Shown piece by piece: positions 1 to 45,559 of a stretch of DNA of 45,559 nucleotides; position 1 is the stretch's first letter; each line of letters begins with the position of its first letter. The position numbers and the translations under genes are program-made. Source of the DNA: a virus. The stretch lies in IMG/VR virus record IMGVR_UViG_3300025162_000078, positions 1 to 45,559 of that record; one strand, given 5' to 3'. The notes under the pieces are model-generated. The model worked only from the letters and a program-made list of their open reading frames with translations, did not search any database and was not told the DNA's origin.

Positions 1-138
1 AATTGATTCCTTGATCTGTTTACTTTTCCTATAAGCATCGGAAAACTCTGGATGTTTTGCAACCCATTCGTGCATTGTATCAATATGTATTCATATATTA
101 TGACATCGTCTTTGAAATGTTGGAAAAGTATTTGCTAT
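1..138. repeat. Contig-end overlap, left copy
   Basis: Bases 1-138 match 45422-45559 except at position 12 (T) against 45433 (G). The overlap lies inside one continuous terS frame, so joining the ends restores that gene. This is best read as a circular or circularly permuted assembly rather than a true terminal repeat, though a short direct terminal repeat cannot be excluded. Confidence 0.9.
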
Positions 139-369
139 TAATTTATTTGTAGCACTCTTCAAAGTACCGTCTGGCATCTCTTTTATATCCACACCATTTT
201 CTACCATATTTTTCTGTATATTATCTGGTACTTTGTAATATGTAGTATCAACAACAACCTCATGGCTTGTCCTAGACATAAAATCTAATAAGTCTTGACA
301 ATAACTTGACTTATATTTGGTTGGTCTTCCCTCTTTTTTTTTGTCTTTGGGATTTATTTTCTTTGTCAT
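1..369 (-). CDS. terS: Terminase small subunit, N-terminal part (gene wraps round the contig ends)
   Basis: The ATG is at 369 and the frame runs off the window start, continuing at 45421 down to TAA at 45215, for about 191 residues on the circle. The N-terminus is very basic and carries GRPTKYKSSYCQDLLDFM, the usual opening of phage small terminases (GRPTKY..EYC). A helix-turn-helix-like stretch follows, TMHEWVAKHPEFSDAYRKSK, the form that recognises the packaging site. A UGA-glycine at 91-93 interrupts it only in the standard code. The TerL gene lies on the same strand beyond one inserted HNH gene, which supports the call. The 138-base contig overlap covers codons in this part, and one base difference there changes Lys to Gln. 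There is no Shine-Dalgarno site before the ATG. Confidence 0.85.
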
Positions 370-390
370 AAATTATATATAAAATAAAAA

Positions 391-648
391 TTATTTATGA
401 AGAATAAATAAATCTATAACCTTTATTATAATTCTATTCTTGTTTATGTATAAATTAATAACATTTAATGATATAATTGGCTGATCTCAATATCTAGGAG
501 TATATTCAGTTCAAAATTTAAATATAAGAATAATAAAATAAAAATTCAGTGCAAAAAAAACTGACTTCATATAATTGTAGTTAAAATAATCATAGGTAAT
601 AAATCAATTCACTCATTCTCATTCTTTTCTTTTATGAATTATTTTCAT
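391..648 (-). CDS. Small single-span membrane protein, unknown
   Basis: An 85-codon frame fills the gap between groEL (stop at 655) and terS (start at 369), with ATG at 648 and TAA at 391. It is open only when UGA is glycine. The start reads MKIIHKRKEGEGVNGF, and a hydrophobic span near residues 28-45 (SVFFALNFYFIILIFKF) suggests one membrane helix. The rest is basic and isoleucine-rich. I recognise no family. In DNA this rich in A and T, 85 codons free of TAA and TAG are unlikely by chance, and the fit between neighbours supports a real gene. It has no ribosome binding site. Confidence 0.5.
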
Positions 649-654
649 GTTTAT

Positions 655-2256
655 TTATTGTACTCTAAAATCTTGACCATCTATCTTTTTTTCTGGATCC
701 TCAGTAACTACTGCTCTTGATGTAAGGATCATGTTTGCTAATGATACAGCATTCTCTAATGCCACACGAACAACTTTTACAGGATCAATTATACCCTTAT
801 CTATTAGATTTACAAATGTTCATGACTCAAAATCATATCACATTCATTTTTGTTGTTTTAGTTTTTCTGTAATTACTCGATCTCCTGATTGTCATCCATT
901 ATCAACAATAATTTTCATAGGATATTGAAGAGCTTTTTGTAGGATATTATAAGCAATACCTAATTCACCTCCAGCAAATTGCTGTTCATTTATACCTTCA
1001 ATCAAACTAATGCCCTCGCCACCAATAACTCATTCTTGTAATGCAGATTTAGTAGCTTGTAAAGCATCTTCTATTTTTAATCTTTTTTGTGTTGTTTCTA
1101 TATCTGATGGATATCAAACTCTTATTGTAGCGATTCATCCATTAAGTTTTGCTAATCTAGCTTCATATTGTAATACATTCCATTGATCATCTTCTTTTTT
1201 GAGAGATTCTTGGATGCTATCAGTTATCTTTTTTATTTCTTCTTCATTTCTATTTCAACCAACAATAATTGTTGACATCCTTCATGATATAACCTGTTCA
1301 GATCTTCAGCAATGAGCTAATTCAGCCATATCAAAATCCAACCCAGTTTTATGTGAAACCATAACAGCTCCAGTTAATGCACAAACATCTCTAAAGAAAT
1401 TTTCTTTCAATGTTGCATAATGTGGAGCCTTTACAACACCAACATTCCAGATACCTTTATTTTTATTAAAAATAAGAGTAGCTAAAGCAACCGGATCAAT
1501 ATCATCAACAATAAGCAATATATCTTTATCTCCAGAATCCAACATTCAATCTAATACTTTTTTGATAGATGATAATGTATTCAATCTTTTATCTGTAACA
1601 AAAATATATGGATTAATTAATTCACATTGTTGTCTATTGTCATTATTAATCAAAGCGATAGATTCGATAGGAGAATCAAACTCCAATCATTTCTTCATCT
1701 CGATAGATAATCACATCTCTTTTGACTCTTGTGCCACAATAGTACCTTGTTTTCATACCATATCGTAAGCATCCGCAATAAGTTTTCCAACCTCTTTATC
1801 TTGTGCGGATATAGAAGCCACTTTAAAAATATCTTCTCTTCATTCCATCTGTACCGAATTTTTTTTAATATATTCTATCACAAAATTACAAATTTCTCAC
1901 ATACATTTTGATAATTTGAAGGGATTTACACCGTTATCAATATATTTCAATCATTCCTTAATTATTGAAGAAGCTAGAATAGTTGTTGTTGATGTTCAAT
2001 CACCAGCAACTCTGTTTGTTCTATCCGCAGCTTTCTTCAACATTAATGCACCAATATTTTTATATCTATCTTCAAAATCTATTGTTCTAACAATTGAAAC
2101 TCAATCATTAATTACATCTGGTTGAGTCCAGAGATTATCTAAAATAACATTATATCCATATGGTCCCATTGTTGTTGATACTAATTTTGAGATCTCCTCA
2201 ATTCCAGCAAATACACTTTCACGAGCTTGACGATCAAAGGTAATAACTTTTCACAT
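655..2256 (-). CDS. groEL: Chaperonin GroEL (60 kDa subunit)
   Basis: A 533-residue chaperonin that would form the ATP-driven folding ring with GroES. It aligns along its whole length with bacterial GroEL (548 residues): N-terminal [17 protein letters not shown], nucleotide-binding TMGPYG then [19 protein letters not shown] near residue 85, apical VVKAPHY, and equatorial [14 protein letters not shown] near the end. Glycines of GDGT, EGLK and the conserved LG in the apical domain are encoded by TGA, which fixes the genetic code. The C-terminus ends in basic and polar residues without the usual GGM tail. The start overlaps the groES stop as TAATG, so translation is probably coupled. It could serve folding of virion proteins. 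Confidence 0.95.
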
Positions 2257-2546
2257 TAATCTTCACAGTTAATGGCTAAAATACTTGATTGTTTGATAGA
2301 ATAATATTCTTTTTCTTCATGAGTAAATACATCAGGAGCATATTTAGTAAAATAAACTATATCACCAACCTTTACATCCATAATCTCTTTATTTCAGTTT
2401 TCTAATGTTCTTCAATATCATACAGATATAACGGATCATCTTATAGGTTTTTCTGTCCTTACCTCCATAGTCCATCATTTTTCTGATTCCTTTTCTTCTG
2501 GAATAGGAACAACTAATACTCTATCCTCAATTACTTTTAGTATCAT
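2256..2546 (-). CDS. groES: Co-chaperonin GroES
   Basis: A 96-residue heptameric lid for GroEL. It begins MILKVIEDRVLVVPIPEE (GroES: IRPLHDRVIV), has an acidic mobile-loop region near residues 18-33, then the signature GSVISVGYGRTLENG and DVKVGDIVYFTKYAP, and ends with SSILAI, matching the normal SDILAI. Three of the conserved glycines in this core are TGA codons. The length is typical of the family. The gene directly precedes groEL with a one-base overlap. Upstream is a structured, gene-free stretch (2547-2695) that may carry the signals for the pair. Confidence 0.94.
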
Positions 2547-2576
2547 AATATTTTAGTAATTAATATATAAATAATC

Positions 2577-2651
2577 GGATCATGATTGGCTTTGCTCCAA
2601 CACCTCTCTCATGCGTATATGAGTTATACTTCTAATTATACTACATGATCC
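2577..2651 (-). ncRNA. tRNA-like element with non-canonical loops
   Basis: This 75-base element reads as a cloverleaf on the minus strand. The ends GGATCATG and CATGATCC pair over 8 bp. TA follows, then a D-arm with stem GTAT/GTAT (G-U wobbles) around loop AATTAGAA, which keeps A14, Y16, Y17, G19 and A21 but has A at 18. The anticodon arm is CTCAT/ATGAG, with a loop of only 6 bases (or 8 if 4 bp pair). The T-arm is GTTGG/CCAAT with loop AGCAAAG, which keeps C56, A57 and A58 but not T54 T55. No CCA is encoded. It may be a degenerate or unusual tRNA, a tRNA mimic, or chance. Confidence 0.45.
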
Positions 2652-2653
2652 AT

Positions 2654-2684
2654 ATGATCCGTGTCCACGGACCATTATCATCTG
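2654..2684. other. Hairpin upstream of the tRNA-like element
   Basis: A tight inverted repeat TCCGTG-TC-CACGGA (2658-2671) is flanked by ATGAT (2654-2658) and ATCAT. It is GC-rich compared with its surroundings and lies between the 142-residue gene (stop 2696) and the tRNA-like element. It is not followed by a clear T tract on the minus strand, so it may be an RNA-processing or stability stem rather than a terminator. Confidence 0.5.
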
Positions 2685-2695
2685 GGTAGAATGAC

Positions 2696-3124
2696 CTAAT
2701 TAAATTTATGTTTTAATGCTTCATAAGCGAATATATCTCCCTCTCATCTAATACCCTTCTCTCATGTTTGTTTATCTACAACAACATTAGGAAAATTATT
2801 GATTGCGAGTTTTAATGCTGGAGCTACAACATCAGAAATTTCTACTTCTTGTAAAAGATCCTCTATTTTTTGATTTACTTCACCAGTTTTTTCTTGTGGT
2901 ACTTGTTTAGTTTTCATCATCTTTTTTTTACCACCAATTTCTTGTTCTGTTTCAATCTCTTCTTCTGCTTCACCTATGATCCTATTTCTAGCATTAATCA
3001 TAACTTGTATGTTTTCTTTATGAATACCATACAAAATTTTTGCAATATTAGTATTAGTTCGTGGTGTATAATCTAATATAGCTTTCAACATAACCATATC
3101 AGTAAAATTAAGTTCTACTTTCAT
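2696..3124 (-). CDS. Early-region protein, unknown, acidic/coiled
   Basis: A 142-residue protein with ATG at 3124 and TAG at 2696; one TGA at 2759 lies in frame. The N-terminus (MKVELNFTDMVMLKAILDY) is helical, the middle is charged and low in complexity (EAEEEIETEQEIGGKKKMMK) and likely coiled or disordered, and the C-terminal 40 residues look folded again. I recognise no family. It follows the DUF3127-like gene by about 20 bases and so probably belongs to the replication and recombination operon. Confidence 0.7.
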
Positions 3125-3144
3125 GAGTAAATATAATTTAAAAA

Positions 3145-3471
3145 TTAAAAAGGTAAATCATCTTTGGCAACTTCTCATTTTTTTTCAATAATAACTTTCC
3201 ATCCCCTAAGTGAATTGAAGATTTTTTCTTCTAATCCTTCTCATCGGCGGTTATGTACCACATGGAAATGTACGGTAATAATATCTCAAACAGAAACACC
3301 ATTTAATAAATCTATTCTATCTCCCATAAAATCTATTGCTGGGCGATCTAATACTTCTTTATCCTCATTTACTTCTTCAATACACATAATTTGCTTCTTT
3401 GTTGTATCTCAATCTTGTTTCTTAATGTCTATAATGGAAGACAAATATGTTACTTTTGCGGTAAGTTTCAT
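3145..3471 (-). CDS. DUF3127-like OB-fold protein, probable ssDNA binding
   Basis: A 108-residue protein, MKLTAKVTYLSSIIDIKK..., with a central IDFMGDRIDLLNGVSVGDIITVHF and a terminal SLRGWKVIIE. This pattern (strand, 'W/MGDKID.. V GD.VTV.F', 'R.W') is that of the DUF3127 family, small OB-fold proteins often found beside phage recombinases. From context it would coat single-stranded DNA for the RecT-type annealase upstream. Glycines in VGD and RRGEG are TGA-encoded. The start overlaps the small membrane-protein frame 3422-3592. Assignment rests on pattern memory. Confidence 0.65.
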
Positions 3472-3592
3472 GTTTTTTTAAACTTTTAAGAATAAAATAT
3501 ATAATTATATAACCAAACATAACTGCTATCATTAGCTTTCAAAATATTATTGCGAGTAATAATATTATTGCTATACAAGTTACTCTATTCAT
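3422..3592 (-). CDS. Small two-span membrane protein, unknown
   Basis: A 56-residue frame starting at 3592 inside the end of the RecT gene (stop 3585) and ending 50 bases inside the DUF3127-like gene. It begins MNRVTCIAIILLLAIIFGKL and continues hydrophobic to about residue 35, giving one long or two short membrane helices, then a basic tail (KSLKKHETYRKS). Overlaps at both ends are typical of compact phage operons, but they also leave open that this is a chance frame. Confidence 0.42.
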
Positions 3593-4433
3593 TTTCTTTT
3601 GGTAATAATTTAATAGCCTCTTTTTTCATAGCAACAACATTAATATCATCACCAACAAATATTGTTTTGATATCTGATTTTTCTAGTAATAATGTTTTAT
3701 CTTTAATAAATCTTCTTCATATTTCTACCTGTAATGCTTTAATCATTACATCTGCATCTTCTCAGTTACCTACATCAAGATCAGAAAACCCTTCTGGGAT
3801 ATAATCATCTGGTAAATAAGAGAACAAAAAATCTATAAATGTTCTAGCTTCAGATATATCTTTTTCTTCTGGTATTACTGATATTGGTGTTGATAATGGA
3901 ACCTTAGCTCACTTTTCTATTTCATGATAAAGTTGTGGTTCTGTAATATCTTCTGGATCAGATACTGGAGCTATTTGTGGAAATGCTAATCCAAATCAAA
4001 TACGAATTAATTGTTTTCTAAGCATGTCCTCAGCTTTAGTATTCCATAATGGATTCTTATCATTTTTTGCATCTACAAGATCTAATGAATACTCAAACGG
4101 TTTTGTCCAATCTTTTCTGTAGATTGTTATTGTTCATGATATTAATTTTCATTCAACTTTTCTCATTAATATATTCCATCCAGCAACAAGTCATGTTGCT
4201 TCAGCTCTTTGTAAAAATACATTATATCAAATAACAAGTGTAAGTTTATCACCATATGGAATAGCATAAACTTCTTTTTTCCAAGGATTAAGTTCATTTA
4301 CAAGGCAAAGCATAAGAAATTTTTTTTTCTCTTCATCAGATGCCTTAATCTTCTGATTCTTCATAAAATCCTCTACTAATTTTGTGTAGAGTTGTTCTTT
4401 CTTTTGTGTTGCAAGTGTGTTTTCCATAGTCAT
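3585..4433 (-). CDS. recT: RecT/Bet-family single-strand annealing protein
   Basis: A 282-residue annealase that pairs complementary single strands in phage recombination and repair. The diagnostic block is near residues 55-75, LNPWKKEVYAIPYGDKLTLV, followed by GYNVFLQRAEATG, TITIYRKDWTKPFEYS and LRKQLIRIGFGLAFP, matching the Bet/RecT core (NPWK.EIYAIPYG...VGYEVYLKRAE...IYRKDW.KPF). The glycines in GY and GW are TGA codons. The C-terminal third is variable and acidic. ATG at 4433 was chosen because it is the first methionine of the charged N-terminus (MTMENTLATQKK); ATG at 4427 is an alternative. No partner exonuclease is recognisable nearby. Confidence 0.88.
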
Positions 4434-4510
4434 TTCAATAAAGGTTAAAAGATTTTGTATACTCAATATATATAATATATTACTCATTGCAATAGGAAAT
4501 TATACTTTTT

Positions 4511-4741
4511 TTATTTCTTCGGAAACACAGTTTTCAACTGCTTAAATCTCTCCATTTTCTTAATATATACAAAAATTTCTTTTAATCTTCATAATAATCA
4601 TTGTTCCATTAACTGACATTTTAATTGATATTTATTTTTTGCTCGGAATAATTGTTGTCATCCAAGATTAAAATCATCTTTAGGATAAAGATTTACCTGA
4701 TATCTTCTTATACTTTTACTTAGATCTAGTTGATTATTCAT
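4511..4741 (-). CDS. Small basic protein, unknown
   Basis: A 76-residue protein with ATG at 4741 and TAA at 4511. The sequence, MNNQLDLSKSIRRYQVNLYP then many Lys, Arg and Gln, is helical and basic, with TGA-glycines in LGGQQ and QGLLGR. There is no family I recognise. It sits between the 169-residue unknown and recT, spaced by 18 and 78 bases, within the replication block. Confidence 0.6.
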
Positions 4742-4758
4742 AATATTTTGGTAAAAAA

Positions 4759-5268
4759 TTAAAACTTATCTTCATTGAAAACATCATGTGATGCTTTAAT
4801 CTTTTTATATAAATTGGGGCATTGTATTTTAGATATCTCTACAGTACCTCAGAACTTTCTTTTATTTTCTCAATTTTCAAACTTAGTATATGGGATCCCA
4901 ATAATTAATATATTATCATCAGTAATATTGGTATCATGAAGTATATAATATATAATATTTTTAGATGGTGTCTGTGTTTTATTACAAAATTCATCTTTTT
5001 TATTTTCTATTTCACGTCATTTTATAACCTCATTTATATATATTTTCCTTGATTTTTCAGCAATAAATACATGTTTGAGTTTATTATAAACATCAACAAA
5101 TCTTTGATCTCATCTATATTTCATAGTTCATAACATCAAAAAATATCTACCAAGATTCTCGGTTTTCTTATATTCATCATATTCCTCCATAGTGAGTTCA
5201 ACTATAGCATTAAGTATTTCTAATGATTTAGTTAGTTCCTCTTCACTCCATTGTTTTTTATTGAACAT
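4759..5268 (-). CDS. Early-region protein, unknown
   Basis: A 169-residue protein starting at 5268, 10 bases inside the end of the replication gene, so the two are probably translationally coupled. It starts MFNKKQWSEEELTKSLEIL and is mixed alpha/beta with several Lys-rich helices. The second half has LIIGIPYTKFENGENKRKFG, loosely like a nucleotide or metal loop but with no recognised motif. TGA encodes the glycines in LGTMKYRGD and FGGT. Its position suggests a role with the replication initiator. Confidence 0.65.
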
Positions 5269-5989
5269 CTTTTAATGGTTTATTATGTAAAAGTGTTATC
5301 TTATTAGGATTGAAACTTTTTATTTCATCATTCCATCTTTTTTGATTTAGATATGTTTCTGGATGAGGTTGAAATTGTTTATCAGAAAATTGATGAAGTC
5401 GATCAGGTAATGTATTTATTATTTTTTCTCTTTCCTCTGGTTTTAGTTTTTCCCATTTTTTCTCACAAGCATTTTTATCTCAAACTTTTCTGTTATATAA
5501 ATCCCGAAACGAAGTGAAGGGTATATTTATACTTTTCTCTTCTTTTCTTTCCTTTACTTTACTTTCCTTTACTTTTCTTTCCTTTACTTTACTTTCCTTT
5601 ACTTTACTTGTTATAAGTAACTTATAACTTTCCTGTTCTCATCGGCGTTTTTCCATTGCTTTCACCCCACCTATAGACTGTTTTATCTTTTTGTCATCTT
5701 TTAGTGCCATTCTTTTCAATAAACTTGGAGATCGAAAATGTTTATCGTCCTTAACTAGTAATTCTAGTTCAAATAAATAACTTATAAGTAACTTATCGAA
5801 ATTATATAAGTTACTTATAACTAAGATAGAATCTATGTCCAATTTATATCATGTTGCCTCACTTAAAATCTCTATAATTGCGAAATACTGTCAATATCAT
5901 TCTCGTCAATGATTTGCTCTTAATTTCATAATTCTTACATCATTTCTTGCATTACAATCATGTGAGAAATAGTTTGTATTATTCTTCAT
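5258..5989 (-). CDS. Replication protein, Lin1244/Lin1753 (DUF4373)-like
   Basis: A 243-residue protein. The N-terminus, NNTNYFSHDCNARNDVRIMKLR then HGREGYGQYFAIIEILSEA, is the hallmark of Lin1244/Lin1753-like domains (YF.HD.NAR.D.KI..L...G.EGYG.YW.IIE.L), winged-helix replication-organiser proteins found in phages and plasmids. The EGYG glycines are TGA codons. A low-complexity linker of four 5-residue repeats (KVKES/KVKER, near residues 129-148) is also typical. The C-terminal part, EKKWEKLKPEEREKIINTLP then PETYLNQKRW, resembles the DnaD-tail region that contacts a helicase loader. Palindromic repeats lie within the gene. Confidence 0.8.
5546..5605 (-). repeat. Four 15-bp purine-rich tandem repeats inside the replication gene
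   Basis: On the minus strand the 15-base unit AAAGTAAAGGAAAGW occurs four times in a row and encodes KVKES/KVKER. The strand is almost pure purine. It may be only a lysine-rich linker, or an easily melted element next to the palindromes at 5611-5818. Confidence 0.85.
5611..5818. repeat. Three copies of a palindrome (ATAAGTWACTTAT), candidate origin iterons
   Basis: Copies are at 5611-5627 (TTATAAGTAACTTATAA, perfect with one central base), 5784-5796 (ATAAGTAACTTAT) and 5806-5818 (ATAAGTTACTTAT). A further ACTTATAAGT palindrome overlaps the middle copy. All lie inside the Lin1244/Lin1753-like gene, as origins often lie within phage initiator genes. The origin role is inference. Confidence 0.55.
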
Positions 5990-6013
5990 GAAGGTTTTTC
6001 ATACAAAATAAAA

Positions 6014-6080
6014 GTGAAGTAGTCTGCCGTCCAAAGCTCACTACCTCACTTCAATTTTGGACGACAATTTAAGAGCTTTG
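6014..6080. terminator. Minus-strand terminator-like hairpin with competing alternative stems
   Basis: On the minus strand GTGAGGTAGT (6049-6040) pairs with ACTACTTCAC (6023-6014; one G-U) and is followed by TTTTATTTTG, a plausible intrinsic terminator between the 108-residue gene (stop 6125) and the replication gene (start 5989). Two other stems overlap it: CGTCCAAA (6028-6035) with TTTGGACG (6056-6063), and CAAAGCTC (6032-6039) with GAGCTTTG (6073-6080). They cannot all form together, which suggests attenuation. Confidence 0.6.
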
Positions 6081-6124
6081 TTTTAATTCATATATTCATT
6101 TATTTTTTATTTACAAGAGAATTT

Positions 6125-6451
6125 TTAATTAGTAAAATATCATAATTTTCTGAGTAGTCTTACGAATTTATCATTTACCCACTTATCTCTCCTCCAGAGT
6201 AATATTCATCCCAATAAACATACTGATCTTTGAACAATTCTTTTCTCTATATTAAAATTTATTTTGGTATTCTTTATATTTTTCATATGATTTATAATCT
6301 CCTGATCTGTAGATTTTATAGAAATATTAAGATCTTTTAATATATCGTTGGAATAATGACGTACATTGTTTGTTGTTCACATAAATCTGTTTTTATTTTT
6401 ATAAAAAGCTCCCATGGCGCTAACGATGAGAACTTCTAATTTCTTAGACAT
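6125..6451 (-). CDS. Small basic protein, unknown
   Basis: A 108-residue protein, ATG at 6451, TAA at 6125. It starts MSKKLEVLIVSAMGAFYKNK and is rich in Lys, Arg, Asn and Ile; near the end comes VCLLGGILLWRRDKWVNDKF. TGA encodes two of the glycines. The general look (short helices, basic surface) fits a DNA-binding helix-turn-helix protein but I see no convincing motif. It is the last gene before the terminator-like hairpins at 6014-6080. Confidence 0.6.
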
Positions 6452-6487
6452 CACTAGCTTAATTATTTTTTATTATATTACAATAGA

Positions 6488-6715
6488 TTATTTCTTCTGT
6501 ATTTTATCATCATAAACAAAAATATGTCATAGGTGGTTTCAGTCATCATCTTTTACTTGTTCCATATGTCATACCCTTTTCTTCTGTGGATCTTTCAGTT
6601 CGTAGTATTCTTCAATGAATCTTAATACATAAGCAGCATCCATAGTGCTTCTTCATTCTTTAACTTTCTCTCAGTCCAGCATATTTGCTTCAAAATGTTC
6701 TCTTATCTGTCCCAT
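6488..6715 (-). CDS. Small acidic protein, unknown
   Basis: A 75-residue protein, MGQIREHFEANMLDGEKVKE..., with acidic and His-rich composition (VGHMEQVKDDDGNHLGHIFVY). Four glycines are TGA codons, including those in HLGHIF and LDGEK. No family is recognised. It follows the 93-residue Cys protein by 9 bases in the same operon. Confidence 0.6.
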
Positions 6716-6724
6716 CTCGTATGA

Positions 6725-7006
6725 TTAAATGGTAAAACTATTGTGTTTTTTGTCATAATATTTTTTATTAGATATTTTTATTTTATCTCTATTTTTATTA
6801 TTCCATTCGGTATGATATTCTTTATTATTACCTCATTTTATATACTCTCTTTTTAATCATAATTCTCGTATACAATATAATCAACAATCAGGACACTTTC
6901 TTTGTCTATATCACTTACTAATAAGTTTATCCGCCCATTCACTTCTTGCTACATATCATTCAGGAATACATAATTTTATTTCATTGTGTTGACCACATTT
7001 CATCAT
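6725..7006 (-). CDS. Small zinc-finger-like protein, unknown
   Basis: A 93-residue protein with cysteine/histidine spacing MMKCGQHNEIKLCIP and RKCPDCGLYC, which would suit one zinc site, followed by a long Lys/Asn-rich tail. The glycine of CPDCG is TGA-encoded. Such HNH-less zinc proteins are common in phage early regions; function is unknown. Confidence 0.6.
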
Positions 7007-7033
7007 AGTCTAGATAAATAATATAAAATGCTT

Positions 7034-7534
7034 TTAGTCTAACTTACATCAACATCAATAACAATATCACATCTTGTTAGTACAATCTTTAGAATGCTTC
7101 TCACCATCCTTAGGAACGGTTGGCGATTTGATGTTAGTAAGGTCTGCTAGGAATTGCTCTACATAATTTTCTCATTCCCAATCTGGTAAACAGTTCTCCC
7201 ATTTCTTATATATTTCATCTATCTTATCGTTGGTCTTTGGGAGATTGGAGAGGTGCATCTTAACTATTAATTTTGCCTCTATTGGCAGTATATACTTGAT
7301 GCTTATTGGTGCAACTGGCTCAGCTTGTGCATCCAAATCTGCATATATGTCTTTAAGTTTTTTCTCAATCCATTCTCCATCTGCTTCTTTGCTTTCGGTG
7401 GTGGCTTCAAGGTGAGAAAGATTATTAGTAATAATTTGTCTTGCTAATTTTTTGTCTTCTTTATTTCTACTGAGCAATCAGTCCATATTAAGTCATTCCA
7501 TTATTTTCTCTATTAAGTCTTTGTTATTCATCAT
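7034..7534 (-). CDS. Early-region protein with C-terminal Cys cluster
   Basis: A 166-residue protein. The start ATG at 7534 overlaps the preceding stop (7524) by 11 bases, so coupling is likely. Most of it is charged and helical (MMNNKDLIEKIMEG... EADGEWIEKKLKDIYADLDA). The last 20 residues carry DCTNKMGYCYGCGCKLD, a Cys-rich knuckle in which the glycines are TGA. Without recoding, the frame would end before this zinc knuckle. No family is recognised. Confidence 0.65.
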
Positions 7535-8150
7535 TTTTTTGGTGAGGAAGTAAAGAAATATAATATAGTAAATCTGACACATAATTTTCTATTTCACTAA
7601 ACGACATATTGCTAACCTCTGGTGGATTTTCTATTAAGTTTTTCAGACGGTCAAATTCTCTCTTTTTCTGTAATTCCTTTCTATCAAACACATATTTCTC
7701 ATAACATTTAGAAACCTCTTTGGTGGGGAATAGTATCATAAAATCTCATATAATAAATGTTCAATCATCAAGGAATTTACTTTTTATGGTGCTTCAACAT
7801 AGCTTATAAAATCATACTATTGCTCTAGCTTTATTATTTCAAGTCCAAATTATATTATCATATTGGTATGGAGATGTTTTACTAAACTGACTTTTTTCTA
7901 TCCTTAATGGATATGCTTCTTCTGCGTGTCGTACTTTATCGTGTGGGTCATAGGCATAATATTTCTTATTGGACTTAATTATTCACTCAATAAATTTATA
8001 CCATTCATTTATAGACTTATCTATTGATTGTAGTCTGATTTTGTATTCTTTAGAATATTTATAATCTGGGTTTGGTAGATATTTTTTTCGTCATTTCTCC
8101 TCTCTATTCTTTGGTGCTTCCATCTCTAATCTAGTAGCGATTTTAGCCAT
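7524..8150 (-). CDS. Early-region protein, unknown
   Basis: A 208-residue protein starting MAKIATRLEMEAPKNREEKG, basic and tyrosine-rich (PNPDYKYSKEYKIRLQSIDK), then a mid-part with TGNNKARAIVGFYKLCGST and FIIGDFMILFPTKEVSKCYE, and an acidic C-terminal helix. I do not recognise it. It is the first gene after the structured element 8179-8329, whose transcript would form its leader if transcription starts upstream. Confidence 0.65.
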
Positions 8151-8178
8151 AGTATCAATATAGTTAATAATAAAAGTT

Positions 8179-8329
8179 TAGGCAGGGGGCAAGGTACGAG
8201 CTTGCTACACCTATGTAATGAACCCACCAAGGAAAATTACATTCCCCCCATATATATCTAGTTAGATAACTAGCTCTCACTTAAGCACCAATGGTAGTGA
8301 AAGGAATAGGTAGCGTTTCATAGGGGGGG
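8179..8329 (-). ncRNA. Structured intergenic element (candidate regulatory RNA or origin)
   Basis: This gene-free stretch is far richer in G and C than its surroundings and dense in inverted repeats: GCAAG (8189) with CTTGC (8201) inside TAGG/CCTA; ATGTAAT (8213) with ATTACAT (8236); CTAGTTA (8258) with TAACTAG (8267); and a bulged CACT..ACC/GGT..AGTG (8278-8299). A C6 tract at 8244-8249 can pair with either a G7 tract at 8323-8329, enclosing the last two stems, or a G5 tract at 8185-8189. The two pairings exclude each other. Strand is assumed from the neighbouring genes. Confidence 0.5.
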
Positions 8330-8330
8330 A

Positions 8331-8735
8331 TTAAATAAATAAATCAACTCATTTTTCTATTTTAAATTTATTCTTAGATAGGTATTGAGCTTGTGTAAAC
8401 AAACTCTCCATAATATATGCCCTAGACTCATCATCTAATCATCTATCATCTGTTTCTTTATCTGCTAGGTGAGTAAGTTCGTGGACTAAACATCAAGAGT
8501 CATAATCTCTTATTCGTATTATATCGCTATGGTTATCTTTAACAAAAAATCAATGGTTTCAATAATAAGGGTCAATATAGTCTAATTTCATATCTTTCCA
8601 AAACTGTTTCCATATCTTCTCCTTTGGATTTCCTATAAATAATTGTAAACATAATCTAAAGGTATGGGCTAAAAGACGATATTCAGTAAATCATTCCTTG
8701 TGTTTAATTATCCTTAATTTATGTTCTTTTTTCAT
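8331..8735 (-). CDS. Small zincin-like metallopeptidase (HExxH)
   Basis: A 134-residue protein with LVHELTHLAD at residues 83-92 (HExxH: His85, Glu86, His89) and a downstream DDESRAYIMESLF, whose Glu103 can act as third zinc ligand or conserved partner, as in many phage HExxH proteins ('H E..H..... DDE..AY..E'). The N-terminus is a basic helix; no signal peptide or membrane helix is seen. Its substrate is unknown; relatives are often near lysis or late genes. The gene ends 2 bases before the structured element. Confidence 0.7.
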
Positions 8736-8758
8736 CTATTCCCTTAGTAATATAAAAG

Positions 8759-8947
8759 CTATTTCTTTCAAAACAGATCTTTTATTAAATCATTTTTAGC
8801 TGATTTATATCATACTATTAATCATCATATAAATCAGATCATAACCGAAAATAATATTAAGAATATGATCATTATAATTTTATAAAGAATAAATATATCT
8901 TTAGTATAATTAACAAAACTATTATTATATATATTAATATCCATCAT
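8759..8947 (-). CDS. Small single-span membrane protein
   Basis: A 62-residue protein, MMDINIYNNSFVNYTKDIF..., with a hydrophobic helix at about residues 24-45 (IIMIIFLILFSVMIGFIGGL) and a short basic cytoplasmic-type tail (KSAKNDLIKDLFGKK). The membrane helix contains TGA-encoded glycines. It could be a holin-type or other lysis accessory given the neighbouring cell-wall enzymes, but that is inference. Confidence 0.55.
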
Positions 8948-8983
8948 AATATTCTTCTCATTATTCTTTCATATATTTAAAAT

Positions 8984-9523
8984 TTATATATTTATTCGTC
9001 TTTTTTTATGTACTATTTGTCCGACAGTCGTTCTTGGTATTCAGTACATTTTTGCAATTATTTGAATACTTAATCATCCCATAAATAATTCTCTAAATCT
9101 TAATACCTCTTTTGTTTTAAGATATGAATTACTCTCTTCTCATGATCAGTTATTAATTCACATCCTTGCTCTTCACTTATTTATCATATCTCTCACATTA
9201 TCTTTATAGGATCAAATAAATAAATTATCTATCCTATTATCGTGTCTAACATCATTTTTATGTAATATACAGTTCTTTCAATCATATACTAATGGTATTC
9301 CTAAAAATACACTTCATATTATACGATGAACCTTAAAATGATCTCTCCTTAATCTAACCATCATGTATCAATCTTTACGCTTTGTAGGTATTATTCTACA
9401 TCATTTTATAAATTGTTGTTTATATCTCTTATGAGTAACATATCTATCTAATCCTCTGATATTACCTAAACTACTTGCTTGATATAATCATTTATATCAT
9501 GGTATATCTTTCCAAATTTCCAT
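8984..9523 (-). CDS. NUMOD4-HNH homing endonuclease
   Basis: A 179-residue free-standing homing endonuclease. It starts MEIWKDIPGYKGLYQASSLG, the NUMOD4 DNA-binding motif (IPGYEGLYQVSNLGRVKSL), continues with RRDHFKVHRIIGSVFLG, and then an HNH-type core in which the first His is replaced (CILHKNDVRHDNRIDNLFIG). The end, LSIQIIAKMYGIPRTTVGQI, is a helix-turn-helix. Nearly all glycines are TGA codons, so the gene is well adapted to this code. The variant HNH (LHKND in place of NHIDG) may affect activity. Confidence 0.8.
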
Positions 9524-9532
9524 CTCTATAAT

Positions 9533-9949
9533 TTACTTAATAAAATATCCTTTTCTTATTCATGTTGGACATTGATCTCGATTATCTAAAGCATCATCTC
9601 ATATTCCACACCACATATCTATTCTATTCCCATGTATAGATCATCATATATCATTACAAGTAACTTCTCATATTCATTCTAAAAATAATTTTTTTCATAA
9701 ATATTGTGAATCACATGCTACCGATATATATTTATCTCATGTAGTCAATAAATGTCAATTAGCAGTATACATACAATCTCAATTTCAACAATTCATCATT
9801 TTATCTACTGAATATGTCTTATTTTGATAATAATGTTTTTGTCATAAAACTACACTATAGTATCTAGATAAACTAAATATTCAATTTATAGTAGTTTTAG
9901 CTCTTACTATTGGAGCTTTAGGAAAGAATTTACTTGTTCTATTGCTCAT
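9533..9949 (-). CDS. 3D-domain cell-wall protein (C-terminal part)
   Basis: A 138-codon frame carrying a full 3D (double-psi beta-barrel) domain as in RpfB/YuiC-type peptidoglycan-acting proteins: SLSRYYSVVLGQKHYY, MNCGNGDC, VACDSQYLGKKLFLEGIGEV, then the Asp-rich signature CNDIGGSIHGNRIDMWCGIG (family: DTGGAIKGNRID), ending CPTGIRKGY. It has no signal peptide of its own. The upstream frame (9907-10200) supplies one and ends 42 bases into this one, so the two look like halves of one secreted protein. Confidence 0.75.
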
Positions 9950-10200
9950 GTAGGAATATCAACCACTCATGAATCTATTTGTTTTGTTTGTTCACAAACT
10001 ATCAATCAACATATCTTTTGGATCTGATTTTGTACTCATAATAATTGTTTATCTAAATCAGCTTTCATTCAACTTAATTCAGCGATAGTCATTTCATCTA
10101 TTGTTTTTTTTGGTTGAAATTGAGAATATACATTTATTCATCATCGAACCACTATAAAAATAATTATTAATGTACGTGTCAATCTAAGAAACTGTTTCAT
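9907..10200 (-). CDS. Secretory N-terminal half of the 3D-domain protein, or separate small exported protein
   Basis: A 97-residue frame starting at 10200, 16 bases inside the preceding gene. It has a basic start and hydrophobic core, MKQFLRLTRTLIIIFIVV, then NVYSQFQPKKTIDEMTIAEL and a coiled segment (MKADLDKQLLGVQNQIQKI). It then reads PTGAIEQVNSFLKLQ and stops at 9907. The next frame takes over at its end with KFFPKAPIVRAKTT then the 3D domain. Signal peptide, coiled coil and 3D domain in that order form a common architecture, so a frameshift or gene split is suspected. Alternatively it is an independent spanin-like protein. Confidence 0.6.
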
Positions 10201-10588
10201 GTTTTTCTTTTTTAATATGAGTAAAAACATCATCCATATTTTTTCTATATCTATTACCACGTTCAAGATTTATCTCTTCTTGACTCATTTTTAATACTCT
10301 ATCTATATTTCATCTATAATGATCTTTAGGATCATTATATGGAACTTCTCTTTTATTTTTTAATAATTGTTTTCATTTTAATCTATCATACCCATTAATC
10401 ATATCCAAAATATTACCTTTTCATATTTTAAATCTTTTTTCTATTCTTTCTAATGTACTTTTATCTATTGATGGTTTACCTAGATCTATTTTATGATCAT
10501 GAGGAAACATTGGTTGTGGAGTAATCCATACCGGTTTTTTTGTTTCTTTGTTTTCTGGTAATAATCATAGTCGTTGAAGAAATTTCAT
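10184..10588 (-). CDS. Basic soluble protein, unknown
   Basis: A 134-residue protein, ATG at 10588, TAG at 10184. Sequence starts MKFLQRLGLLPENKETKKPV and is strongly basic, with no membrane helix. A segment KSTLERIEKRFKIGKGNIL looks helical. It is tightly packed in the operon and overlaps the following gene by 17 bases. I do not recognise a family. Confidence 0.6.
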
Positions 10589-10605
10589 GGTGTTTACATA
10601 AAAGG

Positions 10606-11097
10606 TTAAAATATTGTTTTTGCTTTAGTTGCTTCGTCTTGATATTTTTCTTTCTGATCTTGTGATGTTCTCATAAATTCATAGATAGAAACTTTTTTTC
10701 TCGGTTTATGTGTTATCCATGCTTCATGATCATCGGGTAATGTTTTTCATCACATCATTCATGCAGGAGTAGTTAATAATGATAGTCAATTATACCAAAA
10801 ATTTCATTTTGTTGTAGGATACCGTTTGTTTCATTGTTTTTGTATTATTCAGAAATATTGTAGGTTTTGGAAATTACTATATTGTGCATTTTTTAATCAT
10901 ATATCTCATTTTTTTAATCAATTTCATCAATTATCATAAGATTTTCTCATAAAATTCTGAAAAGCATCTACCATTACATCTGATAGATTTATCGTATAGG
11001 CTGTTATTATATGTCAACAACAGGTACATGTTTTATGATATTTCATTCCAGCGCCATTAGTGATAAAACAATCTATATATATTTTTATCAATCCCAT
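10606..11097 (-). CDS. Zinc-knuckle-containing protein, unknown
   Basis: A 163-residue protein with an N-terminal KTCTCCGHIITAY, a CxCC zinc-type cluster at residues 25-29, followed by a Gln/Asn/Tyr-rich section (NAQYSNFQNLQYFGIIQKQG), a glycine-rich turn TTPAGMMGGKTLPDDHEAWI and a charged C-terminus. Most glycines are TGA. Phage zinc-binding proteins of this kind are common, but I cannot assign a family. Confidence 0.6.
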
Positions 11098-11126
11098 TGT
11101 CAAGGGAAAGTAAAAGATTTTTTATC

Positions 11127-11372
11127 TTAGTTAGTAAGCCATTTTATAAACAATTTATAATTGAACTTTATTAATTCATTATAAAGTTCTTTATACATTT
11201 TTTGAGAAATTATTTTTTTTCTTAATGGATTGAATAATTTATCATTGAATCATAAAAATATTAATAACCATCTAACACAAAAAAACCCAGCAAGTTTTGG
11301 ATAATCCTCTCTAAGTTTGGTTAAAATTACTGCTGCCCTCTCTAATGATTTATCGTAGTAACAAATTTCCAT
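11127..11372 (-). CDS. Small basic protein, unknown
   Basis: An 81-residue protein, MEICYYDKSLERAAVILTKL..., mainly helical, with an aromatic hydrophobic patch (AGFFCVRWLLIFLGF, residues 27-41) that could be a short membrane or re-entrant segment, then Lys/Asn-rich helices. One TGA-glycine. No family is recognised. It follows the ferritin-like gene by 64 bases. Confidence 0.55.
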
Positions 11373-11436
11373 GATATTGTATAAAAATATAAAACGGTAT
11401 TAATATATTGTTTTATATCCTAAATTCAAGGGAAAA

Positions 11437-11877
11437 TTAGTCTAATTCTTTTTCATCTTTAGGTAATCCATACATTTCTCTTTCCAATAGAGATTTTAAG
11501 TCAGTAAGTTTTTCCCAAAATGGTCCTATAATCTGTGCAATAGTATTATTTGCTTGATCTAAACAATCACCAAAATATTCTTCTGTTTCCTCTATATCTG
11601 TATATATTTCATTAAACATCTTTTGTCGATCCTCAGACTGTAGATCCCCAATATTTGTTTCATCATATGCTTCATATGCTGTTGGAATCATTCATTTCTC
11701 TAGTTTCATTATTATATTTTCACCAAAAGCATCAAGAATATCTTGAAGTGAGGTATATACTTCACCTAATGCAGCATGAAGTGTTTTACATCTAAACATA
11801 TTTACTGTACGTATATGAGCTGTATGAGCTTTATCTTGTAAACATAATAAATCACAATACATTTGTTTTGAGTCCAT
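11437..11877 (-). CDS. Helical-bundle protein, ferritin/Dps-like (possibly DUF5856)
   Basis: A 146-residue, almost all-helical acidic protein. Early motifs LLCLQDKAHTAHIRTVNMF then KTLHAALGEVYTSLQDILDA resemble the phage Dps-like family in which a histidine-rich first helix is followed by 'H.ALG.FYD.L.DL.D'. The second half, FNEIYTDIEETEEYFGDCLD, continues the bundle. A single TGA-glycine (11689-11691) joins the two halves. ATG at 11877 was chosen over an upstream TTG. The role, perhaps DNA or iron protection, is inferred from fold only. Confidence 0.55.
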
Positions 11878-11991
11878 TTGAATTAATAACAAATAAAATA
11901 GTTTTTTAGATCAGCTTCTCGATGTCCGTTATTCCTGATCCATTATCCTTGTTAGGATCCTTTCTCCCTCTTCTGTGCGAACCCAAGGAAT

Positions 11992-12450
11992 TTATTTATA
12001 CCCATATTTTCTAAATTCGGTATTTATATCACCTAGTAATTTTTGTTCCCAAGATAATTTACTTTTGTTATATCTTGATGAATTTTTGATCATCACTGAT
12101 ACAATAGAGCTTCAGTCGCACTGAGTATGGCAGGATTCTCATTTCACTCCAATCATACCGCACATTCAAGCCACATATTGCACGTAAGCGTAATCTCATT
12201 TCCAAGTTGGTTGTCAATTTTTATTCAAAAATACTCGATCTATAGCTTTACCTTGTTCGTGTTTTGATGTTCATGGTTTAGCTACTGGTCATTTTCATTT
12301 TAATTGAGAATATAACCAGGCTTGTCTTGGTCTAGATCTGTATGTTTCAAAAGGAACTAATCATGGATATTTTTTATTCACGATAGTTTTCAAAACCTTA
12401 GCTTTAATTCTACATTCTCATACTAATTTATCTAATGAATTTTCTATCAT
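11992..12450 (-). CDS. M15-family peptidase endolysin
   Basis: A 152-residue D-Ala/L-Ala-type peptidase of the VanY/M15 group that would cut peptidoglycan stem peptides at lysis. The zinc motif is SKHEQGKAIDRVF (His64, Asp71; family SxHxxGxAxD) and the second is ESCHTQ (catalytic Glu105, ligand His108). ETYRSRPRQAWLYSQ upstream matches the substrate-side loop of the family. Several motif-adjacent glycines are TGA codons. There is no signal peptide, so it needs a holin. It starts 3 bases after the previous stop. A further 20 codons stay open past the TAA, probably by chance. Confidence 0.82.
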
Positions 12451-12452
12451 GA

Positions 12453-12650
12453 TTATTTGTTATCAAGTAAAGCCTCTGCTTCTTTCCGTTTACCATTTAA
12501 TAATAAGTCTACTAGCATTTTACATCTACTGTCTTTCTCACATTTACATTTTTTAGTGATGTCATCTTTACTCATGAATCATCCTTCTGTAAGAAGATCT
12601 GAACGGTTGCAAATTGAAGGATTGCAGTTAGTCTCATTCTGTGTTTTCAT
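12453..12650 (-). CDS. Small Cys-rich protein, unknown
   Basis: A 65-residue protein, MKTQNETNCNPSICNRSDLL then KKCKCEKDSRCKMLVDLLL, with five cysteines in two clusters, perhaps one zinc site. Its C-terminal helix (NGKRKEAEALLDNK) is charged. It starts two bases after the previous stop and ends just before the endolysin gene. No family is recognised. Confidence 0.6.
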
Positions 12651-12651
12651 T

Positions 12652-12882
12652 TTAGTTGCTGTAAGAAGTTAAAACATTTTCATTTATTTCCTCTCTTAAT
12701 GACTCTTCTAGCATCTCACTAGATTGTCTCATAAGCGTTCTACCAGCCTCTTCTGTGATAGTTATAAACAATCGTCTAGTTATTTTCAACTGTAAATCAT
12801 AAACTAACTTATTGAACTTCTCAGCCCCAATAATACCTATATATTTCTGTGTCTCTCGTATAACTACTGGTACTTGTTGCAT
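12652..12882 (-). CDS. Small helical protein, unknown
   Basis: A 76-residue protein beginning MQQVPVVIRETQKYIGIIGA at ATG 12882, sharing the A of TAATG with the stop of the upstream HNH-type gene. Readings beginning further upstream are open but lie inside that gene. The sequence is helical and charged (RQSSEMLEESLREEINENVL). It has no TGA codon. It is possibly a lysis or head accessory by position, but no family is recognised. Confidence 0.6.
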   Translation of the reverse strand: MQQVPVVIRETQKYIGIIGAEKFNKLVYDLQLKITRRLFITITEEAGRTLMRQSSEMLEESLREEINENVLTSYSN

Positions 12883-13499
12883 TAATATGCTCTTTTTGAT
12901 GTAGATAAAACTACTTCTAAAGATTTTCATGCTTTAATTCTTCTTAATATTGTAGATTCAGATTTTCATATTTTTTTAGATCGTTGTCATAAATTTAAAG
13001 TTATTCATTCAAATGTAATCATGTGACATTTCCTATAGTGTTGCATATTTTCTAAATGTGTAACTCGTTTACAATTTTCTTTACAATAATTACCATCATT
13101 ATCTATACGATCTAATTCTAGTCATTCTTTATAACTAGATCACATATCTTTATAAAATCATAAAAAGGTTTCTCGTTTAGTACTGTATATTATTCATCTT
13201 CATCAATAATGTTTATAAATTGGTGTTTTAATATTATTACATCTATTTTTCATTCATGACCAGATTTTTCTTATTCTAGTATTATTCATTCAGTGTATAT
13301 ATTGTTTATCTGCCATAAGTTTTTTCTTTATACATCAACAACTTTTTGTTTTACCAACCCTCATTGATGATAATCTTATAAATTTTTCTTTTCCACAAAT
13401 ACATTTACAATATACCATTCTATCAGAATTTTTTCATATAATATATCAATTATCTATTATAGTTATTCTTCAATAAATTCTTCATTTAAAATCTTTCAT
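12882..13499 (-). CDS. HNH/AP2-type mobile protein with zinc cluster
   Basis: A 205-residue protein of the phage family that couples a zinc cluster to an HNH-like region: MKDFKGRIYGRITII, then YCKCICGKEKFIRLSSMRVG and TKSCGCIKK, HGMNNTRIRKIWSGMKNRCN, YGGRGI, ETFLGFYKDM, and LELDRIDNDGNYCKENCKRV (family: LDRIDNNGNYSPENCRW). The C-terminus holds a small repeat-like helix (RSKKIGKSESTILRRIKAGK). Glycines of CGC, HGM and GGRG are TGA. It sits between two late genes and is probably a mobile endonuclease. Confidence 0.8.
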
Positions 13500-13544
13500 A
13501 TTTATATACTATATAATAAAACTATAATAGTATATTGATTTTAT

Positions 13545-14375
13545 TTATAATTTCAAGAACTTCATATCTATTTCACTTCCTCATTTTTCATCTATAGTTA
13601 CTTCTATTATCCATCATCATATTGTATTATCTAAATTAAATCTTTTAGATAACAAATTTTCTTTAAGAAAAGCTCATGGAAGAAAAGAATGTATTTTACG
13701 ATAAAACAAATATATTGCCGTATGTCGATGTCAAGAAGCAAATACATTAGGTTGATTTTTAGGATCTATATTTTCTAAAAGTTTTTGTATTTTATAAGAT
13801 TTTGCATAACTCATACTACCTCCTCAATGATGAATACCCACATCTACTCCATTAAGTTTTATTCTTGCATCATAAAATCATAAATTAATTAGATCTTTTC
13901 TTAGCAAACTTATTGCTCTAGTTATATCTCCTCAAGTTTTCCTTAAAAAAGCCTCATCATGGTTTCATCAAATCAGATAAGTATTTAATCATACATTTGG
14001 ATAGTTATTTACTATATCATCAAGTTGAGCATCAAATCATATTTTATCTTGTTCATATGCTTGACCAGTATAAACAGAATCTCAGTCAACTAAATCTCAA
14101 GCATGTAAAAAACATTCAACTCATTTATCTTTAGCTTTATCATAAAACTCTCATAATTCATCTTTAGCTGCCATTTTATTTCAAAAATGTGTATCACTTA
14201 TTAATCAAAATTTTAGATGTCATGGTTCTCAAATATTATCTATTATTTGTTTTTTAGTATCCATATGGCTGTGATATAGTATCTCTTCTATCTGTTTGGC
14301 TGACAAGTTCTTTACCAATCACAACTTCTTTACCTCCTCTTTACTGATACTACTCTCAATAGCCTTTTTTACCAT
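13545..14375 (-). CDS. Calcineurin-like metallophosphoesterase
   Basis: A 276-residue two-metal phosphoesterase. Motifs in order: LISDTHFG (Asp61, His63), HAGDLVDG (Asp94), GGNHDEA (Asn138, His139), GIHHGGG (His182/183) and ASGHRHT (His216, His218), the complete set expected. The second glycine of GGNHD and the glycine of GHRH are TGA, strong support for the code. The first 50 residues form a helical extension. The substrate could be nucleotides, DNA ends or a phosphoprotein. It stands alone without an SbcC-type partner. Confidence 0.9.
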
Positions 14376-14387
14376 AATTCTAATGAA

Positions 14388-14501
14388 TTATAAAGTAAAA
14401 CTTCTGACTTTACAAAAAGAACCAACAACCAACGAAATTACTATTACGAATAATAGTATCTTCCATCGTGTAGGATATTGTGTTTCTTTCCATCAGTCCA
14501 T
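14388..14501 (-). CDS. Tiny membrane protein
   Basis: A 37-residue frame, MDGWKETQYPTRWKILLFVI then VISLVVGSFCKVRS: a short amphipathic start, one membrane helix (residues 14-28) and a basic end. The single TGA gives Gly3. It sits between the holin-like gene and the phosphoesterase gene with gaps of 5 and 12 bases. It may be a lysis accessory. Confidence 0.5.
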
Positions 14502-14506
14502 ACTAA

Positions 14507-14728
14507 TTACTTAGTAAGTAAATCACCTTCTTGATTAGTAAATAAGTTCTTTAGAAGATATGCTAGTCATGCTCATAAAGCGGCCATACCCATAGCTTTT
14601 CGATCAGCTATTGTAGGGAACGCTCCTGTTTGAATAATAGCATATAGCCCACCAAGAATAGCAGTAAGACTAGCTACTATCACACCTTTCAATAGATCTT
14701 TGATGTTTAGTGTTAAAAATTTACTCAT
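14507..14728 (-). CDS. Holin-like small membrane protein
   Basis: A 73-residue protein. MSKFLTLNIKDLLKGVIVAS then LTAILGGLYAIIQTG forms one membrane helix, and ADRKAMGMAALGAGLAYLLK forms a second; the end is short and polar (NLFTNQEGDLLTK). The pattern matches small phage proteins commonly annotated as holin-like, found next to fibres and lysins. Holin function is inferred. Its leader (TTTTTATTCTTTATATATAACC) resembles that of the head genes. Confidence 0.55.
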
Positions 14729-14752
14729 GGTTATATATAAAGAATAAAAATA

Positions 14753-14986
14753 CTAATCTTTGATCTCGTGTTTTTCATTTAATACTGCTAGCTGTTTTTC
14801 GTGCTTCATCACAAGCGGGGTGATAGTTTTATCTAAGCTCTGTTGTATCGCTACCTGGTTTAAAAGTATCAACTCAACTTTATTGTTAAGTGTATACCAT
14901 ACTCACATACAGGTAGCCATACCTATAACTATAGTTGCTACTGTTCATACAGATAACGTGATTTTCTTTGAGGTGATCTCGTTCAT
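14753..14986 (-). CDS. Membrane-anchored coiled protein (spanin/holin-type)
   Basis: A 77-residue protein: short polar start (MNEITSKKITL), a membrane helix at residues 10-32 (SVGTVATIVIGMATCMGVWY), and a helical tail (LNNKVELILLNQVAIQQSLD then KHEKQLAVLNEKHE). One N-terminal helix followed by a coiled tail is the layout of inner-membrane spanin-like or phage holin-accessory proteins. It precedes the holin-like gene by 24 bases. Confidence 0.55.
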
Positions 14987-15011
14987 ACCAGATAAAAATT
15001 ATATAATAAAA

Positions 15012-17036
15012 CTATTTAATATATTCAGTTCTTGAACCATTAGTATCTCTTTGGTAGTGGAATCCAAACTGAGATAAACACATATCACCACCATAGGTAT
15101 CAGCGGTCAATGCTGAGTTTCTATATATTCTGAATGAGATAGTGTCGCCTAGTGCTAGTCCTGTTGCAGAGAAATCTCCATCAATATCGTCTACTCTTCT
15201 ACCTCGTGCTGTTATGTTGCTATATGTTCAAGATATAGTTACTGTCGATGAATACGTCTGGTTAGCTTTGATTATGGTGTAATCTAGCCATCGGACACCT
15301 GTTGTATTGGCTGTTGTTGTTCACATCCAATGAATATGTGGTGATAATATAGCTCCTGTACCCGTATACATATCGTGAGGTATCTCTACATTTCCATACA
15401 TCATTCTTGTGCTACCACCACCTGCTCAATCAAAACATCTAGTTTTGATGTTTGAGCCTGAGATATTAGTTAGTGTAGGTTTTTCACCTGCCGTATCGGT
15501 ATCTCGCATTTGTAGATTTTGGATATCGTCTCGTGCCAATCAAGATCCATATCTTCGTTCGAATCCGTTTGCATCGAATTTAGTGTAGTTACCTAAAGCA
15601 TAATTCCCAAACTGAGCTGTACCATCTACATGCAATAATGATTGCGGTCAAGTAGTTCATATTCATACATATCCATTATCCAATATAGTCATAACATTAT
15701 GTTCAGAATTTGTTGACGTACCGTTACCGATCTCAAAAATACTATTTGGTAGCCCTACGTTAAGTTTTCATATAGCGATAGAATATGATGCTGCTGATTT
15801 AGTAAAATATCATATAGATGTAGATTGGTTACCGTATGCCATAGCACCCAAACCTAAAGCCATTGATTCTAATCCTGTCGCAATAGATGTTTTACCTATA
15901 GAAATTGATTGCGCACCAAAAGCATATCATCCTCATATAGCCAAACTAGAATACCCACTTGCTATTGTTGGTTCTGCTCAAACTCAAGGTATTATCTCTT
16001 GTGTACTTCATAATGCTATAGAATATTCATTAGTAGCATACGCATAATTTCCTATAGCTATTCATCATGTTTTACTATTTCAATTATAATATCAAAGATT
16101 TATTCATACATATCACATATTTTTATTTTGTATTGTTCCACCACTATAAAATACTAATAACGCTCAACCAGTAATATATGTATTACCTGCTGAGTCCATA
16201 ACTGTATATCCAGTAGTGACGTTGATATTTCCTGAAACGGTTAGTGCTTGTGTTGGTGTTGATGTATTAATACCCATCTTATTTGTACTTAATACTGTTA
16301 TGAAATTAGATAGGTGTGTATTATCTGCACCGTTTCATAGTTCAAAAATAGTATTGTTAAGATGTAGATTATTTTTTCATATCGCTACTGGATTATAAGC
16401 ATTAGATGAGTGGGTATATAGATTATTACCCATAACCATTGAATTTGGTGCTTCAACATTATTTCGGTTTCAAAGATTTATAGAATTAGAGGCTGGAGTT
16501 TTATTATCTCCTCACAAACTATATGATGACATACCTTCTACTGTACTGTTATTACCCACGCAAAAAGCGAAATAACCTGGTGTACTACAGTTTCACATCG
16601 CTATGGATTGTATCCCAGTAGCTATACCATTTAGAAGTGCAATAGAATTATTTTCTGCTCTAGCTGCATCACCAATTGCCATCGCTCAGAAACCTGATGC
16701 TTTCGCTGATCTACCTACTTGGAAACCTGTAACATTAGCATAGAGAATACTACCTCCTGATAGATGTCGGTATTCTGTACCTGTCTGGTATCAACTCAAC
16801 GCTCAACCCGTAATAAATTGTGATAATGATCAATCGACAAGTTGTCCATATGATATAATTTTTCCTCCTGAATTTATATCCATAATCTTAGTACCTGTAT
16901 TTGTTCCATTATCTGTAACCTTTAATCATTGTACGATTATCTCTGATGGAGTAACCGATTTATATACCGCAAAAGATGTAGCAACAAAAGCTATCCCTGC
17001 AATAAATATTCATAATGATTTAAGAAACTTTTTCAT
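15012..17036 (-). CDS. YadA-like trimeric adhesin/fibre with signal-type N-terminus
   Basis: A 674-residue protein. The N-terminus MKKFLKSLGIFIAGIAFVAT is a basic start plus hydrophobic core, like a Sec signal or anchor. Two blocks of YadA-head repeats follow (IAIGNYAYATNEYSIALG, SISIGKTSIATGLESMALGL), each block closing with an IFEIGNG motif, and a C-terminal beta-rich domain (THPHIHW-like segment then a short end). Such repeats build trimeric beta-rolls. It is either a virion fibre with an odd leader or a protein shown on the infected cell. Many TGA glycines fall in repeat positions. It lies in the second fibre block. Confidence 0.8.
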
Positions 17037-17058
17037 CGTATATATATTAGTGATAAAA

Positions 17059-17262
17059 TTATGGTGTTGCTGTAACTATTTGTACCCGATCAGTATTATT
17101 TACTCAAAATGATTTATATCGTTGATCCTGTATTCATGGTCATGTTACGAGAAATTCTTGTCCTACAAAATCTGGTTCGATCATCCCTGTAGGATCAGCG
17201 GTTCAAGTCTTATATAGTTTTTTTCTTCCCAGCGAAGTATGTATTGTTATAGGATTAGCCAT
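17059..17262 (-). CDS. Small protein, unknown
   Basis: A 67-residue protein, MANPITIHTSLGRKKLYKTG..., predicted all-beta, ending RVQIVTATP. TGA encodes several glycines. It lies between the two large fibre genes (gaps 22 bases each way) and is probably a small virion or fibre-assembly protein. Confidence 0.55.
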
Positions 17263-17284
17263 TATTATTCTATACGATATAAAA

Positions 17285-20200
17285 TTACATTCCAACACTA
17301 AAGTATCTCTCATTTTGAACAACAACATCTTTGATTTCTAATGTATCAGTTCATGATATTACATTATTTTGAAACTCTATATGTGGTTGATATTTTGATG
17401 AATTATCTATAATTGCATCAGCTGATGAATAATCTATTGGACAAAATACGCCATTTATTACAACATATATATGTCACATAAATATAACTAATTCAATTGT
17501 TTTTACTCCTGTAATAAATTGTCCTAGAGCTAATCTTACGTTATTTATACCGTTTGATACATCTAAATTAATAATTCACATATCTATGTTATGCATATAT
17601 GATAAGAATATATGAGAGTTTCATGCCTCTATACCAAAATTATAGTCTGATTGTGATAATGCCATTGGATTACCCAACGCTCAACCAAGATTAAATTTTA
17701 GATATGTAAATCTTCTTACATCTATTCTAGATACATTATCTCGATCATAAACTACCTTTCATTCAGTAGTTACTTTCAAACAATCATAATTTATATTCAT
17801 CATATCGGTATCACCCCATTCCTCTATAGTTGTTAATGGTAATGTATCAACACTCTTTGCTCGTTCTTTATTCCATGAGTTCTGCATATAATCTATTGTT
17901 GTCATAAACCCAAAATTAGGTCTTCGTTCCCATATAGCATGTCCAGTTGTCATATCAGTAACTTGATATAATTGATGAGTAATAACATTGATCCATTGAT
18001 CTCATAAATGAAATGTTATTCATAATCATGCACTATCTACACTATCGTTTAAGAAAGTGGGGTTACTTGATGATGTATATGGTATTGTACTACCTCATCA
18101 TACAGAGAAAAATGGATTTATTTGTGTACCTTGTCATTGAATAGTTGTACCATCTACTATAACGGTATGTGCTATCCATTGTCCACCAAAATTAACTACT
18201 GGTTCTCCATTTACTCGCATAGAACTATCTCCTCGTGTTTCTAAGATACCTCCTGCACGAACTGTTGGTGGTTGTAAGAATACAGTTCCTCTAGCTTGTA
18301 TAAGCACTCATTGTTTTATCTCCATTCAGTCAGTTATATTACCTCTATATATATCGTATGTTTGTGGCATCATATCATCTCGGATGATAGATCTTGTTTG
18401 TATTATACAGTCATATATCTTTGAGCTGTGTAGAGTAACCCCCATTCATCAATTTAATGTTCAACCTATTATAGTAGCACTAGGTAATACTACTGCTCAT
18501 AATCATCAAGAGGTATCAACATTTTTTAACGACATACCTCAATATCATGTAAAATCTCATCCAAGTATTTTTCATCATTCCATCTCTATTTGGTTAGCTC
18601 CTACTGAAGCTGTTGCTCATAATACTCGACAATTTATCACACTTAATGAAATAGTATCTTGTACTCATAATGTATTCTTATTTTCTGTTAAAGTTATGGG
18701 ATATCCAGCATAATCTAAAGTTATCTGTATAGGAGAAAAATATATCATATCACCATTAACTATTGTTTGGCTATATCAATAATCTCTACCATCAGCTATT
18801 CATAAATTATGTAACATATCAGTAATAGCATATTTTGTGTTATTGTTATCATCACCTACTGATATATGTAAACTCTCTTGTATATTTATTCATTGTGCAT
18901 TGAGCGTAAAATATCATGATGTAGGCATTGTATTGAAAGTTATCTCGAATATTTGTGTTTGTCCAATGATTATAACTCATTTTATTCATGCATCCATATC
19001 TATGTTTGCTACACTAGCAAGTGTATATGTTCATGGAAATCCATATAATCAAACAATAAATGGATCTATATCTGTTCCTGTACCAGTTACTACAACATCA
19101 GGGAAATGAGAATTAATAACATTTTGTATAGATGTTGCTGTATCATTTCGGTTAAAAATGTATGTTTCTGCACCTATAAACATATTATATCAACCAGTTG
19201 TAGGGACATTGGTAAAGTAATATTCTAATATGCTTACCTTATATGGTTGTATCTCTGTTATTATTACACTTTCTGGTAATGCTGGAAGCAAAGAATTATC
19301 TAAAGCTATATCCATAATAGCTGTATCTTCTATAATATTTGATTTCTGTTTACCATTAGATTTACAATTATATGGTCCATTAAGAAACGAAACTAACGGT
19401 CATGATCATTTCAGTACATTAAATTCTGATATAGAATCAGTCAATGTTTGTGGTCATGAAAATCTTGTTACAAATCTATTGAACACCGATGTTGGTTGTG
19501 TCTGTACGTAAGAATCAGCATTAGCTATACTTTGGTATTGCTTACCTACTATCTCTGTTTCGTTATTATTAATAACAAGCTCGTTAGTTACTGATACTCC
19601 AGCTCCAGTTAAGTTAGTTAGCTCATCGATAGCTCCTTGAACATTTACTGCTGTAAGTAATCCTGTTATTGCATTATTGAAATAAGTGCTGTCTGACGCA
19701 TCTATTAAGACATCAGATATCTGACCATCGAAATTTAGAGCTTGGACAGGAGCTACTGTACTAGCATCTCTAACTATTTCAAGCAAAGAATTAAGTGTAG
19801 ACCCAATAGAGTAGACACAAGGAGTATCCATTAGTGCTCTTTGATACATCCTTATTTGAATATTTACACCATCTTCAACTCTTATAGGACAAGAAAAATA
19901 ACTTGCTCTTAATAAATCAAAAGAAGTATTGCCATTAGCTACATGAATACCAGGAATATTTTGGTCGTGAGGAATTATACTACAGTTTTCTCCAACATAA
20001 ACAGGAGTTTGTCTTGCTGTATAATAATAATCAGAAGTATTCCATATCATAAACAAAACATTCATAAATAATACAGGATGCTTGTCGAGAAATACTTTAT
20101 CATTAACTTGAACTTGAGTTATTCCATCCTGACCAACCAAGAATAATTTATCACAATTACTATAAGTTGTTCCAGTTCCTCCTAAATCATCAAATTGATG

Positions 20201-20536
20201 TCCACTCCCTTTTAACATAACCCATACTGGATTAGTTAAAGCTGTAATATTATTTGCTGCTTCAAATGTTGAATAAGGAACAGTTGAATCCCAGACTAGG
20301 ACTCCAGCTGCTGCACCTCATTGAGATTTAACTACGAGATCACCGTCAGCTGTACCAGCCTCATACCGATACTCTACTCCTGCGATGTTTACAGTAAGTC
20401 ATATATGTCTATATGGTACCGGGATCCCAGCATTCGCTGTAGCGACATCAGCCCAGGGTGCTAGGTTGTCGAAATATTTATCATCCAATGGTTTTGGTGA
20501 ATGGTTTGAGATTGAGTCGTTTACTATTATTGCCAT
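17285..20536 (-). CDS. Large tail fibre / receptor-binding protein
   Basis: A 1,083-residue fibre. The N-terminus reads MAIIVNDSISNHSPKPLDDK, then DVATANAGIPVPYRHIGLTV (residues 34-53), a fibre entry domain seen in other phages. From about residue 106 a 254-residue stretch has no TGA at all and contains GVSVTNELVINNNETEIVGK. From 19453 to the end TGA is frequent, and the C-terminus (FTYLKFNLGWALG... IELVIFMWHIYVVINGVF) looks like a concanavalin/LamG-type beta-sandwich. The join of unlike codon use suggests a mosaic gene. All segments share one frame. Confidence 0.8.
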
Positions 20537-20559
20537 CTATGTTTATATGAAAATATAAA

Positions 20560-21261
20560 TTAATTTAATAGTTGCATAGGTACTACTATTCATGATTGTC
20601 GATTAGAAACATATATTTTATAATCCTCATTACTCCAAAATAAATTAGGAGAATCTATATTTACAATATTTTCTGAATCAAAAAGATTAGCTCCTCATCC
20701 AATAAATCCATTATTAAGAACATCTACAAACCATTTTGTTTTACTAGTTGATGTATTAGGGATAGCAAACCATAACCAATCTGTTGGTCAAGAATTGAAA
20801 GAAAGTATAATTGTTCCATTACTAGGAATAACCATTTTAGATCATGAATCTATTAGTATCTGATCTTTTGTTGGTTTTGATCATCACGATACCACTCAAT
20901 AAAATACAGGTAATATTGCAGTTATTGTTTTTGTATCTGTTGCAACATCATTATTAGAATTTGTAACTTCTAGTTCAAATGATGTAGTATCTAAAATTGA
21001 TGCCATTTCTAAAAATGTTGGTGCTGTTATATCTGCAAGTTGCATATCAATAATACTGGATCATCTTTTAAATACATTAGACATTATTGGATATGTAGGA
21101 TTTAATGATCTCACTGTAGCTCCAGTTAATGTTAATGGTGATTGATCAACTCATTTTTCAAAAACAGCACTAGGATTTAGTGTTAAGTGTGTTATCATTG
21201 GATGAAATGGTGGTGAGGTATGAAAACCTCATTGATTTGTAACTACTATTTGTCCAAACAT
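20560..21261 (-). CDS. Fibre-block structural protein, unknown
   Basis: A 233-residue beta-rich protein, MFGQIVVTNQGGFHTSPPFH..., with MVIPSNGTIILSFNSGPTDW then LWFAIPNTSTSKTKWFVDVL in the second half. The composition (Ser, Thr, Asn, short strands) and its place between fibre genes suggest a baseplate- or fibre-attached virion protein. TGA encodes several glycines. No family is recognised. Confidence 0.65.
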
Positions 21262-21289
21262 AATATATTTTGCTATCTGATAAAATGTA

Positions 21290-21595
21290 TTATTGAATAA
21301 TATAAGAATATTGTTTTCCTGAAACACCTCTTATAAATATATCAAATGCTCCATTTCTAGATGTATCTATATTTAGACTACATCCTGGAAGTACAACATA
21401 TTCTTCATCTGCATTTACAGCTCAATTCCAAAAAGAAATATAGAGATATTCAGCATCATCAATATTAGTTATTGCTATAGCTTTACTGAAATTAGATGCA
21501 GCAATATAACTCTTTCTAATGGTAATTTGGTCAGTATCAGAACTTAATGTTCTAGTAGAACCCAATGGAAGTCTATCAACATCATAGATTGTCAT
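21290..21595 (-). CDS. Small beta-rich structural protein, unknown
   Basis: A 101-residue protein, MTIYDVDRLPLGSTRTLSSD..., that reads like a small virion beta-sandwich (AIAITNIDDAEYLYISFWNG then VVLPGCSLNIDTSRNGAFDI). It is the first gene after the terminator pair at 21646-21723, so a new promoter is expected just upstream, although none is clear. Confidence 0.65.
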
Positions 21596-21645
21596 AATAT
21601 AATATTTAAGATATAAATTATTTTTTTTGATTATAATGATTTTTT

Positions 21646-21690
21646 AAAAAAAACAAGCCAAACGATTCAATTTTAGCTTGTTTTTATATT
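21646..21690. terminator. Bidirectional intrinsic terminator
   Basis: AAAACAAGC and GCTTGTTTT pair around a 17-base loop, with long A and T runs on the outer sides, so the hairpin can stop transcription in either direction. It closes the head and ejection-protein block upstream of the fibre block. Confidence 0.8.
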
Positions 21691-21693
21691 TAT

Positions 21694-21723
21694 ATGATAT
21701 AGTAGATAAATAATCTATATCAT
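21694..21723. other. Second hairpin of the intergenic terminator region
   Basis: ATGATATAG (21694-21702) and CTATATCAT (21715-21723) form a perfect 9-bp stem with a 12-base loop. It stands immediately upstream, in transcription order, of the terminator at 21646-21690. It may back up that terminator or protect the 3' end of the transcript. Confidence 0.65.
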
Positions 21724-21757
21724 TATTTATTAATTTTGCCAAGTGTTTTTATAAAAA

Positions 21758-21943
21758 CTAACAATTACTATAAACAATTACACCACATATTCATATCACC
21801 ATGGATCATACCAGTATCGAATATAATATATGAAATTTCTTAATTTCTCGTCAAAATCATAATATAAGTGCATGTCATAGGAAAAATGTTATCCATAATA
21901 TCCCTAAACATCCCATAAATACTGATACTATTTTTTCTATCAT
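21758..21943 (-). CDS. Small two-span membrane protein, holin candidate
   Basis: A 61-residue protein, MIEKIVSVFMGCLGILWITF then FLGHALILGFGREIKKFHIL and SILVGSMVIGICGVIVYS: two membrane helices separated by a short basic loop, with TGA-glycines in the helices. Its ATG overlaps the stop of the 2,268-residue gene within ATGATAG. It is the last gene before the terminators. Holin is possible, but such proteins can also be entry-related. Confidence 0.55.
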
Positions 21944-24900
21944 TTCTTAGGTTTTATTTTAGATAAATCAACCTTCTTTATTTTTTGTATTTTGTTTGGT
22001 TTAATATCTGAAAGTGTAGATTTTTTGGGTTTTATTTCTCATGTAAATATATCTTTAGTATATTCATTTGTTTGTAATCATCAAGTCGGATTTTTTAAAT
22101 CATAATGTTTACTTGTCATGGTTGGTTGACCAAACCACCGATAATATAATTTTCCTATTAATGGTACACTTTGTATTGTTTCTAATGCCTTTAATTTCTC
22201 CCACTCATCTAGATTCTTATTAGTAAATATCATGATCATATCTCTATATATCTGATCAATAGTAGATGTTGGCATAGATATTACAGACTGAATAGCACTT
22301 CATATACCAGCATTATTAGCCTGGTAAATACTATACTTACTTAGTCATGATAATTTCAATAAATTATCAATCAATCTTCATCCAAGATCTGTTGGTTGAT
22401 CATTAATAAGATTTAATATATTTGATGATTTTCTCATCATAATAAGATCTTTAACTTCGTCTATTGTTGCACCTAGAATAAATAATGATCCCGCTAAAGT
22501 GAGTAGATTTTTAGCTCATTGAATACCTCATTTTACTGCTTCTTTTTGTTTCTTTTTTCATTCATCTTCTCAAATTCTTCATGTTTTCATATCTCTTTCA
22601 TATTCTTTTCGTTTCCTGAAATTATCTTTCATAACATCTATACCCTCTCTTCTTAGAGATTCTATCTGTTTTAATGAAAATGATTTTAATACATATAATA
22701 ACCTAGTATTTCATGCTTTTAGATATCCATATGGCATCTCTGATTGTGTTATCGGTTGATAATCAGCAACCTTATTAAATAATAAGAATTTACCATCTTC
22801 TGTAAGTTTTCATTCTTTTAAATCAGCAATAATCTGATTTACACGTTTCTCATTATTTCCAAACATCTCCATGAGATCGGTTCTTAATTTAGGATTATCT
22901 GTTTTAGCTTGTGTTTTAATTTTATTGAAATAAGAGTTTACCATAGTTTGTTTACCTAATCTATCCATAGCTTTAAATCATGTTACAGTGAATATTTTTT
23001 CTAATGTTTTTTGCATTACTGTTTGATCAGAAAATTCGTTAGATATAGCTTCTATACCTAAATCTCTAGTCATATCTACTCATCATTTTTTTAATATATT
23101 TCAGAATCCACTTTCATATATAGATGTTGCTAGATCTTGAATTTGTGATAATGTAGATATTGGCGATCACATTGTTGTTCATGATATAAATCATCTCAAT
23201 GCTGATACAAATTTCGATGTTATTGCAGGACTGAACCTAACCTTTAATAATTTAGTAAGTTCTTCTTCATCTTTTGGTTTGAGTTGTTTATTTTCTAACA
23301 TCTCAGCAACAAAAGTACCAATAGCTTTATCAGCTTCTTCATTCCCGAATAATCTTTTGAGTTCTATAGCTCTAGTCATACCAGAAATATAATTTAGATA
23401 TCAATCTACAGGATCAGCATAAAACTGATTGAGTTCTGATGTTATAACATCAATAGTTCTCTCTTTGAGATTCTTCATGTTTATTCTTATACCATCAACT
23501 GAATATCCAGATAATAATTTATTAGCAACATCAGCTTTCTCTTCTAGAGTCAAATCTCTTCACATAAATTTACTTCTTTCTTTAATAGCATCAGATACAT
23601 ATCATCGAGCATCTGTTCATCTTAATTTATCTAATAATCATTTAGCGTTCTCTACAACACGAGGGAAATAATCTTTACGATATTCTACTTCTATACCATG
23701 TTCCAATGCTTTATCATGTAAAGCATCCAAAACACCTCTAGGTACCTCTATTCATAATTCACTTAATTTTTTGATATCTCAATTTTTTAATGCAAGATCA
23801 GCTTCATTGAATTTTTCTGGATCTTTTCTTAATTCTTTCATTTTATCTAGAAATGGTCTAGATTCATCAATAAGTTTTTTTGTCCCATACATCTCAGCAA
23901 AATCAAATTCACGAACTCTAGTTTTTATAGCTCTAGATATCCTTCATAATCTATAAGAGATTGGTTCTAAAGCATCAGAAACAAATTCTGTTACACTATG
24001 TCGAGTGCCTTGTTTCTTCTTTCATGTAACTTTATTTTTTTCGTAAAAATCTTTAGATAATTCTTTTCATTTTTCATCTACTTTATCTAATGCTTTCATG
24101 GCACTATTATATGCTTTCATTTCTTCTACATCTTTTCATTTATTTCTAGCTCTGATCATTTTCTTTACTTCCCTTTGTACTGCATCATTTTTTTCTTCAT
24201 GAGTAGCATAATCTTCTTTACCATAATATTTTTCCATCTGTTCTTTCATTTTCTTATTTAGTTCAGATTTAGTCATATTTATTGTTTCATATGATCTACT
24301 AGCAAAATCATCATATTTATCATATGCTTCATTAGTATCTAATCAATATTCTTCTCATATTTCCTCGATAAGTGATTCTTTATCTTTTTCTCGTTGCCTC
24401 ATCTGTTGATCTTTATATTCTTTCCCAACTTTTTTGTTTCAAACCTTTCATATCCTTTGTTCTTTTGCTTCGATTTTCGCTACTCTCTTGATAAAATCAA
24501 AAGATATTGGATCATAAGCCATCATATTCGATTGGTATTTTTGTATTCCCTCTCATTTCTCTACCGGACTCCATTCTTTATTTTTGTTCAAAATATCATC
24601 ATAGAATTTATCTATAACGGATTTATCTTTGAAAACTGATTTTATTTTTGTCCATAGATCTTTGAAGAATTGTAATAATTTTGATGATTTTGTAGGTATC
24701 TTACCCTTAACATACCTCTCAAAGTTTCTTGCTGCCCATTCTTCTTGTTTCGTTGAATCCGTCAATCATGTAGTCTTTTGGACTTCTTTTAGGATCTCTG
24801 AGACTTCTGCTTTGGTTTTGAAGAGATCTAGTGTTGCATGATATATCTCATGATCCATAGTAAATTCTTTAGGATTGTTTGCGAGTTGTATTAATCTATC

Positions 24901-27900
24901 TTTATATGATCAGAAAGCCTCAGTCCCCTTTGGAGTAAATATTTTTTCTACAGTTTCAACTGATAGATGCTTCATGATTGTTGGATATCTCTCTTGTGCG
25001 GTCTTTATAGCTTCATCAGAAGTGATAGTCTTTGATATTGATTTTTCTTGGAATTTTTGTTCTAATAAACTAGGTTCTATTTGTAAAAATGGTTGTTTCC
25101 CGGAAGGTTTCTTAGTAAGTGGAGATTCTCATTTAATACGAGCTACTACATCGGGAGTAAGGCGGATTGATTGTTGTACTAATCCTACTCATCCTCTTTC
25201 ATAGATACGGAAGATTCAGTTTTGTATTGGCTCTATCGTAAAAGTTTTATTTGGTAGTTTTTTTTGTAATTCCTTGACCGCCTCTTCTGCTTTTTCCCTA
25301 GATATAACATCCCTAACTACTTCCTTTTCTTGTTGTACTCATAAATCAATCTTCTCTGGTTTTTTACCAGTAAGATTTTCTACAATCTTTGCAACTTGTT
25401 TATCGTATAGGTTGTATGCTCGTTCGCCTCAAATTTTCAATCATTCTCCTGCCAGATCTCATTCTTTTTCTTTTAGAATTTGCTCTGCGATTCATTTTCC
25501 TATAACATCTCACAATGATTTTCATTGTAATTCTCACTTATTTGATTTCAATACATTACCATCTGGAGCCACTTGGAGTTCTATATCACTTCATCACTTT
25601 ACATAAACTTTTATTTGCTTAAATGGAGATTCCGCCGATGTAACATCAAATCGAGTAATTTTGTCTAATTGTTTCTCTAATGAATATCTATTTGCTGTCT
25701 GTTCTCCATTGATCCATGAAAAATATTCTGATCAGTTGGCTACTGCTTCTTGCAATGCTCTTTTTACTGCCATTTCTTGTCGATTGGCGAGGAGTGGATG
25801 GGAATCAGTAGGTTTTATTGCCAACATTCAACTTTTTATTCAATTTATTTGGTCTGCTAATTGTGTTAATTTGAAATTGATAGATTGCCATTTATCTGAC
25901 AATCATTCTTTATTAATGGTTTCATTATCTGAAGATTCTATTTTTTTCATAAGGGTAGCCTTTTCTATCTCTAGATCATCTTTTGATTGTTGTTTCCATT
26001 CTAATTCCTTCTTTAGAGAATCATATTGTTCTTTATCTCATGCCGTCTTTCTCGCTTCCCTCGCTCGATCACTTTGTAATTCCTCCATGAAAGTTACCTT
26101 TTTTCAGTTGTAAGTTCTTTCGTTTAGACGGAGATGGGCGAGAACGTTGGGTTCTGATCGATGAGAGGATTTAAAATTAGTATCAAACCTTTCTACTTTT
26201 TTTCCCTTTAGTTCATTATATCTTTCTTCATCTTTTTTTGGAAAATCTATTTCATTATTCATTCTTCTTGCTAATGTTTCCATTTCTTCAAGCTCTTTAT
26301 CCGATATTTTATTATTCTCTGGAGCTTTTATCAATACCTCTTTGTAGTTCTCTCATCATGGAAGAGTATATTGTGAGTATTTAGTATTATCTGTTGATTT
26401 GTTTCTAACCACCTCATCTACTAACTTCTTTTCATCTATAGTTAGTTCATCATATTTCTTTCCTTGATTTAGTTTCTGTGCATATTCATCTTTATTTAAT
26501 TTACTACCTAATATAGTTTCCTCAGTTCCTTTTAATTCCGGAGCGAATTCCTTTGCTTCTCATGACACAGATTGATTCTTAATATTTTGGTACTGGTTTT
26601 TTGATACAATATATGTTTCTCCATCCTGAAGAAGGATTTTATTTCCTTTGAGTTCGTAAGGTGTCAATGCTTCTCCTGCATCTATTATAGATTTATTTCA
26701 ATGAATATCTGTAACCGGTATATCTTTTTTTAATTGAATATCAGGAAATTGTGACATTATATCGTTTGGACTCATTCATTTTGATTTACGAAGATATTCT
26801 GTAGCTTTTTGTGTTTCCTCGTCTGTCATCTCCTGAAATTTATTACTCTTTAATTCATTTGGTGTAACTACTGCATGATAACTTCATCAATCATTAGGTA
26901 AAAATTCTACCTCATAATTATTTATTCAGAATCTAGCATCAGCTTTTTTAATGATAGATTTTTTAGATCAATTTATTTCTATAGAGTTATCATTTTCTTG
27001 ATACATTGCATCTTTTTCGATGACTGGTGATTCTTCATGAGTTATTTCTGGTACTTTGATAGCCGGAGCAGTAGGTACTGAGGCTTTAGCGTTATCGAAA
27101 TGAGATAATGGTTTGATCTCGGTAGTAGTTGTAGCTTTTTGTGACTTAGGTTTGATATTTTCTCGCATCTCTTTGATTTTTTCCCACATTCATGGATCCT
27201 TATTCATGGCAGTGATAGTATCTCTCATTCATGCTTCAGTAATTTTCTTGAAAGCTCAGTTCAGATTTTGCTCTTGTAATTTCACTTGTGGATCCTTTCA
27301 GGTAGGATCCTTAGCACGAATATCTTTCATCTGTCTGAGGTAGGCATCCTTAATAGTTTCTCCTTCAAGAGGCTTTAGCGTTTTAATGGCATCGTTTAGC
27401 TCAGTTTTTACTACTCATTTCGCCTCAATATTTCATTTCAGCTTTACTACTTCTGATGTTGTCTTATGAAGAATACCAAAAGTAATCAATCATCTAGCGA
27501 ATCATAAGATTTCACCTTTTGTTTGATCATCCATATCTTTCCATATAGGAACATTTTTAGTATTGTTCATGATCCAATCATTTCATTTATTCATAACGAA
27601 GTCTAGGGCTTGTTTGGTTCATGGAAGCTCCTCTAATCATGCAAAAACGGTAGTAAGTGCTGGAGTAAAAATAGCCATACCAGCTCAAAATCATCACATC
27701 GCTAGATTAGCTACTCCTGTTACTTTTTGAGCCGAAGTTCATGGAGCAAGGACTTCACCCATACCTTGCGAAATCTTAGAAACTGAATTTTTTAGTCATA
27801 ATAATCCAGTAGTAATAACAGTAGCAATTCAAGCTCAAACTGAGTCTTGATATGGAATATCTGGATTTGTTCGATCTTGTCTTGCTTTAGTATTTATCTC

Positions 27901-28743
27901 TACGATCTTATCGTTTACCATCTTGATTGTATCTGGTCCGATGATTGGTGATCATCCGTGAATAATATCTAGTAATGTTTTTTTTGGTTTAGCTCAAGGA
28001 GTTCATTCCTTTATGGTAGATTGAAATTGTGGTTGTATATTGAATTTCTGAGCTCGAATTTGAGGTGTAGCGGTTTTTGTAGCCACAGGAAAAGGAGTAA
28101 CTGTTTTATCTTGTGGAGTAGCAAAAACATCTTTTCATTGCGCTATCCTTTGTTTTGCAAAATCGACTGCTTTGTTCTGAATCTGCTTCATAAGTTTTGG
28201 ATTTACTTCGAAAACTTTATCTTCAGGAGTAGATAATAAATATTGTTTTTCTTGTTGAGAGAGAGTAGGAACTAATGTAGGTATTTCCATATCTTTTCAA
28301 TTTACATCGGATGTATTTATAGTAATCTCTGTTGATATACTTCAATCAGGTCTTTTCAATTCTCATAAAAATCCTTTTCATTTATTGGTTCCATTTTGTC
28401 TACTTCCATATCAATAATCTATTCATTTTGTTGTATCTATACCTGTAGTTATATCTGAAACTTCACCTATCTTAGGTGATAATTTGAACGGTTGAAATGA
28501 TATATTATTTATTTTTGGCTTTAATGTTTCTTTAGGAGTTATAACACCATTAAGATCCAATCCCGGAGTAGAAAAATTCATTGGTTTCGATACCGGCATT
28601 GATGGTTTATATACTGGAGCTGACGATACAACTTTTTTTGGTGCAACAGGAGTCTTAACTGGAGCTTTTGCTACAGTTTTATTCGGCATTATTAATGCTG
28701 AAGCTCATCATTGCGCTCACAAAATCATATCGTTTTTTGCCAT
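21937..28743 (-). CDS. Giant polyvalent internal virion/ejection protein with zincin domain
   Basis: A 2,268-residue protein, the largest in the genome. The N-terminal third is Pro/Lys-rich and includes KGKGFLGELKRPDGSISTEI, a motif shared by phage polyvalent proteins, and a hydrophobic stretch near residues 310-360. Near residue 870 comes SEPNVLAHLRLNERT then MEELQSD, and near 1100 GEGLKIGGEGAYNLYDKQVA, both hallmarks of large polyvalent proteins. Near residue 1297, MDHEIYHATLDLF is an HExxH zincin with EEWAARNFERY downstream. The C-terminal half is helical. It is probably injected with the DNA. The frame was verified by many segments, not every codon. Confidence 0.82.
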
Positions 28744-31388
28744 TATTTTGGTTTTTTAACTCAATAAATACTTGTTATCTCTTCAATGATAGTATCTATA
28801 TCTGATCAAGCATATCATGCAGCAGATAATTCTTTTTTGAAATATGGTATATTAGGAGTCTTTCATTGTAACATAGTTCATAATGTTTTTATCATAGCAT
28901 CAGCATCATCTGATTCAGAGATTATATATTTAGTTGCCTCAGTCAATGATTTTTTGGCAATAGTTCTTGCAATAAGATCTTTGGTTGTTGCTGTATTACC
29001 ATATACATCATAAAGATATGGAGCTGAAGCATTTCATTGATTATTAAGATATGTTTCTATAACTTTCATTTTAGCTTGTACTGATGTCATACCCTTAGTT
29101 CCAAACGCTTCTTTAGCTGCAGTAGTATTAAGATCTTCTGGTTTCAATACTGTACCATTGATATTGTTTATATATCATCTTAATACATCTGGTGTTCATG
29201 GTGTTGCTTCAGAAACTGTATTAGTATCTCATAATTTAGGTATCTCTTTTGTAGGATTATAGAATCATAAAACTTTTGTAGAAACAGTATCTTCGGAAAT
29301 TTTTCAATCTTTATGGAAATTTGATCATCTAATTGTCATAGTCTTACCATCTGATGATACTCCGGTAACTATAGCAACATGTCAATTACCCGGTTTAGAT
29401 GTTGAGTTCATAATTGCAACATCACCTACTTCTGGTGTTTTACTATTAATATTTTTTGTCTTACTTGCTAATGAATCACCAAATAAATTAGTTTTTGCTG
29501 CTCATACTGATTTTACATAATCATTTACAATGATTCAACAATCTCATCCTCTTTCGTATACAGCTCATATTGGCATATTATTTACAGATTCTACTCATGT
29601 ATCTATATCTGCTGCACTATTTGGAGTGAGAATATTTGCTTTAGCATCTTTATATCTTGTTCATCATTGCAATATAACATCTTGAATAGCTTCTGCAGGA
29701 GTTGATCATGCTATCATAAGTTTAGATAATTTCTGATAATCAGCTGATATAGGTGTTCCAGAAGCATCTAATGTAGCTTTAGCTTTTTCTAACATAGATG
29801 TATGTAGTTGTTGATATTGATCTAATGATATATGTCATTGTTTATATAATTCAGCGAGATCAGCTATAGAGTGATTTTGTAATATATCACCATCATCAGC
29901 GGTAAGTTTATTAAATACTTCTGTCTGACTTCATGCAACATAGTTATCATTTTGGATCATCTGATCTATTTCATCATTTTTTGTCCTATTGAGTGTTGTC
30001 ATAGTAGAAATATAATCATTCATAATTTTAAGTTTAGCATCCATAGTTGTCCTATTGAGTGTTTCTAATTTATCTTTAAGTTGTGTACCTGAATAATTTT
30101 GTAAGATAGTATTGTAAGCAGTACCCATCTGTTGTTTGATATCTCTAGCTTGTAAATCTAAATCTTCTTTTGCTCTAGATAAACTGGTATTATAATCTTC
30201 TAATAGTCTTGATTTATTTTCGTCTGTAGCATTCTGAGCTTGTTGGAGTTGTGTTTCTAATCTAGTTACTGTTCTTAATGCTTCTTCATGTACTGAGTTT
30301 ACACCATCTACAAACGATGTAGTATTAGCATATCATTTTAATGCTCAAATCTTTTCCATAGCTACTGTATTTTCTTCAGCCTGTCTTAATATGTCTTGTT
30401 GTTGCCATTGGATAGTTTGTTTTGTTGTTTCCATTTTAGTATTTAGATCTTCTGTTTGTCTTTGTTTTTCTAAAGTAAGATCGTCAACATTTCTATTATA
30501 TCATTTTTCAAATTCTTTTTTATAATCTCACTGCATATCTAATGTTTCGTATCAATATCATTCCATAATCCTTTTAGCTCTATCAAAATCTACTCATGAT
30601 TTTGTAGCAATATCTTGTATATCAGCATCACTAGGCATACCATCATATCATTTAGTAAGACGATCTTCTCATCAAACTTTTAATACATTATTTACCTCAC
30701 TGTCTACTTCATTGAAATTAGTATACATATCTTCTACAGCTCCTGCTTTTAAAAGCTGATCTCTTTGGCTCTTATATTGTACATCCAATGAAGATATTCC
30801 AGGAACTGGAGCTGCTGCTGTTGGTAGTCATTGTATTCTTTTACCAAAAGCATTTACTGTATTAGTGATATCCTCAGGAGTACCCTTTATTCATTTCTCT
30901 TGTAAATATTTTGTTACTTGATCATTAAGTTTATCTTGTGTTATGTTTTGATTCTTTGCTAAAAAATCCTGAGCGAGATAATCATTTCTTTTATCGAGAT
31001 ATCATAAATTCTTAGACTCATATGCTTTTGCTTCATCTCAAAAAAGTAATGGTGAATCAAATTTTGTGGCAAAATCCTTAGTTTTTAGTTCTCATGTAGT
31101 GAGTTTCACTCATGGTGCTGTATTTTGTGTAGCAACAGGTTGTTTAGCAACTGCAGGTAATGAAGAATTATCACCATATTGCACCTTAGGTGGTGTATAT
31201 TTTGGTGTTACTTTATTTGCAGAAGTAGTTGTACTAATATTTGTTGGAGGTGTTATTTTTGGCGTAATATTTCAAGCGACAGCCTTAGCTGCAGCTATAA
31301 CTCCAGGATTAGTTGATGTTGATACTACTCATTTTGCTGCATTCGCTGCTGCATTTCTAGCTTGTGCTTGTGCGACTAAGGAAGTCAT
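28743..31388 (-). CDS. CHAP-domain virion protein (tail-tip or internal peptidoglycan hydrolase)
   Basis: An 881-residue protein. After a Pro/Thr/Lys-rich start (ITPKITPPTNISTTTSANKV) it is mainly long coiled helices to residue 560 (EKQRQTEDLNTKMETTKQTI). A CHAP domain follows: YERGGDCGIIVNDYV with the catalytic Cys near 615 and GNGHVAIVTGVSSDGKTMTI with the catalytic His near 668, then RGSNF. The remaining 200 residues are alpha-helical. It would open the cell wall during DNA entry. The stop and the next start share bases (TAATG). Confidence 0.8.
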
Positions 31389-31418
31389 AATATTTTATAT
31401 TTTAGGGAAATAAATTTA

Positions 31419-34400
31419 TTAATTTAATGGCATAAAATAACATCAATGATTAGTTATTGTTCCTCATCATGATATAATATAATCTATCTTAAAATATTTA
31501 TTCGCTGGTATTGTAGCTTGTCCTGCTGGTGAATTTTCTCATCATGCACCATTAATATATCCGTTTAATGCTATATTAACAAACGTCAATCAATCATTAG
31601 ACACAGAAATAGCCATTATACCTCAAACCTGTACACTTCAATATACTACACTAAATGATCATTTTGCTATTCATCATGTACTTGTATAATAAATAGATCC
31701 TGGTGTTATTGTTGCATCTATAGCTGCACCATAATTAATATCTAATAAATTAGATTTCCATGCCTTACCAATAAAACATATATTTGTTGTTGGTGGAGTA
31801 TCAATAACTACTGATCCTGGTGTTTGTCCAAGATAATAATTATGTCATGCTATAAGTCCTGTAAATCAATTATTTATTCATTTTAATGTTAGTATTGGAT
31901 ATTGTCATATAGTTTTACTTTCGGAACTTACACCACAAACATTAGATTTATACTGATAATCAGCATCAGCTAATGAAAGCAATTGGTTCTGGAATAAAGT
32001 AGATGATACATATGGGAATAATCAAGAAGAATAAACTGGATTTAATTCCGTAAATGTTGTTCATATTAAGTATACAGCATTTGTAGTTATTGTTCAAACT
32101 GTATAAGCTACTGTAGAGTTTCAATAGTTTCATAGATATAAATATGGGTTTCAGCTGAATATATTTGTTTGTGTTACTCATATTTGTTGTCGTGATGATG
32201 TATAATAATACATCTTTATTTCTCCGTTGACTGGATTGTAATCTATTTTGAAATCTGTACAAGCAGCAACAACTGTAGTTGTATATGTTGTTACTCATCA
32301 TACCACAACTTTTACAATAACACCACCATTATATACAGCATTAGGCGCTCAAATACCATAAGGCTTAATTTCTATATAATTAGTTGCATCCCAATATAAT
32401 CTTCATTCTTGATATATATTTATATGTCATGTTAAGTTATATCATCCAGCAGATCCCGAGATTATAGCATTTCGTTTGAAACTAAGAAATCAAGAATAAG
32501 TATTTAATGATTTTACATAATTACTTCATTCAATAGCATTAATATAATTATAAAACATAAATACTAAAGCATTATTTATGAGTAAATTATTATTAGCACC
32601 TCCAGATACAATAGGATTCCATGTTAATGGATTTATTGCATTTCAAGGGAAACTATCTACCAAAATTGGTCAATTCCACGAAGCACCATCATATGATTTT
32701 AATCATCTAATAGTTGTATTATTTGTTGAATATCAAATGTTGTAATAATTGAAAGCATTTATTATTGTGTCTGCATAATTTCAAGTGCTTCACTGTCGTG
32801 CAACGATATGTGCTTTTGTTCCAAGAGGGATACTAAATTGTACACTATAATTTATATCTACTATATTATTTATTGCAGTTGTATTATCTTCGTTTATAGT
32901 AGCAGTTTTTACATAAAATGGAGGCTCTGCTTGTGAAGAATCAGCCATTTGTGATGTTAGTATTTCGATATCTGTTCATACGGTATGAATTATATTCATA
33001 CTTGCTCAATATCAAGGAGCTCCAGTCATAACAATTCTATATGTAACTCAAGCAGTCAATTTATATGGGGTAAATGTTGCCTTTCCCAAAGCAATTGTTG
33101 GTGTCGCTAGTGTTGTAACTCAACTAGAGTCTTTCAATAGAACTGATGAATATGAAACACAAGGAACTTCGTATATATAACAATCTGCTAATGCTGTTAT
33201 TTGTATGGTTGCTGTTGGTGTTGAATTGTTATTATATGATTTTGTTGAAGTATTTGTATATCATCTGAATAAATCAGTTCATCATACATAGTTAAATTTT
33301 GTCTTATTATATGGATAAGAGGCACTACCTGTTTGCTTAACAGATGTATACGAGGCTCAATCACTCCCACATACTATATAATATGAAGCTCAATATACAA
33401 ATCCTGAATAATTAAATGTCGCAACATTAGCAATAAATGTAGCAGTTGCTAATAAATTTCAAACTAAATCATATAAATATGCTTTTGTTGCAGTACAATC
33501 ACTATCTTTATCTACGCTTAATACAGATGTTTGTTGTGATAATGTTACTTTTACTCATTTCAATACTCTTTGTGTAGCTTCTGTAACATTTAATGTCACT
33601 CAATGAGCATCTGTTCCACTTCATCAAGTAAATATAAGTGGTGTATCTACTAAACTTGTCGTCAATGCACTCGCTGCAATATCGGCAATAGCATTTGGGT
33701 CGATAAGAGTTCAACTTGGGTTTCCTGCATTATCTGTTTCTATTCTGAAATGCAAATGTTGATTTGCGTTATGTCAAGTTCCTGTTTTACATATGTTTAC
33801 TTTGAAGGTGTCTGCTGTCACTCATGTTCATATAACTGGAAAACTAATTCTAGTATTTCATGAGGCATTTGATATATTTTGTTTATTAGTAGCAACTCAT
33901 GTAACTGGTCATGTTTCTAAAAATAGACATTGTCATGCAGTACATACCTCTCATAACATATATGGATTATCTGTTACTAATCATCATGAACTTCATAAAA
34001 TATTAGTAACTTGTGAGGTTACCATACTAATTGTTGGCATATTATATACACCACCAAACTGATCTGGATCTACCATTGATGTAGCTATTTTAACTAATCA
34101 TGCTGCTGTTGTTGTAGCCATAGGAGGGGGTGTTCAAATACCATAATCTTCCCATTGTAACGTAGTACCATTATATACCTGATCAACTGGAGCTGGAGAT
34201 AATATTCTACAGTGTTGTCAATCTATAGGAGCCGGTATAGCGATATTCCTTGCTGCCGCATCAGCGAAAATTGGTCGAGGTATAGACGTTCCAGTAATAT
34301 TTAGATTAGATATATTTGTTGGTCCAGTGAAAGTATTAGTACCAGTCCATGTATTGTTTGAAGAAAATATAGAATTAGTTATTAAATGACTTGCAAAAAT

Positions 34401-34694
34401 TGTAACAAAACATCTTTGTCAAGCATACCATTTCTTTTGTAATGCAGGATTTACTGTTCCAGAAGCATCAGCTTTTATTCATCTTAATGATATAGTCATA
34501 AGATTCGCTGCTGCTGTTATTATCATCCTTTCTACTGATTTACCATCATCAGAAATTAAAGTAAGATCAGCTGGATCTGTAATTATAACTACAGAATTAG
34601 ATTCTACATCAGTAGTAATAGCAACTGATAAATCACCAGGATTTAGATCACCATCTAGATAGAAGATATAGTTGTTTAAAAATGCTTGTGCCAT
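31419..34694 (-). CDS. Large tail fibre / adsorption protein
   Basis: A 1,091-residue, Thr/Ser/Asn-rich beta protein. The N-terminal 70 residues (MAQAFLNNYIFYLDGDLNPG) form a compact attachment domain. A typical fibre collar motif follows (SSNNTWTGTNTFTGPTNISN then GQHCRILSPAPVDQVYNGTT). A long repeat-poor shaft leads to a C-terminus rich in glycine, ending DYIISGGGTITNHGCYFMPL. TGA encodes most glycines in the shaft and tip, fewer at the start. It follows the hub-type protein and precedes the CHAP protein. Confidence 0.8.
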
Positions 34695-34712
34695 TTTACT
34701 ATTTGGAAAGAA

Positions 34713-36311
34713 TTAAAATTTATCACTCAACCTGTATTTCTTACTAGGTAATACAAATATATTCATAAAATCTAATAGTCGATATTGTCATAGTCAAGTA
34801 GTTTCTATTTTTCGTCTATTAGATATTCATTTTGCTCTTACTTGTGATTGTGTAATAACTTTATTGAAATCACTTAATGGATATGAAGGTGTTTGTAGTG
34901 TTAATGCTCATCAACTTCATGCTAACATAGATCATGCAATTGATCATCATGCTATAGGTACTCATGCTATACCAACTGGAACATATGTTCAGTTTCATCA
35001 TTGGTTTACTATTAATGGTTTCATTATTGTTACTCAATCTACATATGATGTAATAGTCATTGTAGTTGCATCATTAATTTTTCATCAGAACTCAGCACCT
35101 CTCCAGAATTTTTTCAAATTAGCTTGTCATAATTTTATATCATGAGTTTCATACACACATTTTATAGGTTGTTCTCTATCCTCAGTTCATATTTCATCTT
35201 CATAAATAACATCATTACTATATGCTGTAGCAGCATATAAATGATCTCATAATTGTACTTCTGATATAAATGATTTGTTGTCATCACAAAGTCGTCATGT
35301 ATTTATAATATCATAAATTACTACTATTCCATTGGTTGGTGAATTTAATGGTCTAAGATTCCATTTTACCAAGTTTCTTTTATCATCAAAAAAACCAAAT
35401 CCATCTGTTTGTACTGAATCTAGTTCTTGTTGCATAAATCAATCTATTCCAACTAGTGGTATATCAGAAATATCAGCAACTTGTAGTTGAGCTACTCATT
35501 GAATATATCAAATACTTCTAATTTTCATACCAGACGTGATAAAAAATAGTTTAGATCATACAGGTACAGCACAATCAGGATTAAGTAATCTATTACCACT
35601 AGCAAAAGGTACAGAAAATATGTTTGCTACAGTACCAATACTATTTATAGTATTTTGATCTAGATATTGTATTTCTCAACTCTCCAAAAATATCCAAAAT
35701 TTATCGAATGTAGATATTACACCAATAATATTTGTATTATATACTATTTGTTGTGATCATGTTCATGATCGGTTCTTACAATTAGCCTCATTACCTAATG
35801 TTATAGGCATAGAAAGAAATAATTTATTCTGGAATGCTAAGATTGTATATCACATAAAAGAATCTCCTAAATTTGGAAACATATTATTAGCTATTTCTGT
35901 AGTTGTGAGTGTTAGTGTGTTTGTTACTGTGTCGAAATAATATGGTTTAGTTGTTCCGGTAAGGATAATAATATATTTATCATAAACTATATATCTTGTT
36001 CTTGCTTTGGGTAATGTTAATCATGATGATCTATCAGTAACAGTACCTAAAATAGGATCTACCTCTTCAAATTTACTATCAAAATGACGAAATAACCTAC
36101 CAGTTTTTTTGTATGCTACTAATCCATATGTTTTTTTTACAGAAGTTCATTTATACACTTCAGTATATCATAATCTAGGTAATATTCATTTATCAGATAT
36201 CCTTAAATTTCTTATATATCTAGCATATTGAATTGGTACATTATTATTTCCTATTGATTGAGAAAAACCTTTTGAGAACTTCTCTTTCATCTCTACCGAT
36301 TCTGCTCTCAT
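34713..36311 (-). CDS. Tail-hub / packaged-DNA-stabilisation-type protein
   Basis: A 532-residue protein built of repeated short beta motifs of propeller type (TRYIVYDKYIIILTGTTKPY, STFDKFWIFLESGEIQYLDQ, GSKLFFITSGMKIRSIGYIQ). The C-terminal part has a glycine cluster (IAGGSIAGSMLAGSGGALTL) in which all but the first residues depend on TGA, then a strand-rich end. Position (after head-completion genes, before fibres) and length resemble P22 gp10-type stabilisation proteins. The assignment is by context and shape, not by a sequence signature. Confidence 0.6.
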
Positions 36312-36336
36312 TAGTTCTCATTAGGAAATAAAAATA

Positions 36337-37251
36337 TTAAAAGCTATCATCACCAAATTCACCACTATCTCTACATCCAGTAATTTCTTCAGAAGCAGTA
36401 AAATTAAATACAACTTGCTGACTATTCCTTTTTATTTGACTATTATAAATATCATAAAATTCTGTGAGTGCATTATATCCAAGTAATCATTTCTCTTTAG
36501 CAAATTCAATTTCTTCTGTTTTCCACAAAAGTTCAGCCATTGCTATAGGAGCAACAATAAATATTCAGGTGTTATCTGGTAAATCTAATACTGAAGCATC
36601 TGATGTAAGTTGTCATACCTCTTTAGAATAATTCATCCGATATGTTCATGTTGGATATCAATTTATTCGTAGATATCTATCTTCACCATTATTCACTATA
36701 GCATAAAACTTTGATGTTGTGTATTGTCATGGTTCTAAGAAATGACAATTATACCCAGTTATTCATCTTTGATATATTAGTTTTTGTGGTGCGTAAACAT
36801 CTATATTGGATATTAAAAATACTTGCTGTACTAGATCACCTAGATCTAATTTTACAACTAATCATGTTATTCATGTCAATTGAGTTGCTGTTTTACCTGT
36901 ATAAGTTACTAAATTACCTTTTACATAAATTGCTTTAGGTGTTAATGGTGTTGCACTAAGATAATTCGTTGTATCAACAATATTTATTACTATATCTCCA
37001 GGATTTGCAACTACTGATACTGTAGATCAATCATATAATTGAATCGCTTCTCTTTTTTCTAAGAAAGGTAATCTTCTAGCTGTTATTTCTTGTCCATTAT
37101 CTAATCTTATTATTTTCATATGTGATATCCTTGTATAGACATCTTGTATTTTCTCCTGTACTCTAGCAGGACTATATTCATTTGACAGGTCTTTTTCTCA
37201 GAGTATCTGATAACATTCAGTTTGAACCTGTAATCTCGTATTACCTGCCAT
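36337..37251 (-). CDS. Head-tail connector region protein, unknown
   Basis: A 304-residue protein, MAGNTRLQVQTECYQILGEK..., with an N-terminal helical part and a beta-rich middle (GDIVINIVDTTNYLSATPLT, GEDRYLRINGYPTGTYRMNY). LLGYNALTEFYDIYNSQIKR in the C-terminal part is a helix-loop typical of head-completion proteins. It lies 23 bases after the MCP-side gene 37274-37873 in map terms and before the hub protein. Function is inferred from position. Confidence 0.65.
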
Positions 37252-37273
37252 AGGGAAATATTATTATATAAAA

Positions 37274-37873
37274 CTATATATTTTTCTTCATCCATTCAAT
37301 ATCGTTTTTGTATCTATTAGATACATCTTTACCTGTAGCTGCTTTATAAGCAGCTCTTACAGATTCAATTGTTTCTTCTACAAGAACTGATGGAGTTTCA
37401 GCTAATCTTTCATCAATAGCTTCACTATTTTTAATCTCTTCTACCGCTTCAGTAGAAGAAGGATCAGGTAATGCTGAAACATCAGGTTCATCTGATCCTA
37501 AATCTTCAGGTTCATCAGTTTTAATACCATTAGATACAATATCTAATTGTCATTCTATAGTTTCCAATCATTCGATTTGATTCTTTATGGTATCATATGT
37601 TTCTTTTGTTTCATCAAATTTATCTATCATGGGTATCTGTACTATTGTTTCTCTAAATATTCTTAGATAATTAGATTTATTATCAGGATCTTCTTCCATA
37701 TTATCATGATACTCTTTTTTAGCCTCTTCTATCTTATCTAAAACTATATTCAATTGATAGCTTCTCATTCTCTGATTCTTTTCTAATTCAGCTCTACCAG
37801 GATCCATAGCCTTTAATTTAAGATAATCTTCATAATCCATAAATCATGCCTGTTGTGATATTCAAGTAACCAT
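37274..37873 (-). CDS. Head-associated acidic protein, unknown
   Basis: A 199-residue protein beginning MVTGISQQAGFMDYEDYLKL at ATG 37873; the internal ATG at 37840 is the alternative if the first is not used. The middle is coiled and acidic (KNQRMRSYQLNIVLDKIEEA); the last 90 residues are low in complexity (GSDEPDVSALPDPSSTEAVE) and end in a basic helix (NRYKNDIEWMKKNI). It is the first gene after the capsid protein, with an intervening hairpin, and may link head and connector. Confidence 0.65.
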
Positions 37874-37910
37874 TATAGAGTAATTAATGATAAAAGTTAT
37901 ATTACTATCA

Positions 37911-37926
37911 GCGGATTTTACTCCGC
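37911..37926. other. Hairpin after the major capsid gene
   Basis: GCGGA (37911-37915) and TCCGC (37922-37926) form a 5-bp GC-rich stem with a 6-base loop in the 87-base gap between the capsid gene and the next. No clear T run follows on the minus strand, so it may stabilise the 3' end of a capsid transcript or weaken read-through. Confidence 0.5.
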
Positions 37927-37960
37927 CAATAGTGTATATAGCCCTTATTACTATATTATA

Positions 37961-39082
37961 TTAAGGGGTTGTTCCTTTTGAACCAACTACACCTGTTTCA
38001 GCATAGTAATGATCTACACCATAGTTAGCACGAACATCAACTACATAGATATCGTTATCTTGCTTCTGATAGTTTTTCATCAAAGGAGCATAGTTTACGA
38101 AACATTTCAATGATTGTTGTTTGTCGATAACAAATGGATTCATTACGAACCAGTTTGTTTGCGCACCAAGTGTTGAACCGTAACCGTAAGCTGTTTCAGC
38201 TACCAAATCACCTAGACATGGTATTTCAACAATTTCTACTAAATTACCTTCAAAAAAGAATTGATTAATCAAGTTAGCATTGTTTGCAGTTCCTGCATAC
38301 ATTCCAGCTTGTTTACCAAAAGTGTTTAATATTTGTCTTGCTGTTACAGCGAGATTAGTACCAACCATCAATTGATAAAATGTTCCAGCACCTTGTTTAA
38401 CGAATTTTCCATTCTGTAATTTAACACCTGTTTTCAAGATATTAATAGCTTCTTGGAGAGAAACATTAGAAAGTGCTTTGTTTGGTGTTGAAAGGATATT
38501 ACTAAATGTTCCACCTGTACTCAAAATAGGATGAGCAGCAGAGAAAAGTGGTTGAAGATTAGGAGTTGCTGATCCTGGACCATAACTTGCTGTTACAGCG
38601 AAACCTTGTGTGAACAATGCAATATTTTCAATGTTAGATGTTTCTAATCTACCCAATTGAAGATCTTTTGAATCCTGAATAAGTTGAACATATTCCTGTT
38701 GAACATCACCTGAAGCACCAGTAAGAGTTTGTTGATCTCTAAGATATTCACCCATAAGGTAAGTAGTTTCGATCTTAGCTCCATAGTTCTTAGTAAGATA
38801 ACCTTTCTTGTTACCATATTCAACTGTTCTTTTTTGTTTGTTTGCTCCATCAGCAAGAAGAGGAAGTTCCTTTCCAGCGATTCTGTATCCATATTTTTGT
38901 GATACGGAGATTGTTTTTTCTGAGCGGATTCTCATTGCTCCTTGTATTCTCGCATATTCGTCATAAGCGATAGATATATCGTAATCATTAATAATTCCTA
39001 CTAATGAATCGTCAAGTAATGGAGATGATCCAAATGCTCCTACGGCTACGGTTATACCATTATTAAATACTGTTCTACCCAT
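37961..39082 (-). CDS. Major capsid protein (HK97-fold, Mu gpT-like)
   Basis: A 373-residue protein in the standard capsid position. It starts MGRTVFNNGITVAVGAFGSS; the centre has NLQPLFSAAHPILSTGGTFS and LQEAINILKTGVKLQNGKFV, a pattern seen in Mu gpT-like and related coat proteins (KPLFS..HP....T.SN....LS...L..A). It ends with DIYVVDVRANYGVDHYYAET. All of about 38 glycines use GGN codons and none TGA, unlike nearly all other genes. The leader (TTTTATTTTTATTACAACC then ATTATC) is shared with the gene before it. Confidence 0.88.
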   Translation of the reverse strand: MGRTVFNNGITVAVGAFGSSPLLDDSLVGIINDYDISIAYDEYARIQGAMRIRSEKTISVSQKYGYRIAGKELPLLADGANKQKRTVEYGNKKGYLTKNYGAKIETTYLMGEYLRDQQTLTGASGDVQQEYVQLIQDSKDLQLGRLETSNIENIALFTQGFAVTASYGPGSATPNLQPLFSAAHPILSTGGTFSNILSTPNKALSNVSLQEAINILKTGVKLQNGKFVKQGAGTFYQLMVGTNLAVTARQILNTFGKQAGMYAGTANNANLINQFFFEGNLVEIVEIPCLGDLVAETAYGYGSTLGAQTNWFVMNPFVIDKQQSLKCFVNYAPLMKNYQKQDNDIYVVDVRANYGVDHYYAETGVVGSKGTTP

Positions 39083-39111
39083 GATAATGGTTGTAATAAA
39101 AATAAAAAAGT
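39083..39111 (-). promoter_or_regulatory. Conserved AT-rich leader of the capsid gene
   Basis: The bases before the capsid ATG (TTTTATTTTTATTACAACC then ATTATC) nearly match those before the adjacent 232-residue head gene (39815-39845: TTTTATTCTTATTACAATC then TATTATC). A shorter version (TTTATTTCTTTATATATTAT) precedes the portal ATG. No Shine-Dalgarno site is present. It may be a promoter or a translation enhancer. Confidence 0.5.
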
Positions 39112-39115
39112 TTTA

Positions 39116-39814
39116 TTATACGTTAGCAATGGAAAATTCCATACCAAGTGCATCTTCACAAAGAAGTTGACCAGTTGATGAACTTTGTGTAAGAAGATTT
39201 ACATATTGTGTATCTGAAAGATCAAAATAAGCATGTCGATCAGCTATGTCCAATACTAATAGAGAATAAGTCATAACTGGAGGTGTTGATCCACCAATTA
39301 CAATATTACTAATAACTACTGTACCGTTATTACCTGTTTTAGGAAGAATAGTTACTGCGTGTGTTCCAGAAATAGTAAATGTAGCTAATGCAGCAAATTG
39401 TGTATTTAATTGTAGAATTAATGCAGCCATAGTACCTGCATGATCTGAAGAAAACAATACTTGTGTCATTACAACACCGTTTACTTTAAGATCTATTGTA
39501 TTTGTAGCAACAAAAAAACCAACAACTGTTAATAGTTGTCCAATTCCTTCAATTTTGAAAGTATCTGACTTCAAAAGAGATGTTGGTACATAATTTACTT
39601 TTTCATGTTCTATTGTTTCATTAGAAGATGAAAAAACTTTTTCTGTAGAAGAAGCTCCTATAATAGAATCTCCAGCTCCAGCGATATCAATGAAACCACT
39701 AGCGTCTTTCAAAAACATACCTGATTGGCAGTCTAATGAATTTACCGCTACAGCTTCTACTCTACCAAGACCCAAATATGAGTCCTTAGCAGCTTTAATT
39801 CGTGTGAAAGCCAT
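39116..39814 (-). CDS. Head protein (decoration/minor capsid candidate)
   Basis: A 232-residue beta-rich protein, MAFTRIKAAKDSYLGLGRVE..., located between scaffold and capsid genes. It contains EGIGQLLTVVGFFVATNTID and a segment resembling an Ig-like or decoration fold (LATFTISGTHAVTILPKTGN). It has no TGA glycine codon despite many glycines, like the capsid gene, which suggests very high expression. It may be a decoration protein, or a second coat component. No exact family is recognised. Confidence 0.7.
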   Translation of the reverse strand: MAFTRIKAAKDSYLGLGRVEAVAVNSLDCQSGMFLKDASGFIDIAGAGDSIIGASSTEKVFSSSNETIEHEKVNYVPTSLLKSDTFKIEGIGQLLTVVGFFVATNTIDLKVNGVVMTQVLFSSDHAGTMAALILQLNTQFAALATFTISGTHAVTILPKTGNNGTVVISNIVIGGSTPPVMTYSLLVLDIADRHAYFDLSDTQYVNLLTQSSSTGQLLCEDALGMEFSIANV

Positions 39815-39842
39815 GATAATAGATTGTAATAAGAATAAAAGA
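39815..39842 (-). promoter_or_regulatory. Conserved AT-rich leader of the 232-residue head gene
   Basis: Minus-strand TTTTATTCTTATTACAATC then TATTATC before ATG matches the capsid-gene leader at about 27 of 30 positions when the ATGG is included. It overlaps the end of the scaffold-like gene at its far side. Confidence 0.5.
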
Positions 39843-40523
39843 TTAATTTTTTGGTTTTGCTGTGATTACTCATTGCGATTCTAAGAAACTCATAGTGTTT
39901 GGATCATTAGGTTTATATTCATCTGAATTTCATGATTTTGATGATCATCCAGTAGGTATAGCATTATGTTCCAATATAATAGTTTCTTTGTTTGATGAGA
40001 ACTTTTTTCCCATAGAGAATGCAACTCCAACCATTGCTTGTTTCAATTCCTCTTTTCAAAGAGTCCTATCTCCGGTTAATGCTGTAAGTTTTTCACTAAA
40101 CACTGTCATTTCATCAGTAGAGAATCATAGAGAAGAAATAAAATCGTTTTTTAATTTATCGCTTTCTTTTTTCATCTCATATGCCGTCATTTGAATATTG
40201 AAGTCATTTGCTTTAGGTGGCAATTGCTTACCAGCTTTGAGATCTTCAATACTATATTCTCAACCATGATGTTTAACTCGTGCTTCAGCTGTTTTAGGAT
40301 CTTTTTTATAAAGTTCTTGAAGATAATTAGGATCCTTGTCGATGTTTTTAGTTTCTTCTAGGATCTTGTCTGTAAGCGTATCTACTCATTTCTGAGAAGC
40401 AGATTGGAGTTTTTTGTACTCTTCTTCTTGCTTAATTGAAAACGCTTTAAGTTGTTCCTCTCTCTCTTCTAGATTTAAGTCTGGTGATAGACTGTCTAAA
40501 AATTCCTGAGTTGATTGTGGCAT
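39843..40523 (-). CDS. Scaffold-like protein
   Basis: A 226-residue, highly charged helical protein, MPQSTQEFLDSLSPDLNLEE..., with SIKQEEEYKKLQSASQKGVD and MKKESDKLKNDFISSLGFST, a composition typical of phage scaffolds, lying directly before the capsid genes. The C-terminus is flexible (GGSSKSGNSDEYKPN). ATG at 40523 starts a typical acidic helix; the frame is open further upstream. One HxG segment (KHHGGEYSIEDLKAG) may be a protease-processing or assembly site. No catalytic motif for a head protease is seen. Confidence 0.68.
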
Positions 40524-40557
40524 TAATAAATTTGGTAAGAATGTAAAAGGTTTAAGT

Positions 40558-40585
40558 ATTATATACTGCCGATTACAATTATCGG
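40558..40585 (-). promoter_or_regulatory. Possible promoter with operator-like palindrome before the head operon
   Basis: On the minus strand TATAAT (40563-40558) stands 35 bases before the scaffold ATG. Just upstream is an inverted repeat CCGAT-TACAATT-ATCGG (40569-40585) covering the spacer and -35 zone. There is no good -35 hexamer and the DNA is AT-rich, so the -10 match is weak evidence; the palindrome is the stronger part. Confidence 0.35.
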
Positions 40586-40659
40586 AATAATACACTATTC
40601 GTAAAACAATTCAATACTACTTTACAATTTTCAATTGCTATTTATAGTTTCATATATTT

Positions 40660-41055
40660 CTATTGTTGTATATCTTGTGTAGTTTCTTTGGTTTGTCAAT
40701 TCTTTTCCTGTGCCGCTTTAGCAAATTCCAGAATCTTAGATTTTATATATTCTTGTCTTTGTGTAAAATCTTTTGTTAATTCTATATTGAGATCATCTAA
40801 TCATTTTCATGTAAGTACATCTGTTTTTATTGATTTATCTGGTAATCATTGAGCAAAAAATTCTATGAAATAATCTATTGTCCTTAATATTCATTTTAAT
40901 TCAGCATTTAATATCTTTGCCTGAGTATTGGTAGCAGGATTATATCATAATAATGCAGCATTAGTTGAAGTAAATTTATGAAAATTCAACATCTCTATAA
41001 TCCAATTTATAGATCACTCAGATAACATATCAACATAATGTTTATACTGAGTCAT
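40660..41055 (-). CDS. Small helical protein after the portal gene
   Basis: A 131-residue helical protein, MTQYKHYVDMLSEGSINWII..., with LKGILRTIDYFIEFFAQGL and a charged coiled end (FTQRQEYIKSKILEFAKAAQ). The frame is open 14 codons further upstream, into the end of the portal gene, so a non-ATG start overlapping that gene is possible. TGA glycines are present. It may be an accessory head protein. No family is recognised. Confidence 0.6.
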
Positions 41056-41083
41056 CTGAGATTCACTATCTTGTGTATAGAAT

Positions 41084-43003
41084 TTACTTTCATCCAATAA
41101 ATGGTGCAGGTTTAGCTTCGGGAACAGCTTGTGGTTGAGTCTGTTGTGTATTCGTAGGAGGAACCTGTTGATTAGTTTGTTCATTAGGAATATTAGTAGG
41201 AGCTAAAGAATTACCCATGATTGCCATAGAAAGATCTTGTTCTTGTCTAATACTATCATCTATCTCTGACTTTTTTGTTTTAGCAACAAGTGCCATATCA
41301 AAATCATATAATTGTTTGAATCTTGCTATTATAGATGATGGATTCATATCCCTCTTTATTTCATCAGTTATATTAATTCACATAGATGCAAATACTTGTG
41401 ATAATATATTCAAATTAGATATAGCTTGTGTAAACGCATTTTGTTGTGTAGTTGATGAAAATCTTGTTGATGGAGTAACAACCTTCACTAAGAACTCTCA
41501 TTTACACATAGATTTATCTAAATCAAAATATCATATATCACCAAACGATTCTTTAAATACTTTAATATCTTCACCATTTTTATCTTTTTTATCCTCTATC
41601 TTATTATCTCTAACTTTTATAATAAGATTAGGAAATGTTTCGATAGATATATCTTGTTCTTTACCATCTACAGTAATTTTCTTTTTTTCTGTTTTTTTCT
41701 CTAATGTTACAGCATACTTTGTGAGATTTATAGCTGTTTTAGTTAAGATATCATCATAAAATATATTTAATGATTCATCAATAGTTCTATCTCTTATTTG
41801 TTGATGTTCCTCCATGATCTGTATCTCACCTAGAGTTGTTTTAGGTGATGAATATGGCGCTCTCATATTTTCTCATACCTCTACATTCATGAGATCATCG
41901 ATGATAGATATTACAGCAGACATATCAGCTATCTTTGTTTGCATCTGTAATGGTTGTACCATTCCAGCAGAAGCATTAGTTTCCCAAATATTTATACCTG
42001 ATGATACCTTTCATTTTACTTCAGTATTTTGTGGAACAATCATATTGATTCATGCTGACATCTTAGAAGCATCCAATATATCTTGTAATATAGATTTTTT
42101 ATATCATTTTAATCATCTAATTCTCTTAGGTATACCATCACCATAAATAGAATTATTGTTAGGGAAATGCTGACATGCTGATACTGGTAAATCACCATTA
42201 TGATAATATTTTCATGAATACAAACAAGTAGATCTATTGAGAATAACATCTCGATCTCATGTTATTCTATTGTATTTTTGTCGGATAATACATTGATTAG
42301 GATAAGAATTATATACTCAATATATAGGATCACTTACAGCATATGGTTTTATATCATTAATATCTACTCATTCAACAAAATTCCATCTCTCTTTAGCAGC
42401 CTCAACAGTCAATTGTTCTTCAATAATACAATCTTCAGCTTTTCTATAATCCCATTGATTCATGGCTTGATCATCGAACCATGATGTATATATTGATTGA
42501 TTTATTGGTGTATATTTATATTCAATCCTTTTAATAGCAGTCATATCATCAGTAAATATACCATCAAATACCTCTTTTGGTTCATATCTAACATACGAAT
42601 CATATCTTATACCATTATACATAACCATGGTACCATATTGTCATTTATCATGTATTCCTGCAGATTTTTGTTGATAAAATCATTCTCTATCTAGATAATC
42701 CTGTAATGCAAAATAGATAGGTTGTGTTTGTGATACATCATTATTATCTTGTCATCATATCACATCGAAATCTATTGCACCAGCATATTTACCTTTATTT
42801 ATCTCATTCAATACTTTTTCTACAGAAATATTAATCATAAGTTTACCCTTTGCATTAGTTTGAACTTTAGCTTCTGTTTGTATATCTGAATAATGCCATT
42901 CTGATTCCCAATCAGATCTAGCTGAATCCATTTTTAGAAACCTAGCAAGTGTTTTCCTTACACTTTCTACTTTAGCATCATCGGAAATTCTCTTATTTGC
43001 CAT
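41084..43003 (-). CDS. Portal protein
   Basis: A 639-residue portal that forms the dodecameric DNA gate and docks the terminase. It follows terL directly and has the expected size. The N-terminus is MANKRISDDAKVESVRKTLA then LARFLKMDSARSDWESEWHY; the middle carries repeated Tyr/Asp/Asn-rich beta strands and the long helix region EEHQQIRDRTIDESLNIFYD typical of portal stems. The C-terminus is Gln/Pro-rich (QVPPTNTQQTQPQAVPEAKP). Identification rests on gene order, length and this layout. TGA supplies many glycines. Confidence 0.8.
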
Positions 43004-43040
43004 GATAATATATAAAGAAATAAATTTTTCGATAGTATAC

Positions 43041-44660
43041 TTAATTGGACATAGGTTTTCAAGTGATGGGATCTTCTATAACCATATTTCCGTTGGACTT
43101 ATTATAATTATTATTTCTCTGTTGTTCATTATATGCTGATTTTGCCATAGGAAGTCAAGTAATAGGATCATATACTGTTTCCTCTTTTTCTCATGGAGCT
43201 TTATTACGTATTCATGCCATAAATTGTATTATACTTTGTGCATCACAATCAACAATATCGTCATGTTTTAGGTTAGGAAACTGATAATATTGATCTAATA
43301 TCTTTTTTTGTTGTTCTGTAGGTAAATCAATATTATAATACAATTTATTTTGTGATCGAAACGGTTCAAGATAATCTCTTATCCTAGCATTTTTATCTCA
43401 TTTAGGTCGATATTCATAAATCGTAAACATCTGATTCCTTTTTATCATCTCATCCATAAAATCTCTATAGAATTTTGACTGATCTTTATTTATTTTACTC
43501 ATCTCTATAGAAAAGAACGGTCTATTAAATCATTTCATCTCCCACTTAGCAGCTAATGCAAACATATATTGTCTAGCAATTGAGGGAGCTTGTGTTTCAG
43601 CAAATATATCGAAGAAATAAATATCACGAGTCTGTTTATGTTGTCATACAACCCTTACAACTACATCATCTGATTTAATATTAGTAGAAAATGCAGGATC
43701 AACAAAAATACCGAGTTCTATATCGGATTTATTCAATCATCAAACCTTCTCAAAATCAGATTCATGAAATGATCTTTCATTTCCTGGCTTGAATATAGCT
43801 CCAGTCATCATGATAGGATCCTGTTGAAACAAAGCATTCCATACCTTAGGTGTTCTTATTTCTCTTTCTTTGAAAAAATAATCAGGTCATCGTTTCCCTG
43901 GTCGTATTATTGGATATCATTCATCATCTATAGCTTTGATAACTAATTTATAGAATTTATCTCATCATTGTTTTTCTTGTTCCTCTAATTTACCTATCAA
44001 ATCATTAATATTCCAACGAGTCATAGTTACAACTATAGCAGAATCTTCAGTTTGTTTACGAGTAGATAATGTTGAATCAAACCAATCCCATGTTTTTTCT
44101 TGAATCGTTATACTTGCCGCTTCCTCTGCATTTTTTACACAATCATCAATAAATAGAAAATTTCCTCAAAGTCAAGTTAATGCTCATCAAACTCCACATG
44201 AATACATACCACCACGCTGAGTAGTTTCTCGATGTGTTTGAGTATTTTTATCTGATGCCATATCAAATTTTGGGAATATATTTTTATATCTTTTTGATTG
44301 GATAATATCTCTTGATTTACGAGCAAAATCCGAAGCTAGATTAGCATCATACGATGCTAGAACAAATTTAGCTGCGGGATCACGACCAACTATCCATGTT
44401 GGTAACATTATTCATCATAATGTGCTCTTTCATAATCTTGGTGGACATGAAACCATTAATCTTTTTATTTCTCATTTTGCAACAGCTTCATAAACCTGAA
44501 TTAGTTGTTCATGAACATTTCTCATTTTTTGAGTAGCTATACATTGATATTTCGAATCAATATATTGGCAATATGTTTTCAAATCCAACCTAGAAAGTTT
44601 TCTTCTCAATAGTTCTTCCTCTATCACTAGCGCCTGATCATTAGTATGATCAAGGATCAT
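43041..44660 (-). CDS. terL: Terminase large subunit
   Basis: A 539-residue packaging motor ATPase-nuclease. Walker A at residues 71-80 is SCPPRLGKST, with Gly77 encoded by TGA. ATPGDPAAK-like segment is replaced here by GRDPAAKFVLASYDANLASD. Walker B is NFLFIDDCVKNAEEA near 165-180, the C-motif region is TMTRWNINDLIGKLEEQEKQ, and the RNase H-type nuclease begins ELGIFVDPAFSTN near 316. It opens one base after the HNH gene stop (44662). TGA-glycines at the P-loop and in the IMLPTW lead are strong evidence for code 25. Confidence 0.93.
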
Positions 44661-44661
44661 G

Positions 44662-45207
44662 TTATATATGTTTTCGAATAAAACCTCAACAAGATTTTCT
44701 TTTTCACAAACAACATTTTGATATACTTTGATTAGCTATTTGTAATGACCTTTGAATATCCATAATACTTCACCATGATTTAATAAAATTTCATTCTAAA
44801 TCATATTGATTAGTTATTTTACTAAATGGATTTTCTTTGCCTATCATAATCCTTCTTCATAATTCACGATATGAATGTTTTTGGTTATCAGAATAAGATA
44901 ATCGCTCCAAATTATCTTTTCAATCCATATTATACCCATCATTTGACCTATTTCAATCACGATGATTAATTTGTGGTAAATTTTTTTTATTTATAATAAA
45001 TGCTTGTGCTTTGATACGACAAATTCTAAAAGTATAATGTTTTCAATCTTTGTAAATTCAAATTATATTATATCAATCTTTATCTTTCTGTATTTTTAAT
45101 AAAGATTCTTTTCTTTTTTTACGGTAAAATAATGATTTTATTCTACCAAAATTACTAACTTGATAAAGTCATTCAAATCAAAGAATATTTCTTCGTATTT
45201 CCTGCAT
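44662..45207 (-). CDS. NUMOD4-HNH-NUMOD1 homing endonuclease
   Basis: A 181-residue free-standing homing endonuclease inserted between terS and terL. NUMOD4 is at residues 9-26 (LGFEGLYQVSNFGRIKSL), the HNH core is QAFIINKKNLPQINHRDGNR then NLERLSYSDNQKHS (residues 68-112), and a NUMOD1-like helix follows (YDLEGNFIKSWGSIMDIQR), ending KSCGGFIRKHI. Nearly every glycine is TGA, so it has resided in this code for long. The start is 8 bases inside the gap after terS, and the stop is one base before terL. Confidence 0.88.
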
Positions 45208-45214
45208 AAATATT

Positions 45215-45559
45215 TTACCTTTTAGATAAAGATTGTTTTTGTTTTCTAATATCTTCTAATTTTTTTTTAAGAACCTCTTCCGTTTCTTCTTCTATATCAC
45301 CTATTTCATCTGTTTTATCTCTAATGTTAATATCTTTTGAATCTTTATATCAGAAATTATTCTTCGCCATAAACATTGCAAAGTTAGAATTATATTCTCA
45401 TTGCATAGCATTTTCAAGAAGAATTGATTCCTGGATCTGTTTACTTTTCCTATAAGCATCGGAAAACTCTGGATGTTTTGCAACCCATTCGTGCATTGTA
45501 TCAATATGTATTCATATATTATGACATCGTCTTTGAAATGTTGGAAAAGTATTTGCTAT
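45215..45559 (-). CDS. terS: Terminase small subunit, C-terminal part
   Basis: The continuation of the gene starting at 369. From 45559 the frame repeats the overlap (with CAG, Gln, where the left copy has AAG, Lys), then reads ENAMQGEYNSNFAMFMAKNN, FGYKDSKDIN, a short acidic run and a basic end KQSLSKR, stopping at TAA 45215. The 'A.FMAKN.FGYKD' motif is characteristic of small terminases. The HNH gene start (45207) follows at once. Confidence 0.85.
45422..45559. repeat. Contig-end overlap, right copy
   Basis: The counterpart of bases 1-138, with one substitution at 45433. The substitution is inside the terS coding frame and changes an amino acid, so it is either a sequence variant in the population or an assembly error. 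Confidence 0.9.

Follow-up and report, generated by a model that had tools for sequence, protein, structure and literature searches.

Absence of the reassigned UGA codon from a probable phage major capsid gene and its upstream neighbour points to UGA as a disfavoured glycine codon

Here we describe a 45,559-base virus record (the window, by which we mean the whole stretch of DNA analysed) whose genes lie on the minus strand and whose open reading frames are sensible only when UGA is read as glycine (table 25). Read in this code, the GroEL, GroES and terminase large subunit (TerL) proteins of the window match known profiles. The identity of TerL (43041..44660; phrog_38, 5.6e-76) is certain; its UGA codons fall on invariant glycine columns, including the P-loop glycine, and glycine is the commonest residue of standard-code TerLs at the window UGA codons (25/60). 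The gene order from TerL onwards is that of a phage head module: a likely portal gene (41084..43003), two further genes, a 232-aa gene (39116..39814) and, directly downstream of it, a probable major capsid gene of 373 aa (37961..39082). This pair is flanked upstream by a gene at 39843..40595, which by its position may encode a scaffold or protease, and downstream by a gene at 37274..37873. The portal matches a protein of a related phage contig, L105 (phmmer, 206 bits), which itself has a weak SU10_portal match under the cut-off of that family. At the other end of the window lie adjacent GroEL and GroES genes (655-2546), with GroEL at 655..2256 (PF00118, 7.5e-56; phrog_5725, 8e-113). All of these features are on the minus strand, and no tRNA genes were found in the window.

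The gene at 37961-39082 is probably the major capsid gene, judging by gene order, size and the parallel layout of another phage contig, L106, and not by homology. Searches with Pfam, PHROGs, tblastn and hhalign, as well as fold prediction, left both this protein and that of 39116-39814 without an identification, and AlphaFold models of the two, made with no alignments, were uninformative (pLDDT 29 and 37). No relatives of the window capsid were found in viral contigs, the phage collection, Pfam or PHROGs, and its profile comparison with phrog_267-type capsids gave a probability of 0.1%. One weak genome match to it, in L024 on the strand opposite a YchF-like GTPase gene, was discarded as chance. 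A scan with the window portal returned no relative, nor did a GroEL pattern search. The TerL of L106 is 43% identical to a query set headed by the window TerL and scores 582 bits against the TerL of L105. In L106 a phrog_4523-type capsid gene (6378-7322; 1/23 glycines encoded by UGA) is directly preceded by a 138-aa gene (5929-6342; 0/11, the lowest in the contig), and because this same UGA-free gene stands directly before the capsid gene, the analogy suggests that 39116-39814 may encode a decoration or cement protein.

The window phage also appears to use a second reassignment, giving a double code in which UGA is glycine and CGA is tryptophan. The TerL genes of the window (codons 144, 253 and 257) and of L106 (L106:1518-3008, with CGG as well as CGA) carry CGA/CGG at alignment columns where relatives have tryptophan. 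Reading CGA as tryptophan raises the match of the window TerL by 10-19 bits, that of 44662-45207 by 16 bits and that of the L106 TerL by 29-38 bits, and lowers the scores of the L105 and L052 TerLs, which read CGA as arginine. A metallophosphatase match also fell by 5 bits, on a single CGA at the GHxH motif. Shulgina and Eddy predicted CGA/CGG=Trp in Absconditabacteria (PMC8629427), and the CGA=Trp signal makes a host of Absconditabacteria type probable for the window.

UGA encodes most of the glycines in the window, 611 of 1120 in 49 genes (54.6%), yet it is absent from both the capsid gene (0/38; 15 GGA, 23 GGT) and its 232-residue neighbour (0/19; 7 GGA, 12 GGT), as the original prediction had stated in noting that these two genes use only GGN for glycine. 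Set against 611/1063 in the rest of the window, zero UGA among 57 glycines has a hypergeometric probability of 5e-21. When glycine codons were shuffled among genes 20,000 times, no gene with at least 19 glycines came out UGA-free and the biggest UGA-free gene had 11; the one further UGA-free gene of the window has only 3. Head genes at large are not UGA-free, since TerL (21/32) and portal (17/35) are rich in UGA; the flanking genes upstream (7/13) and downstream (4/8) also use it freely, and GroEL has 20/46. Base composition as the sole cause is rejected: gene GC does correlate with UGA fraction in the window (rho -0.48) and the head region is among its GC-richer parts, but a logistic model with GC alone expects 46% UGA in 37961-39082 and 50% in 39116-39814, with probabilities of zero of 7e-11 and 2e-6. 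General GC variation, raised at the outset as a possible cause, thus does not explain the glycine-codon pattern.

The two genes are also distinguished at other amino acids, with codon choice for Ile, Leu, Asn, Asp and Glu shifted relative to the rest of the window (ATA.23 vs.56, AAC.42 vs.17, CTT.44 vs.17, TTA.21 vs.50, GAA 1.0 vs.76). On codon scales derived from host EF-Tu with glycine codons left out, they rank first and second among 30 window genes of at least 150 aa for host-preferred codons on every host scale tried, with z of 2.2-3.4 on three EF-Tu-derived scales, and their codon optimality is at the level of the 98th-99th percentile of host genes. GGC and GGG are absent from their 57 glycine codons. 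Since the shift extends to other amino acids and the pair tops scales that exclude glycine, we consider their avoidance of UGA to be part of a general high-expression codon signature. On two of the host scales the phage GroEL (655..2256) is third for optimality. In the remaining window genes UGA fraction is weakly related to optimality (rho -0.40, p 0.03), and the relation disappears once the model includes GC. The tail region has two long glycine-rich genes (15012-17036, 33% UGA; 17285-20536, 39% UGA), one of them with YadA head repeats, in which UGA is scarce although host-preferred codons are not favoured, so that further causes must be at work.

The same depletion was found in related phages. 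L030, a phage contig inside a UGA=Gly genome, has a phrog_267-type capsid, and a scan with that capsid led to L045-L054, while L105, L106 and L109 were found through TerL; one candidate, G258:C27, was dropped as it contained mostly host genes. The resulting comparison set comprised 13 further phage contigs with an intact capsid gene (10 non-redundant), in which, as in the host loci, genes were called as same-strand or codon-scored. Where tested, their capsids belong to phrog_267/283 or phrog_4523, with no detectable kinship to the window capsid. UGA makes up 0-54% of glycine codons in these capsid genes vs 21-86% in the other genes of the contigs (p < 0.01 for each contig; Mantel-Haenszel odds ratio 0.09 over the non-redundant contigs). 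The capsid gene is the lowest in UGA among genes with at least 10 glycines in 12/13 contigs and second in L106, and it ranks first for host-preferred non-glycine codons in 11/13. The capsids of L109, L054, L048 and L049 retain 44-54% UGA, up to 13/24 glycines. UGA-rich capsids in related phages would have spoken against the original prediction; the capsid is never the UGA-rich gene. From these 13 contigs it follows that the depletion is general, graded and independent of any one capsid family.

Cellular genes follow the same rule. We reached host genomes through a GyrB motif in which TGA encodes both glycines, and chose a second group of 13 that carry CGA at a tryptophan conserved in IleRS. 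EF-Tu contains less UGA than the surrounding genes in 30/30 informative genomes (17 + 13), although single comparisons are not all significant; L086, which has almost no UGA and is uninformative, was left out of this count. Ribosomal proteins are mildly depleted (Mantel-Haenszel odds ratio 0.55; 6/7 genomes, with the effect absent in one). The complete host-type genome G039, a single 1.18-Mb contig, encodes 31% of its glycines with UGA overall, and, with expression level taken from gene identity, its UGA counts are 0/37 in EF-Tu, 0/40 in enolase, 1/76 in a PPDK-like gene, 2/60 in EF-G, 4/47 in GroEL and 5/51 in DnaK; when its genes are ranked by codon optimality, UGA amounts to 16% in the top decile and 25-39% in the others. 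A short secreted host protein (L038:9966-10631) has 2/23 UGA in a UGA-rich genome and is perhaps an abundant pilin or surface protein. G039 has one tRNA gene each with anticodons UCC, GCC and UCA, the last of which (G039:C1:1080583-1080656) is labelled SeC by ARAGORN and is presumably tRNA-Gly(UCA) in this code. All 13 host genomes tested have a single release-factor match, which falls below the prfB cut-off, and competition by RF2 is consequently not the likely cost of UGA. The tRNA and release-factor results apply to this host group.

The data establish that UGA is depleted, that this recurs across phages and goes together with other codons associated with expression, and that it occurs in hosts as well. 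The explanation that we consider very probable, reasoning from codon usage, is that UGA, though fully reassigned, is a disfavoured glycine codon and that the pattern reflects translational selection on the most-expressed genes. Genes that load ribosomes most would be selected for GGU and GGA, read by the tRNA-Gly species with GCC and UCC anticodons: in cells these would be EF-Tu, EF-G and enolase, with ribosomal proteins mildly affected, and in phages the major capsid gene, joined in the window by its upstream neighbour. High expression of these two genes is itself what their codons lead us to infer. The likely cost would be elongation speed or supply at the lone tRNA-Gly(UCA) during massive translation of one mRNA late in infection; that the penalty is slow or limiting decoding, and not another, is a further part of this account that we infer. 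The original prediction had offered two interpretations. Its suggestion that UGA decoding is slow or limiting and that these are the most abundant proteins gains support from the same depletion in other phage capsids and in host EF-Tu, enolase and EF-G, travelling with host-preferred codons, whereas its suggestion that head genes are kept free to translate under any decoder state does not hold, as discussed below.

Selection for accuracy is an improbable alternative, but one with some foundation. If UGA were sometimes misread, for example as tryptophan, a lattice of hundreds of copies would be intolerant of misincorporation; proteomics of a BD1-5 bacterium gave possible low-level misreading of UGA, in the form of single peptides with Trp, Ala, Asp and Lys (PMC4032931), and ambiguity of U34 wobble between UGA and UGG has been noted (PMC8629427). 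Conserved glycines should then be spared UGA, but they are not in the TerL, portal, capsid, adaptor and tail families (Mantel-Haenszel odds ratio 1.27), which argues for efficiency over accuracy, and EF-Tu and enolase are equally depleted though they form no lattice.

It is distinctly unlikely that the head cassette came recently from a phage infecting a standard-code host and has yet to accrue UGA codons. No relative of the window capsid was found through which its history could be traced, and secreted Bacteroidetes-like host genes that look acquired in G039 and L041 do have no UGA, so that a zero count alone is no proof of selection. These UGA-free secreted proteins, perhaps acquired from other bacteria, lie at L041:5590-7068 and 18387-20000 and at G039:C1 1157846-1160401 and 391069-392832. 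However, such genes mostly retain GGC/GGG and sit at the 32nd-92nd percentile of optimality, far from the head genes with neither codon and a rank at the 98th-99th, and 13 contigs with other capsids are likewise depleted, often incompletely.

We give very little credence to the idea that the head genes are UGA-free so as to be produced before or without a UGA decoder, or in a standard-code host. Both genes are indeed wholly free of UGA, and phages compatible with both codes have been described (PMC10746230), but nearly all other window genes, including TerL, portal and other head genes, require UGA=Gly, and most related capsids retain some UGA, being depleted and not free. The window has no tRNA gene, and the 13 host genomes have no RF2 at prfB level. 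Nor does the window fit two other kinds of phage: a dual-code-compatible phage has no in-frame UGA and the window has 611, and a code-switching recoded phage is not indicated, as the window lacks a tRNA, L030 sits in a UGA=Gly genome and host genes themselves use UGA, the window's own host being known only indirectly. Finally, local GC, mutational bias or slow ageing of conserved genes is a scarcely credible source of the low UGA, for beyond the failure of the GC model, TerL is UGA-rich despite its many conserved columns and conserved glycines are not spared.

UGA=Gly bacteria are mostly uncultured, and the efficiency of a reassigned stop codon has been hard to judge in them. The codons of the most-expressed host and phage genes offer a readout from sequence alone, and suggest that UGA remains an inferior choice even where no other glycine codon is used as often. 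On a practical level, UGA depletion can point to abundant virion proteins where homology is no guide, as with the orphan capsid of the window. A bolder reading, which we advance tentatively and at slightly less than even confidence, is that a single limiting tRNA-Gly(UCA) turns UGA density into a brake across the whole genome, one from which the genes that have to be made fastest are exempted and of which phage capsid genes are the clearest natural record. A testable prediction follows for phages that carry tRNA-Gly(UCA): if the brake reading is true, they should be freed from the constraint and their capsids should be richer in UGA.

Our literature search, which covered part of the key papers, returned no report of UGA depletion in highly expressed genes of UGA=Gly bacteria or phages, but parallels exist elsewhere. 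Phage structural genes are known to use codons preferred by highly expressed host genes (Lucks et al. 2008, PMC2266997), and likewise the window head genes are top for host-preferred codons; the codons avoided there were ordinary sense codons, however, while here it is a reassigned stop, and one that outnumbers every other glycine codon in the genome. In Blastocrithidia (PMC12153298) and in a ciliate (PMC10553269), highly expressed genes contain fewer reassigned codons, which has been read as a sign of a possible translational burden. Those are eukaryote nuclear codes (UAR=Glu and UGA=Trp; UAA/UAG to Lys/Glu), unlike UGA=Gly in bacteria apparently without RF2 and in their phages. Dense in-frame UGA and a code shared with the host are described for code-25 phages of Gracilibacteria and Absconditabacteria (Liu et al. 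2023, PMC10746230; RSA-ATP1, PMC13059738), in passages where we found no per-gene analysis of UGA. RSA-ATP1 has its own tRNA-Gly(UCA) (PMC13059738), as might be expected if UGA decoding limits. Our results contradict the suggestion of Liu et al. (PMC10746230) that dense TGA represents codon optimisation, since in phages and hosts alike the trend in the most-expressed genes is the opposite. In the stop-codon-recoded phages of standard-code hosts studied by Borges et al., as summarised in PMC10746230, recoded codons lie in late structural and lysis genes and time their expression. On that summary the window is like those phages in having a reassigned stop codon with a gene-specific distribution, and unlike them in that its capsid gene is the one without the recoded codon.
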